Notes under the pieces: generated by a model | Database searches by the model: none | Told to the model about the DNA's origin: nothing | What the model saw: only the letters and a program-made list of their open reading frames with translations | Made by a program: the position numbers and the translations under genes | Origin: Pantoea agglomerans | Lineage (GTDB): Bacteria > Pseudomonadota > Gammaproteobacteria > Enterobacterales > Enterobacteriaceae | Length of the DNA: 64,000 bases | Direction of reading: 5' to 3' | Assembly: GCF_021397715.1 (NCBI RefSeq) | Contig: NZ_CP090207.1 | Coordinates: 310,001-374,000, forward strand | Shown here: piece after piece, positions 1 to 64,000 of the stretch | Numbering within the stretch: position 1 is the first letter of the stretch | How the letters are laid out: each line of letters begins with the position of its first letter

Positions 1-1060
1 CTTTGCTGACATCCTGATGAAACGGCGTGTCGTCGAGCGCGGCAGGGAATCCCTGCGGCAAAAAGCTCTGATGCACTGAGTAAGTCAGCGCCAGAATATT
101 CTTCTGGATACTCTCATAGTCCAGCGCCCACTTGATCGCCTGCCAGACCTGCGGTTTCGCCAGTTCGGGATGCGTGGTGTTGCAGGAGATCAGCATAATC
201 GCCGACAGCGGCTGCCTGACCAGCGCCACGCTGGCATCCTGGGTCAGCGGTTTAAGCTGTTCGGTGGTGAGATCGTAAGCCACATCGACATCGCCTTTTT
301 TCAGCATCAGCGCCTGCGCCGCCGGGTCGGCAATATGTTTCAGGATCACCCGCTTAATGGTGCTCTGGCTGGCATCGTGGGGATTGCGTTCGAGGATGAC
401 GCTTTCGCTGGCTTTCCAGCCGCGCAGGGTAAAAGCCCCTGAACCGGCGCTGTGCTGTTTCAGCCAGCCGTTACCGAGGTCGTCTTGCTGCTGATTCGCC
501 AGACAGGCTTTTTTCGACACAATGCTGCCGACGGTGGCAGAGAGGCAATAGAGCAGAAAAGTCTCTGAGGCTGGCGTCTCCAGCGTCATCTCCAGCGTAT
601 GCGCATCTTTGGCAATCACCCGCTGATCGACATTCTCTTTGGTAAAACCGAACTGATTGATAATAAACGCCGGACTCTTATCCAGTTTAACGATGCGTTG
701 CAGCGAAAACGCCGCATCTTCAGCGGTCAGGGCTGAGCCATCGGCAAAGGTCGCGGCCGGGTCAAGGAAGAAGGTAAAGACGCGGCTGTCGCTGCTGACC
801 TGCCAGCTTTTCGCCAGCTGGCCGATCACTTTATCAGCCTGTTTCGGGTCAGCCATCACCAGCCGTTGATAGAGGTTGCCGCAGATCTGCCCGCCGGTCG
901 CTTCGAAACTCTCATGCGGGTCGAGGCTGGTGATATTGTCCAGCTGCATCGCCATCACCAGCATACCCGCGGGCGCGGCGGCGAAAGCAGAATTCTGGCT
1001 CAGCCAGCACACCACGGGAACGGCACTGCATCCTGCAAGAAAACGTCTTCTGGTGACCAT
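1..1060 (-). CDS. Peptide ABC transporter substrate-binding protein with Tat leader (partial, C-terminus off the left edge)
   Basis: About 353 codons are present; the 3' end lies beyond base 1. The N-terminus carries a twin-arginine signal (residues 3-10 TRRRFLAG), then a hydrophobic stretch and a likely AxA-type cleavage site near residue 26 (NSAFAAAP). After it comes the start of a family 5 solute-binding domain: SLDPHESFEATGGQICGNLY, LYQRLV, then FADGSALTAEDAAFSLQRI, as in DppA/OppA-type proteins. By family it binds peptides in the periplasm for an ABC importer. Such proteins normally use the Sec route, so a Tat leader is unusual and suggests folding or cofactor loading before export. It is divergent from a dipeptidase at 1258, which suggests peptide uptake and cleavage work together. 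The cognate permease genes would lie to the left. Confidence 0.85.
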   Translation of the reverse strand, partial: MVTRRRFLAGCSAVPVVCWLSQNSAFAAAPAGMLVMAMQLDNITSLDPHESFEATGGQICGNLYQRLVMADPKQADKVIGQLAKSWQVSSDSRVFTFFLDPAATFADGSALTAEDAAFSLQRIVKLDKSPAFIINQFGFTKENVDQRVIAKDAHTLEMTLETPASETFLLYCLSATVGSIVSKKACLANQQQDDLGNGWLKQHSAGSGAFTLRGWKASESVILERNPHDASQSTIKRVILKHIADPAAQALMLKKGDVDVAYDLTTEQLKPLTQDASVALVRQPLSAIMLISCNTTHPELAKPQVWQAIKWALDYESIQKNILALTYSVHQSFLPQGFPAALDDTPFHQDVSK

Positions 1061-1119
1061 GCTATCTCCAAGTTATTGATTATAAATGCAAATTATGAAA
1101 TTCCCGCTGCGTTATTGTC

Positions 1120-1149
1120 TTGACATCCCGCCGCGAGCAGAGGATTAAT
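1120..1149 (+). promoter_or_regulatory. Candidate sigma70 promoter for the dipeptidase
   Basis: A perfect -35 box TTGACA at 1120-1125 is followed after 18 bp by ATTAAT at 1144-1149, a 4/6 match to the -10 box. It lies about 108 bp upstream of the chosen dipeptidase start in the divergent intergenic region 1061-1257. Pattern match only. Confidence 0.35.
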
Positions 1150-1257
1150 AGAGGACTCTCGCGGTTTCAGCGGCGCTGAAATTGCCTCTTTATGGTGCGG
1201 TCGCCCTGCCGGCTGGCAGCACTTGCGTCATCTCTGTCATTAACGGAATGGATGAAT

Positions 1258-2313
1258 ATGTCTGAGACACACTCTGCTGCAATCCCGGTATTTGATGGTC
1301 ATAACGACGTGTTAAGCCGCTTATGGCAGCACCATCAGGCGGACCCGATCGGCGCCTTTTTTCAGGGAACCGCCAGCGGCCAGCTCGATTTTCCGCGTAT
1401 CCGCCGCGGAAAAATGGCGGGCGGCATCTTTGCCGTCTGGGTGCCTTCCCATCCGGTTGTTGCAAGAAGTGAGCCAGATGCGATTCATTTTCCTCAGGAA
1501 ATGATCCAGGCTGCCCGTGACGCCACCTTTTCGATGCTGGCCTTACTGTTACGCATTGAAGCCGCGTCTGGCGGTCAGGTGAAAATCTGCCGGTCGGCCG
1601 CCGAAATTCGTCACTGCATGGCGCACAACGTGCTGGCGGTGGTGATGCACATTGAAGGCGCGGAAGCGCTGGACACCCAGGGAGAGCTGCTGGATATCCT
1701 CTACGCCAGCGGTCTGCGCTCGCTGGGGCCGCTGTGGAGCCGGAACAATCAGTTCGGCTATGGCGTTCCGTTCCGCTTTCCCTCTTCACCGGACCTTGGT
1801 GACGGTCTGACGGCCGCCGGTGAACAGCTGGTGCGTGACTGCAATCGCCGCCGCATCCTGGTCGATCTGTCGCACATGGATGAGAAAGGCTTCTGGCAGG
1901 CCGCCGCCCTCAGCGATGCGCCGCTGGTGGCCAGCCACTCCAACGCCCATGCGCTCAGCGCACAGTCGCGTAACCTCACCGATCGTCAGCTGGCAGCGAT
2001 TGCGGAGAGCGGCGGCTTTGTCGGCGTGAACTTTGCCGTCCCTTTTCTGCGTGAAGATGGCGATCGTGATGCGCCAACCGGCGTTGACCAGATAGTGCGG
2101 CATGTGGAATACCTGCTGGAGAAAGTGGGCGAGGATGGCGTGGGGTTTGGCTCCGATCTTGATGGGGCCACCATGCCGGGCGATTTACAGGATGTGGCCG
2201 GTTTTCCGCATCTGGTCAGCGCGCTGGCACAGCGAGGCTATTCAGAGGCGCTGCTGAATAAAATCTGTTACGGCAACTGGTTACGCGTCCTCGACGCCAC
2301 CTGGGGCGGCTGA
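1258..2313 (+). CDS. Membrane dipeptidase family (peptidase M19) zinc dipeptidase
   Basis: A 351-residue metallopeptidase of the M19 (renal dipeptidase) family, hydrolysing dipeptides. The binuclear zinc ligands of the family are visible: H15 and D17 in PVFDGHNDVL, bridging E133 in MHIEGAEAL, H206 in DLSHMD, H227 in ASHSNAHAL and D300 in FGSDLDG. There is no signal peptide, so it is probably cytoplasmic. The frame is open from 1192, but family homology starts at PVFDGHND, and the ATG at 1258 (or the adjacent ATG at 1252) follows a weak GGA-containing site, so the extra N-terminal residues are unlikely to be translated. Two bases separate its stop from the next gene, a LysR regulator, so the two are probably cotranscribed. 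The divergent peptide-binding protein suggests a shared peptide substrate. Confidence 0.88.
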   Translation: MSETHSAAIPVFDGHNDVLSRLWQHHQADPIGAFFQGTASGQLDFPRIRRGKMAGGIFAVWVPSHPVVARSEPDAIHFPQEMIQAARDATFSMLALLLRIEAASGGQVKICRSAAEIRHCMAHNVLAVVMHIEGAEALDTQGELLDILYASGLRSLGPLWSRNNQFGYGVPFRFPSSPDLGDGLTAAGEQLVRDCNRRRILVDLSHMDEKGFWQAAALSDAPLVASHSNAHALSAQSRNLTDRQLAAIAESGGFVGVNFAVPFLREDGDRDAPTGVDQIVRHVEYLLEKVGEDGVGFGSDLDGATMPGDLQDVAGFPHLVSALAQRGYSEALLNKICYGNWLRVLDATWGG

Positions 2314-2315
2314 CA

Positions 2316-3233
2316 ATGCGGCTGCGCCACATTGAAGTGTTCCAGGCAATTGTCCAGACCGGCACCATCAGTGGCGCGGCGCGGCTGCTTAACGTCTCGC
2401 AGCCCAATGTCAGCCGGGTGCTGAATCACGCCGAGCAGCAACTCGGGTTTGCGCTGTTTGAGCGGCGCGCGCAGGGAATGGTGATGACCGAAGAGGGCCG
2501 TCGCCTGCTGCCGGAAGTCGATGAGCTGTACCAGCGGCTGCAGGCGATCACCCAGCTGGCGGAACAGCTGCGGCGCGGTGAAGGACAACGGGTGAGAGTT
2601 GGCGCAGCCCACGCCTTTGGTCAGAGCGTGCTGGCACCGGCGCTGGTGGCGTTTCGTCAGCAGGCCGCTTTCGTCAACGTCGAACTGGTCACCGAACACT
2701 TCAGCACGCTGTGTGGCGCGCTGCTTGATAACCAGCTCGATTTCGCGCTGGTGTTTGGTCAGCAGGTCGATGCCGATCTGCTGGCTGAGCCGCTGTTTCA
2801 GTCCTCAATGGTGGCGCTGCTGCCGCGCAACACCACACAGCGCGGGCCGGTCACGCTGGAGTGGCTGTGCCACAATAATCTGCTGATGATGCAGCAGCAG
2901 GACCCGCTGGGCCGGGTGCTGCACCGGGCGCTGCGCGATCGCCAGCTGCATTCGGCCCACTCGCTGTCGATCAAAACCTACTCCGTGATTGCCGATATGG
3001 TGCTGGCGGGCGGTGGCGTGGGTGTGGTCGATCTCTTCACCGCCTGCCGCTATGCCGATCAGCTGACGCTGCTGCCGGTGGCCCAGCCGCTGCCGTTTGA
3101 GGTGATGCTGATCAGCCGCCGTGACCAGCCACAATCGCAATCCACGCTGCATCTCAAGCAGGTGATCCGCACCCAGCTGTGGGCGATTGCCCGTCAGTGC
3201 GAAGCGCAATTTGTCACGCCGTTAACCGGATAA
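2316..3233 (+). CDS. LysR family transcriptional regulator
   Basis: A 305-residue LysR-type regulator. The N-terminal winged helix-turn-helix is clear (residues about 15-45, containing GTISGAARLLNVSQPNVSRV), followed by the usual linker helix and a two-lobed effector domain from about residue 90 (RVRVGAAHAFGQSVLAPALV). It starts 2 bp after the dipeptidase stop. A LysR protein placed behind a catabolic gene that is divergent from a transporter gene commonly controls that intergenic region (here 1061-1257). The ligand cannot be told from the sequence; a peptide or amino acid is an inference from context. Confidence 0.85.
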   Translation: MRLRHIEVFQAIVQTGTISGAARLLNVSQPNVSRVLNHAEQQLGFALFERRAQGMVMTEEGRRLLPEVDELYQRLQAITQLAEQLRRGEGQRVRVGAAHAFGQSVLAPALVAFRQQAAFVNVELVTEHFSTLCGALLDNQLDFALVFGQQVDADLLAEPLFQSSMVALLPRNTTQRGPVTLEWLCHNNLLMMQQQDPLGRVLHRALRDRQLHSAHSLSIKTYSVIADMVLAGGGVGVVDLFTACRYADQLTLLPVAQPLPFEVMLISRRDQPQSQSTLHLKQVIRTQLWAIARQCEAQFVTPLTG

Positions 3234-3256
3234 CCCGCCTGCTGCCTGATCCCGTC

Positions 3257-3263
3257 CTACACT
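3257..3263 (+). promoter_or_regulatory. sigmaS-like -10 box (CTACACT) before the alpha/beta hydrolase
   Basis: CTACACT, the preferred -10 sequence of sigmaS promoters, lies 30 bp before the ATG at 3293. The same heptamer sits before uspB and prlC in this window. No convincing -35 box is present, as is common for sigmaS promoters. Pattern match only. Confidence 0.3.
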
Positions 3264-3292
3264 GAGTTATCCCCCCGAAACAGGAGCAGCGG

Positions 3293-4204
3293 ATGATCCA
3301 GAAACATCGACGAAAACAGGCGGCTATCGTGGCAGGCGTTGGGTTAGGTGTGGCGGCCACACTGTGGGGCATGAAACGCTGGCAGCAGCTGAAACAGACG
3401 CCGCCGGTCTCGCCGCGCAGCCATCACGCCGGGCTGGCCGGTTATTATCAGCAGATTGGCGACTGGCGGATGTTTACCCGCGTGACGCCAAATGAAACTC
3501 AGGGGCTGCCGGTGGTGCTGATTCACGGCCTGGTGCTGTCCGGCCGGGCAATGGAGCCGCTGGCGCTGGCATTAAGCCGCGATTATCACGTACTGGTGCC
3601 GGACCTGCCGGGTTTCGGTGCCAGTGCGCTGCCCGCCTCAGCACCGGTGATGTCGGTGGATCAACTGGCGGACGCGCTGTGGCTGTGGCTGCAGCACAAC
3701 GGTTTCCAGCGCGCCATCTGGGTGGGCAACTCGTTTGGCTGTCAGATTCTGGCTGCGCTGGCGGTGAAATATCCGCAGGCGGTAGCGGGGCTGGTGCTAC
3801 AGGGGCCGACGGTCGATCGCCACGCCCGTAGCCTGCCACGTCAGCTGTGGCGCGACTGGCGCAATGGCCGACTGGAGGCCCGTCGTCCGCCGGGTCCGCT
3901 GGCGCGCATCGATTACGCCAAAGCGGGTCTGCGGCGCGCCTTTGGCACCCTGCGCGCCATGATGCGTGACCATATTGAGCATCGTCTGACCTACATCAGC
4001 GCGCCCACCCTGCTGCTGCGCGGCTCGCGCGACCCGGTCTGTCCGGCGCGCTGGCTGGATGAACTCGCCGCCCTGATGCCGCACAGCGAAACCCTTACGC
4101 TGCGTGACGGCACGCACACCCTGCACTACGTCTATCCGTGGAGTTTCTGTCACGCCATTCGCCCGTTCCTGGCGCGTATCCAGCAGGAGGATCAGCATGA
4201 GTAA
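3293..4204 (+). CDS. Membrane-anchored alpha/beta hydrolase
   Basis: A 303-residue alpha/beta hydrolase. Residues about 10-27 form one hydrophobic helix after a basic start (KHRRKQAAIVAGVG), which would anchor the enzyme in the inner membrane. The catalytic triad is visible: nucleophile S147 in VGNSFG, D247 in LLRGSRDP and H275 in RDGTHTLHY, with the oxyanion loop HG at 78-79. The ATG at 3293 follows a good Shine-Dalgarno site (caggagcagcgg). Substrate unknown; the sequence resembles broad-specificity esterase/haloperoxidase-type hydrolases. It overlaps the next gene by 8 bp, so the two are translationally coupled. Confidence 0.82.
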   Translation: MIQKHRRKQAAIVAGVGLGVAATLWGMKRWQQLKQTPPVSPRSHHAGLAGYYQQIGDWRMFTRVTPNETQGLPVVLIHGLVLSGRAMEPLALALSRDYHVLVPDLPGFGASALPASAPVMSVDQLADALWLWLQHNGFQRAIWVGNSFGCQILAALAVKYPQAVAGLVLQGPTVDRHARSLPRQLWRDWRNGRLEARRPPGPLARIDYAKAGLRRAFGTLRAMMRDHIEHRLTYISAPTLLLRGSRDPVCPARWLDELAALMPHSETLTLRDGTHTLHYVYPWSFCHAIRPFLARIQQEDQHE

Positions 4205-5588
4205 ACCACCGAAAGGGATTGCCCGCTTCGACTCGTCCGCCGCGATGCTGCTGGCGCTGGCTAACGCGCTGCACGATCGGCCTTTCGCCAGCCCCAGCCA
4301 GTCACCGACGCTGGATCGCCTGCTGCCGTCGCTTAACCGGCTACCTACCGGGCTGCGCGAATGGGGTTATGCGCTGGGCGGCATGGCAGAAGGCATCACG
4401 CTGCGTCAGGCCGGCGAGCTGGATGTGGAAGGGATCGCCGAATGGATGGTCAGTGAATATCCGCAGCAGGATTATCCGGCGGCCTTTATCGGTTCATCGA
4501 ACGGGGCGCTGATTCACCTGGCGGCGGCGATGGGCGCGCCCTGGCTGCCCCAGACCTTCCTCTGTCCGGTGCGGGCCGCCAATAACGATCCCGATGATGC
4601 GCAGACCAGCTTCGAGCAGGGCAAGGAGATTGCCGCCGCGCTGCTGGCCGCCTGGCCGCGGCTGGCGGTGCACCACATGCAGGACCCGAATCAGGATCGG
4701 CTGATGCTCGATCAGATGCGCTACTTCCGGCTGAAACTGCGCGAACTGCCGCTGGCGTTCAACGAGTTTCTGATGGGCAGCCTGCCGGCCGGATCAACGC
4801 TGTTTATTAATCACTGCACCCGACAATGGCCGGTAACACGCACCAGCGATCGCTCGTTTTTCCAGTTTGGTGCGCTCGGCGGCGCGACCGAAAAAGAGTA
4901 CTTACAGGGTGGCCCGCGGGTGGCGGAATATCTGGCGCGCTACGGCATCGATCGCGAGCGCTGGACGCCGCCCGCCATCACTGACCACGTACCGGAAGCG
5001 GAATGGGGATTAGATGGTTATCTGATTTCGCCGCTGAAAAAACTGGCGGAGGCTCAGGGCCTGAAGCTGATGGAGATTCGTTACGAAGATCCGGAGGCGA
5101 TGAGCTATGTGGTGGCGGAGATCTACCGCGACTGGTATCTGGCCGCCGGTATTTTACCGACCCGCCTGACGGTGGACAGCTTCCTGCTGATGGACCCCTG
5201 GTGCAGTATGCAGCAGCACGCGATTCCGTTCTGGCTGGTGTTCTGCACCGAGCCCTCCGCCGCGGCGCTGCAGCGTTTCCTCGAAAAACAGCCGCCGTTC
5301 CGCAACATCGACATGATGCTGTTTTCCCACGGCACCGACAGCATCGGGCTGGCAGAGATCACGCGCTGGCAGTCGCTGCTGGCCTATGCGCGGGAGGAGG
5401 GAGCGTTGATTGGGGTGGATGAGGAGCGCTTCCCGCGCGATTTCGCCACTTTCGCCCGCTTTGACTCGGCATTACGGCAACGGGCGCCGCTGTTACCGCC
5501 GCCGCCGCTGCTGAGCGTGGAGAAGGTGATTTCCGGTATCCAGCGCTATGGCGCGAAACATGGCGTGACCCTGACGGCGCTGACCTGA
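4197..5588 (+). CDS. Conserved protein of unknown function, coupled to the alpha/beta hydrolase
   Basis: A 463-residue protein whose family I do not recognise. Its ATG at 4197 sits inside the last codons of the hydrolase gene (ATGAGTAA, 8-bp overlap), preceded by caggaggatcagc, a strong ribosome binding site. It has no signal peptide and no clear membrane helix. Residues 96-103 (AAFIGSSNG) look like a nucleophile elbow of an alpha/beta-type fold with S101 central. Other conserved-looking parts are NHCTRQWPVTRTSDRSFFQF, GLDGYLISPLKKLAE and LMDPWCSMQQHAIPFW. The coupling to a membrane-anchored hydrolase suggests one pathway or complex, possibly lipid- or ester-related; that is inference. Confidence 0.75.
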   Translation: MSKPPKGIARFDSSAAMLLALANALHDRPFASPSQSPTLDRLLPSLNRLPTGLREWGYALGGMAEGITLRQAGELDVEGIAEWMVSEYPQQDYPAAFIGSSNGALIHLAAAMGAPWLPQTFLCPVRAANNDPDDAQTSFEQGKEIAAALLAAWPRLAVHHMQDPNQDRLMLDQMRYFRLKLRELPLAFNEFLMGSLPAGSTLFINHCTRQWPVTRTSDRSFFQFGALGGATEKEYLQGGPRVAEYLARYGIDRERWTPPAITDHVPEAEWGLDGYLISPLKKLAEAQGLKLMEIRYEDPEAMSYVVAEIYRDWYLAAGILPTRLTVDSFLLMDPWCSMQQHAIPFWLVFCTEPSAAALQRFLEKQPPFRNIDMMLFSHGTDSIGLAEITRWQSLLAYAREEGALIGVDEERFPRDFATFARFDSALRQRAPLLPPPPLLSVEKVISGIQRYGAKHGVTLTALT

Positions 5589-5609
5589 TGTCTGCGCCGT
5601 CAGGCGGGA

Positions 5610-6962
5610 TTACTCGCCGTCGGTGATCGGTTTGCGCACCAGCAGCAGGTAAGCCAGTGCGCCAACCAGCGTCACGCAGGCACAAATCATCAGCGCCATG
5701 CTGAACGATTTGGTGGTGTCGAGCACCCAGCCGGTGATGACCGGTGCAAAGGAGGCGAAGATAAAGCTGGCGAAGTTCTGGATACTGCCGACCGATGCGG
5801 TCATGCGGGCCGTCACATTGGCGTGAATCAGGCCCCAGCATGAGGTCCCGGCGAAGTGAATGCAGAACAGCGCCATGCCAATCAGCGTCACGGCACTGGT
5901 GGTATCGGTGGCGCGGGTCACCACGGCGGTAAAGCCAGCCGAGAGCAGCATCCCGCTGACGATGCAGACCTTGCGGGTTTTCACCGCGTTAAAGCCCCGG
6001 CGGACCAGCGAATCGACCACATAGCCGTTCAGCAACATCCCCGCGGCACCAAACAGGAACGGAATCGCCGCCAGCAGGCCGGTGCTTTTCAGATCCAGAT
6101 GATAGGTCGACTGCAGATAACCCGGCAGCCAGGCGATATAGAGCCATGCGGTATAGTTGATGCCGCTGAAGCCAATCATCATTCCCCACATGGTGCGCTG
6201 CTTAAACAGACCGCGCCACTCTTTGAAGCTGATCGGCTCTTTACGCGACGCCACACTGCCCGCCTGCAGATAGTGGATCTCTTCTGCGCTCAGGGTGTTG
6301 TTATCGCGATCGCGGTAAACCATATACCAGCCGATAGCGAGGAACATCCCGAGGATACCGATGGTGACGAACATGCCGCGCCAGCCCATCACCAGCATCA
6401 TCGCCGCCAGAATCGGCGGTGCCACTGACAGGCCGATCATTGAGGCGGCATTAAACATCCCCATCGGCATACCGCGATCTTTGATATTGAACCAGTCGTT
6501 AATCACTTTGACGCCGCACGGGTTCATCGGCGCTTCACCAATGCCCAGGCCGATACGCACCAGGATGAACTGGGTGAAGTTATGCACCAGCCCGGACGCC
6601 GCCTGAAACAGCGACCAGATAAACATGCCGATGCCGAGCATAATGCGCGGCCCTTTACGATCCAGCAGCGCGCCGCACGGCAACTGCGCCAGGCCGTAGG
6701 CCAGCGAGAAGGCCGAGAGCAGGAAGCCGATCTCGGTGGCGCTCAGCCCCATCTCCTCACGAATGGTCATGTTGGCGACCGACAGCGAGCTGCGGTCAAG
6801 GTAGTTGATAATGGCGGCGAACAGCAGCAACAGCATCGCTGTTACCTGAATTTTGCGGATGCGCGGTGAGCGAACGATATCGCCGCGCATCGGAACGTAA
6901 TCCTGGCCTGGCGCCGCACTGCCGGACACGTTGTCGTGGCCGGTCACTGATGTCTTTTCCAT
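5610..6962 (-). CDS. lgoT: L-galactonate:H+ symporter, MFS anion:cation symporter family
   Basis: A 450-residue MFS transporter of the anion:cation symporter family with about 12 membrane helices. It closely follows E. coli LgoT (YjjL): INYLDRSSLSVANMTIREEM in helix 1, AYGLAQLPCGALLDRKGPR at the first cytoplasmic loop, and GIGEAPMNPCGVKVINDWFN. The start at 6962 has a strong site (GGGAGAGTGCA) and matches the E. coli N-terminus MEK; the upstream open extension is not needed. The function in E. coli is L-galactonate uptake. It lies next to lgoR and lgoD as in E. coli. Two direct operator-like half-sites lie 154 bp upstream. Specificity is assigned from homology and context. Confidence 0.9.
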   Translation of the reverse strand: MEKTSVTGHDNVSGSAAPGQDYVPMRGDIVRSPRIRKIQVTAMLLLLFAAIINYLDRSSLSVANMTIREEMGLSATEIGFLLSAFSLAYGLAQLPCGALLDRKGPRIMLGIGMFIWSLFQAASGLVHNFTQFILVRIGLGIGEAPMNPCGVKVINDWFNIKDRGMPMGMFNAASMIGLSVAPPILAAMMLVMGWRGMFVTIGILGMFLAIGWYMVYRDRDNNTLSAEEIHYLQAGSVASRKEPISFKEWRGLFKQRTMWGMMIGFSGINYTAWLYIAWLPGYLQSTYHLDLKSTGLLAAIPFLFGAAGMLLNGYVVDSLVRRGFNAVKTRKVCIVSGMLLSAGFTAVVTRATDTTSAVTLIGMALFCIHFAGTSCWGLIHANVTARMTASVGSIQNFASFIFASFAPVITGWVLDTTKSFSMALMICACVTLVGALAYLLLVRKPITDGE

Positions 6963-7115
6963 TGCACTCTCCCGAAGCTGGGTACTTATCGTTATGGTGA
7001 AGAGGGGGTTCGCGCGGCGGCAAATGGCCGCCATGACGTTGCTGTCGAGACTAAGAGCAAAGGGTGAAGGATGTTGCAAAGATGTTTCTGAATCGTGCGG
7101 GAGCTAATGCTTTGT

Positions 7116-7136
7116 GGTTTTTAATCGGTTTTTAAT
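7116..7136. promoter_or_regulatory. Direct repeat of operator-like half-site upstream of lgoT (candidate LgoR site)
   Basis: GGTTTTTAAT occurs twice, at 7116-7125 and 7127-7136, one helical turn (11 bp) apart, between lgoT and lgoR. The second copy runs over the lgoR stop codon (7132-7134). The same half-site forms the palindrome at 8045-8066 on the other side of lgoR. The pairing with LgoR is inferred from position. Confidence 0.5.
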
Positions 7137-8034
7137 TGTACTGCCCGATCGAGCGCACCATTGAGGTTTTGGCGGTCGCCAGATGGTTATGTAATGCACA
7201 GAGCGCGTCGATATCCTGACGGCCGATCAGCGCGGTCAGAATCGCCATATGCTCCTCCAGCGCCACGATATTGCGCTGTTTCAGATCGCTCTCATCCCAC
7301 TGATAATGCGAATGAAATATCACTGAGATAATCTCCAGCGACTGATTAAAAAAAGGATTGTTGGCGGCCGATAAAATCAGCGAATGCATCTGCCGATCCA
7401 GCGCAGCAAAGTGGCGGTAGTTGCTGGCGATGGTGTCGCGCATCGATCGGTGGCGATCCAGCAGATCCCGCGCCTGTACCCAGCGCTCATCGCTGGCGGG
7501 CAGATTCAGAAAGCGGCTCAGCGCATGGGTTTCCAGCATCTCCCGCAGTTCAAACAGTTTCTCTGCGTAATCCTGGGTGAATTTCTTCATCCGCCACTGA
7601 CCCCGTTTGACCGGCTCCAGCAGATCGTAGCGCATAAAACGCAGCAGAAATTCCCGTACCACCACCGGGCTGACTTTCACCTGCTGGGCCAGTTGCAGTT
7701 CGCTGAAGGTATCGCCCGGCACCAGCTGGCGCTGATTAATCATATTAAAAAAGACCTGCTCGAAGTGGCTGGCCTGCTGCTCAATCGGCGGCGTTAACGC
7801 GCTGAACCCATCTTCTTCCTGCGGATCGCGGACGATCAGGTAAGTCTGATCCACTTTTTCCAGCACGCCACGCTGATGCAGATAGTGCAGGGTATGACGC
7901 ACCGTGGTACGGCTGATATTGAACATCTCGGCCAGCGCCGCCTGGGGAGGCAACGGCGAAAGAATGTGGCGCTGGGCGATGCTTTCCAGCATCTGATTGA
8001 TCACGTTATGACGTAAATTCTGACTGCGGCTCAT
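7132..8034 (-). CDS. lgoR: GntR family transcriptional regulator of L-galactonate use
   Basis: A 300-residue protein in the position and orientation of E. coli lgoR (yjjM), between lgoT and the divergent lgoD. The N-terminus holds a winged helix-turn-helix (ALAEMFNISRTTVRHTLHYL, residues about 33-52). A second, GntR-like DNA-binding stretch (SELQLAQQVKVSPVVVREFL) precedes a C-terminal FCD-like all-helical ligand domain with DRQMHSLILSAANNPFF. Having two helix-turn-helix-like segments fits the duplicated half-sites seen nearby. The start at 8034 has a perfect GGAGG site. It probably senses L-galactonate or a derivative and controls lgoT and lgoD. Role from homology and gene order. Confidence 0.85.
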   Translation of the reverse strand: MSRSQNLRHNVINQMLESIAQRHILSPLPPQAALAEMFNISRTTVRHTLHYLHQRGVLEKVDQTYLIVRDPQEEDGFSALTPPIEQQASHFEQVFFNMINQRQLVPGDTFSELQLAQQVKVSPVVVREFLLRFMRYDLLEPVKRGQWRMKKFTQDYAEKLFELREMLETHALSRFLNLPASDERWVQARDLLDRHRSMRDTIASNYRHFAALDRQMHSLILSAANNPFFNQSLEIISVIFHSHYQWDESDLKQRNIVALEEHMAILTALIGRQDIDALCALHNHLATAKTSMVRSIGQYN

Positions 8035-8044
8035 GTCGCCCTCC

Positions 8045-8066
8045 GGTTTTTAATGCATTAAAAACC
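8045..8066. promoter_or_regulatory. Perfect 22-bp palindrome in the lgoR/lgoD intergenic region (candidate LgoR operator)
   Basis: The half-site GGTTTTTAATG is followed immediately by its exact complement, giving a perfect 22-bp dyad 11 bp upstream of the lgoR start and 107 bp upstream of lgoD. GGTTTTTAAT recurs twice before lgoT. A binding site for LgoR that controls both divergent genes is the simplest reading. Confidence 0.6.
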
Positions 8067-8172
8067 ATTCAAAGCCCAAAAAAATCGTCGTGCTTCACAC
8101 TTCCCGCAAGCCAACGCCGCGCGGCGGTCAGGATTCGCCATAACTGCGTGCAGGACAAACCGGAGAATCACC

Positions 8173-9201
8173 ATGACAACAATGAAAGCACTGGTCATCG
8201 CTGAGCCACGCAAGATGGTATGGGCCACGCGCGAGCAACCGACGCCCGCCGCCGGTGAAGCACTGATTAAAATTCTTACTGCCGGTATCTGCGGCACCGA
8301 TATTCACGCCTGGTCCGGTAATCAGCCGTTCTTCAGCTATCCGCGGGTGCTGGGCCATGAACTCTGTGCCGAAGTGGTGGCGCTGGGCAGCGGTGCCAGC
8401 GGCTTTGAACCGGGTCAGCGGGTGGCGCTGATGCCTTATATCTCCTGCCTGCGCTGCGATGCCTGTCAGAGTGGCAAGACCAACTGCTGCGAGCAGATCT
8501 CGGTGATTGGCGTGCATCAGGATGGCGGTTTCTGCGACTACCTGAGCGTGCCGGTCAGCACGCTGCTGGCGGTCAATCAGGTGGCACCGGAAGCGGCCGC
8601 GCTGATTGAACCCTTTGCCATCAGCGCTCATGCGGTAAGACGTGCGGCGATCGTGGCTGGCGAGCAGGTGTTAGTGGTCGGGGCGGGGCCGATTGGACTG
8701 GGCGTGGCGGCGATTGCCGCCGCCAGCGGCGCTGAGGTGGTGGTCGCCGATACCAGCGCCTTCCGTCGTCAGCACGTCGCTGATCAGCTTGGCCTGGCGG
8801 CGCTGAATCCGGCGGAAGAGGACTTTTACACTGCGCTACGCGAGCAGTTTGGCGGGCGTCTGGCGCTCAAAGTGATCGACGCCACCGGCAGTCCGGCGGC
8901 GATGAACAATGCGGTGAATCTGATGCGCCATGGCGGCACCATCGTCTATGTCGGGCTGCATAAAGGCGATCTGGTGATCCCGGACAGTGAGTTCCATAAA
9001 AAAGAGACCACCCTGATGGGCAGCCGCAACGCCACCCGTGAAGATTTTGATCGGGTAGTGGCGCTGATGGCCAGCGGCGCGCTGCGCGCAGAGATGATGC
9101 TCAATCATCACCTCGATTTTTCATCTCTGGCAGAAACGTTTGAGCCGCAGGTGATCAACAACCGCGAGCTGATCAAAGGCGTGATTCATTTCGATCGCTG
9201 A
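8173..9201 (+). CDS. lgoD: L-galactonate 5-dehydrogenase, zinc-dependent medium-chain dehydrogenase
   Basis: A 342-residue zinc alcohol dehydrogenase closely matching E. coli LgoD (YjjN) along its length, for example CGTDIHAWSGNQPFFSYPRV and EKISVIGVHQDGGF-like residues around 106-118. Catalytic zinc ligands are C40, H62 and E63; the structural zinc site is C92, C95, C98 and C106; the NAD-binding Rossmann motif is VVGAGPIGLG. The reaction in E. coli is oxidation of L-galactonate to D-tagaturonate, feeding the hexuronate pathway. The ATG at 8173 has a GGAG site. It is divergent from lgoR. Its stop is 6 bp from the end of the convergent nucleoside hydrolase gene. Confidence 0.92.
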   Translation: MTTMKALVIAEPRKMVWATREQPTPAAGEALIKILTAGICGTDIHAWSGNQPFFSYPRVLGHELCAEVVALGSGASGFEPGQRVALMPYISCLRCDACQSGKTNCCEQISVIGVHQDGGFCDYLSVPVSTLLAVNQVAPEAAALIEPFAISAHAVRRAAIVAGEQVLVVGAGPIGLGVAAIAAASGAEVVVADTSAFRRQHVADQLGLAALNPAEEDFYTALREQFGGRLALKVIDATGSPAAMNNAVNLMRHGGTIVYVGLHKGDLVIPDSEFHKKETTLMGSRNATREDFDRVVALMASGALRAEMMLNHHLDFSSLAETFEPQVINNRELIKGVIHFDR

Positions 9202-9207
9202 GGTCAC

Positions 9208-10128
9208 TCAGGGTGCGGTCAGGGCCTGAAAGAAGTGTGACCGCACCGCGTCAGCATCCACCGCCAGCGCAATACGTTGTGCTGGCAGCCCCTCGAACGG
9301 ATCGTGACGCGAGGCCAGCGCGCTGAGTTTGCGCACCGTCTGGCCGCAGGCAATGCCCTCGGTGATCACCCGCAGCGGGCTTTCCGTTAAGGTGAACGCC
9401 TCAGGCAGGCTGAGCCAGGCGAGCGCCAGCGTGTCGTGCAGCGACATGCCGTTAAAGCCCTCTTTCGCCAGGCTGTAAGCCAGATAGGGACGGCAGATAG
9501 CGCTCAGAACCGGCTGGTTGAGCCGCTCAACCTCATCGCCGGTGATCAGCACCTGATGAGTGACATCCAGCGGAATCACCACCACCTTCAGCGCCGACGT
9601 CAGCACCTGATCGGCGGCGTGCGGATCTTTCCAGATGTTAAATTCGCTGAACGGCGTCACGTTGCCGCTATGACCGCCGGTGCCGAAAGCGCCACCCATA
9701 ATCACCAGCTCCTTAATCAGCGGAACGATCTCCGGTGCCTGATTAATCGCGCTGGCAATGTTGGTCAGCGGGCCAATCGCCACCAGGGTGATCTGCTGCG
9801 GATGGGCGCGTACGCTGTCGATAATGAACTGCACCGCACCCGGTGCCGCGTCGCTGAACGGGTTGTCAAACGCATCCCCCAGTCCATCTTCGCCGTGCAG
9901 CGTGGCGGGCGCACTCGGACGCTGCGCCAGCGGCCGGGAACAGCCACGATACACCTCTGCCTTAATCGCCATTTTCTCGCAGAACAGCCGGGCATTTTTC
10001 ACCGCCTGACCCACCGCCACGTTACCGAACACGGTGGTGATGCCCAGCAGATGCTGGGTGCGCGCCGCATAGGCCAGCGCAAACGCGTCGTCAACGCCGA
10101 TGTCAGTATCAATAATCAGGGTACGCAT
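9208..10128 (-). CDS. Nucleoside hydrolase (inosine-uridine preferring family)
   Basis: A 306-residue nucleoside hydrolase. The calcium-binding signature DTDIGVDDAFAL (residues 7-18) is intact, and the family's downstream blocks are present: LVAIGPLTNIASAI and LVIMGGAFGTGGHSGNVTP. It cleaves ribonucleosides to base and ribose in the cytoplasm. It resembles RihA/RihB/RihC, but the exact substrate class cannot be fixed without alignment. Its start at 10128 has GGAGAGG just upstream. It stands alone, convergent with lgoD and divergent from the crcB riboswitch. Confidence 0.85.
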   Translation of the reverse strand: MRTLIIDTDIGVDDAFALAYAARTQHLLGITTVFGNVAVGQAVKNARLFCEKMAIKAEVYRGCSRPLAQRPSAPATLHGEDGLGDAFDNPFSDAAPGAVQFIIDSVRAHPQQITLVAIGPLTNIASAINQAPEIVPLIKELVIMGGAFGTGGHSGNVTPFSEFNIWKDPHAADQVLTSALKVVVIPLDVTHQVLITGDEVERLNQPVLSAICRPYLAYSLAKEGFNGMSLHDTLALAWLSLPEAFTLTESPLRVITEGIACGQTVRKLSALASRHDPFEGLPAQRIALAVDADAVRSHFFQALTAP

Positions 10129-10223
10129 AGCCTCTCCAGGTCTCCGCCTTAATCCTCAGCATTACCCTGACCGCCGCGCCGTCGTCAAGGTTTTCAGCGC
10201 CAGCGGCGGCGGCGGCGGCTCAG

Positions 10224-10252
10224 TTGCCAGCCGGATAGCCACATCGTATTAT
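10224..10252 (+). promoter_or_regulatory. sigma70 promoter of the crcB transcript
   Basis: TTGCCA at 10224-10229 and TATTAT at 10247-10252 are separated by exactly 17 bp, each a 5/6 match to consensus. Transcription would start near 10258-10260, just before the fluoride aptamer, which is the expected placement. Confidence 0.6.
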
Positions 10253-10257
10253 CCTTC

Positions 10258-10330
10258 GCTCAAGGTGATGGCGTGCCACCTTTCCCAACCGCCGGCGGGC
10301 TTAACCCCGGCTGATGACGCCTGACACTCT
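10258..10330 (+). promoter_or_regulatory. Fluoride riboswitch (crcB motif)
   Basis: The conserved crcB-motif blocks are present in order. The 5' stem GGTG/CACC (10264-10267 with 10277-10280) encloses ATGGCGTGC. Then come the CCAACCGC linker, a stem GCCGG/CCGGC (10291-10295 with 10307-10311), and the invariant 3' block GCTGATGACGCCT. The loop GGCGT (10270-10274) pairs with ACGCC (10317-10321) to make the family pseudoknot. It leads straight to crcB, the fluoride exporter gene, as in many bacteria. The class was recognised from sequence pattern rather than a covariance search. Confidence 0.85.
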
Positions 10331-10370
10331 GTTTATCCTTTCGCGGGAGCTGCGGTGTCAGGCGCGGTTT
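10318..10370 (+). terminator. Expression-platform hairpin of the fluoride riboswitch
   Basis: CGCCTGACAC (10318-10327) is perfectly complementary to GTGTCAGGCG (10355-10364). The left arm contains four of the five pseudoknot bases (10317-10321), so hairpin and ligand-bound aptamer exclude each other. Downstream is only ggtttatct, a weak T tract, so the hairpin may act as a poor intrinsic terminator or through another mechanism. Predicted effect: fluoride frees transcription or translation of crcB. Confidence 0.55.
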
Positions 10371-10422
10371 ATCTCTGCCTCCTCCCTCAGCCCGGCGTGA
10401 CATCTGCAATCAGGAGCAAGAC

Positions 10423-10800
10423 ATGTTGAAACCGTTGTTCGCCGTCATGATTGGCGGCTCTGCTGGCTGTGTGCTGCGGTGGCTATTCGCGGTGCGTTTC
10501 AATGCCTTATTTCCCAATCTGCCGCCCGGTACGCTGCTGGTCAATCTGATCGGCGGGCTGGTGATCGGTGGCGCACTGGCGTGGTTTGTCCGTCATCCGG
10601 AGGTCGACCCGGCGTGGAAGCTGCTGATCGTCACCGGACTGTGCGGCGGGCTGACCACCTTCTCCTCGTTTACGGCGGAATTAATGGGGTTGCTACAATC
10701 AGGTAAGTATCTCTGGGCGATGGCCAGCGCGCTGGTGCATGTGATTGGCTCACTGCTGATGGCGTTTGCCGGTTTCGCGCTGGTCACGCTGCTGGGCTGA
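10423..10800 (+). CDS. crcB: Fluoride ion exporter CrcB/FluC
   Basis: A 125-residue inner-membrane protein with four helices and the family signatures GTLLVNLIGG (residues 38-47) and GLCGGLTTFSSF (residues 74-85), the latter lining the fluoride pore. It works as an antiparallel homodimeric fluoride channel that protects cytoplasmic enzymes. The length is usual for the family. The ATG at 10423 follows aggagc. A fluoride riboswitch precedes it, which supports the function. It is a single-gene unit; the following gene at 10939 is separated by 138 bp. Confidence 0.95.
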   Translation: MLKPLFAVMIGGSAGCVLRWLFAVRFNALFPNLPPGTLLVNLIGGLVIGGALAWFVRHPEVDPAWKLLIVTGLCGGLTTFSSFTAELMGLLQSGKYLWAMASALVHVIGSLLMAFAGFALVTLLG

Positions 10801-10938
10801 GGCGCGGTAATCGCGGCTTGCCATAACGCTTTAGAGGTAGATACTGTTTCAGCTGCGATGCTCTGGCAGGCCGCAAGGCGTGCGGCGTTGCAGCTGATGA
10901 TTTTCACCGATTATTCCGGACGATTAAGGAGCAGAGAG

Positions 10939-11754
10939 ATGAGTCGTAATCCAACATTCCTTAACCTGGTGTTGTTAAACGGTGAGCCCGGGCAGAAGTT
11001 GCAGGCGGCGCGTGACGCCGGTTTCGACCAGGTTGAAATCTGGCGCGAAGATGTTGATGCCTGTGACGGCGGTGCGGTGGCGCTGGCCCGGATGGCCGCG
11101 CAGCAGGGGCCTGGCTTTACCAACCTGCAGGTTCTGCGTGATTTTAGCGGCGCGCCCAGCGCGCTGCGCGGACAGAAGCGCGACGAGCTGCGTCAGTTTA
11201 TTCAGATCGCTCAGGCGCTGGGGTGCGACACCCTTCAGGCACCCGCCACCACCCGCGAAGATTGCTGCGCCGAGCAGATCGACGATGACCTGCGCTGGAT
11301 GGCGTCGGAAGCGGCACGTTACAACATGCGCATCATGTATGAGCCGATGGCGTGGTGCAGCGTCGATAACACCCTGCCGCTGGCATGGCAGCGCTTGCAG
11401 CGTCTCGATCAGCCCAACATCGGACTGGTGGTCGATCTGTTTCACATCTGCGCGCTGGGCGGCGATGCGTCCCAGCTCGATGGCATTCCTGCCGAGCGGA
11501 TTTACGAGGTGCAGCTGTGTGATATGGCGGCCGTTCCGCCGCAGGATAAGCAGAGCCTGATCGACATCGCGCGTCATCAGCGCCTGCTGCCCGGTGACGG
11601 CATTATCGATATCGGACGCTTTGTGGATAAGCTGAAAAGTGCCGGTTATCAGGGCCCGGTTGGCATTGAAGTGTTCAATGATACGCTGAAACGCCTGCCG
11701 CCTGAGGTCGCCGCACAGCAGGCGTGGCAGGCCCTGAATCGCTACTGGCCGTAG
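10939..11754 (+). CDS. Sugar phosphate isomerase/epimerase (xylose isomerase-like TIM barrel)
   Basis: A 271-residue protein of the AP endonuclease 2/xylose isomerase-like TIM-barrel superfamily. Visible features are FDQVEIWRED near the N-terminus, YEPMAWCSVDNTLPLAWQRL, GLVVDLFHICALGGD (metal-ligand D and H), and GPVGIEVFNDTLKRLPPE, where E is a typical metal ligand. Relatives include inosose dehydratase, hydroxypyruvate isomerase and 3-dehydroshikimate dehydratase, so the reaction cannot be fixed. The ATG at 10939 is preferred because aaggagcagagag precedes it; the frame is open 27 codons further upstream without a site. It is convergent with the esterase gene, 3 bp apart. Confidence 0.78.
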   Translation: MSRNPTFLNLVLLNGEPGQKLQAARDAGFDQVEIWREDVDACDGGAVALARMAAQQGPGFTNLQVLRDFSGAPSALRGQKRDELRQFIQIAQALGCDTLQAPATTREDCCAEQIDDDLRWMASEAARYNMRIMYEPMAWCSVDNTLPLAWQRLQRLDQPNIGLVVDLFHICALGGDASQLDGIPAERIYEVQLCDMAAVPPQDKQSLIDIARHQRLLPGDGIIDIGRFVDKLKSAGYQGPVGIEVFNDTLKRLPPEVAAQQAWQALNRYWP

Positions 11755-11757
11755 CCG

Positions 11758-12363
11758 TTAATCCTGCAGACACTGCGCAATAAACGCGGCGGCGTGCATC
11801 GCGCCCTGCGCTGAAATGGTGTGGCCGGTGGCGGGTTCAAACCGCGTCTCAACCGGCACCGCTGCCTGTTTCAGCCGGGCAGCGGCCGATTCGCTCTCCT
11901 GCCACGGGATCACCTCATCGGCCTGGCCGTGGATCAGCATCGCTGGCAGATAGGGCTGTGGCGTCAGCGCGCCGTCAAACGCCAGACGACCGGAAAAGGC
12001 CACCACGCCCGCCAGCGGATAACGGCCCGAGGCCAGCGCATCCAGCGCCATAATCGATCCCTGGGAAAAGCCGACCAGCACCACCTCCTGCCAGCGTCCG
12101 GCGAAGCCGTGCCGGGTCATGATGTCGCTGAGCGTGGCGTCAAACGCCGCCCGCGCCGCCTGCACCCGTGCCGGACGGTTCTCAGGCGTGACGCCGTTCA
12201 GGCTGAACCACTGATAGCCAAAACCGGCATCAAACCTGTCGGGCGCATCAGGTGACGCAAAGGCCACATCCGGCAATAAAGTTGCCCAGTGATCGCCGAT
12301 TGGGGCCAGATCGTCGCCGTTGCTGCCGACGCCATGCAGAAATATCACCAGTGCTTTTGCCAT
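11758..12363 (-). CDS. Carboxylesterase/phospholipase family alpha/beta hydrolase
   Basis: A 201-residue small esterase of the abhydrolase_2 (phospholipase/carboxylesterase) family. It begins ALVIFLHGVGSNGDDLAPIG; the triad is S100 in VGFSQGS, D149 in IHGQADEVIP and H181 in EPATGHTIS. Length and motif spacing are typical of cytoplasmic short-chain esterases such as E. coli YpfH. The start at 12363 has AGAGGA eight bases upstream; the open frame continues 33 codons upstream but without a site or homology. Natural substrate unknown. Confidence 0.82.
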   Translation of the reverse strand: MAKALVIFLHGVGSNGDDLAPIGDHWATLLPDVAFASPDAPDRFDAGFGYQWFSLNGVTPENRPARVQAARAAFDATLSDIMTRHGFAGRWQEVVLVGFSQGSIMALDALASGRYPLAGVVAFSGRLAFDGALTPQPYLPAMLIHGQADEVIPWQESESAAARLKQAAVPVETRFEPATGHTISAQGAMHAAAFIAQCLQD

Positions 12364-12617
12364 TATTGTTCCTCTGAAAAAGCCGTTATCACCCGTATTC
12401 ACTCCGTTACCCCGATCGGTACCTTTGCGTTCAGCTGCAGCGCACACTGTTAAGCCTTTCATCGCTACCGGAGAGCGACAGCATGCTTTTCCGATAGCGA
12501 TTGAGCAAGAGATAATCGCGCATCCGATGCGACCTTCACATTGCGTGCCTTTACCCTTTCGCTGGCGCAGAAAACCTGCTTGACTGAACGTTCGCCCGTT
12601 GCTGTCTGGAGTTTTTC

Positions 12618-13742
12618 ATGTCGCTGTTTCACCTGACTTCGCTGGCGGAGATCCCCGCCGCCGAGTGGGATGCGCTGTTGCCTGACGATCAGCCTTTTTT
12701 ACGCCACGCCTTTCTGCTTACCCTGGAACAGAGCGGCAGCGTACGGCCCGAGTCGGGCTGGCAGCCGGATCATCTGGTCTGGCGTGAAGGTGGCGTGACC
12801 CGCGCCGCGCTGCCGGGCTACCGCAAACGCAATTCCTGGGGCGAGTATGTGTTCGATCACGCCTGGGCAGACGCCAGCCAGCGCGCCGGCATCCGCTATT
12901 ACCCCAAATGGCTGGGCGCGATCCCCTTCAGCCCGGTCAGCGGGGCACGCCTGCTGGGTGACTGCGCGGCTGCGGCGCAGTTGCTGGCGGCGTTACCGGA
13001 GCGATTGCTGCAGCAGGGATTAAGCGGGGCGCACATTAACTTTACCGATGTGCAGGCCAACCAGTTGCTGGCTGACCAGCCCGACTGGCTGGCGCGGCTC
13101 GGTTGCCAGTACCACTGGCACAACCGCGGCTACCGCGATTTTCAGGATTTCCTCGATACGCTGATGTCGCGCAAGCGCAAACAGCTGCGTAAAGAGCGCG
13201 AGCAGGTGATGCAAAGCGGTTTCGTGTTCGAGCGCTATCGCGGTGACCAGCTCAGCGAAGATCAGTGGGATTTTGTTTATACCTGTTACGCCAATACCTA
13301 TGCTGTGCGCGGTCAGCAACCCTACCTGACGCGGGATTTCTTCAGCCTGCTGGCGGAACGGATGCCGGACAGCATCATGGTGGTCATTGCACGGCTACAG
13401 CAGCAACCGGCGGCGATGGCGTTCTACCTGCGGGATGAGAAAGCGTTATATGGTCGCTACTGGGGCTGTCTGGCGGAGTTCGATCGGCTGCACTTCGAAA
13501 CCTGCTTTTATCAGGGGATGGATTTCGCGATTGAGCTGGGGCTGACGCGCTTCGATGCTGGCGCGCAGGGCGAGCATAAGCTGGTGCGCGGTTTCGAGCC
13601 GCAGATCACCCACTCGTGGCACTATCTGCTGCATCCCGGCTTACGCAGCGCAGTCGCTGATTTCCTGCAGCAGGAGCGGGAAGGCGTGCGCGGCTGGGCC
13701 GAAGAAGCACGCGACGCCTTGCCTTACCGACGCGGTGATTAA
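12618..13742 (+). CDS. FemAB-like acyltransferase family protein (DUF482)
   Basis: A 374-residue protein of the FemAB-like/DUF482 family, two linked GNAT-like folds. Recognisable parts are the N-terminal LTSLAEIPAAEWDALLPDDQ, the middle FLDTLMSRKRKQLRKEREQV, the GNAT-like AMAFYLRDEKALYGRYWGC and the C-terminal GAQGEHKLVRGFEPQITHSW. Family members are proposed aminoacyl- or acyl-transferases, sometimes linked to peptidoglycan; no specific reaction is established. The start has ctggag upstream. Its stop overlaps the stop of the convergent ABC exporter (TTAA at 13739-13742), so 3' ends are shared with no room for a separate terminator. Confidence 0.8.
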   Translation: MSLFHLTSLAEIPAAEWDALLPDDQPFLRHAFLLTLEQSGSVRPESGWQPDHLVWREGGVTRAALPGYRKRNSWGEYVFDHAWADASQRAGIRYYPKWLGAIPFSPVSGARLLGDCAAAAQLLAALPERLLQQGLSGAHINFTDVQANQLLADQPDWLARLGCQYHWHNRGYRDFQDFLDTLMSRKRKQLRKEREQVMQSGFVFERYRGDQLSEDQWDFVYTCYANTYAVRGQQPYLTRDFFSLLAERMPDSIMVVIARLQQQPAAMAFYLRDEKALYGRYWGCLAEFDRLHFETCFYQGMDFAIELGLTRFDAGAQGEHKLVRGFEPQITHSWHYLLHPGLRSAVADFLQQEREGVRGWAEEARDALPYRRGD

Positions 13743-15571
13743 TCGACGCCGACAAAACCGCCGGTCTGATGCTGCCACAGGCGCGCATACAAGCCGTTGC
13801 GCGCCAGCAGCTCCGCGTGGCTGCCGGTCTCGACAATCCCGCCTTTATCCAGCACCACCAGCCGGTCCATCTTCGCGATGGTCGACAGGCGGTGCGCGAT
13901 AGCGATAACGGTTTTGCCCTGCATCAGTGACTCCAGGCTCTCCTGAATTGCCGCTTCCACTTCGGAGTCCAGCGCCGACGTCGCCTCATCCATGATCAGG
14001 ATCGGCGCATCCTTCAGCAGCACGCGGGCAATCGCCACCCGCTGACGCTGACCGCCCGACAGCTTCACACCGCGTTCCCCGACGTGGGCATCAAGCCCGG
14101 TGCGGCCCTGCGGATCGGAGAGCAGCGGAATGAACTCGTCCGCGCGGGCGCGGCGAATCGCCATCTGTAACTCCGCTTCACTGGCGTCGGGACGCCCGTA
14201 GAGCAGGTTTTCACGTATCGAACGGTGCAGCAGCGAGGTGTCCTGAGTGATCATGCCGATCTGACTGCGCAGACTCTCCTGAGTCACCGTGGCGATATCC
14301 TGATTGTCAATCACAATCCGGCCACCGTTCAGGTCATACAGCCGCAGCAGCAGATTGACCAGCGTCGATTTACCGGCACCGGACGGGCCAATCAGGCCAA
14401 TCTTCTCGCCGGGTTTGATGTCGAGGTTGAGCTGGTTAATCACCTGACGGCCGCCGCCGTAGTCAAAACGCACATCTTCATAGCGGATCTGACCGCGCGT
14501 CACCTTCAGCTGTTTCGCCCCCGGCGCATCCTGCACGCTGAGCGGCTGAGAAATGGTGTTCAGGCCATCCTGCACCATGCCGATGTTTTCGAAAATGCCG
14601 TTCACCACCCACATGATCCAGCCCGACATATTCACCAGACGGATCACCAGGCCCGTCGCCAGCGCAATCGCCCCGACGCTAATCAGCGACTGGCTCCAGA
14701 GCCACAGCGCCAGTCCGGAGGTTGAGACAATCAGCATCCCGTTCAGCGCCGACAGCGTCAGATCCATGCTGGTGACCATGCGGCTGGCGTGCTGGGTTTT
14801 GTCGGTCTGCTCCTGAATCGCTTCGCGCGCGTACCGCCGCTCCAGATCGCTGTGGGCGAACAGTTTGATGGTGGTGATATTGGTGTAGCCATCGACGATG
14901 GTGCCCATCAGCTTAGAGCGCGCTTCCGATGAGACCACCGAGCGCGCCTTGACGCGTGGCACAAAGAAACGCAGCGAGGCGCTGTAGGCGAGAATCCACA
15001 GCACCAGCGGGATCATCAGCCGCCAGTCCGCTTCGGCGAACAGCACCAGCGAGGTGACTGAGTAGATCAGCACATGCCAGATGGCGTCGACCAGCTGCAC
15101 CGAAGAATCGCGCAGCGAACTGCCGGTCTGCATAATCCGCTGCGCGATACGGCCGGCGAAATCGTTCTGAAAGAAGTTCAGGCTCTGACGCAGCACGTAG
15201 TTGTGATGCTGCCAGCGGATCATGCTGGTCATGCTCGGGCTGATGCTCTGATGCACCAGCATATCGTGCAGGGCGATAAAAATCGGCCGCAGGATCAGCG
15301 CCACCGCGCCCATCCACAGCAGCAGCGGCCAGTTATCGCTGAACAGGGTGGCGGGCGTTGAGTGATTCACCAGGTCGATAATGCGGCTCAGGTAGCTGAA
15401 CAGCGCCACTTCGATCAGTGCGGACGCCAGCCCGACCAGCAGCAGCGCGGCAAAACTCGGCCAGACCTGGCGCAGGTAGTAAGCATAAAAGGACCAGACC
15501 GTAGTGGGTGGCGAATCGCTGGGAGCATCATGAAAAATATTGATAAAGCGTTCAAAACGGCGATACAACAT
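13739..15571 (-). CDS. ABC exporter, fused permease and ATPase (multidrug/lipid type)
   Basis: A 610-residue half-transporter of the MsbA/LmrA type. The N-terminal membrane domain has six helices (residues about 30-330), and the C-terminal nucleotide-binding domain has Walker A GPSGAGKST from residue 395, signature LSGGQ at about 504, Walker B ILIMDE at about 524 and the H-loop histidine near 560. All ATPase motifs are intact, so a homodimer should be active at the inner membrane. Substrate unknown; members export drugs, lipids or peptides. It stands alone, with overlapping convergent stops with the FemAB-like gene. Confidence 0.88.
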   Translation of the reverse strand: MLYRRFERFINIFHDAPSDSPPTTVWSFYAYYLRQVWPSFAALLLVGLASALIEVALFSYLSRIIDLVNHSTPATLFSDNWPLLLWMGAVALILRPIFIALHDMLVHQSISPSMTSMIRWQHHNYVLRQSLNFFQNDFAGRIAQRIMQTGSSLRDSSVQLVDAIWHVLIYSVTSLVLFAEADWRLMIPLVLWILAYSASLRFFVPRVKARSVVSSEARSKLMGTIVDGYTNITTIKLFAHSDLERRYAREAIQEQTDKTQHASRMVTSMDLTLSALNGMLIVSTSGLALWLWSQSLISVGAIALATGLVIRLVNMSGWIMWVVNGIFENIGMVQDGLNTISQPLSVQDAPGAKQLKVTRGQIRYEDVRFDYGGGRQVINQLNLDIKPGEKIGLIGPSGAGKSTLVNLLLRLYDLNGGRIVIDNQDIATVTQESLRSQIGMITQDTSLLHRSIRENLLYGRPDASEAELQMAIRRARADEFIPLLSDPQGRTGLDAHVGERGVKLSGGQRQRVAIARVLLKDAPILIMDEATSALDSEVEAAIQESLESLMQGKTVIAIAHRLSTIAKMDRLVVLDKGGIVETGSHAELLARNGLYARLWQHQTGGFVGVD

Positions 15572-15643
15572 AGCAGTACTCTTTCCGTCCGATGAAGAGC
15601 TACAGCTTAGTGCAATAAACCCGCCCGGCTAACAGGAGAAAAT

Positions 15644-16144
15644 ATGGAAATTACCATTCGGGGACGCGAACCTCACGATGCCGCCGCCTATCAGCGGCTC
15701 TACAGTCACCCTGATGTCTACCCCTGGACGCTACAGTTGCCGTTTCCCAGCGTCGCGACCTGGGAGAAAAAGTTCCTGAAAATGGATGCCGAAGGGTTTA
15801 TCGCCTTTGTGGCGGAAATCGACGGGGAGATGGCCGGAGAGCTGACCTTGTTTGTCGATAATAAACCGCGCACCCGGCACAGCATCAGTTTCGGGCTGGG
15901 CGTCGATCCCGCCTTCAGCGGCCGCGGCGTGGGCGAACGGCTGATCCGCACCGCGCTCGACTATTCGCGCAACTGGCTCGGCATCAGCCGTATGCAGCTG
16001 GAAGTGTTTCACGACAATCAACGGGCGCTTCGGCTCTATCAGCGTCTGGGGTTTGAGCGGGAAGGGGTTCTTCGTCAGGCGGCACTGCGTGACGGTAAAC
16101 TGCATGACGTGGTGGTGATGGCGAAACTGCTGCACGAGGCCTGA
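15644..16144 (+). CDS. GNAT family N-acetyltransferase (AaaT/YhhY-like)
   Basis: A 166-residue single-domain GNAT acetyltransferase. It begins EITIRGREPHDAAAYQRLYS, has the acetyl-CoA-binding motif A at GVDPAFSGRGVGERLIRTAL (R/Q-x-x-G-x-G/A), and ends with the motif B pattern NQRALRLYQRLGFEREGVLR. The overall pattern resembles E. coli YhhY/AaaT, which acetylates some amino acids, but motif resemblance alone does not prove this substrate. The ATG at 15644 is preceded by aacaggag. It is monocistronic, with a strong terminator 78 bp after its stop. Confidence 0.82.
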   Translation: MEITIRGREPHDAAAYQRLYSHPDVYPWTLQLPFPSVATWEKKFLKMDAEGFIAFVAEIDGEMAGELTLFVDNKPRTRHSISFGLGVDPAFSGRGVGERLIRTALDYSRNWLGISRMQLEVFHDNQRALRLYQRLGFEREGVLRQAALRDGKLHDVVVMAKLLHEA

Positions 16145-16190
16145 CAGACGGTGGTCAGGCTGTTCTGATCAAGCCAGGCCATTGAGACTC

Positions 16191-16747
16191 ATGCTCGTCA
16201 GTTAAGGTTAAATTTGCAAAGGCTGTCACGGTCAGACGTGACAGCTTTTTTTGGGCAGGCGTGCCGGCGTGCGGGCCTGAGCACCTCTGCTGCTGCCGGG
16301 CCGTCCTCGCGCCGCTGCGCGGTACCTTCGGCTTTGACGTCGTGCCGACGAACCGTTCGGGGATCGGCCCTCCCTGGCCGGCCCCGAACTCTCCACGCTT
16401 CCCGGCGTGGCGTTCTGGCCCAACGTCACGCCTCAGCGCTGCGGATAGCCCTTTCAGCAGCAGAGGCGCTCAGGCCTCCACTCTTGTGCCCTTTTTAACA
16501 ATACACACTGAAGTTTCAGAGCAGGCGGGGGCCGATCAGGGGCAGGCAATCCGCAGCGCTGAACAGAATGAGTCTGCCAGGAGAGCCCGCAGGACGCGGG
16601 CGAAAGGCGGGGCGGCACAGGATGTGCCATCCCCGGCGGTCCGTCAGGCAGAGGAATGACGTGAAGGAACCGCGCAGCGGCGCGAGGACCGCCAGCCCCG
16701 GAGCGGCACCAGACTGCGTTATCACCGGTCGCTTAACTGACGAGCAT
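16191..16747. repeat. 557-bp gene-free element with perfect 16-bp inverted ends and two inverted internal modules
   Basis: The ends are ATGCTCGTCAGTTAAG (16191-16206) and its exact complement (16732-16747). Inside are two modules in opposite orientation. Module A is on the + strand, 16303-16446; module B is on the - strand, 16689-16549. They share a 27-nt head (16303-16329 versus 16689-16663, one mismatch) and a 14-nt tail (16433-16446 versus 16562-16549), with different interiors of nearly equal length. Each module could encode a short peptide of the form AVLAPLRG-(T/S)-F...SAAD, but there is no sign of real genes. No transposase and no clear target duplication. It may be a MITE-like or intergenic repeat family. 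Confidence 0.6.
16222..16252 (+). terminator. Strong intrinsic terminator after the GNAT gene
   Basis: A perfect 9-bp stem GCTGTCACG (16222-16230)/CGTGACAGC (16237-16245) with a 6-nt loop is followed by seven T. It ends the GNAT transcript and lies just inside the left end of the 557-bp inverted-repeat element. Confidence 0.85.
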
Positions 16748-17014
16748 TAAGCCATAGCTGTCGGCTGGCGCTAATTCCTCGATCTGGCGCACATTCTCCG
16801 GCACAACGCAGCGGCTTTTTCTGCTTTTGTGCAGCGCCGCACTGGCGGTTGTGGCGGTTGCCAGAATTAAGCCAAATCAGCGTCGACGATCTCAACATTC
16901 GCACAATGACCAATGATTAGCCTCCTATCTATATTTGCTCAACAGGGGAATCTCAGCGGTATTCCTGAAAAAAACCTCGCGACGTAACCCGCCGCTTTTT
17001 AAGGAATTCACCTC

Positions 17015-18406
17015 ATGGTTAAAGACAAAACGACCACCCGCACCACCCATGTTCGCATCTGGATCCTGTGTCTGATCCTGTTTCTGTCGGTGGTGGCGTA
17101 TGCCGACCGTTCGATCCTGTCGATCTCCGGATCGGCGATTAAAGAGGAGTTCGGCCTGTCAGCGATCCAGCTCGGGCTGATCCTCTCCGCCTTCAGCTGG
17201 GCTTATGTCATTGGGCAGATCCCCGGCGGGCTGTTTCTCGATCGCTTTGGTGCCAAAAAGGTCTATGGCGTGACGCTGGCGCTCTGGTCGGTCTCGACGC
17301 TGGCGATGGGCTTCGTCGGTGAGTTCTCCACCGGCCTGAGCGGCGCACTGATGCTGATGTTCGGCCTGCGTTTTCTGCTGGGACTGATTGAAGCTCCCAG
17401 TTTCCCCGCCAATGCGCGGGTGGTGATTATGTGGTTCCCTGGCGCAGAGCGCGGTCGCGCCTCGTCGCTGTTCAGCTCAGCACAATATTTCGCTGTCGCC
17501 ATCTTCTCGCCGCTGTCGGGCTGGCTGGTATCGCGCTTCGGCTGGGAATGGCCGTTCTTCGTGCTGGGCGGTATCGGCGTGCTGGCGGTGTTTGTCTGGG
17601 CCGCCTATATGCGCGAGCCGCGCAACCATCCCGGCGTATCAGAAAGCGAACTGCAGCACATTATTAAAGGCGGCGGCCTGGTGGATATCGATGCCGCACA
17701 GACCCTCAAAGCGCGTCCGCCGGTCAGTAAAGCGATGTTCAGAAAGCTGCTGACTAACCGCATGTTGTGGTGCGCCTATCTCGGCCAGTACTGCATTATC
17801 GCGCTGAGCTACTTCTTCATTACCTGGTTTCCAATCTATCTGGTGCAGGCGCGCGGGATGGACATCATGGAAGCGGGCTTTGCCACCATTGCACCGGCGC
17901 TGTTCGGCTTCCTCGGCGGCATCAGCGGCGGCTATATCTCTGACAAACTGATTGCCAGAGGCTGGAGCGTCTCCTGGGCGCGCAAAACGCCCTATATCGT
18001 CGGGATGCTGATGGCGGCCAGCCTGGTGCTGGCGGCGGTCATCCCCAGCAACGTCGGCATTATCGCCATTATGTCCTTTGCCTTTTATGGCAAAGGAGTG
18101 GCGGCGGGCGCCGGAACCTGGACGGTGATCAGCGACACCGCGCCGAAAGAAGCGGTCGGCCTGGCAGGCTCAATTTTTAACGGCATCGGCAATATCGCCG
18201 GTTTCACCACGCCGCTGCTGTTCGGCATCATCGTCGGCCTGACCGGCAGCTACGGCATCGGGCTGGCCTTCGTTGCTGCGCACTGTGTAGTGGCGGCACT
18301 GCTGTTCCTGCTGGTGATGGGACCGATTGAACGGGTCGGCGAACAGAATCAACGGCCGGTATCCTACGAAAAACAGGGGAAAGAAGATGGCATTAAAGCA
18401 ATGTAA
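17015..18406 (+). CDS. MFS transporter, anion:cation symporter family (sugar-acid type)
   Basis: A 463-residue MFS protein with about 12 helices and the ACS-family signatures AYADRSILSISGSAIKEEFG, SWAYVIGQIPGGLFLDRFGA and GLIEAPSFPANARVVIMWFP, as in GudP, ExuT and D-galactonate transporters. It probably imports a sugar acid such as glucarate, galactarate or a glycerate-type acid. The ATG at 17015 has AAGGAA upstream. Its last 20 bp overlap the start of a 2-hydroxyacid dehydrogenase gene, so the two form an operon that imports and then reduces or oxidises a hydroxy/keto acid. Exact substrate unknown. Confidence 0.85.
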   Translation: MVKDKTTTRTTHVRIWILCLILFLSVVAYADRSILSISGSAIKEEFGLSAIQLGLILSAFSWAYVIGQIPGGLFLDRFGAKKVYGVTLALWSVSTLAMGFVGEFSTGLSGALMLMFGLRFLLGLIEAPSFPANARVVIMWFPGAERGRASSLFSSAQYFAVAIFSPLSGWLVSRFGWEWPFFVLGGIGVLAVFVWAAYMREPRNHPGVSESELQHIIKGGGLVDIDAAQTLKARPPVSKAMFRKLLTNRMLWCAYLGQYCIIALSYFFITWFPIYLVQARGMDIMEAGFATIAPALFGFLGGISGGYISDKLIARGWSVSWARKTPYIVGMLMAASLVLAAVIPSNVGIIAIMSFAFYGKGVAAGAGTWTVISDTAPKEAVGLAGSIFNGIGNIAGFTTPLLFGIIVGLTGSYGIGLAFVAAHCVVAALLFLLVMGPIERVGEQNQRPVSYEKQGKEDGIKAM

Positions 18407-19343
18407 CGTGCTGATTAAGGGAAAATTTCTGCCACCACAGCTGATAGCGAATATCGAAACGTCTTTTACCGCCTATCGGCTGTGGGAAGCGGACGACGAA
18501 GCGGCTTTTCTGGCGGAAATGGGTGCAAAAATCGACATGCTGGTCACCAGCGGCAATGCGGTAATGGGCGCACCGGCGGCGCTGATTGCGGCGCTGCCCA
18601 ATCTCAGGGCGATCTGCAGCAACGGCGTCGGTTACGACAGCATCGACATGGCGGCGGCCCGGGCGCGCAACATTGTGGTGACCAATACGCCCGAGGTACT
18701 GAATGAGTGCGTCGCGGACCTCGGCATGGCGCTGCTGCTGGACGTGGCGCGACGCATCAGCGAAGCGGACCGCTTTACCCGCGCCGGCCACTGGCAGCAG
18801 GGACGTTTTCCGCTGAGCCGCAAAGTGGGTGGCAAGGTGTGCGGCATCGTCGGGCTGGGCAATATCGGTCAGGCGGTGGCAAAGCGGGCGCAGGCGTTTG
18901 ATATGACGATTCACTACTACAACCCGCGCTCACGCCCGGATGTGCCTTATATCCGTCACGACAGCCTTGTCTCACTGGCGCAGCAGGCAGATTTCCTGGT
19001 GCTGACGCTGCCCGGCGGGGCGGCCACACGGCAGATCATCAACGCCGAAGTTCTGCAGGCGCTGGGTCCGCAGGGTTATCTGATTAATATTGCGCGCGGC
19101 AGCGTGGTCGATCAGCAAGCGCTGATTACGGCGCTGGAAAGCGGGCAGATCGCCGGGGCCGGGCTGGATGTGTTTGAGCAGGAACCGCAGGTGCCTGCGG
19201 CGCTGCGTCAGTGTGACAACGTGGTGATCACCCCGCACATCGCCAGCAATACCACAGAAACCATGGCGGCGATGGCCGATCTGGTGTTCGAAAACATGCT
19301 GGCGTTCGCCAGCGGTAAAGCGGTGCTGACTCCGGTAGCGTAA
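18387..19343 (+). CDS. D-isomer-specific 2-hydroxyacid dehydrogenase
   Basis: A 318-residue NAD(P)-dependent dehydrogenase of the glyoxylate/hydroxypyruvate reductase type. Cofactor motif GLGNIG is at 156-161; the catalytic residues R237 (NIARGSVVD), E266 (DVFEQEP) and H284 (TPHIAS) are present with the family spacing. The ATG at 18387 is chosen because caggggaaagaag precedes it, and it overlaps the transporter gene by 20 bp, implying coupling. It likely interconverts a 2-keto acid and its D-hydroxy acid derived from the imported compound. Other possible readings: phosphonate- or hydroxyisocaproate-type dehydrogenase. Confidence 0.87.
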   Translation: MALKQCNVLIKGKFLPPQLIANIETSFTAYRLWEADDEAAFLAEMGAKIDMLVTSGNAVMGAPAALIAALPNLRAICSNGVGYDSIDMAAARARNIVVTNTPEVLNECVADLGMALLLDVARRISEADRFTRAGHWQQGRFPLSRKVGGKVCGIVGLGNIGQAVAKRAQAFDMTIHYYNPRSRPDVPYIRHDSLVSLAQQADFLVLTLPGGAATRQIINAEVLQALGPQGYLINIARGSVVDQQALITALESGQIAGAGLDVFEQEPQVPAALRQCDNVVITPHIASNTTETMAAMADLVFENMLAFASGKAVLTPVA

Positions 19344-19349
19344 CGTACC

Positions 19350-19373
19350 GGCGATGCCGTGGCGGGCATCGCC
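19350..19373 (+). terminator. GC-rich hairpin after the hydroxyacid dehydrogenase gene
   Basis: GGCGATGCC (19350-19358) pairs perfectly with GGCATCGCC (19365-19373) with a 6-nt loop, 7 bp after the stop codon. There is no T tract, so it may be a 3'-end stabiliser or Rho-assisted end rather than an intrinsic terminator. Confidence 0.4.
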
Positions 19374-19523
19374 GTAGTGCCAGCGAAAACCTGTGAACAG
19401 GATGCTTTTCCCCGCGATTTATCCTGCCTCCTCCGACCACACACTCCGCACAAAACGGCCTGAAGAAATTTTGTCCAGCTGCCGATATCACCTTACCCCC
19501 CGCTGATATTAAGGAGTGATATC

Positions 19524-20690
19524 GTGATAAAGCTGATTACCGTTGACGAATTACGTCCAGGCATGTTTATCCACAAACTGGAGGTCTGGTGGATAAAAGA
19601 CAAACGTATTCGCAACCAGATGCTGATCACCGATCCACGACAAATCGCTATGCTACGCAACGAAGGGATCCAGCAACTCTGGATCGACCTCGATCGATCG
19701 GTGCAGGCGCCGATCGCGCCGGTTGTGACAAAAAGGTCGATCGCCCGGACGCCGTTTTTCCAGGAGCTGGATCAGGCGCAGCAGATCTTTCAGCAGGGCA
19801 AATCGAAAGTGCTGGCAATGTTTAACGAGGCGCGTCTCGGGACCAGCCTTAACCTCGATTATATGATGGATCTAGTGGATGAAATCTCCGGATCGATCCG
19901 GCGTGAGCCTTCTGCGCTACTGAGCGTGGCGCGGCTGAAAAATCACGATGATTATACCTATCTGCATTCGATGGCGGTCTGCGGGCTGATGATTTCGCTG
20001 GGTAAAAGGCTCGGGCTGAATGAGATCCAGCTGCGGCGCGTTGGGATGGGCGGCTTGCTGCATGATGTGGGCAAAGCGGCGGTGCCGCTGGCGATCCTGA
20101 ACAAAGCGGGCAAGCTGACCGACGACGAATTTACTATCATGCGGCAGCACCCCATCGTCGGCGCGCAGATGCTGATGGAGGCCAATGCCGACGCCGATCT
20201 GCTGGATATTGCGCTGCACCATCATGAAAAGTATGACGGCAGCGGCTATCCGCACGGCCTGAAAGGCGAGGAGATTTCGCTCTATGCCCGCATGGCGACG
20301 GTGTGCGATGTCTATGACGCCATCACCTCGACGCGCGCCTACCGCACCGGCTGGACGCCCGCCGAGGCGATGCATCAGATGCTGAGCTGGCGCGGCCACT
20401 TCGATAACGGCCTGCTGCACGCCTTTGTCCGCACCATCGGCATTTATCCGGTCGGTTCACTGGTGCGGCTGGCCTCAGGTCGGGTGGCACTGGTGGTGAA
20501 AGCGGGTGAAAAATCGCTGATGAAGCCCTGTGTCCACGTTTTCTGGTCGCTGCATGCCCAGCGCGAAATGAAACCGGAAGAGCTCGACCTCGGCGACAGC
20601 TTCTGTACCGACAGCATCGTCGGGGCGGAAGACAGCACGCGGTGGGGCAATGTCGACCTCAACCGCATCTGGGCGCTGGAAGTCGCCTGA
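19524..20690 (+). CDS. HD-GYP domain cyclic-di-GMP phosphodiesterase with DUF3391
   Basis: A 388-residue protein. The first ~120 residues match DUF3391 ([19 protein letters not shown]), often found before HD-GYP domains. The HD-GYP domain is complete: H148 region [11 protein letters not shown]-x-G-K at 180-184 ([11 protein letters not shown]), [12 protein letters not shown] with GYP at 241-243, then [16 protein letters not shown]. All metal-binding residues look intact, so it should hydrolyse c-di-GMP to GMP in the cytoplasm, favouring motility over sessility. The start has aaggagtgatatc upstream. It is followed directly by the kdp regulatory region; no functional link is evident. Confidence 0.9.
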
Positions 20691-20698
20691 TTTTTCGC

Positions 20699-20752
20699 CA
20701 TTTTTACACTATTTTTACGCCCGCCCGCTGCATTTTAACCCCTTCTTTATAC
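20699..20752 (+). promoter_or_regulatory. kdpFABC promoter region with KdpE-type operator
   Basis: Two direct TTTTTAC repeats (20701-20707 and 20712-20718) lie 11 bp apart and are followed by GCCCGCCCG, very like the KdpE-binding sequence before E. coli kdpFABC. A TTATAC/TTTATA -10-like box is at 20746-20752, about 50 bp before kdpF. This shows that response-regulator control by KdpE, or a substitute, is probably retained although no kdpE follows kdpD. Confidence 0.65.
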
Positions 20753-20798
20753 GCCGCCGCGCAAGCTAATCAGCAAATCCAAACCTCTGGAGGTTCCT

Positions 20799-20888
20799 GT
20801 GAGCGTGGGCGTAATAACCGGCATTGTGCTGGTGGTGTTGTTACTGGGCTATCTGATCTATGCCCTGTTAAATGCGGAGGCCTTCTGA
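20799..20888 (+). CDS. kdpF: K+-transporting ATPase subunit KdpF
   Basis: A 29-residue single-helix membrane peptide starting at a GTG after a strong site (ctggaggttcct). The sequence is almost entirely hydrophobic ([18 protein letters not shown]) and ends NAEAF, like E. coli KdpF. It stabilises the KdpABC complex in the inner membrane. Its stop overlaps the kdpA start (TGATG at 20886-20890), so translation is coupled. Confidence 0.92.
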
Positions 20889-22576
20889 TGGCGGCTAATG
20901 CTTTTTTACTCGTCGGATGTTACCTGCTGCTGTTAATGGTGCTGGCGCAGCCGCTTGGCCGCGGGCTGGCGGCATTGATTGCCGATAAGCCGGTGTTCGC
21001 CCGGGCCGAAGCGCCGCTGTGGCGACTGCTGGGCGCAGAGCAAAGCGAGATGCGCTGGCCGCACTATCTGCTGGCGATCCTGCTGTTTAATGCGCTCGGC
21101 TTTGCGCTGCTGCTGGCGATTTTACTGCTGCAGGGCACGCTGCCGCTTAACCCGCAGGGACTGCCGGGCCTGAGCTGGCATCTGGCGCTCAATACCGCGG
21201 TCAGCTTCGTCACCAACACCAACTGGCAGTCCTACAGCGGTGAAAGCACCCTGAGCTATTTCAGTCAGATGGTGGGCCTGACGGTGCAGAACTTCCTGTC
21301 GGCGGCGACCGGTATTGCGGTGGCGTTTGCGCTGATTCGCGGCTTCGCCCAGCGCGGCATCGGGACGCTCGGCAACGCCTGGCGTGACCTGACGCGCATC
21401 ACGCTCTATGTGCTGCTGCCAATCAGCCTGCTGATGGCGCTGGTGTTTGTCAGCCAGGGCAGCATTCAGACGCTGTCGCCCTATCACACGCTCACCACGC
21501 TGGAAGGCACGCAGCAAACGCTGGCGATGGGCCCGGTCGCCTCGCAGGAAGCGATCAAAATGCTCGGCACCAACGGCGGCGGCTTCTTTAACGCCAACTC
21601 CTCTCATCCGTTTGAAAATCCGAATCTGCTGACCAACCTAATCCAGATGCTGAGCATTTTCCTGATCCCGGCGGCGCTCTGCTTTGCCTTTGGTGAAAGC
21701 GTGCGCGATCGCCGTCAGGGCAACATGCTGCTGTGGGCGATGACGCTGATGTTTGTGGTGGCGGTGGCAGTCGTCATGTGGGCAGAACTGCGCGGCAACC
21801 CGCACTTCCTCCAGCTGGGGGCCGACAGCGCCATCAACATGGAGGGCAAAGAGACCCGCTTTGGCATTCTTAACAGCAGCCTGTTTGCGGTGATCACCAC
21901 GGCGGCTTCCTGCGGTGCGGTCAACGCCATGCACGACTCCTTCACCGCGCTGGGCGGCATGGTGCCGATGTGGCTGATGCAGCTGGGTGAAGTGGTGTTC
22001 GGCGGCGTCGGTGCCGGACTCTACGGGATGCTGCTGTTTGTGCTGCTGGCGGTATTTATCGCCGGGCTGATGATCGGCCGTACCCCGGAATTTCTCGGTA
22101 AAAAGATCGACGTGTGGGAGATGAAAATGACCGCGCTGGCGATTCTGGTGACGCCGGCGCTGGTGTTAATCGGCACCGCGCTGGCGATGATGACCGACGC
22201 CGGTCGCTCAGCGATGGCTAACCCCGGCATTCACGGCTTCAGTGAAGTGCTCTACGCGGTCTCGTCGGCGGCCAATAACAACGGCAGCGCCTTTGCCGGG
22301 CTGAGCGCCAACACGCCGTTCTGGAACCTGCTGCTGGCCGCCTGCATGCTGCTGGGTCGCTTCGGCATCATCATTCCGGTGCTGGCGATTGCCGGTGCCA
22401 TGGCGGTGAAAAAAGTGCAGCCGGTGGGCAACGGCACGCTGCCGACTCACGGCCCGCTGTTTATTGCGCTGCTGGTCGGTACCGTGCTGCTGGTGGGGGC
22501 GCTGACCTTTATTCCTGCTCTGGCGCTGGGCCCGGTGGCTGAGCATCTGCAACTTGTTCAGGGACAATCCTCATGA
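20888..22576 (+). CDS. kdpA: K+-transporting ATPase potassium-binding subunit KdpA
   Basis: A 562-residue membrane protein, about the E. coli length (557). It is the channel-like subunit that selects and conducts K+ in the KdpFABC pump. Family blocks are seen at [40 protein letters not shown] (second selectivity loop) and [20 protein letters not shown] (fourth loop). It uses the ATG at 20888 that overlaps the kdpF stop; a longer open frame upstream contains no site and would run through the promoter. It overlaps kdpB by 4 bp. Confidence 0.96.
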
Positions 22577-24621
22577 GTCGTCAACAACAGGCGTTATTTG
22601 ACGCGGCGCTGCTGCGTACTTCAGCCTGGGATGCGCTGAAAAAGCTCGATCCACGGGTGCAGTTCCGTAATCCGGTGATGTTTGTGGTCTACCTTGGCAG
22701 CATTCTCACCTCATTGCTGGCGCTGGCGATGCTGGCTGGCAAACTGAACGGCAGCGCCAGTTTTACCGGCGCAATTGCGGTCTGGCTGTGGTTCACCGTG
22801 CTGTTTGCCAATCTGGCCGAGGCGCTGGCGGAAGGGCGCAGTAAAGCCCAGGCCAGCAGCCTGAAAGGGGTGAAAAAGACCAGCTTTGCCAAAAAACTCA
22901 CGGCGGCGCGCTATGGCGCAGAGTGGCAGCAGGTGAGCGCCGATCAGCTGCGTAAAGGCGACGCGGTGCTGGTGGAAGCGGGCGACATCATTCCGTGCGA
23001 CGGCGAAGTGATAGAAGGCGGAGCTTCGGTGGATGAGAGCGCGATTACCGGCGAATCCGCGCCGGTCATCCGTGAATCGGGCGGTGATTTCGCGTCGGTA
23101 ACCGGCGGGACCCGCATTCTCTCGGACTGGCTGGTGATCACCTGTAGCGCCAATCCGGGCGAAACCTTTCTTGACCGGATGATCGCCATGGTGGAAGGAG
23201 CCAAACGGCGTAAAACCCCGAATGAGATCGCCCTGACCATTCTGCTGGTGTCGCTCACCATCGTGTTTCTGCTGGCGACCGTCACCCTCTGGCCGTTCTC
23301 GGCGTGGGGCGGGACGCCGGTCAGCGTCACGGTGCTGGTGGCGCTGCTGGTCTGTCTGATCCCGACCACCATCGGCGGCTTACTGTCGGCGATTGGCGTG
23401 GCGGGGATGAGCCGGATGCTGGGTGCTAACGTTATCGCTACCAGCGGCCGCGCGGTGGAAGCGGCGGGTGATGTGGATGTGCTGATGCTGGATAAAACCG
23501 GCACCATCACCCTGGGCAACCGTCAGGCGACGCAGTTTCTGCCGGCACCGGGCGTCAGCGAAGAGCAACTGGCGGATGCCGCTCAGCTCGCCTCGCTGGC
23601 CGATGAAACACCGGAAGGTCGCAGCATCGTGGTGCTGGCGAAACAGCGATTTAATCTGCGTGAACGCGATCTCAGCAGCATGGGCGCCAGCTTTATTCCG
23701 TTCTCGGCGCAGACCCGGATGAGCGGCGTCAACGTGCAGGACCGGCTGATCCGTAAAGGCGCGGTCGATGCGGTACGTCGCCATATTGAAGCCAGCCACG
23801 GCGCGTTTCCGGCCGAGGTGAATGCCCGGGTTGAAGAGGTGGCGCGCACCGGTGGTACGCCGCTGGTGGTGGCAGAAGGGGCGAAAGTGCTGGGTGTGGT
23901 GGCGCTGAAAGATATCGTCAAAGGCGGCATTAAAGAGCGCTTTGCCGAGCTGCGCAAGATGGGCATCAAAACCGTGATGATCACCGGCGATAACCCACTG
24001 ACCGCCGCGGCGATTGCCGCCGAAGCGGGCGTGGATGATTTTCTTTCCGAGGCGACGCCGGAAGCCAAACTGGCGCTGATCCGCCAGTATCAGGCAGAAG
24101 GACGGCTGGTGGCGATGACCGGTGACGGCACCAACGATGCGCCGGCGCTGGCCCAGGCCGACGTGGCGGTGGCGATGAACTCCGGTACCCAGGCGGCGAA
24201 AGAGGCGGGCAACATGGTCGATCTCGACTCGAACCCGACCAAACTGCTGGAAGTGGTACACATCGGTAAACAGATGCTGATGACGCGCGGTTCACTGACC
24301 ACCTTTAGCATCGCCAACGACGTGGCGAAATATTTCGCCATTATTCCGGCGGCGTTTGCGGCCACCTATCCGCAACTCAACATGCTCAACGTGATGCATC
24401 TGCACTCACCGGCCAGCGCGATTCTGTCGGCGGTAATCTTTAACGCGCTGGTGATTGTGTTTCTGATTCCGCTGGCGCTGAAGGGGGTCAGCTATCGCCC
24501 GCTGAGCGCCGCGGCCCTGCTGCGCCGCAACCTGCTGATCTACGGGCTGGGTGGCCTGCTGGTGCCGTTTGTCGGCATCAAAGCGATCGATTTGCTGTTA
24601 GTGCTGTCAGGCATGGCCTGA
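22573..24621 (+). CDS. kdpB: K+-transporting ATPase ATP-binding subunit KdpB
   Basis: A 682-residue P-type ATPase, identical in length to E. coli KdpB. The phosphorylation motif DKTGTIT carries D307. The TGES motif at 159-162 includes S162, the serine used in E. coli for inhibitory phosphorylation at high K+. The hinge [20 protein letters not shown] and [20 protein letters not shown] are intact. It powers K+ uptake through KdpA. It overlaps kdpA by 4 bp and is followed after 10 bp by kdpC. Confidence 0.97.
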
Positions 24622-24631
24622 GGAGAAGAAA

Positions 24632-25198
24632 ATGAGTCAGTTACGTCCGGCGATTTTACTGTTGTTGCTGCTTACCGTTATCAGCGGCGTGGTTTATCCT
24701 TTGCTCACCACCGGCCTGGCGCAGGCGCTGTTTCCGGCGCAGGCCAACGGATCGTTACTGGAGAAACAGGGCGTGGCGCGCGGGTCGGCGCTGATTGGGC
24801 AGAACTTTACCCAACCCGGTTATTTCTGGGGTCGCCCTTCTGCCAGCGGCGATCGGCCCTATAATCCGCTGGCCTCGGGCGGCAGCAATCTGGCCGCCAG
24901 CAATCCGGCGCTGGATAAAGCGGTCGCTGAACGGGTTGCCGCGCTGCGCGCTGCCAATCCGCAGGCGCCGACCGCGGTGCCGGTTGAGCTGGTCACCGCC
25001 TCGGCCAGCGGACTGGACCCCGATATTTCACCTGACGCAGCCCGCTGGCAGGCACCGCGTATCGCCGCCAGCCGTCAGATACCCTTACCCCAGGTAGAGG
25101 CGCTGATCGAGCAGCAGACTCACCGGCCGCTGATGCCGTTCCTCGGCGATCCGACGGTCAATGTGCTGCAGCTCAACCTGGCGCTCAGCGATCTGTAA
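24632..25198 (+). CDS. kdpC: K+-transporting ATPase subunit KdpC
   Basis: A 188-residue subunit (190 in E. coli) with one N-terminal membrane helix ([20 protein letters not shown]) and a periplasmic/soluble domain bearing family blocks [31 protein letters not shown] and [14 protein letters not shown]. It helps assemble and raise the ATP affinity of the Kdp pump. The site gaggagaagaa precedes its ATG. kdpD begins 16 bp after its stop, in the same operon. Confidence 0.95.
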
Positions 25199-25214
25199 TG
25201 CCGACAAGGACCCT

Positions 25215-27890
25215 ATGAACCACGAACCGACGCGCCCCGATCCCGATGCTCTGTTGCAGGCTAACCGCGACAGCCATCGCGGGCGGCTGAAAATCTACTT
25301 TGGCGCCTGCGCAGGCGTCGGCAAAACCTACGCCATGCTGCAGGAGGCGCAACGGCTGCGGGCGCAGGGGCTGGATGTGCTGATCGGCGTGGTCGAGACC
25401 CACGACCGGCCGGAAACGGCGCAGCTGCTGACCGGCTTAACTCTGCTGCCGCGCCGCGCCACTGGTCGCTCACGCCACGCCGAGTTTGATCTCGATGCGG
25501 CGCTGGCGCGCCATCCGGCGGTGATCCTGATGGACGAACTGGCGCACACCAACGTTCAGGGTTCGCGCCATCCCAAACGCTGGCAGGACATTGAGGAGCT
25601 GCTGGAGGCGGGCATTGACGTGCTGACCACCGTCAACGTGCAGCATCTGGAGAGCCTCAACGATGTGGTGGGCGGCGTCACCGGTATTCAGGTGCGCGAA
25701 ACCGTGCCCGATCCCTTTTTCGACAGCGCCGACGAGGTAGTGCTGGTCGATCTGCCGCCTGACGATCTGCGGCAGCGGCTGAAAGAGGGCAAGGTCTATA
25801 TCGGTGACCGCGCCGAACGCGCCATTGAGAATTTTTTCCGCAAGGGCAACCTGTTTGCCCTGCGCGAACTGGCGCTGCGTCGTACCGCCGACCGGGTTGA
25901 TGACCAGATGCGCGCCTGGCGCGATCAGCAGGGACGGGATCGGGTCTGGCACACCCGCGATGCGATTCTGCTGTGCATCGGCGATGATAGCGGCAGTGAA
26001 AAACTGGTGCGTACCGCCGCACGGCTGGCGGCGCGGCTCGGCAGTGAATGGCATGCGGTCTATGTCGAGACGCCGCGGCTGAACCGGCTACCGGAAGCGC
26101 GGCGGCGGGCGATTCTGCGTACGTTGCAGCTGGCGCAGGAGCTGGGCGCGGAAACCGCCACGCTCTCCGATCCTGACGAAGCGGAAGCGGTGCTGCGATA
26201 CGCCCGCGAGCACAATCTCGGCAAAATCGTCACCGGCCGACGCCCGCTGCGGCGCTGGCGGCGTGACAGTTTTGCCGAGCGGCTGGGCCAGCTCGGCCCC
26301 GATCTCGATCTGCTGGTGGTGGCGCTGGATGAGCCGCTGCACGACGCGCCGCATCCGCTGGCGGACGGGCGGGTCACCAGCGACAAGTGGCGTATCCAGC
26401 TGCGCGGCGTGATGATGGCGCTGGTGCTGTGCATCCTGGTGACCGTCGCCGGTCAGTCGCTGCTGATCGGTTTCGATCCCGCTAACTGCGTGATGATCTA
26501 CCTGCTGGCGGTGGTGATCGTGGCGCTGCGCTATGGACGCTGGCCATCGGTGATCGCCACGGTGATGAATATTCTCGCCTTCGATCTCTTCTTTGTGGCA
26601 CCCACCGGCACGGTGGCGGTCTCTGACCTGCAATATCTGGTGACTTTTGGCGTAATGCTGGCGGTCGGGGTGATTGTCGGCAACCTGACCGCCGGAGTGC
26701 GTTATCAGGCGCGGGTGGCGCGCTACCGCGAGCAGCGGGCGCGCCAGCTCTATGAGATGGCGAAATCGCTCGGCAGCGCCTTAACGCCGCAGGATATTGC
26801 CGCCACCAGTCAGCGGGTGCTGGATGCGACGTTACAGGCGCGCTGTCTGCTGCTGCTGCCGGATGAGCAGGACGAACTGCATCCGGTGGGCGATGCGCTG
26901 CCCGCCAGTGAACCGGATCGCGCCATCGCTAAGTGGAGCTACAGCAAAGGCCAGCCGGCCGGTGCCGGAACCGACACCTTACCGGCGGTGCCGTACCAGA
27001 TTCTGCCGCTGAAAAGTGGCGCGCACTGCCGCGGCCTGCTGGTGGTGGAGCCGCAAAATCTGCGGCAGCTGATGATCCCCGAGCAGCAGCGGCTGGTGGA
27101 AACCTTTACGGTGCTGATCGCCAACGCGCTGGAGCGGATGGCGCTGTCGCACAGCGAGGCGGCGTCGCGGCTGTCGGCAGAGCGGGAGCAACTGCGCAAT
27201 GCGCTGCTCTCTGCCCTGTCACACGACCTGCGTACTCCGCTGACCGTGCTGTTTGGTCAGGCGGAGATGCTGATGCTCGACCTCGCCAGCGACAACTCAA
27301 AATATGTGCCGCAGGCCAGCCAGATCCGTGAGCAGACGCTGAGCACCATCCGGCTGGTGAGCAACATGCTGGATATGGCGCGCATTCAGTCGGGCGGGCT
27401 GAACCTGCGTGAAGAGTGGCTGGCGCTGGAAGAGGTGATCGGCGGGGCGCTGAGCAGCATGGCACCGTCGCTGAAAGGGCATGAGGTCCAGCTCGATCTG
27501 CCGGACGATATCGTGCTGATTAAAGGCGACAGCACCCTGCTGGAGCGGGTCTTTACCAACCTGATTGAGAACAGCCTCAAGTATGCCGGTAACTGCGCGC
27601 CGCGCGGGATTCGTGCCTGGCGTGCCGGGACGCGGCTGGAGATCGCCGTCTGGGATGGCGGGCCCGGCATTGCAGACGCCGATTTAAGCCGGATTTTCGA
27701 TAAGTTCTCGCGTGGCGATAAAGAGTCGGCGGTCCCCGGCGTCGGGCTGGGGCTGGCGATCTGTAAAACCATTGTTGAGAGTCACGGCGGGCAGATCTGG
27801 GCGGAGAACCGGCCTGAAGGCGGCGCCGCATTTCGTCTCTCGCTGCCGCTGCCGCCGGTTCCGGAAATTTCTGACGAAGGGCTGAAATAA
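25215..27890 (+). CDS. kdpD: Sensor histidine kinase KdpD
   Basis: An 891-residue membrane sensor kinase (894 in E. coli). The KdpD N-terminal domain has a Walker A motif, GACAGVGKT at 30-38, then ILMDELAHTN; a UspA-like domain covers about residues 245-370. Four membrane helices lie at about 395-500, then a GAF-like linker, the HisKA box ALSHDLRTP with H670, and the ATPase N and G boxes (NLIENSLKYAG, DGGPGIAD, GVGLGLAICKTI). The ATG at 25215 follows aagga. It senses low K+ and salt stress and normally phosphorylates KdpE; the cognate gene is not downstream, where yqhA starts after 54 bp. Confidence 0.96.
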   Translation: MNHEPTRPDPDALLQANRDSHRGRLKIYFGACAGVGKTYAMLQEAQRLRAQGLDVLIGVVETHDRPETAQLLTGLTLLPRRATGRSRHAEFDLDAALARHPAVILMDELAHTNVQGSRHPKRWQDIEELLEAGIDVLTTVNVQHLESLNDVVGGVTGIQVRETVPDPFFDSADEVVLVDLPPDDLRQRLKEGKVYIGDRAERAIENFFRKGNLFALRELALRRTADRVDDQMRAWRDQQGRDRVWHTRDAILLCIGDDSGSEKLVRTAARLAARLGSEWHAVYVETPRLNRLPEARRRAILRTLQLAQELGAETATLSDPDEAEAVLRYAREHNLGKIVTGRRPLRRWRRDSFAERLGQLGPDLDLLVVALDEPLHDAPHPLADGRVTSDKWRIQLRGVMMALVLCILVTVAGQSLLIGFDPANCVMIYLLAVVIVALRYGRWPSVIATVMNILAFDLFFVAPTGTVAVSDLQYLVTFGVMLAVGVIVGNLTAGVRYQARVARYREQRARQLYEMAKSLGSALTPQDIAATSQRVLDATLQARCLLLLPDEQDELHPVGDALPASEPDRAIAKWSYSKGQPAGAGTDTLPAVPYQILPLKSGAHCRGLLVVEPQNLRQLMIPEQQRLVETFTVLIANALERMALSHSEAASRLSAEREQLRNALLSALSHDLRTPLTVLFGQAEMLMLDLASDNSKYVPQASQIREQTLSTIRLVSNMLDMARIQSGGLNLREEWLALEEVIGGALSSMAPSLKGHEVQLDLPDDIVLIKGDSTLLERVFTNLIENSLKYAGNCAPRGIRAWRAGTRLEIAVWDGGPGIADADLSRIFDKFSRGDKESAVPGVGLGLAICKTIVESHGGQIWAENRPEGGAAFRLSLPLPPVPEISDEGLK

Positions 27891-27944
27891 CTTCACAGTT
27901 GATCAGTTATACTGCCCGACCTGTCTGATTATTATTGGGAATGT

Positions 27945-28448
27945 ATGGAACGTTTTACCGAAAACCTGATGTATGCATCGCGCTGGTTGCTGGCTCCGGT
28001 TTACATTGGACTTTCACTCGGCCTGCTGGCGCTGACCATCAAATTTTTCCAGGAAATTTTCCACCTGCTGCCCAACATTTTCAGCATCGCGGAAAACGAT
28101 CTGATCCTGCTGCTGCTGTCGCTGGTCGACATGACGCTGGTTGGCGGACTGCTGGTGATGGTGATGCTGTCGGGCTACGAAAACTTTGTTTCTAAACTCG
28201 ATATCGACGAAAGCAAAGAGAAGCTGAGCTGGCTCGGCAAGATGGATTCCGGCTCGCTGAAGAATAAAGTGGCGGCGTCGATTGTCGCTATCTCCTCGAT
28301 TCACCTGCTGCGGGTCTTCATGGAGGCGCGCAACGTCGCCAATGACAAACTGATGTGGTACGTGATTATCCACCTGACGTTTGTGCTCTCTGCCTTTGTG
28401 ATGGGCTGGCTGGATAATATGTCGCGTGGCGACAAGAAAGGCCACTGA
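27945..28448 (+). CDS. yqhA: Inner membrane protein YqhA (UPF0114)
   Basis: A 167-residue protein closely matching E. coli YqhA ([58 protein letters not shown]). About four membrane helices are predicted. Its physiological role is not established. The ATG at 27945 follows tgggaatgt. It occupies the place where kdpE would be in the E. coli kdp operon but has its own promoter-like TATACT at 27908-27913, so it is probably a separate unit. Confidence 0.9.
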
Positions 28449-28453
28449 GTGAG

Positions 28454-28478
28454 GCGGGTGCCAGAGCACCCGCTTTTT
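28454..28478 (+). terminator. Intrinsic terminator after yqhA
   Basis: GCGGGTGC (28454-28461) pairs with GCACCCGC (28466-28473) around the loop CAGA, followed by five T. It begins 5 bp after the yqhA stop. Confidence 0.85.
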
Positions 28479-28501
28479 GCCCCGCCCGCCCGCCATCGCC
28501 T

Positions 28502-29461
28502 TTATTGCCCCGATTTCGCCTGACGACGCGCTGCGGTGGCGGGCTGAGTTCCTGCCAGCTGCGGCATCACCGCTTTGATCATGGTAAAAAAATGCTGCAG
28601 CCGGGCCGGATAGTAGCTGGCCCACGGATAGGTCAGCCAGATCGGCAGCGGCGGTGCCTGCCACTGCGGCGTCAGCTGAATCAGCCGTCCGTCCGCTAGA
28701 TCCTCCTGCACCACCCACGACGACACGATCGCCGCGCCCATCCCCGCCAGCGCCGCTTTACGGACCGCATATAAACTGTCACTGCTAAGTCGCGGCGTGA
28801 TTGCCAGATTGATCGGCTGGCCGTCGTCAATCTTCTGTAATGCCACTTCGTTACGATAAAAACTGGTCAGCGCCAGCCACGGCAGATCGCGCAACTGTTC
28901 AACCTGCTCAATCGGCGGATGACGGTCCAGCAGCTCGGGCGACGCGACCACAATACGCGGCACTTCCGCCAGCAGAATCGCCACCACGGAGGGATCGGTC
29001 GGCGCGCCGACCTGAATGGCACAGTCGACATTTTCCGCCATAAAATCGGGCGTGCGGTCATTGAGCATCCACTCAATATTGAGTCGCGGATAGCGGCGAA
29101 GGTAGTCGACCAGCGGGGCGATCAGCTGATCCTGACCAAACGCGTGCGGCGCACGGACCCGCAGCGTACCGACCGGCTCGTCGCTGGCACCGGTCAGCTC
29201 ATCTTCCAGCGCATGCCAGGTCGCCAGCAATTGCCGCGCCTGAGCGTAACAGCGTTCGCCATCGTCAGTGAGCTTCAGTGCATGGGTGGTACGCAGGATT
29301 AACTTCAGGCCCAGCCGCTGCTCCAGGGCTTGCAGACGCCGGCTGATGGTCGGCTGGGTGGTGCCGAGCTGAGCGGCAGCGGCAGAGAGGCTGCCACTTT
29401 CCACGATACGAATAAAAGTCTGCATCAGGTCGATACGATCGCCGGTCGCTGGATTGCTCAT
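28502..29461 (-). CDS. LysR family transcriptional regulator
   Basis: A 319-residue LysR regulator with an N-terminal winged helix-turn-helix (SGSLSAAAAQLGTTQPTISR) and a C-terminal effector domain beginning GTLRVRAPHAFGQDQL. This subtype (residues RIDLMQTFIRIVE at the start) is like those regulating neighbouring exporters or oxidoreductases. ATG at 29461 is chosen; GTG codons 6 and 9 bp upstream extend the frame slightly. It is divergent from the MFS gene at 29555, separated by 93 bp, which makes that transporter its likely target. The inducer is unknown. Confidence 0.85.
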   Translation of the reverse strand: MSNPATGDRIDLMQTFIRIVESGSLSAAAAQLGTTQPTISRRLQALEQRLGLKLILRTTHALKLTDDGERCYAQARQLLATWHALEDELTGASDEPVGTLRVRAPHAFGQDQLIAPLVDYLRRYPRLNIEWMLNDRTPDFMAENVDCAIQVGAPTDPSVVAILLAEVPRIVVASPELLDRHPPIEQVEQLRDLPWLALTSFYRNEVALQKIDDGQPINLAITPRLSSDSLYAVRKAALAGMGAAIVSSWVVQEDLADGRLIQLTPQWQAPPLPIWLTYPWASYYPARLQHFFTMIKAVMPQLAGTQPATAARRQAKSGQ

Positions 29462-29554
29462 ACGCACCACGCATAACAGTTTTGTCTGACAGTAGTCTAC
29501 CGCGTATGGCCGCGATATGCGCTAATAGCCTTACGCACTTATGAGGATCACACC

Positions 29555-30760
29555 ATGTCAGCCATACGCAGCATCGCCACTCCGAACGAAACGCTTCCCG
29601 CTCCGCTGGTTTTTACCCTGGCGGCAGGCGCCGGACTGAGCGTGGCATCGATTTACTACAGCCAGCCGATGCTGGATATCATCAGCAAACAGTTTAACGT
29701 CGGCATCGGCGCGGTCGGCATGGTGCCGATGCTGACCCAGGCGGGCTATGCCCTGGGCATTTTATTGCTGGCGCCGCTTGGCGATCGCCATGACCGCCGT
29801 ACTATTATTTTTATCAAAGGATTGTTGCTGGTGGCGGCGTTGCTGCTGTGTGGTTTCTCTGGCGGGCTGAGCGCCTTGCTGATCGCCAGCTTCGTAACTG
29901 GCCTGACCGCGACGGTGGCGCAGGATATTGTACCGGCTTCGGCGGCGCTGGCCCCGGAACGCAGCCGCGGTAAAACGGTCGGCACGGTGATGACCGGCCT
30001 ACTGGTCGGCATTCTGCTGTCGCGGGTGATCAGTGGCGTGGTGGCCGAATATTTCGGCTGGCGCACTATGTATATGGTAGCGGCGCTGGCGGTGCTGCTG
30101 ATCAGCCTGACGCTGTGGCGGGTGCTGCCGCGCTTTACGCCCGGTACGTCGGTCAGCTATCCGCGTCTGCTGCTGTCGCTGGCGCATCTGTGGCGTCATC
30201 ATCAGACGCTGCGCCGTGCCGCACTGGCGCAGGGACTGCTGTCGGTCGGTTTTAGCGCCTTCTGGTCGACGCTGGCGTTAATGCTGAGCGATCGGTTTCA
30301 TCTCGACAGCGCGGTGGCCGGTGCCTTTGGTTTAGCCGGTGCCGCCGGTGCGATGGCTGCGCCGCTGGCCGGCAGCTTCGCTGACCGTATCGGTCCGGCC
30401 AGGGTAACCCAGGCGGGCGCCGCACTGGTTACCGTCTCGTTCGCCCTGATGTTTCTGCTGCCGCTCCTGCCGCTGCCGGCCCAGCTGGCGTTGATTGTGG
30501 TCAGCACCATCGGTTTCGACTTAGGGGTGCAGGCGACGCTGGTGGCGCATCAGACGCTGGTCTATGGCCTGGCGCCGGAAGCGCGCAGCCGTCTGAACGC
30601 GTTGCTGTTTACCGTGGTGTTTATCGGTATGGCAAGCGGCGCGGCGCTGGGTAGCCTGGCGCTGGCGCATTGGGGCTGGAACGGTGTGGTGGCGCTTTCA
30701 ACCCTGGCCGGTGCCGCCAGCCTGGCGGTGCGCTTTGCCAGCCGTCATCTGAAGAACTGA
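29555..30760 (+). CDS. MFS efflux transporter (DHA1-like)
   Basis: A 401-residue MFS protein with about 12 helices. The motif A loop between helices 2 and 3 reads LGDRHDRRTII, and the family block ATVAQDIVPASAALAPERSR resembles predicted sugar or drug exporters of the AraJ/YnfM/YgaY group. Start at 29555 has gaggatcacacc upstream. Divergent from a LysR regulator, a common layout for inducible efflux pumps. Substrate unknown. Confidence 0.83.
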   Translation: MSAIRSIATPNETLPAPLVFTLAAGAGLSVASIYYSQPMLDIISKQFNVGIGAVGMVPMLTQAGYALGILLLAPLGDRHDRRTIIFIKGLLLVAALLLCGFSGGLSALLIASFVTGLTATVAQDIVPASAALAPERSRGKTVGTVMTGLLVGILLSRVISGVVAEYFGWRTMYMVAALAVLLISLTLWRVLPRFTPGTSVSYPRLLLSLAHLWRHHQTLRRAALAQGLLSVGFSAFWSTLALMLSDRFHLDSAVAGAFGLAGAAGAMAAPLAGSFADRIGPARVTQAGAALVTVSFALMFLLPLLPLPAQLALIVVSTIGFDLGVQATLVAHQTLVYGLAPEARSRLNALLFTVVFIGMASGAALGSLALAHWGWNGVVALSTLAGAASLAVRFASRHLKN

Positions 30761-30822
30761 TTTCAGCGGCCGTCAAAAAATGTGCCAGGCTTATTCATAA
30801 ACCCGAAATAATCTGGAGTGTT

Positions 30823-32169
30823 ATGAGCTTTTTAGCCTGGACAGGTGCAGCGGGTGCCCTGCTGCTGCTGATGTCACTGGCTTCCGGTTGGATTCACCGG
30901 GGGCCGGTGACCTCGTTTGGCCTGTTTCTTATCGCTGGTATGTTGTGCGGGCCGTGGGCGTTTGATGTGCTGCACATTGATATCGTCACCCATTCCGAAG
31001 CGGTGGCCCACATCACCGAAATCACCATGGCCGCGTCGCTGTTTATCACCGGCCTGAAGCTGCGTTTACCGTTACAGAATAACTGCTGGCATACCGGTCT
31101 GCGGCTGGCTTTTCCCGCCATGCTGCTTACGGTGGGCGCAATGACGCTGCTGGCGCACTATCTGGTGGGGCTGGACTGGCCGATCGCGCTGGCGTTTGGG
31201 GCGATTGTCGCCCCGACCGACCCGGTGCTGGCGAGCTTAATCTCGGTCAACGATGCGCAGGATGACGATTCGCTGCGCGTCGCCATTTCCAGCGAAGCCG
31301 GGATGAACGATGGCTCCGCGCTGCCGCTGCTGGTGCTGGCCCTGCTGCTGTTTAATGGCGAAAGCCTGAACGGCGCGATGCTGGCGCACTGGGGCGCGAA
31401 AGAGGTGATATGGGCGATCGGTGGCGGCCTGGTCATCGGTTTCAGCCTGGGCCGTTTGATCGGCATCCTGGCGACCAGACTGCGTAACGCCAATGGCGAC
31501 GTTGCGCCCAACGACTTTCTGGCGCTGGCGCTGATTGCACTCAGTTATTCGCTGGTGCAGTGGCTGGGTGCTTCCGGCTTCCTGGCGGCCTTTGCCGCGG
31601 GTCTGGGCCTGCGCCGCGCCGAGCTGGGCGTGTTCCGTCGCCATCAGCCCGAGGATCTCTCCGAAGATGAACGGGTGCTGCCGTCTGAAGCGCTGGTCAA
31701 CCCGAATAAGCGACTGGCGCACCAGGGCGATAGCAGCATGGTGAAGTCGATAGGCTTTGTGGTCGGCGATGCGCTGTCGTTTGGTGACACCATTGAACGG
31801 TTACTGGCGGCGGGCATGATGGTGGTGCTGGGCGTCACGCTGGCGCAGCACTGGAATCTCTATGGTGTGCTGCTGGGGCTGGTGCTGTTTGTGGTGGTGC
31901 GCCCGCTGGCGGTCTGGCTGGTCACGCTGCGCGCCGGTCTGCCGCTGGGGCAGCGGCTGCTGATTGGCTGGCTTGGCATTCGCGGCATCGGCAGTCTGAA
32001 CTACATCGCCTACGCCTGGACGCACGGCATGGAAGGGCCGCAGATGGAGATCATGACCAATATGGCGTTAACCCTGGTGGTCTGTAGCGTGGTAATACAC
32101 GGCACAACCGTGTCACCCCTGCTAAACTGGCGTCAAAGGCGTCTGGAAGCCCTTCAGCGCAAGGTTTAA
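30823..32169 (+). CDS. Na+/H+ antiporter, CPA1 (NhaP-type) family
   Basis: A 448-residue membrane protein with about 12 helices and the cation:proton antiporter core: FGAIVAPTDPVLASLISVND (the TDP motif on helix 5/6) and SSEAGMNDGSALPLLVLALL, which carries the acidic NDG pair. It should exchange Na+ or K+ for H+ at the inner membrane. The ATG at 30823 follows ctggagtgtt; the frame is open another 51 codons upstream through the end of the MFS gene but without homology. A small secreted protein gene follows after 22 bp and may be cotranscribed. Confidence 0.88.
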   Translation: MSFLAWTGAAGALLLLMSLASGWIHRGPVTSFGLFLIAGMLCGPWAFDVLHIDIVTHSEAVAHITEITMAASLFITGLKLRLPLQNNCWHTGLRLAFPAMLLTVGAMTLLAHYLVGLDWPIALAFGAIVAPTDPVLASLISVNDAQDDDSLRVAISSEAGMNDGSALPLLVLALLLFNGESLNGAMLAHWGAKEVIWAIGGGLVIGFSLGRLIGILATRLRNANGDVAPNDFLALALIALSYSLVQWLGASGFLAAFAAGLGLRRAELGVFRRHQPEDLSEDERVLPSEALVNPNKRLAHQGDSSMVKSIGFVVGDALSFGDTIERLLAAGMMVVLGVTLAQHWNLYGVLLGLVLFVVVRPLAVWLVTLRAGLPLGQRLLIGWLGIRGIGSLNYIAYAWTHGMEGPQMEIMTNMALTLVVCSVVIHGTTVSPLLNWRQRRLEALQRKV

Positions 32170-32191
32170 TCCCGAAAAACAGGAGTAGAGA

Positions 32192-32530
32192 ATGAGAGTG
32201 ACCCACATACTGCTGCTGAGCGTACTGGCCTCTGGCAGCGCCCTGGCGGCGGACGACAGTGAACAGAATGTCTATGCCAGCCAGCTGTGTCACATTGTCA
32301 GCAGCGAAAAATCGGTCGCCAGTGCGGACCAGTATGTTGAGCAGATGAAATCGTACGTGGCGCGCAGCCAGTCGCCCACGGCGATGAACCAGCCCGGTTT
32401 TGATGAAGATACCGCGCGTGAAGTGGCCAGCGCCTGGCTGCAACTGGGTGACGATGAGCGCGCTAAACTGCGGGTCAATGAACAACAGTGTGAGCAGGCC
32501 GTGATGGCACAGTTCCAGCAGGAAGATTAA
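32192..32530 (+). CDS. Small secreted protein of unknown function
   Basis: A 112-residue protein with a clean Sec signal peptide (ILLLSVLASGSALAADD, cleavage after ALA near residue 19). The mature part of about 93 residues is acidic and mostly helical, with two cysteines (QLCHIV and EQQCEQ) that could form one disulfide in the periplasm. No family recognised. It has its own site (caggagtagaga) and lies 22 bp behind the antiporter gene, sharing a terminator, so a role in cation or envelope stress is possible but unproven. Confidence 0.72.
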   Translation: MRVTHILLLSVLASGSALAADDSEQNVYASQLCHIVSSEKSVASADQYVEQMKSYVARSQSPTAMNQPGFDEDTAREVASAWLQLGDDERAKLRVNEQQCEQAVMAQFQQED

Positions 32531-32546
32531 TTCGTCTGGTCAAGGT

Positions 32547-32575
32547 AAAAACGCGCCGTCCGGGCGCGTTTTTTT
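32547..32575 (+). terminator. Intrinsic terminator of the antiporter operon
   Basis: ACGCGCC (32551-32557) pairs with GGCGCGT (32563-32569), with A residues before and a run of T from 32569. It lies 20 bp after the small secreted protein gene. Confidence 0.88.
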
Positions 32576-32697
32576 ATGGATTTTGGCACTGGATTGCGTA
32601 CATAATCGCCAGCCATGGCACCGGACTTGCATCACACTTTATTCAGTAGCCCGCCGCAACGGCTGGCTGAGCGTTTTGATATCACTTAACAGGCATC

Positions 32698-33594
32698 ATG
32701 ATTACGCGTCGACGCTTTATTCTCGGCACGGGAGCGCTTGGGCTCTCCATGACCGCCGGCAAATTATTTGCCCGCGATGACATTATTCCCCTCTGGCCGG
32801 ACGATCCGCCCGGCGGCGGCGGCCCATCCGGCGAACTCCATATTAATTCCAGCGGTTCATGGTCAAATATTGTCAGCCCGGCGATCCAGCGTTTTAAGCC
32901 GGAAAATCCGAACGGTGAAGCGGTACTGATTGCCGCTGGCGGCGGCTATCGCTGGATTGGCATGGGACGCGAAGCCTGGCCGGTCGCGCGCTGGCTGAAC
33001 GCCAACGGCTACACCGCCTATGTGCTCAGCTATCGTTTACCGCATGAGAAGTGGCAGGCGGGCCGGCTGGCTCCGCTGCAGGATGCACAGCGGGCGATTC
33101 GGCTGGTGCGATCCTTTGAGCGTAAGGTGCATGTGCTGGGCTTCTCGGCCGGTGGTCATCTGTTAGGCATGGCGGCGGCGCGGCCCACGTTTGAGTCCTA
33201 TCCGGCCATCGATCCGCTGGATGAGGTGGTGCCAAAAGTGGATAGCGTTGGCCTGATCTACCCGGTGATTACGCTGGAAGCGCCTTATCAGCACACCAAT
33301 ACGCACCTGATGATGGTCGGCAAAAATGCCACGCCGCAGGATGAGGCTAACTGGTCGGTACAGAACTATGTCACCCGACAGTATCCGCCGACCTTTCTGG
33401 CGCAGGCTGAAGACGACCACACCTCCAATCCGTTTAACACCGAACTGATGCACGACACCTGTCGCCGTAATCGGGTGCCGGTCGAGCTGATTCAGATCAG
33501 TAAAGGCGGTCACGGCTTTGGGCTCGGCAAAGCGGGAACGCCCGCCGCGTTATGGGATCAGGCATATGTGCGCTGGCTGGATCGCGTGAGCTGA
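32698..33594 (+). CDS. Tat-exported alpha/beta hydrolase (acetyl esterase/BD-FAE-like)
   Basis: A 298-residue esterase-lipase. The N-terminus has a twin-arginine motif (TRRRFILGTGALGLSMTAG), predicting export of the folded enzyme by Tat. The fold is the Aes/feruloyl esterase-like type: LIAAGGGYRWIGMG near residues 77-90 forms the oxyanion region; nucleophile S150 lies in LGFSAGGHL, D240 in QAEDDHTSN and H272 in KGGHGFGLG. Relatives remove acetyl or similar esters from plant polysaccharides, which would suit a plant-associated enteric; this is inference. The ribosome site (cagg) is weak. Confidence 0.83.
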   Translation: MITRRRFILGTGALGLSMTAGKLFARDDIIPLWPDDPPGGGGPSGELHINSSGSWSNIVSPAIQRFKPENPNGEAVLIAAGGGYRWIGMGREAWPVARWLNANGYTAYVLSYRLPHEKWQAGRLAPLQDAQRAIRLVRSFERKVHVLGFSAGGHLLGMAAARPTFESYPAIDPLDEVVPKVDSVGLIYPVITLEAPYQHTNTHLMMVGKNATPQDEANWSVQNYVTRQYPPTFLAQAEDDHTSNPFNTELMHDTCRRNRVPVELIQISKGGHGFGLGKAGTPAALWDQAYVRWLDRVS

Positions 33595-33638
33595 GTTGCC
33601 CTGCGGTGGTGCAGTCCTGCACTCTCCTTATCGCAGGC

Positions 33639-33667
33639 AAAAAAAACAGGCGACCGGAGTCGCCTGT
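33639..33667 (-). terminator. Intrinsic terminator of gor
   Basis: Read on the minus strand, ACAGGCGAC (33667-33659) pairs with GTCGCCTGT (33654-33646) and is followed by eight T. It starts 24 bp after the gor stop. Confidence 0.85.
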
Positions 33668-33690
33668 CTGAAGCACTCTGCCGTTGCGGC

Positions 33691-35043
33691 TTAGCGCATG
33701 GTTACGAACTCTTCCGCTGCGGTCGGGTGAATCGCCACGGTATTGTCGAAGTCTTTTTTGGTGGCACCCATTTTCAGCGCCACCGCGAAGCCCTGCAGCA
33801 TCTCATCCATACCAAATCCGATACCGTGAATACCGACGATCTTCTCCTCGGCACCGACGCAGACCAGCTTCATGCGGCACGGCTGGCGATGCTGGGTCAC
33901 GGCGGTGTACATGGCGGTAAACGCCGATTTGTACACTTTCACCTGGTCGTCGCCATACTGCTCACGCGCCTGCGGTTCAGTCAGGCCGATGGTGCCAATC
34001 GGCGGATGGCTGAAGACCACGGTCGGGATGTTGCTGTAGTCGAGATGCTCGTCCGGCTTGTTGTTGAACAGGCGCTCAGAGAGGCGACGACCCGCCGCCA
34101 CGGCGACCGGCGTCAGTTCTACCGCGCCGGTGTTGTCACCGACCGCATAAACGCCAGATACGTTGGTGTTCTGAAACTTATCGACTTTGATATAGCCTTT
34201 TTCGTCCAGCGCCACGCCCGCAGCCGCGATATTCAGGTTGTCGTTAGCCGGTTCACGACCAATCGCCCACACCAGGCAATCCACGGTAAAGTCGCTGCCG
34301 TTTTCCAGCTGCAGCGTCAGGCTGCCATCGTCGTTTTTAATCACCGCTTTTGGAATCGATTCGGTATGCAGCGTCGGGCCTTCGCTGTTCATCACTTCCA
34401 CCAGCGTCTCGGTGATCAGCGGATCGAAGTCGCGCAGCGGACCATGTTTACGCACAAACAGATGGGTTTCCGATCCCAGTGCATTCACCACGCCCGCCAG
34501 TTCAACGGCGATATAACCCGCGCCCACTACCGCAGTCCGCTTAGGCAGCGCATCCAGTTCAAAGAAGCCGTCGGAATCAATGCCGTATTCCGCACCTGGA
34601 ATCGATGGCTGGCTGGGACGTCCGCCGGTGGCAATCAGGATATGGTTAGCCGTGATGATCTCGCCGTTGACTTCGACGCTGTGCGCATCAACAAAACGGG
34701 CGAAGCCTTTGATCACTTCAACGTTGTTTTTACCCAGCACGTTATCGTAAGAGGTGTGGATACGATCGATATAGGCCGTGCGGTTTTTTACCAGCGTGGC
34801 CCAGTCGAAGCGGTTAACCGTGGTGTCGAAGCCGTAGTCCGGCCCGTAGAGATGGATAGCTTCGGCGATTTGCGCAGCATGCCACATAATTTTCTTTGGT
34901 ACGCATCCCACGTTAACGCAGGTGCCACCCAGTTCTTTGGCTTCAATCAGGGCGCATTTCTGGCCATACATGGCTGCACGGTTGATCGAGGCGATGCCGC
35001 CGCTGCCGCCGCCGATGGCGAGATAGTCGAAATGTCGGGTCAT
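33691..35043 (-). CDS. gor: Glutathione-disulfide reductase
   Basis: A 450-residue FAD/NADPH flavoprotein, the same length as E. coli Gor. FAD motif GGGSGG is at 11-16; the redox-active disulfide C42/C47 lies in [13 protein letters not shown]; the NADPH motif is [13 protein letters not shown]; and the C-terminal [10 protein letters not shown] supplies the catalytic histidine of the partner subunit. It reduces glutathione disulfide in the cytoplasm. The ATG at 35043 gives the E. coli-like start MTRHFDY; an ATG four codons upstream (35055) is also possible. It sits beside rbn, CPBP and rlmJ in a rearranged version of the E. coli gor-rlmJ-prlC order. Confidence 0.96.
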
Positions 35044-35170
35044 TGAAGTATCCATCCGGTTGCATGAAAAATTGGCATAGAGTGTAACGCTGCGGGTCGA
35101 ATTGACGCAAAGTTTGCGCCTATGATTGTAATAGGGTTCTGTTTTTCATTCACTGACAGGGAAGCATACC

Positions 35171-36082
35171 ATGCACCTTACTTTTCTCGGTACCGGCGGC
35201 GGCGCGCCCAGCCTGCAGCGTAACGTCACCGCTATCGCTTTTACCCGGGCGCAAAGTGGTGAAACCTGGCTGTTTGATTGCGGGGAAGGGACGCAGTTGC
35301 AGTTTATGCGTTCCGATCTGAAACCGGGCAAGCTGGATACCATCTTTATTACCCATCTGCATGGCGATCATATCTTTGGCCTGCCGGGATTGCTGACCAG
35401 CCGCTCAATGGCCGGGCTGACCAGCCCGATGACCGTCTATGGCCCGAAAGGCCTGAAGACCTTTGTCGAAACGGCCTTGTCGATCAGCGGTTCTTATACC
35501 GATTATCCGCTAAATATTGTTGAGATTGAGCCGGGCTGGACGCGGGATGACGGTGAGTTCCGCATCAGTGCCTGGCCGCTGAACCATACGCTACCCTGTC
35601 TGGGCTATCGGATTGAGCAGCATGATAAGCCGGGATTTCTCGATGCGCCGCGCCTGAAGGCCGAAGGCGTGCCGCGCGGCCCGTGGTATCAGCAGCTAAA
35701 GCTGGGCGAAACCGTCACGCTGGAGGATGGCCGGGTGATCAATGGCGCGGACTATCTGGGTCCGGCGACCAAAGGCAAAACGCTGGCGATTTTTGGCGAT
35801 ACCGCGCCGACCGAGGTGGCGTTGCAGATGGCGGCTAACGTGGACCTGATGGTGCATGAAACCACGCTGGAGGCGGCGATGACGGAGAAGGCCAACGGGC
35901 GGGGCCACTCTACCACCCTACAGGCGGCGGAGGTGGCGAAGCGCGCCGGGGCAAAACGGCTGATCGCCACCCACTTCAGCTCACGCTATCTGGCGAAAGA
36001 TATGCGCCGCCTGCTGGCTGAATGCCAGACCATCTTCCCCTGTACCGAGATGGCCTGGGATCTGGCGGTCTTTCCCCTTTAG
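35171..36082 (+). CDS. rbn: Ribonuclease BN / ribonuclease Z
   Basis: A 303-residue metallo-beta-lactamase-fold tRNA nuclease. The zinc motif THLHGDH supplies H62, H64, D66 and H67; further ligands are in ALNHT-like [21 protein letters not shown] and ATHFSSRY. It processes tRNA 3' ends in the cytoplasm. The site aggg precedes the ATG at 35171. Its TAG stop overlaps the TAA stop of the convergent CPBP gene by 4 bp. In E. coli the orthologue (elaC/rbn) lies elsewhere, so its place beside gor is a lineage-specific arrangement. Confidence 0.93.
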
Positions 36083-36897
36083 TGATGCAGTGCGGGATAG
36101 GTGAAAAACAGCAAATGGGTCATGTTGAGGGCAAAGTGCAGGGCGGTCGACAGCCATAACCGGCCGCTCCAGTGCCACGCCAGGCCATACAGTAACCCGG
36201 CGAGGGTGGCGAAGATCACCAGCAACAGACCGCCGCTCAGGTGCGCCAGACCAAACAGCAGTGAGCTCAGTAACAGCGCAGGTATACCGCCCAGCGCCAG
36301 CGCTAATTTTTGCTGCAGATAGCCACGAAACAGCGCCTCTTCCGCCAGCGAGACAAAGAACAGATTGGCGAGCATAAATGCGCCCAGCCAGTCCGGGAAG
36401 TGACGTTCAACGGCTAATCCGCCCAGCAATACGGCACTGTATAACAGCAGCGGAACGGCGGCGATCAGCGCCAGCGCGGCGGGCAGTTTATAACGCGGCG
36501 GACTGGCCGGAGCGCGAAACAGCGTCGGCAGACAGGCCAGCAGCACAAAGGGAACCAGCGCTTTATCAAAGTTAAACGAGAAGCCGAACGCCACGCTGCG
36601 CGCACCGACCTGCACATCATCAATTTTGCGTGGATTAGCAAAACCCGGGAACAGATGGAGGAATAGCCCGATGGCGATCAGCACCAGCACCGCTTCAGTC
36701 AGCAATTGCCGCCGGGGATGGTCTCGGTCATAAATACGGAATGCCACCACCGCGGCAGTGCCCGCGAACAGCAGCAGCGCGGGCCACGCTAATACGTCCT
36801 GATAAAAACCCAGCAGCGTGGCGAGCGCCAGTAACAGTAATGCCAGCCGCCGGGCCGGTTGCAGCGCGGCCAGCGCGCCAGCCAGTATGATCCACAT
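36079..36897 (-). CDS. CPBP family intramembrane metalloprotease
   Basis: A 272-residue multi-pass membrane protein (about eight helices) of the CAAX-protease/bacteriocin-processing (CPBP, Abi) family. The catalytic motif [11 protein letters not shown], the FxxxH motif [11 protein letters not shown] and a C-terminal helix with [10 protein letters not shown] are all present. Members cleave membrane proteins or peptides; in some bacteria they give bacteriocin immunity or processing. ATG at 36897 has a spaced CAGG; the frame can also start 6 codons earlier (36915). Convergent overlap of 4 bp with rbn. It lies 4.3 kb from the microcin-like gene, and no link between them is shown. Confidence 0.85.
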
Positions 36898-36956
36898 GGT
36901 AAAGACCTGATACAACGCCGCAGCACCGGCAGTGTGCGGCTTAAAAGGAGAAAAAG

Positions 36957-37799
36957 TTATTCGGGTACGATCTGGTTGACCACAAAGTGGCCGGTGCCAG
37001 CCGGAACCAGTTTCTTATGCAGCCACGGCAGCAGCTCGTTCATCTGGGCAGCCAGCTTCCACGGCGGATTAATCACAATCATGCCGGAGGCGGTCATACC
37101 GCGCTGATCGCTGTCGGGACGGGCCGCCAGCTCAATCTGCAGAATATTGCGAATGCCGGTCGCTTCGAGATCGCGCAGCATATGTTTGATCTGCTGACGC
37201 AGCACCACCGGATACCAGAGCGCGAAGACGCCGGTACCGAATCGCTTATGACCTTCATGAATCCCTTTCACCACCGCCTGATAATCACTTTTCATCTCAT
37301 AAGGGGGATCGATCAGAATCAGGCCGCGACGTGACGGTGGCGGCAGTTTAGATTTCAGCTGCTGGTAACCATCAGCCCGCTCTACCCGCGCACGGCTATC
37401 TTTGCTGAATTCGTTGCGCAGCAGCGGATAGTCGCTGGAGTGCAGTTCGGTCATTTGCAGGCGGTCATCTTCGCGCAGCAGATGGCGGGCAATCAGCGGC
37501 GAACCCGGATAATAACGCAGCGTCCCGCTACGGTTCAGCGCCCGGATGGCGTCGAAGTAGGGTTGCAGCAGTTCAGGCGCGTCCGGCTGCTGCCAGATGC
37601 GGGCGATGCCTTCCAGATACTCGCCGGTACGCTCAGCGTGCTCACCGCTCAGTTGATAGCGACCCGCGCCCGCATGGGTATCGAGATAAAAGAACGGTTT
37701 CTCTTTCTCTTTCAGCGCGGTGATGATCAGGCTCAGTACGGTGTGCTTCAGCACGTCAGCGTGGTTGCCAGCATGGAAGCTATGGCGATAACTCAGCAT
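36957..37799 (-). CDS. rlmJ: 23S rRNA (adenine(2030)-N6)-methyltransferase RlmJ
   Basis: A 280-residue methyltransferase, equal in length to E. coli RlmJ (YhiR). It starts LSYRHSFHAGNHADVLKHTV, the hallmark of the family, and carries the N6-adenine methyltransferase motif LILIDPPYEM near residue 160. It methylates A2030 of 23S rRNA using SAM. Gene order rlmJ-prlC is divergent as in E. coli. RNA uptake-style naming (ComJ) in other bacteria refers to the same family. Confidence 0.95.
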   Translation of the reverse strand: MLSYRHSFHAGNHADVLKHTVLSLIITALKEKEKPFFYLDTHAGAGRYQLSGEHAERTGEYLEGIARIWQQPDAPELLQPYFDAIRALNRSGTLRYYPGSPLIARHLLREDDRLQMTELHSSDYPLLRNEFSKDSRARVERADGYQQLKSKLPPPSRRGLILIDPPYEMKSDYQAVVKGIHEGHKRFGTGVFALWYPVVLRQQIKHMLRDLEATGIRNILQIELAARPDSDQRGMTASGMIVINPPWKLAAQMNELLPWLHKKLVPAGTGHFVVNQIVPE

Positions 37800-38155
37800 T
37801 GTTTATCCTGTTGAATGTATAAGGTTTTAACTGATGGAAAATCAATTTATACCAATTATTACCTCACGTATTACCCACAGAACGACGCACAGCAACCGAC
37901 GCAGGAACAGCATGAGAATCCGCGATTATATCAGGGATGCCTCGCTGATGGGTCGAAAGCGTGATAACTAATCCAGCCGCTGCCGCGCGTGACGCAGGTG
38001 AAAATCTCACAGCCAGAGTAAAAGCGTCATTACGCCCTGACCGAAGCGGCACTGCCTTGACGTAACGCAAATTTTTTTCGCCCGGCAGCCCATGAAATGC
38101 GCCGCGATAAGCACCGTTTAGTTTTTGCCGCGCCATGGTCATATTGCGCTCGTTT
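37800..38155. other. Long rlmJ-prlC intergenic stretch, no supported gene
   Basis: This part between divergent rlmJ and prlC has no convincing gene. A 92-codon minus frame (37864-38142) is open but has no clear ribosome site and low-complexity, Arg/Ala-rich translation. The stretch 37960-38100 looks like repetitive intergenic sequence rather than code; I cannot confirm copies elsewhere in the genome. prlC promoter elements follow downstream. Confidence 0.4.
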
Positions 38156-38233
38156 CTTCCGCAGCGAAGTTAGGCCCCATTGATTTTCGCTACACTTAGC
38201 CGCATGTTACTTAGATTGCGTTGCGCGACCCAT
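38156..38233 (+). promoter_or_regulatory. prlC promoter region with heat-shock (sigma32)-like boxes
   Basis: Two sigma32-like pairs are present. CTTCCG (38156-38161) and CCCCATTG (38175-38182) are 13 bp apart; CTTAGA (38210-38215) and CCCAT (38229-38233) are also 13 bp apart. CTACACT at 38190-38196 could serve sigma70/sigmaS. In Salmonella the orthologous opdA(prlC)-yhiQ operon is known to be heat-shock regulated, which supports a sigma32 promoter here. Which pair is used is not decided. Confidence 0.45.
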
Positions 38234-38264
38234 CGCGCCCCACACATCAATAAAGGACTGCGCT

Positions 38265-40307
38265 ATGACCAATCCGCTACTGACATCTTTTACGCTTCCC
38301 CCTTTTTCTGCCATCCAGCCTGAACATGTGGTTCCTGCCGTCACGGAGGTACTGAACGACTGCCGCGCGATGGTCGAAAAAGTGGTGGCGCAAGGCGCAC
38401 CTTACAGCTGGGATAACCTGGTTCAGCCGCTGGCAGAGAGTGATGACCGCCTGAGCCGCATTTTCTCGCCGGTCAGCCATCTGAACTCGGTTAAAAACAG
38501 CCCGGAACTGCGCGAAGCCTACGAGCAGACGCTGCCGCTGCTCTCTGAATACAGCACCTGGGTCGGCCAGCATGAAGGTCTGTATCAGGCCTATCGCAAC
38601 CTGAAAGAGGGCGACCAGTACGCCGCGCTGGATCTGGCGCAGAAGAAAGCGGTCGATAACGCGCTGCGTGATTTCGAACTCTCCGGTATCGGCCTGGCAA
38701 AAGATAAACAGCAACGCTATGGCGAAATTGCGGCCCGCCTCTCTGAGCTGGGATCGGCCTACAGCAATAACGTGCTGGATGCCACCATGGGCTGGAGCAA
38801 GCTGATCACTGACGAAAACGATCTGGCCGGTATGCCGGAAAGCGCGATGGCTGCCGCCAGAGCGCAGGCGGAAGCCAAAGGTCAGGAAGGCTGGCTGCTG
38901 ACGCTGGATATCCCCAGCTATCTGCCGGTGATGACCTATTGCGACAACGCCGCGCTGCGTGAAGAGATGTATCGCGCCTATGCGACCCGCGCGTCCGATC
39001 AGGGTCCTAACGCCGGTAAATGGGATAACGGTCCCATCATGGCGGAAGAGCTGGCGCTGCGTCATGAACTGGCGCAACTGCTGGGCTTCGACTCCTACGC
39101 CGACAAATCGCTGGCGACCAAGATGGCGCAAAGCCCGTCTCAGGTGATCGACTTCCTCAACGATCTGGCGGAACGCGCCCGTCCGCAGGGTGAAAAAGAG
39201 CTGGAGCAGCTGCGCGCTTTTGCCCAGAAAGAGCATGGCGTCACCGAGCTGAACCCGTGGGATCTCACCTATTACGGTGAAAAACAGAAGCAGCACCTCT
39301 ATACCATCAGCGACGAACAGCTGCGTCCTTACTTCCCGGAATCGCGCGCGGTAGCGGGCCTGTTCGAAGTGGTTAAACGCATCTACGGCATCACCGCAAA
39401 ACAGCGTACCGATGTGGATGTCTATCATCCTGACGTGAAGTTCTTCGATCTGTTTGATGAGACCGGTGAGCTGCGCGGCAGCTTCTATCTCGATCTCTAT
39501 GCCCGTGAACACAAACGTGGCGGCGCCTGGATGGATGACTGCGTCGGTCAGATGCGTAAAGCCGATGGCAGCCTGCAGAAGCCGGTCGCCTATCTGACCT
39601 GTAACTTTAACCGTCCGGTGCAGGGCAAACCGGCACTCTTCACCCATGACGAAGTGATCACCCTGTTCCACGAATTTGGTCACGGTCTGCACCACATGCT
39701 GACCCGCGTAGAAGTTCCAGGCGTCTCCGGCATCAGTGGAGTACCGTGGGATGCGGTCGAGCTGCCAAGCCAGTTTATGGAAAACTGGTGCTGGGAGCCG
39801 GATGCGCTGGCGTTTATCTCCGGCCATTACGAGACCGGTGAACCGCTGCCGAAAGAGCTGCTGGATAAAATGCTGGCGGCGAAGAACTATCAGGCGGCGC
39901 TGTTTATCCTGCGTCAGCTGGAGTTCGGCCTGTTCGATTTCCGTCTGCACACCGAATTTGACCCGACCAAAGGGGCACAGATTCTGGAGACGCTGCGTGA
40001 AGTGAAAAGCCGCGTTGCAGTGGTCCCGAGCCCGGAATGGGGCCGTTTCCCGCACGCCTTCAGCCACATCTTCGCCGGCGGTTATGCAGCCGGTTACTAC
40101 AGCTATCTGTGGGCGGATGTGCTGGCTGCGGATGCCTATTCACGCTTTGAAGAGGAGGGGATTTTCAACCGCGAAACCGGTCAGTCCTTCCTTGACAACA
40201 TCCTGACGCGCGGCGGTTCGGAAGAGCCGATGGAGCTGTTCAAACGCTTCCGCGGCCGTGAGCCGCAGCTCGACGCGATGCTGGAACATTACGGCATTCA
40301 GGGATAA
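38265..40307 (+). CDS. prlC: Oligopeptidase A
   Basis: A 680-residue M3-family zinc metallopeptidase, the size of E. coli PrlC/OpdA. It begins [20 protein letters not shown] and carries the HEFGHGLHH zinc motif near residue 469, followed by the third ligand region [12 protein letters not shown]. It degrades peptides, including cleaved signal peptides, in the cytoplasm. It is followed after 8 bp by rsmJ in the known prlC-rsmJ operon. Confidence 0.97.
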
Positions 40308-40315
40308 GTCGTTAC

Positions 40316-41068
40316 GTGAAAATCTGTTTGGTCGATGAATCAGGCGCCGGAGACGGCGCCTTATCACTTTTGGCGCAGCGCTGGCAGCTGGAGCACGACG
40401 AGAACGCGCTGCTGGCGCTGGTACAGACGCCGACCCATCTTGAGCTGCGTAAGCGCGATGAACCGAAGCTGGGCGGCATCTTTGTCGATTTCGTTTCCGG
40501 TGCGATGGCGCATCGTCGCCGTTTTGGCGGCGGACGTGGCGAAGCCGTGGCGAAAGCGGTCGGCATTAAAGGTGACTATCTGCCCGATGTGGTGGATGCC
40601 ACCGCTGGCCTCGGACGCGATGCCTTTGTTCTGGCGGCGCTGGGCTGTCGGGTGCGGATGCTGGAGCGCCATCCGGTGGTCGCGGCGCTGCTGGATGATG
40701 GCTTACAGCGTGGCTATCAGGATGCGGAGATCGGCGGCTGGTTGCGTCAGCGTCTGACGCTGATTCACGCCGCCAGCGCCCAGGCGCTGAGCGATATCAC
40801 GCCAGCACCGGACGTGGTCTATCTCGATCCGATGTATCCGCATCGTCAGAAAAGCGCCATGGTGAAGAAAGAGATGCGGGTGTTTCAGTCGCTGGTCGGT
40901 GCCGATGAGGATGCTGACGCGCTGCTGGAACCGGCCCGTCGTCTGGCAAAGAAACGTATCGTGGTGAAGCGGCCCGACTATGCGCCGCCGCTGGCAGGGG
41001 TCGTCACTCAGGCGGCGGTGGTCACCAAAAGTCATCGCTTCGATATCTATCCCCCGCTGGTCAGCTGA
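40316..41068 (+). CDS. rsmJ: 16S rRNA (guanine(1516)-N2)-methyltransferase RsmJ
   Basis: A 250-residue SAM-dependent methyltransferase, near-identical in pattern to E. coli RsmJ (YhiQ): [40 protein letters not shown] (SAM motif I), [15 protein letters not shown] and [12 protein letters not shown]. It uses a GTG start at 40316. It modifies G1516 of 16S rRNA. Cotranscribed with prlC. In E. coli dtpB follows; here the next gene is instead a convergent microcin-like peptide. Confidence 0.95.
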
Positions 41069-41142
41069 CCGTAACGGATCTGCGCATCTGGCAAACCGGA
41101 GACCAGCCCTTCCTGTTTAATGCCGGCCGCCGCGCCAACCAG

Positions 41143-41177
41143 AAAAAGCCTGCCTGATGATATCAGGCAGGCTTTTT
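41143..41177. terminator. Bidirectional terminator between rsmJ and the microcin-like gene
   Basis: AGCCTGCCTGAT (41147-41158) pairs perfectly with ATCAGGCAGGCT (41162-41173) around a 3-nt loop, with A5 before and T5 after. It can end both the prlC-rsmJ transcript and the opposing peptide gene. Confidence 0.9.
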
Positions 41178-41237
41178 ATTAGCGTATTTAGCGGGCGATC
41201 AACCTGCCGCAGTAAATACGCAACCGCTTATATTTAA

Positions 41238-41480
41238 TCAGGCGGCTAATTTAGTCAGAAAACCTGAGAAAGCGCTTAAAAAACTTTTCGCTACGCTCAG
41301 GCCAAAGGCTTTATAAGACAGACCAATTTCTTCCTGAATAACGGTTGTTTCATTCAGAGATTTAATTGTGGTGTCGAACAGATCAGAAACCTGAGTTAAT
41401 GCATCATTAACGTTGCCGATAAATTCAGTCAGGCCCGCGCCGCTAACGGCAGCAATTTCAGTCTGGTTGATTTCTCTCAT
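41238..41480 (-). CDS. Class II microcin-like / double-glycine-leader peptide
   Basis: An 80-residue peptide starting MREINQTEIAAVSGA, which follows the leader pattern MRE(I/L)xxxE(L/I/M)xxVSG(G/A) of class II microcins (MccV, MccL), cut after the GA by a peptidase-containing ABC exporter. The predicted mature part (65 residues, G16 to A80) is mildly acidic, has no cysteine and no Gly-zipper, and ends in an amphipathic helix (AFGLSVAKSFLSAFSGFLTK). The ATG at 41480 has an AAGGAT site eight bases upstream. The gene and its flanks are AT-rich compared with neighbours. No immunity or exporter gene is adjacent. It replaces dtpB relative to E. coli. Bacteriocin activity is inferred from the leader only. 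Confidence 0.7.
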   Translation of the reverse strand: MREINQTEIAAVSGAGLTEFIGNVNDALTQVSDLFDTTIKSLNETTVIQEEIGLSYKAFGLSVAKSFLSAFSGFLTKLAA

Positions 41481-41880
41481 AATTAATATCCTTATCTTGT
41501 TGTTAAATTACATTATTGTGCTTCATCAGTCGCCCGGCGACTGAGAGAGCAGAACGAATATAATGAACCCGGCGAACCTTGCCTATAGTAAAATATTGAT
41601 AAATGAAATTGCGGCGTAAAGCGTGAGAGGAACCTTTGCTTGTTAATGTATTGCTAATATAAAGATTATTTTTATAGAGGCTAAATGCGCAATTTTATCG
41701 TGAAAGTGCGAATTATCTGATGTCTGGTAATATCGGTCACGGCGGTGTCAGTTGAACAGGCCCTTTTCCATTGTGGCGAATCGTGCTGACAGGGGAACAT
41801 CAGGAAAGCGCAATGCTGGCGACAGGCGAAGCGGGCTGGCGATATTCACTCACGGGCCGTGCCGGACCCGACGTAACGGG
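41481..41880. other. AT-rich intergenic stretch upstream of the microcin-like gene
   Basis: No gene is supported. On the minus strand it would give the peptide gene a long leader with a tight stem TCAGTCG/CGACTGA (41526-41532 with 41538-41544), 46 bp before the start codon. AT-rich tracts (41590-41720) stand out from the GC-rich neighbourhood and suggest acquired DNA or a strongly regulated promoter. A plus-strand frame from 41752 runs antisense into uspA and is rejected. Confidence 0.4.
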
Positions 41881-41908
41881 AAAAAGCCGGTGATTGTCGC
41901 CGGCTTTA
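41881..41908 (-). terminator. Intrinsic terminator of uspA
   Basis: On the minus strand, AAAGCCGG (41907-41900) pairs with CCGGCTTT (41890-41883) and ends in TTTTT. It starts 11 bp after the uspA stop and separates uspA from the peptide gene, which therefore has its own promoter. Confidence 0.85.
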
Positions 41909-41918
41909 TGATCGGCGG

Positions 41919-42356
41919 TTATTCGTCGTCTTCATCGCGCAGCGGCACAATCAGCATGTCGATGTGCACGGTGTTGATCAACTGACGCGCCGAGGACATC
42001 AGCTTGCTCCAGAAGTCCTGGTGATGACCACATACCACCAGATCGACGTCATACTTTTTAATCGCATCGACCAGTACCTGGCCGAGATCGCCACTGCCGC
42101 TCAGCGTCTCACTGATCGGGTAGCCGGCGGAATCAGACAGACCTTTCAGCGCCGAATGGGTCTCTTCGGAAATACGCTTCTGCATATCGCCAAGGTTGAC
42201 ATCAATCAGGCCGGTATAGAGGTCGGAATAATTCACATCAACGTGGATCAGGGAAATTTTAGCGTCATAAGGGCGGGCCAGCGAAACGGCTTTATCCACC
42301 AGTAACTGACTTTCGGGAGAAAGGTCTACTGCAATCAGGATATGTTTATAAGCCAT
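41919..42356 (-). CDS. uspA: Universal stress protein A
   Basis: A 145-residue UspA-fold protein (144 in E. coli), [20 protein letters not shown] at the start and [20 protein letters not shown] in the second half. Enterobacterial UspA is a cytoplasmic homodimer induced by growth arrest and many stresses; its type does not bind ATP. The AAGGAG site before the ATG is strong. It is divergent from uspB as in E. coli. Confidence 0.96.
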
Positions 42357-42622
42357 GATAAAACTCCTTTCACGAGATTAAGGATGGCATCCGGTGTTCC
42401 TGCCGCGTCACAGCGTAGCGAAATCCTTTGCGCGAACGGGCGATGAGCGCCACCAAAGTGTGTACCTGCGCTGCAGGTGACGATGTTGTTATGTCTCTGA
42501 GTATAGCCTTCTCTGGTGGCAAATGCTGCTGTTGCCGCCTGGCTTGTGAATAAGATCAACGATGCGGCAATTTTACTCGCCCCGAACGAAAAACATCGCT
42601 GGAAAAAATTTAAACATTTCTC

Positions 42623-42629
42623 CTACACT
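42623..42629 (+). promoter_or_regulatory. sigmaS-type -10 box upstream of uspB
   Basis: CTACACT is a consensus sigmaS -10 sequence, 144 bp before the uspB ATG in the 417-bp uspA-uspB gap. E. coli uspB is known to be sigmaS-dependent, which fits. The rest of the gap (42357-42773) shows no gene. Confidence 0.5.
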
Positions 42630-42773
42630 GAAAAAAGGCGGTCTGGTTTGTTTCCGCCCAGGCGTTCATAACACTATCGCAGTCCGGTAATTCAGTGGTT
42701 GGCTATTTCTGTGGGCGTGCTCAGCGTTTTCCCGCTGCGTCTGTTCCTGCGGCTCCAGCCAGGAGGGGAGAAT

Positions 42774-43109
42774 ATGATCAGCACTATCGCGCTTTTTTGG
42801 GCTCTTTGTGTGGTGTGTATTGTGAATATGGCGCGCTATTTTTCGTCACTGCGCGCCCTGCTGGCGGTGTTACGTGGGTGCGATCCGCTGTTGTATCAGT
42901 ACGTCGACGGTGCGGGATTCTTCACCTCACACGGTCAGCCCAGCAAACAGGTGCGGCTGGTGACCTATATCTGGGCGAAACGCTATCTTGATCATCATGA
43001 TGACGAATTTATTCGGCGCTGCGAGCGGGTGCGTGGACAGTTTATGCTGACCAGCGCGCTGTGCGGACTGGTAGTGATCAGTCTGGTGGCGATGGCCATC
43101 TGGCATTAA
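42774..43109 (+). CDS. uspB: Universal stress protein B
   Basis: A 111-residue membrane protein, exactly the E. coli UspB length, with one helix at each end ([20 protein letters not shown] and [17 protein letters not shown]). It is needed for ethanol resistance in stationary phase in E. coli. The ATG at 42774 has a near-perfect site (aggaggggag); upstream in-frame codons are ignored. Divergent from uspA and convergent with pitA. Confidence 0.95.
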
Positions 43110-43130
43110 AAAGGGCGACTTGCGTCGCCC
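43108..43130 (-). terminator. Intrinsic terminator of pitA
   Basis: On the minus strand, GGGCGAC (43130-43124) pairs with GTCGCCC (43119-43113) and is followed by TTTTT. It lies 24 bp after the pitA stop and overlaps the uspB stop. Confidence 0.8.
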
Positions 43131-43153
43131 TCGGGTATCACTGGTTTCTGGTG

Positions 43154-44656
43154 TTACACCAGTTTTAACGCAATCCAGTAGAGCGAGCCTGACAGCACAA
43201 TACAAACCGGCAGCGTGAAGATCCACGCCATGGCGATGTTCTTGATGGTCCGACTCTGCAATCCGCCACCGTCAACCAGCATAGTACCGGCAACAGATGA
43301 GGAGAGGATGTGGGTGGTGGAAACCGGCATTCCGGTGTAGCTGGCGACGCCGATAGAGAGCGCTGCCGTTACCTGCGCCGACATCCCTTGCGCATAGGTC
43401 ATGCCTTTCTTACCGATCTTCTCACCGATGGTGGTGGCAACACGACGCCAGCCAATCATGGTACCGGTGCCCAGCGCTAACGCGACGGCGACGATAATCC
43501 AGACCGGCGCATACTCAATAGTGCCCAGCAGATCGCTTTTCAGCTTATTGAGGAAGCGCTGATCCTCCGGGGTGGTTTCCGGCAGTTTGGCCGCTTTGTC
43601 GGCGGTATCAGAGATACACAGCAGCAGACGACGCATCTGACCGCGTTGATCAACCGTCAGCTGATCGTAGCTTTGCAGATTATTCAGCAGCCCCTGCGCG
43701 CGCTGAACCGCCTGTAACGCGCGAGCGCTATCACAGTGGAACTCTTTCGGGCTGGATGACGGCACTTCTTCCGGCGTCGGCAGCTTAGGCGGAGCCATCT
43801 GAATAATATGGGTCAGCGAGGCGTTGTGCTGCTGATAATATTGCTCCAGATGATTGACCGCATCGCGGGTCCGGGTGATGTCATAGCCAGAGGCATTCAT
43901 GTTCACCACGAAGCCAGCCGGCGCGACGCCAATCAACACCAGCATAATCAGGCCGATGCCTTTCTGGCCGTCATTCGCGCCATGCGAATAGCTGACGCCA
44001 ATCGCTGAAACAATCAGCGCAATACGGGTCCAGAACGGCGGCTTTTTCTTGCCGTCGATCTTCTCGCGGTCGGCGGGCGTCATATGGATGCGGGCACGCT
44101 TTTTGGTGCTGCTCCAGTAGCGACGCAGAATAAAGATTAAGCCGCCCGCAATCACCAGGCCGACAATCGGCGACAGGATCAGCGACAGGAAGATGTTCAG
44201 GACTTTCGGGATGTTGAGCGCATCAACCACCGAGGTACCGGTCATCAGGGCGTTGGTCAGACCGATACCAATAATGGCGCCGATCAGGGTATGGGAGCTG
44301 GAGGCCGGCAGACCCAGATACCAGGTGCCGAGATTCCAGATGATCGCCGCCAGCAGCATAGAAAACACCATGGCGAGACCGTGAGCCGATCCAACATTCA
44401 ACAACAGATCGGTGGGAAGCATATGAACAATGGCATAGGCGACACTCAATCCACCGAGTAGCACGCCAAAGAAGTTAAATACACCCGCCATTACCACAGC
44501 AAGCTGGGCACGCATGGCACGCGTATAGATGACCGTCGCAACTGCGTTGGCCGTGTCGTGGAAGCCGTTGATTGCTTCGTAAAACAATACAAACAGCAGG
44601 GCAAGAACCAATAACAGGCCAGTACTGAGGTCGAGACCAGCAAACAGATGTAGCAT
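43154..44656 (-). CDS. pitA: Low-affinity inorganic phosphate transporter PitA
   Basis: A 500-residue phosphate transporter (499 in E. coli) with the two family repeats: [20 protein letters not shown] near the N-terminus and [20 protein letters not shown] plus [20 protein letters not shown] in the second half. It imports metal-phosphate complexes with H+ at the inner membrane. The ATG at 44656 ([10 protein letters not shown]) matches E. coli; an ATG 9 codons upstream is also open. The variable central cytoplasmic loop (residues about 265-370) differs from E. coli. Confidence 0.95.
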
Positions 44657-44899
44657 AAACGTTACGCCATTTTTGGAGGACATGAACGCGGCGCATTATC
44701 CGCGACAACGTGCTGTATGGGAAAGGAAAATATAGTCTTAATTTGACCTTTAGCAGTAACGCACCTGACTTAAAGGGTTAAAAAGCTCCAGATATTAGCT
44801 AGTTACATTATGACACATTTACGGCAAATTTTTGACGCTGGCGTCTCAGTGAGCAGATCACTACAATCTGCGCCTTTCCGATTAAGTGAGTGAACCGCC

Positions 44900-46084
44900 G
44901 TGGAACAGTTTGACGTTATCATCATTGGAGCCGGTGCCGCAGGGCTGTTCTGTGCCGCCCAGGCCGGACAGCGCGGGCGTCGCGTCTTGCTGCTGGATAA
45001 CGGCAAAAAGCCGGGACGTAAGATTCTGATGTCGGGCGGAGGACGCTGCAACTTCACCAATCTCTATACTGAACCGGCGGCCTATCTGTCGCACAATCCT
45101 CATTTCTGTAAATCGGCGCTGGCGCGCTATACCCAGTGGGATTTTATCGATCTGGTCAATCGTCACGGCATTGCCTGGCATGAGAAAACCCTCGGCCAGC
45201 TGTTTTGCGATGAGTCCGCGCAGCAGATTGTCGATCTGCTGATGGCCGAGTGCGAAAAGGGCAACGTGACGCTGCGGCTGCGCAGTGAAGTGCTGAACGT
45301 GGCGCGTGACGACAGCGGTTATACCCTGCAGCTGAACGGCAGCACGGTACAGGCGGAAAAGCTGGTGATTGCCAGCGGCGGCCTGTCGATGCCCGGCCTG
45401 GGCGCAACGCCGTTCGGCTATAAAATCGCGGAACAGTTTGGCCTCAACGTCTTCCCGACACGCGCGGCGCTGGTGCCCTTTACCCTGCATAAACCGCTGC
45501 TGGAACAGCTGCAGACCCTGTCTGGCGTGGCGCTGGAGACCACCATTGACGCGCAGGATGGCACCCGCTTTAAAGAGGCGATGCTGTTTACCCATCGCGG
45601 CCTCTCTGGCCCGGCGGTATTGCAGATCTCCAGCTACTGGCTGCCAGGTGAGTTCGTCACCATCGATCTGTCACCCGCGACGCCGCTGGATGCCTTCCTG
45701 ACCGTCCAGCGTGAGGCGCATCCTAACCTCAGCCTGAAGAACAGCCTGGCGAAAATTCTGCCGAAGCGGCTGGTGGAAGTGTTGCAGACGCTGAAAGTGG
45801 TGCCGGATATCACGCTGAAGCAGCTCAACAGCCGGCAGCAGGCGGAGCTGGTCGGGACGCTGCACGCCTGGCGTATTCAGCCCAACGGCACCGAAGGCTA
45901 TCGCACCGCCGAGGTAACACTGGGCGGCGTCGATACCACCCAACTCTCCTCGAAAACCATGGAAGCGCGGGCCGTACCGGGGCTCTATTTTATTGGAGAG
46001 GTTGCAGATGTGACCGGCTGGCTGGGTGGCTATAATTTCCAGTGGGCGTGGAGTTCCGCCTGGGCGTGCGCCCAGGCGTTGTAA
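44900..46084 (+). CDS. yhiN: NAD(P)/FAD-dependent oxidoreductase YhiN (BaiN/RdsA family)
   Basis: A 394-residue flavoprotein matching E. coli YhiN. FAD-binding motif IIIGAGAAGLF is at residues 6-16, then LLDNGKKPGRKILMSGGGRC and the C-terminal GLYFIGEVADVTGWLGGYNF. The family (HI0933-like) is widespread; its physiological reaction in enterics is not settled. GTG start at 44900. It is divergent from pitA, as in E. coli. Monocistronic, 7 bp from the end of the convergent aldo/keto reductase gene. Confidence 0.92.
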   Translation: MEQFDVIIIGAGAAGLFCAAQAGQRGRRVLLLDNGKKPGRKILMSGGGRCNFTNLYTEPAAYLSHNPHFCKSALARYTQWDFIDLVNRHGIAWHEKTLGQLFCDESAQQIVDLLMAECEKGNVTLRLRSEVLNVARDDSGYTLQLNGSTVQAEKLVIASGGLSMPGLGATPFGYKIAEQFGLNVFPTRAALVPFTLHKPLLEQLQTLSGVALETTIDAQDGTRFKEAMLFTHRGLSGPAVLQISSYWLPGEFVTIDLSPATPLDAFLTVQREAHPNLSLKNSLAKILPKRLVEVLQTLKVVPDITLKQLNSRQQAELVGTLHAWRIQPNGTEGYRTAEVTLGGVDTTQLSSKTMEARAVPGLYFIGEVADVTGWLGGYNFQWAWSSAWACAQAL

Positions 46085-46091
46085 CGCGCGT

Positions 46092-47078
46092 TTACCAGCG
46101 CTGATGGACGTGAGGCGCGATCTTCTCCTGATAGATCTGCTTCAGCGCCGTCATGGTATCCGCAGAGAGCGCATCGACGTCGCTGGCGCGGGCATTGGCT
46201 TCCGCCTGTTGGCGGTTTTTCGCGCCAGGAATCACTACGCTGACATCCTCGTTCATCAGGATCCAGCGCAGCGCCAGCATCGCCATGGTGGTGTCGCCAG
46301 TGACATAGCGGCGAATCTCCTCGACCGCCTCCAGCGCCACCTCATACGGCACGCCGGAAAAGGTTTCGCCCTTATCAAACGCTTCGCCATTGCGGTTAAA
46401 GGCGCGATGGTCGTCGGCAGCAAACTGGCTGTCTGGCCCCATTTTGCCGGTCAGCAAGCCTGACGCCAGCGGCACACGGGCGATAATCCCGACATTACGC
46501 CGCTTCGCTTCACGCAGCAGTAGCTCCGCTGGTCGCTGGCGGAAGAGATTGTAAATCAGCTGAATGGATGAGACGTTCGGAAACTCCAGCGCCTTCAATC
46601 CTTCCTCTACCTTTTCCACCGACACGCCGTAGTGACGGATTTTGCCGGCAGCCACCATCTCATCCATTACCGCAAACACCTCCGGGTTGTAATAGACCTC
46701 GGTGGGTGGGCAGTGCAGCTGCACTAAATCCAGCGTGTCGGTTTGCAGGTTCTCGCGCGAACGGTCAATAAAGGCGTTGAGGTTGCTGGCGTTATAGCCC
46801 TCGGCAACGTGCGGCGAAAGCCGGCGGCCCAGCTTGGTGGCGACAAACGGCCGTTCACCGCCACGCTGATTCAGCACTCCGGCAATAATCTTTTCAGAGC
46901 GGCCGTCGCCATAGACATCGGCGGTATCAATAAAGGTGATACCGGCATCAAGAGCAGCATGCAGCGCCGCCTCGGCATCCTGCTGGCTGACTTCTCCCCA
47001 GGTCCCGCCAATCGCCCATGCGCCAAAGCCAATTTCGGAGACGCGCTGACCGGTACGACCTAACGTGCGTTGTTTCAT
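46092..47078 (-). CDS. Aldo/keto reductase
   Basis: A 328-residue NADPH-dependent oxidoreductase with the catalytic tetrad D51, Y56 (DTADVYG), K82 (ATKLGRR) and H122 (LVQLHCPP), and the C-terminal phosphate-binding VVIPGAKNRQQAEANARASD. The ATG at 47078 has GAGGAA upstream and gives the family start KQRTLGRTG; 16 upstream codons are excluded. It reduces aldehydes or ketones; substrate unknown. Convergent with yhiN. Confidence 0.88.
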   Translation of the reverse strand: MKQRTLGRTGQRVSEIGFGAWAIGGTWGEVSQQDAEAALHAALDAGITFIDTADVYGDGRSEKIIAGVLNQRGGERPFVATKLGRRLSPHVAEGYNASNLNAFIDRSRENLQTDTLDLVQLHCPPTEVYYNPEVFAVMDEMVAAGKIRHYGVSVEKVEEGLKALEFPNVSSIQLIYNLFRQRPAELLLREAKRRNVGIIARVPLASGLLTGKMGPDSQFAADDHRAFNRNGEAFDKGETFSGVPYEVALEAVEEIRRYVTGDTTMAMLALRWILMNEDVSVVIPGAKNRQQAEANARASDVDALSADTMTALKQIYQEKIAPHVHQRW

Positions 47079-47372
47079 CTGAATCTTCCTCAATATGTTG
47101 CAGACAGGGTGACCGTCATCGGACAAAGAGTGAGCTTAGCGCTAACCGGCGAGAAAGGGGTGAAGCACGCTCACAGACCGTGCAGCCGGAAAGGGAGAGT
47201 TGTCGCTGCCAATCTACTGGTTATATTAGCTATTTCAGCCAATCACGCCGTGTAATGATCGCTAGCCGCTTCGCTAATTAATTGATTTTAAGAAATTTCA
47301 CCTGAAATTAACCAGGCGAGAGTGTCGTTTCAGTCACATACTTCCTCTTTTAGGCCAGATAAGTGGATCGCC

Positions 47373-47570
47373 ATGTTCAAATTTGTAAAATCGCTGTTTG
47401 CCAGCCCCGATAAATTTCTGCAAATCATGACCCGCCAGGATATCAACGACTCTATCGCCGAAGGCGAGCGCATCATTATTGACGAGAACGGCAATATTTC
47501 GGTCAACACGCTCAGTGAAGAAGTACACGAAGATTTTGCCCGCCATGTGAATACGTTAAAGGGAGTCTGA
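47373..47570 (+). CDS. Small protein of unknown function, first gene of a two-gene unit
   Basis: A 65-residue acidic, mostly helical protein (MFKFVKSLFASPDKFLQIMT at the start, then NDSIAEGERIIIDENGNISV). I recognise no family. The ATG at 47373 has a weak site (gtgg). Its stop lies 1 bp before the GTG of the following membrane protein, and that gene's site (gggag) is inside its last codons, so they are coupled. The pairing argues that the short frame is real. Confidence 0.6.
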   Translation: MFKFVKSLFASPDKFLQIMTRQDINDSIAEGERIIIDENGNISVNTLSEEVHEDFARHVNTLKGV

Positions 47571-47571
47571 G

Positions 47572-48399
47572 GTGGGTACCGCAATATTCATGGTGTTAAT
47601 GGTCAGTGGTTACTGGTACACCAGCCGCGATTTAAATAGCCGTTTTAAAATTCGCCGTTCATCGGGCTGGGATGTTTATTTTCTGGTTGCGCTTTATGGC
47701 TGTATTTTCGTTCTGCAGGGCGTGTTTGCGACCGGCATCGTCTGGTTACTGCTGCTCGCCGTCTCTGCTATTGCCAATGCGGTACAGATGATCCCCGGCG
47801 TCCATCTCAAATGGCAGATGGAGTTTATGAACTGGAGCTTCCTTGGCATCCAGGCACCGATTGTCATCATGCTGGCCTTCGCTATTCTGCTCTGTCTGTA
47901 TCGCTCGAACTGGGCGGGCAGCGCACGACTCAACGTTTCGGGCCGTAAAGATCTCTATCAGCAACTGTCGCGCTCGAACGGTGTGGAGCAGCTGCTGTTT
48001 CAGTGCATGGAAGAGGGCGAGCTGGCGTGGATTACCCTCAAGTCACGCCGCATCTATATCGGCATGGTACACGCCTCGACGTTTGAGTATGAGAGCACCA
48101 AAAATATCGTGCTGATCCCGATGCTCAGTGGCTACCGCGACAGTAAAACGCTGAAGCTGGCGGTGGAGCATAATTACAGTAAGTGGTACGCCGAACACGA
48201 CATCACGCTGGACTCGACGCCCAAAGATGCCATGTCGTTCCGCAAGGTGATCATGGTGGATCAGATTGAGAGCCTGTCGCTGTTCGACCCGGCCAGCGCG
48301 ACGGCGCTCTCTATGGGCCATCCGCAGGAAGTCGAGAAAAGCCAGGGCAGCGAAGACGGTCAGAGCCCGGATGATCAGAGCCGGGAGCCGCCGCAATAA
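47572..48399 (+). CDS. Membrane protein of unknown function
   Basis: A 275-residue protein with a GTG start. Three or four membrane helices lie in the first ~110 residues (TAIFMVLMVSGYWYTS, VYFLVALYGCIFVLQG, IVWLLLLAVSAIANAV, FLGIQAPIVIMLAFAILLCL), then a cytoplasmic domain with VEQLLFQCMEEGELAWITLK and SRRIYIGMVHASTFEYESTK, which looks like an Sm/PRC-type small beta domain, and a Gln/Asp/Ser-rich C-terminal tail. Family not recognised. Coupled to the upstream 65-residue protein. Confidence 0.68.
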   Translation: MGTAIFMVLMVSGYWYTSRDLNSRFKIRRSSGWDVYFLVALYGCIFVLQGVFATGIVWLLLLAVSAIANAVQMIPGVHLKWQMEFMNWSFLGIQAPIVIMLAFAILLCLYRSNWAGSARLNVSGRKDLYQQLSRSNGVEQLLFQCMEEGELAWITLKSRRIYIGMVHASTFEYESTKNIVLIPMLSGYRDSKTLKLAVEHNYSKWYAEHDITLDSTPKDAMSFRKVIMVDQIESLSLFDPASATALSMGHPQEVEKSQGSEDGQSPDDQSREPPQ

Positions 48400-48405
48400 T
48401 AATAA

Positions 48406-48426
48406 GGCCAGGTCAATACCCTGGCC
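48406..48426 (-). terminator. Probable terminator between two convergent genes
   Basis: GGCCAGG (48406-48412) pairs with CCTGGCC (48420-48426). Read on the minus strand it is followed by TTATTATTATT, acting for the restriction-like gene; on the plus strand there is no T tract. Confidence 0.5.
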
Positions 48427-48434
48427 TGTCGCGA

Positions 48435-49520
48435 TTAGCTATATTGCTTCGCCGTTTCTCTCAGCAGATCGGTAAAGTTATAGATATCGTTGAGGGATAT
48501 TATCGGATGGCGAGTCTCTTTCTTCTCGCCATCAAACATCCCAATATACAACTGGCTGCGGTTAAAATGCAGACGGCAAATAGGTTTCCGATTGTTATCA
48601 TCGATCAGTATGCCCAGATAGCTTTGCGTATCCCTAAAGGTAATTCGCTGAGGTTCAATAACCTTTCTTATTATTGATTTTACGATGTGGAACCCTTCTA
48701 TCTCCATTTCGGTGGTAACGATTAAATGCTCTTCTGCTTCGTTTTTCTCACTATGATTTTTTACTACATCGTCACTACTGATTTGAGCGGGGGATGTTGT
48801 AACACCCCCACTTATTGCTGACTTAAGCCTTTCATTAATTTGATCATTTAACCACTGCGTAGCGGCCTTTTTAGTCAATACAGCAAACTGTTCTCTGACC
48901 TTTTGCGTCAATATTCCATCATAGACACGCGAAGCAAAAAGCTTAACGAAGTCTTCATCGGGTTCACTGAACTGGCGGGAAATCATCTTTTTTAACTGAC
49001 TGATGTACTTAAGTTCACCTGCTGCGCTAACAATCGATTCGACATCAAAGGCGCTTTTAGTGAGTTTGAGCAGTTCAGGAACCACATGCTCATCAATATC
49101 CAGCAGATCCAGTTCTAAAAATGGCTTTTCATCCATTTTATTGGGTGCATCAAGGTCAGTGAAGAATTTATAAATCTGACCATTTGTCAGGATAGAAATG
49201 CGTGCGTTAGTAACGTGAAAGTAACGGAAAAGTTGAGAGGCATGTTTAATATTTAACGATTCGCCAATCTTTTTACATTCAATCAGAATCTGAATTTCAC
49301 CGTTTTTCAATATAGCGTAATCAATCTTTTCACCCTTTTTCGTTCCGACATCACAAATGAATTCAGGAATGACTTCAGTCGGATCAAAGACATCGTAGCC
49401 TAATATCTGACTAATAAAGGGCATGACAAAGGCGCTTTTAGTAGCCTCTTCTGTTTGAATAACGGCTGACTGCTGCTGAATTTTTGCTGAAAGTCCATTG
49501 AGATTACTGAAAATATCCAT
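48435..49520 (-). CDS. Orphan restriction endonuclease-like protein (type I HsdR N-terminal nuclease domain)
   Basis: A 361-residue protein. Residues about 25-140 form the HSDR_N-type PD-(D/E)xK nuclease fold: EEATKSAFVMPFISQILGYD, IPEFICDVGTKKGEKIDYAI with catalytic D, then EIQILIECKK with the E-x-K pair, and ARISILTNGQIYKFFTDLD. The helicase domains of HsdR are absent. The C-terminal ~90 residues (QRITFRDTQSYLGILIDDN..LYIGMFDGEKKETRHPII) form a separate small domain. AT-rich with codon use unlike its neighbours, indicating transfer. No methyltransferase is nearby. Possible defence or DNA-repair role; the exact function is unknown. Confidence 0.75.
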   Translation of the reverse strand: MDIFSNLNGLSAKIQQQSAVIQTEEATKSAFVMPFISQILGYDVFDPTEVIPEFICDVGTKKGEKIDYAILKNGEIQILIECKKIGESLNIKHASQLFRYFHVTNARISILTNGQIYKFFTDLDAPNKMDEKPFLELDLLDIDEHVVPELLKLTKSAFDVESIVSAAGELKYISQLKKMISRQFSEPDEDFVKLFASRVYDGILTQKVREQFAVLTKKAATQWLNDQINERLKSAISGGVTTSPAQISSDDVVKNHSEKNEAEEHLIVTTEMEIEGFHIVKSIIRKVIEPQRITFRDTQSYLGILIDDNNRKPICRLHFNRSQLYIGMFDGEKKETRHPIISLNDIYNFTDLLRETAKQYS

Positions 49521-49574
49521 AGAGAATCCTGTCTATTGTTCTGACTTTTTTCGAAATTTTGGCTTCATTCACGA

Positions 49575-49874
49575 ATGATGAGGAAGCTGAATGTTGGAAC
49601 ATCTTTTTTTAAAACTTTCAGGGCTTTGGCGGACGATAGTTGTATTGAATTATTCCCTGAATTCAAAACGCCGTATGAAAAATTATCAGAAAAAAAGGAG
49701 GTTGGCTATTTAGTGATCGATGAGAGAGGTTTTTTTAAGGGAAGAAGACATAGCAAGATGGGCAATTCCTTTTGGCTGAGCGACCTGCGTGAATACGTTC
49801 GAAGCAACGCTAAGTATAAAGTTTGCGTTGCCTCCAGAAGGTATCCTACATTGCTTCCATATTCTCCGCCGTAA
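49575..49874 (+). pseudogene. Truncated AT-rich frame at the islet boundary
   Basis: A 99-codon frame divergent from the restriction-like gene, AT-rich like it. The first ~87 residues (LFPEFKTPYEKLSEKKEVGY, GYLVIDERGFFKGRRHSKMG) look like natural protein, whereas the last ~10 residues are antisense to the lacI-type gene's 3' end. The base composition changes near 49835. This suggests the 3' part of a gene was lost when the islet joined. No family recognised. Confidence 0.4.
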
Positions 49875-50871
49875 ACAGCCGGAACGCGACCTTACCTTCC
49901 TGATACTCATCCGGCTGATAACCGGTTTCCAGATGGCGCAGCAACAGATCAATCGACAATCGCGCGTGCTGCTGCGCGTGCTGATCCAGCGTGAACGCCA
50001 CCTCATCGTTCAGCAGCAGCTGGCGGGTTACCGGATAGAGCTCATGGGTGATATAGGTACAGTGGCCCAACAGCCGGTGGGCGCGCAGGGTTTCGCTAAC
50101 GTCGGTATTGCCCATCCCGGTGTTATAGACGCCCGCTATCGCCTGCGATTGCGTCAGATTGCGCGCCAGCAGGCTGCGAATGGTGTCACGATCATCCTGG
50201 CCGAGCAGCACTTCACGCAGGTGACGCTGCGGCGCGCGCTGCGTCATCACCTCACGGAAGCCGGCGATGCGCTGCCGGTGCGCCTGATAATCAAACCGGC
50301 CGCTCACCATCACAATATCCCCGGCCTGATGGGCGGTCTTACTCATCAGTAAACCGGCGGTCCGTCCCGCCTGATACTGATCGATACCGACATGGCACAG
50401 ACGATCGGCGGCGGGCAGATCGGTCACGATGGTGATCACCGGTACGTGACGACTGCGACACAGCGCCAGGGCGCGATAGATCGGCGGCGAGTCATGGGCA
50501 AAGACAATAATGCCGTCGCGGGTGGCGCTACGGGCAATAATGCTCTGCGCCAGCTTTTCGGGCTGCGCTTCTGTGACCAGCGTTTTATGCAGTTTAAGCC
50601 GCCGGTAGCCGAGCTGGCTGGCGACGTCGCTGAAATGGGCGGTGAGCTGCTGGAAAAATGCGGAGCCGTTGTTGCTGAGGAAGACCTCAATCTGCCACGG
50701 ATGTTGATACTCCTCCGGCAGCAGTCGTTTGAGACCGGCTTCGCGCGCCGCTTTTAACACCTTGCGGGTGGTCTCCAGCGACACGCCGCCACGCTCGTTC
50801 AATACCCGATCGACCGTCGCGATGCCTACGCCCGCCATTTTTGCCACCGTCTCTAAGGTGAGCTTTTTCAT
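49846..50871 (-). CDS. LacI family transcriptional regulator
   Basis: A 341-residue LacI/PurR-type repressor. The N-terminal helix-turn-helix and hinge read LETVAKMAGVGIATVDRVLN, followed by a periplasmic-binding-protein-like effector domain (DGIIVFAHDSPPIYRALALC, GIDQYQAGRTAGLLMSKTAH). VDRVLNERGGVS resembles regulators of sugar or polyol uptake. A candidate autoregulatory operator is 63 bp upstream. No transporter or enzyme gene adjoins it in the same direction, so its regulon is probably elsewhere. Confidence 0.88.
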   Translation of the reverse strand: MKKLTLETVAKMAGVGIATVDRVLNERGGVSLETTRKVLKAAREAGLKRLLPEEYQHPWQIEVFLSNNGSAFFQQLTAHFSDVASQLGYRRLKLHKTLVTEAQPEKLAQSIIARSATRDGIIVFAHDSPPIYRALALCRSRHVPVITIVTDLPAADRLCHVGIDQYQAGRTAGLLMSKTAHQAGDIVMVSGRFDYQAHRQRIAGFREVMTQRAPQRHLREVLLGQDDRDTIRSLLARNLTQSQAIAGVYNTGMGNTDVSETLRAHRLLGHCTYITHELYPVTRQLLLNDEVAFTLDQHAQQHARLSIDLLLRHLETGYQPDEYQEGKVAFRLFTAENMEAM

Positions 50872-50931
50872 TCAGACTCCACGCGAAAAAAGCGGGCGAA
50901 CATCGCGCCGCCTGCCTGCCAGTCGATATCT

Positions 50932-50945
50932 TCTAACCGGTTAAA
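50932..50945. promoter_or_regulatory. LacI-type operator palindrome
   Basis: TAACCGGTTA (50934-50943) is a perfect palindrome with central CG, extended by near-symmetric flanks (TC/AA). This is the usual shape of LacI-family operators, and it lies 63 bp upstream of the LacI-type gene. Autoregulation is inferred. Confidence 0.45.
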
Positions 50946-51124
50946 AGTAAAAGATAAAGCGAAACTTTGATGGAAAACCATCAATGAAGCCGAACGGGCC
51001 GATCAGCCGCATCAGCTGATGCATTTTACCTGCCGTGCGGTCACCCGACTAAAACGCACATCCGGGCGCTGGCAACGCTGATTTGTCGTTAAGCTAGTAG
51101 TGAGATTAACAACGAGGAATGAAC

Positions 51125-51805
51125 ATGGCTCAGCAACAGAAAGTGTTAGTGATTGGCGCATCGCGGGGTATTGGCCTGGCGGTGGTACAGGCGTTTGCTG
51201 CACAAGGCTGGCAGGTTACGGCCACGCACCGCAGCGGCATCCCGACGCAGGGCAACCCGTCGGGCGTTGACTGGCACGCGCTGGAGATGACCGAATCGTC
51301 CTCGGTGCAGCAGCTGGCCGGCCAGCTCGCCGGACAGACCTTCGATGTGATTCTGATTAATGCCGGAATATCCGGGCCGGCGCATCAGAAACTGGCGCAA
51401 AGTGACCCTCAGGAACTGGCGCAGCTGTTTATGACCAATACGATCGCACCGGTGCGCAGTGCCGAGATTCTGCTGCCGCTGCTCAGCAAGCAAAAGGGCG
51501 TGCTGGCGATCACCTCATCACAGCTGGGTAGCCTGAGCGAAAACCCGCGTGCCGACATGCCGCTCTATTCCGCCAGCAAGGCGGCGCTGAATATGCTGAG
51601 CCGGACGCTGGCCGAAGATGTGGAAGCCGTGGCCGGTACGCTGGTGACGCTCCATCCGGGCTGGGTAAAAACAGATATGGGTGGCGAAGCGGCACCTTTA
51701 ACCGCAGAGGAGAGCGCGGCCGGTATTGTGCAGCAGCTGACCGCCTGGCAGGGCCGCGGCGGCCATCACTACATCGATTACGCCGGTAAAACGCTGCAAT
51801 GGTAA
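51125..51805 (+). CDS. Short-chain dehydrogenase/reductase
   Basis: A 226-residue classical-type SDR. Cofactor motif GASRGIG is at 11-17, NAG at 79-81, and the catalytic S131/S132, Y148 and K152 are in LAITSSQLG and YSASK. NADP(H)-dependent reduction or oxidation of a small carbonyl/alcohol is expected; substrate unknown. The ATG at 51125 is preferred over 51119 because the gagga site lies six bases before it. Convergent with galP, 15 bp apart. Confidence 0.86.
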   Translation: MAQQQKVLVIGASRGIGLAVVQAFAAQGWQVTATHRSGIPTQGNPSGVDWHALEMTESSSVQQLAGQLAGQTFDVILINAGISGPAHQKLAQSDPQELAQLFMTNTIAPVRSAEILLPLLSKQKGVLAITSSQLGSLSENPRADMPLYSASKAALNMLSRTLAEDVEAVAGTLVTLHPGWVKTDMGGEAAPLTAEESAAGIVQQLTAWQGRGGHHYIDYAGKTLQW

Positions 51806-51812
51806 TCGACGA

Positions 51813-51830
51813 CGGGGCGGTTACGCCCCG
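51813..51830. terminator. GC-rich hairpin between SDR and galP stops
   Basis: CGGGGCG (51813-51819) pairs with CGCCCCG (51824-51830) around GTTA. It overlaps the galP stop codon. No T tract on either strand, so terminator function is uncertain. Confidence 0.35.
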
Positions 51831-53209
51831 ATATCACGCAGCGCTTTGCCTTTCATCAGGTTGCGTTCGATATGCTCCAGCGTGACATGTTTGGTCTCCG
51901 GCACCAGCATCATTGTCACCACAATGAACACCAGATTAAGCGCACCGTAGAACCAGAAGGTGTTGGCGTTGCCCAGCTGATCGAGCATGGTCAGGAAGGT
52001 CGCACCGACAATCATGTTACCGACCCAGTTGGTGGTGGTCGACGCGGTGATGCCAAAGTCACGCCCTTTCAGCGGCTGAATCTCTGAGCACAGCAGCCAG
52101 ATCACCGGTCCGGCAGCCATCGCAAATCCGACGATAAACATCAGCAGCATAGCGATAGCAAAATATTTGCGGAAGTCGGTTTCGACGCCAAGATGCAATA
52201 GCGTGCCGAGCACGCCCATTCCCACCGCCATCACCAGAAAGCTGGTGGTGAGCATCGGCTTACGTCCCCAGCGGTCAACCAGGAAGATCGCAATCAGCGT
52301 CGCCAGCATATTGACCAGCCCGACGATAACCGTGCCCCACATCTGTTCGCTGGTGCTGGAGAAACCGGCAATATTGAAAATTTTCGGGGCGTAATACATC
52401 ACCACATTCATGCCGGTAAACTGCTGCATTACCTGCAGCAACATGCCCAGCCACACGGCACGGCGGAAGTTGCTGTTCGAACGAAACAGTGACCAGCCGC
52501 GTTGCTTCACCTGCAGACTTTCACGGATCTCTTCCAGCTCCTGCCGCGCCTGTTCGCTGGTATTACGCAGCCGGTCCAGCACCCGCTGTGCCTCATTAAA
52601 ACGGCCGTGCGCCGCCAGCCAGCGCGGGCTGTTAGGCAGAAACAGCACGCCGATGAACAGAATCACCGCCGGAATGGCGATAATCCCCAGCATCCAGCGC
52701 CAGTTGCCAGTGTAGCTAAAGGCCGTATCAGAGAGATAAGCCACCACAATGCCGGTGGTCAGCATCAGCTGGTACATCGAAATCATGGAACCCCGAATAC
52801 GCTCAGGCGCAATCTCAGCCAGATAGAGCGGGGCGGTGTAAGAGGCGATGCCGACCGCCAGCCCCAGGATCACCCGGGCGCAGACCAGCGATTCGACATC
52901 CGGTGACAGCGCTGACCAGAGCGAGCCGATGACGAACAGCGTGGCACCGGCCAGCATACTTTTCTTGCGTCCCAGCTTTGATGACATCCAGCCCGCGCCC
53001 AGCGCACCCAGCGCAGCCCCGAACATCATCGAGCTCACGACCCACTCCTGCTGATGGTTAGTGATCTGCAAATCTTTGGCGAGAAACGGCAGCGCGCCGG
53101 CAATAACGCCGATATCCAGACCAAACAACAGGCCGGAGAGCGCGGCCATAAAACAGACGAACCAGGTAAAGCGGTTCTGACCCGACGGCGATTTGTTAGT
53201 TGCAGCCAT
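51821..53209 (-). CDS. galP: Galactose/proton symporter
   Basis: A 462-residue sugar porter MFS protein closely following E. coli Gal[92 protein letters not shown]. It imports galactose, glucose and related hexoses with H+ at the inner membrane. AraE is the closest alternative, but the C-terminal block fits GalP. A candidate CRP site lies about 66-81 bp upstream of its start codon, as expected for a catabolite-controlled sugar gene. Confidence 0.93.
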
Positions 53210-53274
53210 GCCTCACTCCTTGCCCTGTGACTTTGTCAGTATTGTTAATGTTATGTAAACATAGTCGATGGCAG

Positions 53275-53290
53275 TGTGTTACCGGTCACA
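53275..53290. promoter_or_regulatory. Candidate CRP site upstream of galP
   Basis: TGTGT-TACCGG-TCACA is a 16-bp match to TGTGA-N6-TCACA with one mismatch, 66-81 bp before the galP start. A TAACAT -10-like box on the minus strand (53253-53248) would place it near -41.5, a class II arrangement. Confidence 0.5.
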
Positions 53291-53480
53291 GTTTAAAACA
53301 TCAGCGACGTGGCAGAAGGCCGTGGTTGCCCGCCAGAACCCGCTGGCACAGGATCGGCGGCTCAGCACCGCTGTGGGCGCAAGCGCACGAATATCCAAAA
53401 ACCGGCCAGCCGGGGAAATTTTGCAACCCCCGGCGTGCGCCATTACACTGCAGTTTTTCTGCTAATGATTGAAGGTGCTT

Positions 53481-54140
53481 ATGTCTCAGCCTTATCAGCG
53501 CCAGCCGCTGCCCTTACCGGGCGGCCACAAAAAGGTGCTTTTACACTCCTGTTGCGCTCCCTGTTCGGGCGAAGTCATGGAGGCGATGCTGGCATCGGGT
53601 ATTGAATACACCATCTATTTCTACAACCCGAATATTCATCCGCTCAAAGAATATGAGCTGCGCAAAGAGGAGAATATTCGTTTTGCTGAAAAATTTGGCG
53701 TGCCGTTTGTTGATGCCGATTATGACCGCGATGACTGGTTCAAACGCGCGCGCGGTATGGAGTGGGAGCCGGAGCGCGGCGAACGCTGCACCATGTGTTT
53801 TGATATGCGTTTCGAACGTACCGCGCTCTATGCGCATGAAAATGGCTTTCCGGTAATGACCAGTTGCCTGGGTATTTCACGCTGGAAAGATATGAAGCAG
53901 ATTAACCGTTGTGGTGTCCGCGCAGCGGCGGCGTATCCGGATCTGCTTTATTGGGATTTTAACTGGCGTAAAGGCGGCGGATCTTCACGCATGATTGAAA
54001 TCAGCAAGCGCGAGAGTTTTTATCAGCAGGAATATTGTGGCTGCGTTTATTCACTGCGCGACACCAATCGTCATCGCGTCACGCAGGGTCGTGAGCGGAT
54101 TCAGATTGGTGTGCAATATTATCAGCCGGACGATCTCTGA
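53481..54140 (+). CDS. queH: Epoxyqueuosine reductase QueH
   Basis: A 219-residue protein of the QueH (DUF208) family. The iron-sulfur and metal-binding cysteines are in [37 protein letters not shown], and the C-terminal EYCGCVYSL, with [10 protein letters not shown] between them. It performs the last step of queuosine tRNA modification, reducing epoxyqueuosine, and substitutes for QueG. The ATG at 53481 follows gaaggtgctt. Single gene, convergent with the AraC-type gene 3 bp away. Confidence 0.93.
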
Positions 54141-54143
54141 ACC

Positions 54144-54641
54144 TCACAGGCTGTGGGAGGATTCAGTCTGGCGATAGTGGTGCGGTGATATCGCAATACG
54201 CTGAGTGATTCCACTGCAGCTTTTTTCCGGCGTTCTGCCCTGAGCATAGCTGCATAATGCGCAGGGATTATCGGTCCCGGCTAACTGCTGTCGCGCCGCC
54301 TCATCCAGCGCGCGCCGGCGGCAGACGCTGGGCGTACAGCCCATCAGTTGTTTAAACGAGCGGGTGAAAGATTGTTGGCTTTCAAAATGATACTTCAGCG
54401 CCAGGCTTATTATCGGCGTGCGGCTGTTTTTTAAATCATTGACACAGGCAGCCAGCTTGCGCTTGCGAATATAACGTGCCAGCGTTTCATCGTGATAACG
54501 CGCAAATAATTTCTGCAAATACCATTTGGAATAACCTGCTTTTTCAGCAATATCATCAACGCTTAATCGCTGGTCGAGATTATTATTAATCCACTCAGTG
54601 ACAGAGACGATCACGCTTTCATTATATTTACTCTCATTCAT
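54144..54641 (-). CDS. AraC family regulator of the MarA/SoxS/RamA type
   Basis: A 165-residue protein. Residues about 10-115 form the two-helix-turn-helix AraC domain without a ligand domain: LSVDDIAEKAGYSKWYLQKL and the second HTH region ISLALKYHFESQQSFTRSFK, ending LMGCTPSVCRR. It resembles MarA, SoxS, RamA and Rob DNA-binding domains, which activate stress and efflux genes. A ~50-residue tail rich in Ser/Cys/His follows (LCSYAQGRTPEKSC), absent in MarA and SoxS; its role is unknown. AGGGGG site before the ATG. A marbox-like site lies in the upstream gap. Confidence 0.85.
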   Translation of the reverse strand: MNESKYNESVIVSVTEWINNNLDQRLSVDDIAEKAGYSKWYLQKLFARYHDETLARYIRKRKLAACVNDLKNSRTPIISLALKYHFESQQSFTRSFKQLMGCTPSVCRRRALDEAARQQLAGTDNPCALCSYAQGRTPEKSCSGITQRIAISPHHYRQTESSHSL

Positions 54642-54916
54642 ATCGGCCCCCTAATTTTTGTGCGGGCAGTTTAAAATAATTTATCTTTTGCTGAGCATGA
54701 CTTGCGTAAAGTTTTATCAGGAAATGAATCTTTATCTCCGATAAAACAGTTTTAATGATCATTTGATAATATAAATAGCGTAATTGTTATTGATGTGTTG
54801 AGTGTATTGGTGGGGTTAGTGGTTCGAATAAGCGGAAACCGTAATCTTCATTAAAGGATTTTCTTTCGCTCAAACTGTCCCGTGGTGACGCCAGACGCTG
54901 ATAATGGAGTCATCAT
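54642..54916. other. AT-rich divergent intergenic stretch
   Basis: No gene or hairpin of note. The first ~200 bp are AT-rich and should contain the promoter of the AraC-type gene. A marbox-like sequence follows at 54917-54935. Confidence 0.4.
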
Positions 54917-54935
54917 ATCGCACAGCCCATCAATA
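54917..54935 (+). promoter_or_regulatory. Marbox-like site before the secreted hydrolase
   Basis: ATCGCACAGCCCATCAATA fits AYnGCACnnWnnRYYAAAY at most fixed positions (GCAC core and RYYAA half), with three mismatches. It lies 58 bp upstream of the hydrolase gene and between it and the MarA-type regulator. Pattern match only. Confidence 0.3.
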
Positions 54936-54992
54936 CACTTTTCGCCGCTTCATGCCAGGCTTAACCCTCACCTTTAACCTGGAGAACTCTGG

Positions 54993-56015
54993 ATGAGCCC
55001 GACATACGCGTTGAAGAAACCGCTTGCCGCCTTGCTCACCTCGCTGACTTTACTCAGCACGGCACCGGCTCTTGCCGCCACCGTCTACGGCGAGCAGCTG
55101 GAAGGATTTCAATACCCTTATCCTCTGCAACATTTTAATTTTTCCTCCCAGCAGCAGCCGCTGAGCATGGGCTATATGGATGTGAAACCGGCAAAAAATG
55201 CCAACGGACAAACCGTGGTGCTGATGCACGGTAAAAATTTCTGCGGAGCCACCTGGGAAGAGACGATTCGCGCGCTGAGCCAGCAAGGTTATCGCGTAGT
55301 GGCGCCCGACCAGATCGGTTTCTGCAGCTCAACCAAACCGGCGAATTACCAGTACAGTTTTCAGCAGCTGGCGGAGAATACCCATCAGTTGCTGACGAAG
55401 CTGGCAGTGGAAAAAGCGGTGATTATCGGCCATTCCACCGGCGGAATGCTGGCAACACGCTATGCGCTGATGTATCCGGCACAGACGCAGAAGCTGGTGC
55501 TGGTCAATCCGATCGGGCTGGAAGACTGGAAGGCCAAAGGCGCGCCGTGGCGTTCTGTCGATCAGTGGTATCAGCGCGAGCTGAAGCTGAGTGCCGAAGG
55601 GATTAAGAAGTATGAACAGCAGACCTACTATGTCGGACGCTGGAAACCGGAGTATGACAAATGGGTCGATATGCTGGCCGGCCTGAACAGCGGGCCAGGA
55701 CACCAGAGGGTGGCGTGGAACTCCGCCCTAATCTACGACATGATCTTCACGCAGCCGGTATTTTATGAGTTTGGCGATCTGAAAGTGCCCACCACTCTGA
55801 TGATCGGCACCTCAGACACTACCGCCATCGGCAGTGATATCGCCTCTGCGGCGGTGAAAGCGCGGCTGGGTGATTACAAGGTGCTGGGAAAAGAGACGGC
55901 AAAACGCATTCCGGGCGCGCGCTTAATCGAATTTCCGGGGATGGGTCATGCGCCGCAAATGGAAGAGCCGGCGAAGTTTAATCAGACGCTGCTCGACGAC
56001 CTGGCGCGTCAGTAA
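54993..56015 (+). CDS. Periplasmic alpha/beta hydrolase
   Basis: A 340-residue secreted hydrolase. A Sec signal peptide ends near residue 29 (LLTSLTLLSTAPALAATV). The alpha/beta fold has VVLMHGKNFCGATWEE (oxyanion region), nucleophile in IIGHSTGGMLATRYA, and late histidine in FPGMGHAPQMEEP. It may hydrolyse an ester or epoxide of environmental origin; substrate unknown. The site cctggagaactctgg precedes the ATG. Divergent from an AraC-type regulator, with a marbox-like site between. Confidence 0.84.
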   Translation: MSPTYALKKPLAALLTSLTLLSTAPALAATVYGEQLEGFQYPYPLQHFNFSSQQQPLSMGYMDVKPAKNANGQTVVLMHGKNFCGATWEETIRALSQQGYRVVAPDQIGFCSSTKPANYQYSFQQLAENTHQLLTKLAVEKAVIIGHSTGGMLATRYALMYPAQTQKLVLVNPIGLEDWKAKGAPWRSVDQWYQRELKLSAEGIKKYEQQTYYVGRWKPEYDKWVDMLAGLNSGPGHQRVAWNSALIYDMIFTQPVFYEFGDLKVPTTLMIGTSDTTAIGSDIASAAVKARLGDYKVLGKETAKRIPGARLIEFPGMGHAPQMEEPAKFNQTLLDDLARQ

Positions 56016-56040
56016 CCGGTCAGGCGCGCGGCGTCCGACG

Positions 56041-57009
56041 TTACAGCGCCGCGCGCTTCTGCTTTTTACTGCGGTACATCTGCTCATCGCTGTCATGCAG
56101 CAACTGCTCCAGCGACTGCGGCCCGGCCGGATCAAACTCCACCACGCCGCACGAGAAGTGCAGATGATAACGGCGGTTCAGGCTGATCGACTGCTGCGCC
56201 AGATAGTGGGCAAACTGCTGCAGCAGCGCTTCAGTCTGCTGCTGTTGCAGGCCGTTGAACAGCACCACAAATTCATCGCCGCCTAAGCGTGCAAACAGAT
56301 CGGAGTGTTTAAACACCACCTTCATCGCATCAGCAAAATCCATCAGGGCGCGGTCGCCCTCGCGATGGCCGAGTGAATCGTTGATCTGCTTGAACTTGTC
56401 GAGATCGAGAAAGGTCAGACAGGCGGGGCGGTTCTTCATCCGGCACTCATTCAGCACCATCTCGCCCAGCGTCATAAAGCCGCGACGATTAGTAATCTGC
56501 GTCAGCTCATCACAGGTTGCGGTCTGAAATGCCACCAGTTCCGCTTCAGCCATCGCCGCCAGGTCGCGTAGCGTGGCCCGATCTTCTTCGTCGAACGGGC
56601 GTGGCGACCGGCCAATGATGCAAAGCGTGCCCATCTTCGCGCCGCCCGGCGCCCGCAGCGGGCAGCCAGCGTAGAAGCGAATATGCGGCTCACCGGTCAC
56701 CAGCGGATTATCATGAAAGCGCGGGTCTGCTGCGGCATCTTCGACGATCATGATCTCATCCTGCAGGATGGCATGGCCGCAAAAAGAGATATTGCGCGGC
56801 GAACCGGCAGGCTCAAAACCCTGCGCTGACTTAAACCATTGATGATCGGCTTCCAGCAGGCTAACCAGCGCAATCGGCACGTCAAACAGGCGGCGCGCCA
56901 GACGGGTTAAACGATCGAAACGCTCTTCCGCAGGCGTATTCATAATGTTCAGCGCACGCAACTGCGACAAACGTTGTGCCTCATCGGCAGCGATCTCAGG
57001 TGCTTTCAT
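56041..57009 (-). CDS. GAF-GGDEF diguanylate cyclase
   Basis: A 322-residue soluble protein: a GAF domain at residues about 25-155 (RLFDVPIALVSLLEADHQWF, ISFCGHAILQDEIMIVEDA), then a GGDEF domain at about 165-315 with FLDLDKFKQINDSLGHREGD and the intact active site RLGGDEF (243-247). It should make c-di-GMP from GTP. The inhibitory I-site, normally RxxD five residues before GGDEF, reads KHSD (234-237), so product inhibition may be weak. GAF may sense a small molecule or redox state. Monocistronic. Confidence 0.88.
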   Translation of the reverse strand: MKAPEIAADEAQRLSQLRALNIMNTPAEERFDRLTRLARRLFDVPIALVSLLEADHQWFKSAQGFEPAGSPRNISFCGHAILQDEIMIVEDAAADPRFHDNPLVTGEPHIRFYAGCPLRAPGGAKMGTLCIIGRSPRPFDEEDRATLRDLAAMAEAELVAFQTATCDELTQITNRRGFMTLGEMVLNECRMKNRPACLTFLDLDKFKQINDSLGHREGDRALMDFADAMKVVFKHSDLFARLGGDEFVVLFNGLQQQQTEALLQQFAHYLAQQSISLNRRYHLHFSCGVVEFDPAGPQSLEQLLHDSDEQMYRSKKQKRAAL

Positions 57010-57067
57010 CGCAGAGCCCTTTATTTTTTTAACTAGAGCCAGGTTCTGGTGTGAGCCTTACGGCAAA

Positions 57068-57107
57068 GAAAAAAGACAGTGATCGAAGCGATTCAATTCA
57101 CTGTCTT
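57068..57107 (-). terminator. Intrinsic terminator of hemB
   Basis: On the minus strand AAGACAGTGA (57107-57098) pairs with TCACTGTCTT (57082-57073), followed by T residues. It begins 13 bp after the hemB stop. Confidence 0.82.
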
Positions 57108-57119
57108 ATTGAGGGGGGA

Positions 57120-58097
57120 TCAGAGCACTTTTTGTTCGGCGAGATCAAGCGCGAAATAGCTGAAAATCAGGTCCGCACCGGCACGTTTTATCGCACCCAG
57201 GCTTTCCAGCACCACATTACGTTCATCGATGGCGCCCGCCTGCGCGGCAAATTTGATCATCGCGTATTCGCCGCTCACCTGGTAGGCAGCCAGCGGCAGC
57301 TCTGTGCGCTCGCGGATGTCACGCAGGATGTCGAGATAGGCGCCTGCCGGTTTAACCATCAGCGAATCTGCACCTTCAGCCGCATCAATCAGCGATTCAC
57401 GGATCGCTTCACGACGGTTCATCGGATTCATCTGATAAGTCTTACGGTCGCCCTTCAGCGAGGTGCCTGCCGCTTCACGGAACGGACCGTAGAAGGAAGA
57501 GGCGAACTTGGTGGAGTAGGACATAATGGCGGTCTGGGTGAAACCCGCCGCGTCCAGCGCCTGACGAATCGCCTGCACCTGACCGTCCATCGCCGCCGAA
57601 GGGGCAATAAAGTCAGCCCCTGCTGCTGCGGCCACGACCGCCTGCTTGCCGAGGTTGATCAGGGTCGCATCGTTATCCACGCCGTGATCGCACAGCACGC
57701 CGCAGTGGCCGTGGCTGGTGTATTCACAGAAACAGGTATCGGACATGACAATCATTTCCGGCACCGTCTCTTTGCAGATGCGTGACATCCGCGCCACCAG
57801 ACCGTTTTCATTCCACGCATCGCTGCCGGTGGCATCGGTATGGTGTGAAATCCCAAAGGTCATCACCGAGCGGATACCGGCTTTCGCGATGCGTTCAATC
57901 TCATAGGCAAGACGCTTTTCCGGGATACGCATCACGCCAGGCATCGCCTGAATCGCTTTGTAATCGTCAGCACCCTCTTCAACGAAAATGGGCAGAGCCA
58001 GATCGTTCAGGCTGAGGGTAGATTCCTGGAACATTTCGCGCATTGACGCGCTGGCGCGCAATCTTCTTGGGCGCTGGATAAGGGAATAATCAGACAT
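57120..58097 (-). CDS. hemB: Porphobilinogen synthase (delta-aminolevulinate dehydratase)
   Basis: A 325-residue enzyme matching E. coli HemB. Zinc cysteines lie in [15 protein letters not shown]; the Schiff-base lysines are in [14 protein letters not shown] and [12 protein letters not shown]. It condenses two 5-aminolevulinates to porphobilinogen in the cytoplasm, an essential haem step. ATG at 58097 (MSDYS) is favoured for spacing to AAGA; an ATG two codons earlier (58103) is equally possible. Stands alone between a diguanylate cyclase and proP. Confidence 0.97.
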
Positions 58098-58185
58098 ATT
58101 CATTCTTACGCAGGTGAAAAAAGTGACAACAGTTTACTCCCTTTGTCTGCGTGGCATGAAGGTTTGTGTGCGGTCATCGGGGGGC

Positions 58186-58217
58186 AAAAAAAACTCTCCC
58201 GCCGGGCGGCGGGAGAG
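58186..58217 (-). terminator. Intrinsic terminator of proP
   Basis: On the minus strand CTCTCCCGCC (58217-58208) pairs with GGCGGGAGAG (58203-58194) around a 4-nt loop, followed by eight T. It begins 8 bp after the proP stop. Confidence 0.9.
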
Positions 58218-58224
58218 GAGGCGG

Positions 58225-59730
58225 TTACTCGTTAATGTCCGGGTGCTGCTGCACCAGGTTTTTACGTTTCGCTTCGAGGCGGGCAATTTCTTCGTCGATA
58301 TCTTCGATTTTGTGCTCGATGTTATCGTGATGCTCCTGCAGAATTTCGCGCGCTTCAGCCATATCGGAGGCGGCTGGTGTCGCCCCTTTCAGCGGCTTGT
58401 TAGCGGTCTCTTTCATAAACAGACCGGTAATCAGACCCACCACCGCGACTACCATCAGATAGTAGGCTGGCATGTAGAGGTTGTTGGTGGTCTCGACCAG
58501 CCAGGCGGCCAGCGTCGGGGTCAGACCGGCAATCAACACCGAGATGTTAAAGGCACTGGCCAGCGCACTGTAGCGGATGTGGGTCGGGAACATCGCCGGC
58601 AGCGACGAGGCCATCACGCCGGTAAAGGCGTTAAGGATTACCGCCAGCAGCAGCAGACCGGCGAAAATCAGTCCCAGCACACCGCTGTTGATCATCATGA
58701 AGGCCGGAATCGCGAAAATCATCAGGGCGATACTGCCGATGATGACAAACGGACGACGACCAAAACGGTCACTCATCATGCCGATCATTGGCTGGACAAA
58801 CAGCATACCGATCATGATGGCGATAATAATCATCACGCCATGATCTTCGCTGTAGTGCAGGTTATGCGACAGGTAGCTCGGCATGTACGTCAGCAACATG
58901 TAGTAGGTGACGTTAGTAGCGATCACCAGACCGATACAGGAGAGCAGGCTGCGCCAGTGTTTGGTCGCAATCTCTTTGAATGAGACTTTCGGGCCATCCT
59001 GCAGGCCTTCGCGGTCACCCTGTTCCAGTTTGTCCACGTGCTGCTGGAAGGCCGGGGTCTCTTCCAGCGCATGACGCAGGTAAAGACCGATAATTCCCAG
59101 CGGCAGCGCCACAAAGAATGGCAGACGCCAGCCCCACTCAAGGAAACTCTCTTCCCCGATGATGGAGGAAATCAGAACCACCAGGCCTGCGCCGAGCACG
59201 AAACCGGCAATCGAACCAAAGTCGAGCCAGCTCCCCATGAAACCGCGCTTACGGTCAGGCGAGTATTCGGCGACAAAGATAGAGGCACCGGTATATTCCC
59301 CGCCGACCGAGAAGCCCTGCGCCATCTTGGCGAGCAGCAGCAGAATCGGTGCCCAGATGCCGATAGAGGCATAGGACGGTATCAGGCCGATACAGAAGGT
59401 ACTGACCGACATGATGATAATGGTGATGGAGAGTATTTTCTGACGACCATATTTGTCGCCCAGCATACCGAAGAACAGGCCACCCAGCGGGCGAATCAGG
59501 AAAGGAACAGAGAAGGTGGCGAGCGCCGCAATCATCTGAATGCCCGGCGAGACGTCCGGGAAAAAGACTTTACCCAGCGCGTAAGCCACAAAGCCATACA
59601 CACCGAAGTCGAACCACTCCATCGCATTACCCAGAGAGGCTGCGGTGATGGCTTTACGTAAACGGGCATCATCAATGATGGTTACATCATCGATCCCGAT
59701 TGGTTTTACACGCTTCCTACGCAATTTCAT
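58225..59730 (-). CDS. proP: Proline/betaine transporter ProP
   Basis: A 501-residue MFS osmolyte:H+ symporter (500 in E. coli). It begins IDDVTIIDDARLRKAITAAS, has 12 helices with AMEWFDFGVYGFVAYALGKV in the first, and ends in the family's cytoplasmic coiled coil (residues about 465-495, heptads in NIEHKIEDIDEEIARLEAKR). The coiled coil tunes osmotic activation, so the sensor is intact. It takes up proline, glycine betaine and ectoine in hyperosmotic media. A CRP-like site lies 177-192 bp upstream. Confidence 0.96.
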   Translation of the reverse strand: MKLRRKRVKPIGIDDVTIIDDARLRKAITAASLGNAMEWFDFGVYGFVAYALGKVFFPDVSPGIQMIAALATFSVPFLIRPLGGLFFGMLGDKYGRQKILSITIIIMSVSTFCIGLIPSYASIGIWAPILLLLAKMAQGFSVGGEYTGASIFVAEYSPDRKRGFMGSWLDFGSIAGFVLGAGLVVLISSIIGEESFLEWGWRLPFFVALPLGIIGLYLRHALEETPAFQQHVDKLEQGDREGLQDGPKVSFKEIATKHWRSLLSCIGLVIATNVTYYMLLTYMPSYLSHNLHYSEDHGVMIIIAIMIGMLFVQPMIGMMSDRFGRRPFVIIGSIALMIFAIPAFMMINSGVLGLIFAGLLLLAVILNAFTGVMASSLPAMFPTHIRYSALASAFNISVLIAGLTPTLAAWLVETTNNLYMPAYYLMVVAVVGLITGLFMKETANKPLKGATPAASDMAEAREILQEHHDNIEHKIEDIDEEIARLEAKRKNLVQQHPDINE

Positions 59731-60311
59731 AGAATTACCCTGTAATGGAACATGAAAGTCCTCAACGGCGCGAACCGAGCAAAAGGGTTCAGACCGCGGC
59801 GTTGAGGAAATTAAAGCATAGCCGTAAACAGGCCTGTTTTACCGGCCAGCCAACACAATAATTCGTGCCGGAATTAGTGCGTTAAGCGGCAGAGTATACC
59901 GTTTTTGTGTGATATCTGTCATGTTTGGCCTAAAACTGAGCCATCAGACCGATCATTTAGTCCGTTTATCATCCCTGAAAAAATAATCACTCTGCGTGAC
60001 GAATGACGCTTTTTTCATCAGATTGCTCACTGTGGGTCCGCATTGTCAGCCGCTTCGGTTAGATTTTCAGCGGTTTGCCGTCGGCAAGCTGACGATCAGC
60101 GCGGCACAGAAACATTCAGTAACATTGGGTGTTTCGCAAGGGCAGGGGTGAAAGGGTTGATCGCTGAGGCTGCCCGGATACAGAGGCGCTGGCGACAAGC
60201 GCCGCAACGGGCAGGTTGTGAGGGCAGAGCACACAGTAAGGCGGGACCATCCAGCCGCCGTGGCGTTGCGCGCCGCCGGCAGGCAGCAGAACCGGCGTGA
60301 TTCAGCGGATG
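59731..60311. other. proP upstream region with one nested hairpin
   Basis: No gene is supported. A possible CRP site, TGTGA-TATCTG-TCATG (59908-59923), fits the fact that E. coli proP P1 is CRP-repressed. A nested hairpin lies at 60170-60214: CTGCCCG/CGGGCAG (60170-60176 with 60208-60214) enclosing GGCGCT/AGCGCC (60185-60190 with 60198-60203). It has no T tract and no known family. Short frames here have no ribosome sites. Confidence 0.4.
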
Positions 60312-61895
60312 TTAACCGGGTTCATCATCCCGCATGGGCCGATCGCCCTGTTCCTGCTGCCAGACGATCAGCGCAGCGTTATCCATGGGACGGGCATAGT
60401 AGTAACCCTGGATAAAGACCACGCCGCGTTGCTGCAGATAACGAAACTGCAGGGCGGTTTCCACCCCTTCGCCCAGCACCTGTAACTGCAACTTATGGCT
60501 GAGGTTAATGATGGCGTCCAGCACCGGCGTTTCGCCCTCCAGCGATTCAATGGCGTTAATAAAGCCGCGATCGATTTTCAGGTAATCCAGTGCGAAGGTC
60601 TGCAGGTAGCTCAGGGAGCAGTGACCGGTGCCGAAATCGTCAATCGCAACTTTCATGCCGAACTGACGCAGCTGGTCGAGTTTACGCGCCACGCCTTCGC
60701 CATCTTTAATCAGGCTACGCTCCGTCAGTTCAAGGGTGATCACAAACTGCTTCTCTTTCACCCGCTCGGCAAAATAGAGCATGTCGCTGACAAAATCGGG
60801 ATGCTGCAGATGGTCTGCCGCCACGTTAATGGCCAGATGGAAATGCGCCGGGACCTGCCACTGCTGGACATCTTCCACGATCAGATCGAGCAGATGACGG
60901 GTCAGCGGCACAATCATCCCTTCCGCTTCGGCGGCACCGATAAAAATATCGGGACGGACGCCATTGCCATCGGGCGTGGTCCAGCGCAGTAGCGCTTCCA
61001 CGCCACTGCAACGCTGCAACCGATCGTCATAAACCGGCTGATAGTGTGCGCGGAACTGACCCCCGGCGATGGCGCGGCGGATCTCGTCACGCCATGAAAT
61101 GCGCCGCTGCAGCCAGTTTGAGGTCAGGATCATCAGCAGAATGGAAAAGATTGCCGCCATCGGCAGGAAGATAAACAGCACCTGACGCCAGGCCGTGATC
61201 AGCTCGCCGGGCGGGGCGATCACCGTGACGCTCAGCGGATAACGCTGTGAGGCGGCGTGATAAACCAGCGGTTCAAACCAGCCTTGCGCCGTGGTTTGCT
61301 GGATACCATAGGCGATCGGTGCGCCACCGCTGAACTGCATACTCAGCTGATAGCCGCGCGCGCTGCCGATGGCACGCATAAAATCGATCAGATACTGACC
61401 ATCAATCACCGCCCAGAATCCTTCGCCGCCTGGCAGTTCACGCACGAACAGCACCGCCGGGCGATCCGGGACAGCGTGCGTGCCGGCTATCGACAAACTC
61501 CACCAGGCTTTGCCGGTCACCGGCACATCACGCATCATCATTTCAGATAGCGAGCCAGAATTTAAACCATAGGCGGAGGAGCAGGCGATGTGATCATCTT
61601 CCAGTTTACCAATGGCACGGAAATAGGCGTTGAGCGTACCGAGTCGCTGCAGGGAATTTTCGATCTGGCTGCAGGGCTGGTTCTGAAACTGGCGGAGTGA
61701 GGTGATCATATCCCAGGCGCTGTCGCTCATTTTCTCAGCCTGAGATAAAAGAGTATTGGCGGCGCTCACCTGCTGCTGGTGAACCGTATGACGCGCATCG
61801 AGGGCGGTAAAAAAGATGCCAAGTATCAGGGGCAACACGCCGGAAACGATGATAATCAGCCTGGCGTAGTCGCGTTTTCGTTGCAATAACGGCAC
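60312..61895 (-). CDS. CSS-motif EAL cyclic-di-GMP phosphodiesterase
   Basis: A 527-residue membrane protein. Two helices (IIIVSGVLPLILGIFFTAL at the start and VLFIFLPMAAIFSILLMILT near residue 240) flank a periplasmic CSS domain with the redox CSS motif (DDHIACSSAYG). The cytoplasmic EAL domain has EALLRW (signature), EGMIVPLTRHLLD, ITLELTERSL, DDFGTGHCSLSYL and LKIDRGFI, so it should hydrolyse c-di-GMP. In E. coli PdeB/PdeC-type proteins, the CSS disulfide regulates activity and proteolysis. GTG start at 61895 with agaggaa upstream. Confidence 0.9.
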   Translation of the reverse strand: MPLLQRKRDYARLIIIVSGVLPLILGIFFTALDARHTVHQQQVSAANTLLSQAEKMSDSAWDMITSLRQFQNQPCSQIENSLQRLGTLNAYFRAIGKLEDDHIACSSAYGLNSGSLSEMMMRDVPVTGKAWWSLSIAGTHAVPDRPAVLFVRELPGGEGFWAVIDGQYLIDFMRAIGSARGYQLSMQFSGGAPIAYGIQQTTAQGWFEPLVYHAASQRYPLSVTVIAPPGELITAWRQVLFIFLPMAAIFSILLMILTSNWLQRRISWRDEIRRAIAGGQFRAHYQPVYDDRLQRCSGVEALLRWTTPDGNGVRPDIFIGAAEAEGMIVPLTRHLLDLIVEDVQQWQVPAHFHLAINVAADHLQHPDFVSDMLYFAERVKEKQFVITLELTERSLIKDGEGVARKLDQLRQFGMKVAIDDFGTGHCSLSYLQTFALDYLKIDRGFINAIESLEGETPVLDAIINLSHKLQLQVLGEGVETALQFRYLQQRGVVFIQGYYYARPMDNAALIVWQQEQGDRPMRDDEPG

Positions 61896-62221
61896 CGCAA
61901 ATTCCTCTGAATGTTATAGACGTTATGAGGAGGTGCTAATCAATCGGCGCAGCATAGCATGTCTCCGGGCGATGCAGGTTAGCGTTTTGTCCGCCAACAG
62001 AACTGATTAAGGTCAATTATCGACCAGAGATTGCATTTGTTGACAATGTTTTTCTTTTGCTGGCATTCAGATAGGGTTCTTAACCGTTCAGCGCAACCAC
62101 AGAGCCGCTGTGGGTCTGGTGGCAGAGTGAAACGCAGCAGGTGGCAGAGTCATTTGCTGCGATGAAGGAAGGTAAATGCCCTGGCCGGCACCAGGCCGGA
62201 CGCAGGGCCAGTGACGCAGGT
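61896..62221. other. Intergenic stretch between the EAL gene and uxuA
   Basis: No gene. A TTGACA (62040-62045) lacks a good partner box. A GC-rich hairpin at 62178-62208 (GCCCTG/CAGGGC outside, CCGGC/GCCGG inside) lies 14 bp after the uxuA stop and may terminate uxuA, although T residues are few. Confidence 0.35.
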
Positions 62222-63406
62222 TTAGTCGTTAAAATAGATCTGTTTCAGGGCCACTTCGACACCCCGTAATTCCGCCAGACCCTTCAGCCGTCCAATCGCC
62301 GAATAGCCGGGATTGGTGCGTTTATGCAGGTCGTCGAGCATCTGATGCCCGTGATCGGGGCGCATCGGAATTGCCCGGTGATTACCCGCCTGACGGCGGC
62401 GCTGCTCTTCAGCCAGAATCACTTTGATCACGCCAACCATATCAACGTCGCCCGCAAGGTGTGCCGCTTCGTGGAAGCTGTTAGGATTCGCCTCACGTTT
62501 GGTGGCGCGCAGATGAACAAAGTTGATGCGGTCGGCGTACGCTTCCGCCATCTCAATCAGCGGGTTATCGGCGCGAACGCCATACGAGCCGGTACAGAAG
62601 CAGAAACCGTTATGCAGACTATCCACCGTCTCTTTCAGCCACTGCATATCTTCCTGCGTCGAGATAATTCGCGGTAGGCCCAGGATCGGGCGCGGTGGAT
62701 CGTCCGGATGTACCGCCAGCTTAATTCCCACTTCTTCCGCGACCGGCACGATTGCCCGCAGGAAGGTGGCCATATGCTCGCGTAACCGGGCTTTATCGAT
62801 GCCGTCATATTGCGCCAATTGCGCCTGGAACTGCTCCAGCGTGTAGCCCTCTTCGGCACCCGGCAGACCGGCGATAATATTGCGCACCAGCCTGTTTTTG
62901 TCGTCTTCACTCATGGCGGCGAACAGCTGTGCCGCCGCCTGCTGCTCGGCGGCGCTGTAATCCTGTTCGGCACCCGACCGTTGCAACAGGTGCAGTTCAA
63001 ACGCAGCAAAGGCATCGGCGTCAAAGCGCAGCGCTTTTGCGCCATCCGGCAGCGTCCAGGCGAGATCGGTACGGGTCCAGTCGAGCACCGGCATGAAGTT
63101 GTAGCAGACGGTATCCACGCCACAGGCGGCCAGGTTGCGTATCGACTGCTGATAGTTGGCAATGTAGTGCAGGTAGTCGCCGCGCTGGGTCTTGATCGAC
63201 TCATGCACCGGGATGCTCTCTACCACCGACCAGACCAGGCCTTTTTCTGCCAGCAATGCCTGGCGGGCCTTAATCTCTTCTACCGGCCAGATTTCGCCGT
63301 TAGGAATATGGTGTAGTGCGGTTACGATGCCGGTTGCGCCAGCCTGACGGGCATCATCCAGAGAGACCGGATCGTTCGGACCGTACCATCGCCATGTCTG
63401 TTCCAT
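62222..63406 (-). CDS. uxuA: D-mannonate dehydratase
   Basis: A 394-residue TIM-barrel enzyme (394 in E. coli). It begins [20 protein letters not shown] and has [20 protein letters not shown] and [13 protein letters not shown], the metal-binding core of UxuA, then [19 protein letters not shown] and [10 protein letters not shown]. It dehydrates D-mannonate to 2-keto-3-deoxy-D-gluconate in glucuronate catabolism. uxuB is not downstream in this window. Divergent from a GntR/FCD regulator with an inverted repeat in between. Confidence 0.95.
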
Positions 63407-63435
63407 GTTTACTCCTCAACTGTGATGTGGCCCAG

Positions 63436-63454
63436 TGGTCAGGCCGCTGGACCA
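63436..63454. promoter_or_regulatory. Inverted repeat in the uxuA/GntR intergenic region
   Basis: TGGTC and GACCA are separated by 9 bp, forming a 19-bp dyad 30 bp upstream of the uxuA start and 92 bp upstream of the regulator. The TGGT/ACCA half-sites resemble FadR-subfamily GntR operators. Assignment to the adjacent regulator is inferred. Confidence 0.4.
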
Positions 63455-63545
63455 AGAGTATGATAGCCAGCAAAACGGGGCCGTGATCCGGATCGCAGCA
63501 TGACAAACTGCGCGATCGGTGCAGCCAGATAACAAGGAGAAGGTG

Positions 63546-64000
63546 ATGACGCTGCCTGTCATAAAAACTGAACGTCTCTATCGTCAGATTGCTAATGCCA
63601 TTATGGCGGGGATTGAGCGCGGTGATTTTGTCGCCGGTGACCTGCTGCCGCCGGAGCGGGAGCTGGCGAAGCAGCTGGGGGTCAGCCGTTCTTCGGTACG
63701 TGAGGCGTTGATCGCGCTGGAGATGACGGGCTGGGTCGATATCCGCACCGGCACCGGCGTTTTTGTCGCGCAGCCGCTGCCTGCGTCTGCACCGGCAACG
63801 GAGAGCGAAGCCTGTAGCCTGCAGGATCTGTTACAGGCCAGAGAGGCGTTCGAAGGAATGCTGGCAGGACTGGCCGCGCGCAACGGTAGCCCGCACCAGC
63901 GTGCCGCCCTGCTGGCGCTGACTGCCGAGCTGCAACAGCACCAGGAGAATGATGCGGCCTTTCTGGCGCAGGATAAGCGCTTCCATTTGCTGATCAGTGA
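63546..64000 (+). CDS. GntR family (FCD) regulator, probably of hexuronate genes (partial, 3' end cut)
   Basis: About 151 codons of a FadR-type GntR regulator. The winged helix-turn-helix is residues about 10-75 (LLPPERELAKQLGVSRSSVR, GWVDIRTGTGVFVA), followed by the start of an FCD ligand domain (LQDLLQAREAFEGMLAGLAA). The site aaggagaaggtg precedes the ATG at 63546. Its divergence from uxuA suggests a UxuR/ExuR-like role, binding the inverted repeat between them. The C-terminus lies beyond the right edge. Confidence 0.85.
   Translation, partial: MTLPVIKTERLYRQIANAIMAGIERGDFVAGDLLPPERELAKQLGVSRSSVREALIALEMTGWVDIRTGTGVFVAQPLPASAPATESEACSLQDLLQAREAFEGMLAGLAARNGSPHQRAALLALTAELQQHQENDAAFLAQDKRFHLLIS

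Follow-up and report, generated by a model that had tools for sequence, protein, structure and literature searches.

A chromosomal Pantoea precursor peptide with a microcin-type leader, a candidate cargo of a C39 exporter encoded on another contig

How might a small peptide gene with a leader of the microcin type serve its cell when no exporter gene lies beside it? The gene in question is an 80-amino-acid open reading frame (ORF) (positions 41238 to 41480, minus strand; opening MREINQTEIAAVSGAGL) in the ORF list of the window, the whole 64,000-nucleotide stretch of DNA analyzed here. It is flanked upstream, on the same strand, by uspA (41919 to 42356) and downstream, on the opposite strand, by rsmJ (40316 to 41068). 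An earlier note on this DNA held that the peptide gene replaces dtpB; this is right only by position relative to E. coli, since dtpB occupies the rsmJ-uspA interval in the E. coli record examined. Its remark that neighboring exporter and immunity genes are missing agrees with the ORF list: no exporter gene adjoins the peptide gene among the listed window ORFs, and no obvious immunity gene candidate stands among the surrounding ORFs of at least 40 amino acids, shorter or more distant ones being possible.

A protein search returned 35 homologues (34 at E values of 3.3e-21 or lower, plus one 48-amino-acid fragment at 3e-14), and among the hits with an organism name all hosts were Pantoea or Erwinia. 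An intact gene is kept between rsmJ and uspA at eight distinct Pantoea loci, Pantoea sp. IMH among these, and degenerate copies occupy the same site in three further genomes (G013 and G042, with the leader present and the remainder divergent; G038, P. septica, with a remnant without the leader). Over seven Pantoea species (orthologues), pN/pS was 0.09 for leader codons 2 to 17 and 0.32 for the core, beside 0.03 for uspA and 0.05 for rsmJ; the gene is under constraint (purifying selection), and its core evolves faster. Because of the 35 homologues, the coding constraint, and the retention between rsmJ and uspA, the ORF is a real gene, beyond chance.

A paralogue (39% identical) lies at C1:49736 in the same genome. 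Genome G049 carries three tandem paralogue-type copies with xylulokinase-gene fragments in between; xylulokinase-gene sequence precedes each copy (G049:C8; L071 2811 to 6520), which suggests amplification by segmental duplication. Searches of plasmid and phage collections with the peptide (tblastn) gave zero matches. Scanning the peptide against Pfam and NCBIfam returned no family above cutoff (one Pfam line at an E value of 0.16 was taken as noise), and Rfam gave four weak lines, none near the gathering score. A wider family scan of 295 genomes, in some of which not all first-look candidates may have been scored, yielded ten weak matches outside the window's genome (E values of 3.7e-5 to 9.0e-4), all of which begin at leader residue 1.

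Several elements around the gene were recognized by reading. A two-way terminator-like hairpin (41143 to 41177) would be common to the peptide gene and rsmJ, and another (41881 to 41908, minus strand; also seen in the alignment) would belong to uspA and set it apart from the peptide gene. The terminators that the earlier note placed on both sides are thus visible by eye as T-run hairpins, but a terminator scan of 41000 to 42450, under its own rules, listed none. A ribosome-binding-like AAGGAT (41488 to 41493, minus strand) is kept in the upstream alignment of eight sequences, barring single changes. The leader transcript, described earlier as structured, has a hairpin in the 5′ untranslated region (41520 to 41550, minus strand) of modest stability (z score, −2.2; 6 of 200 shuffles equally stable), and consensus folding over the eight sequences gave four pairs only. 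A conserved hairpin, suggestive by eye, was set aside, as consensus folding gives it no support.

The predicted leader comprises residues 1 to 15 (41436 to 41480, minus strand) and ends in Gly-Ala, where cleavage would occur. It is almost invariant across the 32 rows of alignment A1 (the window and 31 of the 35 hits; near-identical P0001 and fragments P0006, P0034, and P0035 left out), with I4, E8, I9, V12, and G14-A15 conserved, and VSGAG is present in 35/35 homologues, in keeping with the double-glycine-type leader proposed from the first reading. The conserved hydrophobic and Glu positions of this leader fit C39 docking, and it presumably resembles the leader of MccL. The predicted mature core (residues 16 to 80; 41241 to 41435, minus strand) has 65 residues, a calculated mass of about 6934 Da, and a net charge of −3; as noted earlier, it contains, by reading, no cysteine and no GxxxG (Gly-zipper). 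Its terminal helix, which had been called amphipathic, is moderately so (μH of 0.33 for residues 58 to 75) and is exceeded by the N-terminal part of the core (0.43 to 0.49). The peptide is modeled as a helical hairpin (mean pLDDT, 84), and a PDB structure search with this model gave no match at an E value of 0.001 or better; PDB sequence matches (E values of 0.002 and above) were discarded as apparent coiled-coil noise.

The earlier note had listed a genome without a C39 exporter first among the findings that would refute its reading. One C39-peptidase ABC exporter was found in the genome (five contigs, rated 100% complete), on contig C3 (164,785 bases), and that main objection falls away. The protein (725 amino acids) has C39, membrane, and ATPase domains, and its Cys26, His99, and Asp115 align with the solved transporter PCAT1, placing the catalytic triad. 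TolC-family and HlyD-family genes adjoin the exporter gene. Upstream, on the same strand, lie precursors A (105 amino acids) and B (74 amino acids; both annotated “hypothetical protein” in NZ_CP028351.1), a fimbrial subunit, a chaperone, an usher, a fimbrial adhesin, and a LuxR-type response regulator; a DcrB-family protein follows the exporter genes, and a FidL-like protein together with a winged-helix regulator is encoded divergently. Gaps within the gene run are 113 bases or shorter, and the locus is likely one operon; terminator-like hairpins occur between some of its genes (e.g., L002 1973 to 1997). The assembly of precursors, chaperone-usher fimbria, response regulator, C39 system, and FidL-like/winged-helix pair (G000:C3; L002 770 to 13910) is in large part kept in relatives. 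Since the TolC-HlyD-ABC-DcrB stretch is carried by 28 Pantoea plasmids (26 of P. agglomerans and 2 of P. vagans; 76 to 78% DNA identity), C3 is likely a plasmid. With a conserved leader on one side and an intact-triad exporter in the same genome on the other, the peptide qualifies by sequence as a putative C39 substrate, and on the same grounds secretion in trans through the C3 system is the best-supported reading.

The exporter would serve other precursors too. A leader profile of 17 columns, built in part from exporter-adjacent precursors, gave 11 genomic matches at E values up to 10, of which ten head precursor-like ORFs, the peptide included; seven of these pass a threshold of 0.01, and the other three have E values of 0.03, 0.05, and 0.84. 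The eleventh match (2.6) was set aside. The ten are spread over C1, C2, and C3, and the expectation of further MRE...VSG(G/A) precursors in the genome is thereby borne out. The profile alignment of the peptide family with precursor A is confined to residues 1 to 24; A is Gly-rich, with a core unrelated to that of the peptide, and by sequence comparison the two have the same tag and different cargo.

Tagged precursors were also seen in clusters. Four Gly-rich ones lie between argH and the peroxiredoxin/oxyR region (G000:C1:249259-251807; L119 2760 to 5308), with duplicated argH fragments and argG-like sequence among them. Mixta tenebrionis has five in about 5 kb, scattered among housekeeping genes (L012 2661 to 7351), and after its exporter, 65% identical, come precursors resembling A and B. 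Other genera of the family also have short precursor-like ORFs in which this class of leader heads other cores (L088, L089, L091 to L095, and L097), two or more of them closely spaced in L089, L091, and L097.

Peptide and exporter were then compared over 61 genomes of the genus. The exporter clade (identity of at least 60%, and at least 79% in 11) comprises 15 members, beyond which identity drops to 46% for the next exporter; the peptide family was listed in 13 genomes, and with four partial matches dropped (G008, G013, G038, and G042), nine have an intact member, seven at the rsmJ-uspA site and two (G049 and G057) of the paralogue type only. An intact member is present in 8 of the 15 exporter-clade genomes versus 1 of the 46 others (P = 1.7e-5, kinship not modeled); the remaining 7 clade genomes are without an intact peptide. 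Leader matches go with a C39 gene in 24 of 25 genomes, versus 10 of the 36 other genomes (P = 4e-8, a value favored by the partial origin of the profile in exporter-adjacent precursors and calculated with kinship not modeled). The leader resemblance and these associations might stem solely from common descent within a Pantoea subgroup, with the peptide intracellular or otherwise handled, a reading that we consider improbable. It draws on the lack of a kinship model in the statistics, on the weak association of the intact peptide with any C39 gene (8 of 34 genomes with one versus 1 of 27 without; P = 0.03, kinship not modeled), and on two exceptions, namely, G010 (P. conspicua), where the peptide is intact and a C39 match is lacking, and Pantoea sp. 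IMH, whose sole exporter is distant (41% identical). Against it stand the single C39 gene of the genome, the stronger constraint on the leader than on the core, and the fact that unrelated cores have the leader and an upstream motif in common and little other upstream sequence.

That motif (41585 to 41600, minus strand), a promoter-like ATCAATATTTTACTAT, variant of ATGGNNNNTTTRCTAT, was found in the upstream alignment and in genome motif scans, and its function is putative. A well-conserved block upstream of the peptide gene holds TTTACTAT in six of eight sequences (G019 and G002 are one base off), and this core recurs ahead of other precursors. The pattern was widened to ATSRNNNNTTTRCTAT to include the ATCA variant of the peptide gene; it has eight sites genome-wide, versus one for the backwards control, and five of the eight lie 62 to 131 bases before tagged precursors (the peptide, its paralogue, precursor A, C1:249259, and C1:2072880). 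Requiring ATGG leaves four sites, all before precursors, and drops that of the peptide gene. Precursor A, which heads the exporter locus, carries the motif here and in several other genomes. In this genome, the motif precedes five of seven first-in-line precursors and is absent at C1:251807 and C2:64904. A match within the FidL-like gene near the exporter (G000:C3:27335-27350) is probably due to chance.

Across the 61 genomes, ATSRNNNNTTTACTAT gave 67 hits; it stood upstream of a tagged ORF in 16 of 25 hits in the 15 clade genomes (15 if the subthreshold precursor C1:249259 is excluded), 1 of 3 in G010, and 0 of 39 in the other 45, while its backwards control gave 7, 0, and 44 hits, respectively. 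In the fetched loci, the wide motif occurs at 18 of 69 distinct tagged ORFs versus 0.055 expected (mononucleotide shuffles), a nonindependent count in which many ORFs are mutual orthologues or were used to spot the motif. When the motif was masked, each pairing among the five upstream regions was equaled or outscored by at least 23 of 200 shuffles, and these regions therefore share little besides the motif. TACTAT could be a −10 element; a sigma-70 reading was rejected, the scan listing a single weak promoter-like pair, whose first hexamer (at 41585) begins within the motif, and no pair with TACTAT as the second hexamer. The five tagged precursors with a similar motif are probably switched on together, and the response regulator or the winged-helix protein of the exporter locus may be the regulator. 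Given the lone C39 exporter, the ten precursors, and the distribution of the motif, the peptide seems to belong to a dispersed regulon for peptide export, as one of its cargoes. The earlier term “orphan” is too strong for a peptide that seems to be part of a scattered set of about ten precursors, of which five have a similar promoter-like motif.

On balance, we lean toward a chromosomal precursor whose double-glycine leader is of the microcin type. Cleavage after Gly-Ala and secretion would be the work of the only C39 ABC transporter of the genome, encoded on a different contig that is likely a plasmid; the peptide would be among the cargoes of a probable dispersed regulon and would likely act outside the cell in bacterial competition. 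The gene would be transcribed from a promoter-like element akin to the one ahead of precursor A, which opens the exporter locus, and to those ahead of three other tagged precursors. The leader (I4, E8, I9, V12, and G14-A15) would dock on the C39 domain and then be removed, and the 65-residue acidic, helical core would exit through the ABC-HlyD-TolC channel encoded with the chaperone-usher fimbria. Outside, in the least certain step, it might act as a microcin-like competition peptide with Gly-rich coexported peptides. This role is our first guess, on account of the Gly-rich makeup of precursor A and others and of a core that outpaces its neighbors in evolution; the bacteriocin and the exported signaling peptide of the earlier note are both candidate roles. 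Several observations count against the reading as a whole: the exceptions G010 and Pantoea sp. IMH, the seven clade genomes without an intact peptide, the ATCA form of the peptide gene's own motif, the two first-in-line precursors that lack the motif, and features unlike those of known microcins (no obvious immunity gene, no Cys, no Gly-zipper, and a net charge of −3).

A close second, though a lesser possibility in our judgment, keeps the same export route for a surface or biofilm factor like EbfG of Synechococcus, not a killer, that is secreted with the fimbria and shapes adhesion or communal growth. It ranks so near because the exporter has fimbria genes in its company in 12 of the 14 relatives' loci examined, as in this genome (one of the other two loci ends at a contig edge). 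The lack of an obvious immunity gene beside the peptide gene and its long retention at one chromosomal site fit such a role as well, and the Synechococcus elongatus report (PMC4997328) describes EbfG1 to EbfG4, small proteins bearing a GG/GA motif for secretion, and the C39-type exporter PteB as necessary for biofilm. The likeness is one of description, and the EbfG genes lie near their exporter gene, whereas the Pantoea gene is far from its presumed exporter. The Gly-rich, microcin-like character of coexported precursors such as A and the fast-changing core speak for the competition peptide instead.

The peptide resembles class II microcins of Enterobacterales (PMC9746304 and PMC13174018) in its short precursor, its leader ending in GA (GG or GA in the class), and a genome with a C39 exporter, an HlyD-type adaptor, and a TolC-type channel (nonadjacent here). 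It differs in that the exporter is on another contig, no immunity gene is obvious nearby (ORFs of at least 40 amino acids), the core is acidic, without Cys or a Gly-zipper, and no Pfam or NCBIfam family scores above cutoff; any antibacterial activity is putative. We leave it outside the class, though it appears built for export like a member, because no obvious immunity gene is adjacent and killing is only putative. Precursors A and B of the fimbria-linked locus share its leader class, and A also its promoter-like motif; they differ in their unrelated cores and in lying beside the exporter.

Among the papers found, no title or abstract opening concerned the peptide, the motif, or a fimbria-exporter link, and the supplementary candidate lists of PMC13174018 may include some of the precursors. 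That recent screen of Pantoea, Erwinia, and Xanthomonas kept candidates matching a known-microcin model and prioritized nearby export and immunity genes; a dispersed, motif-wired repertoire could slip past such filters.

More broadly, we tentatively propose a genome-wide export regulon in Pantoea, in which one fimbria-linked, plasmid-borne C39 system and about ten scattered tagged peptides are wired by a shared promoter element, the plasmid being the gate and the chromosome holding much of the arsenal. It yields a testable rule, that leader plus motif predicts the cargo of one exporter. Such a repertoire would account for “orphan” tagged peptides and would link fimbria-based colonization with the secretion of peptides in a genus that counts biocontrol strains among its members.
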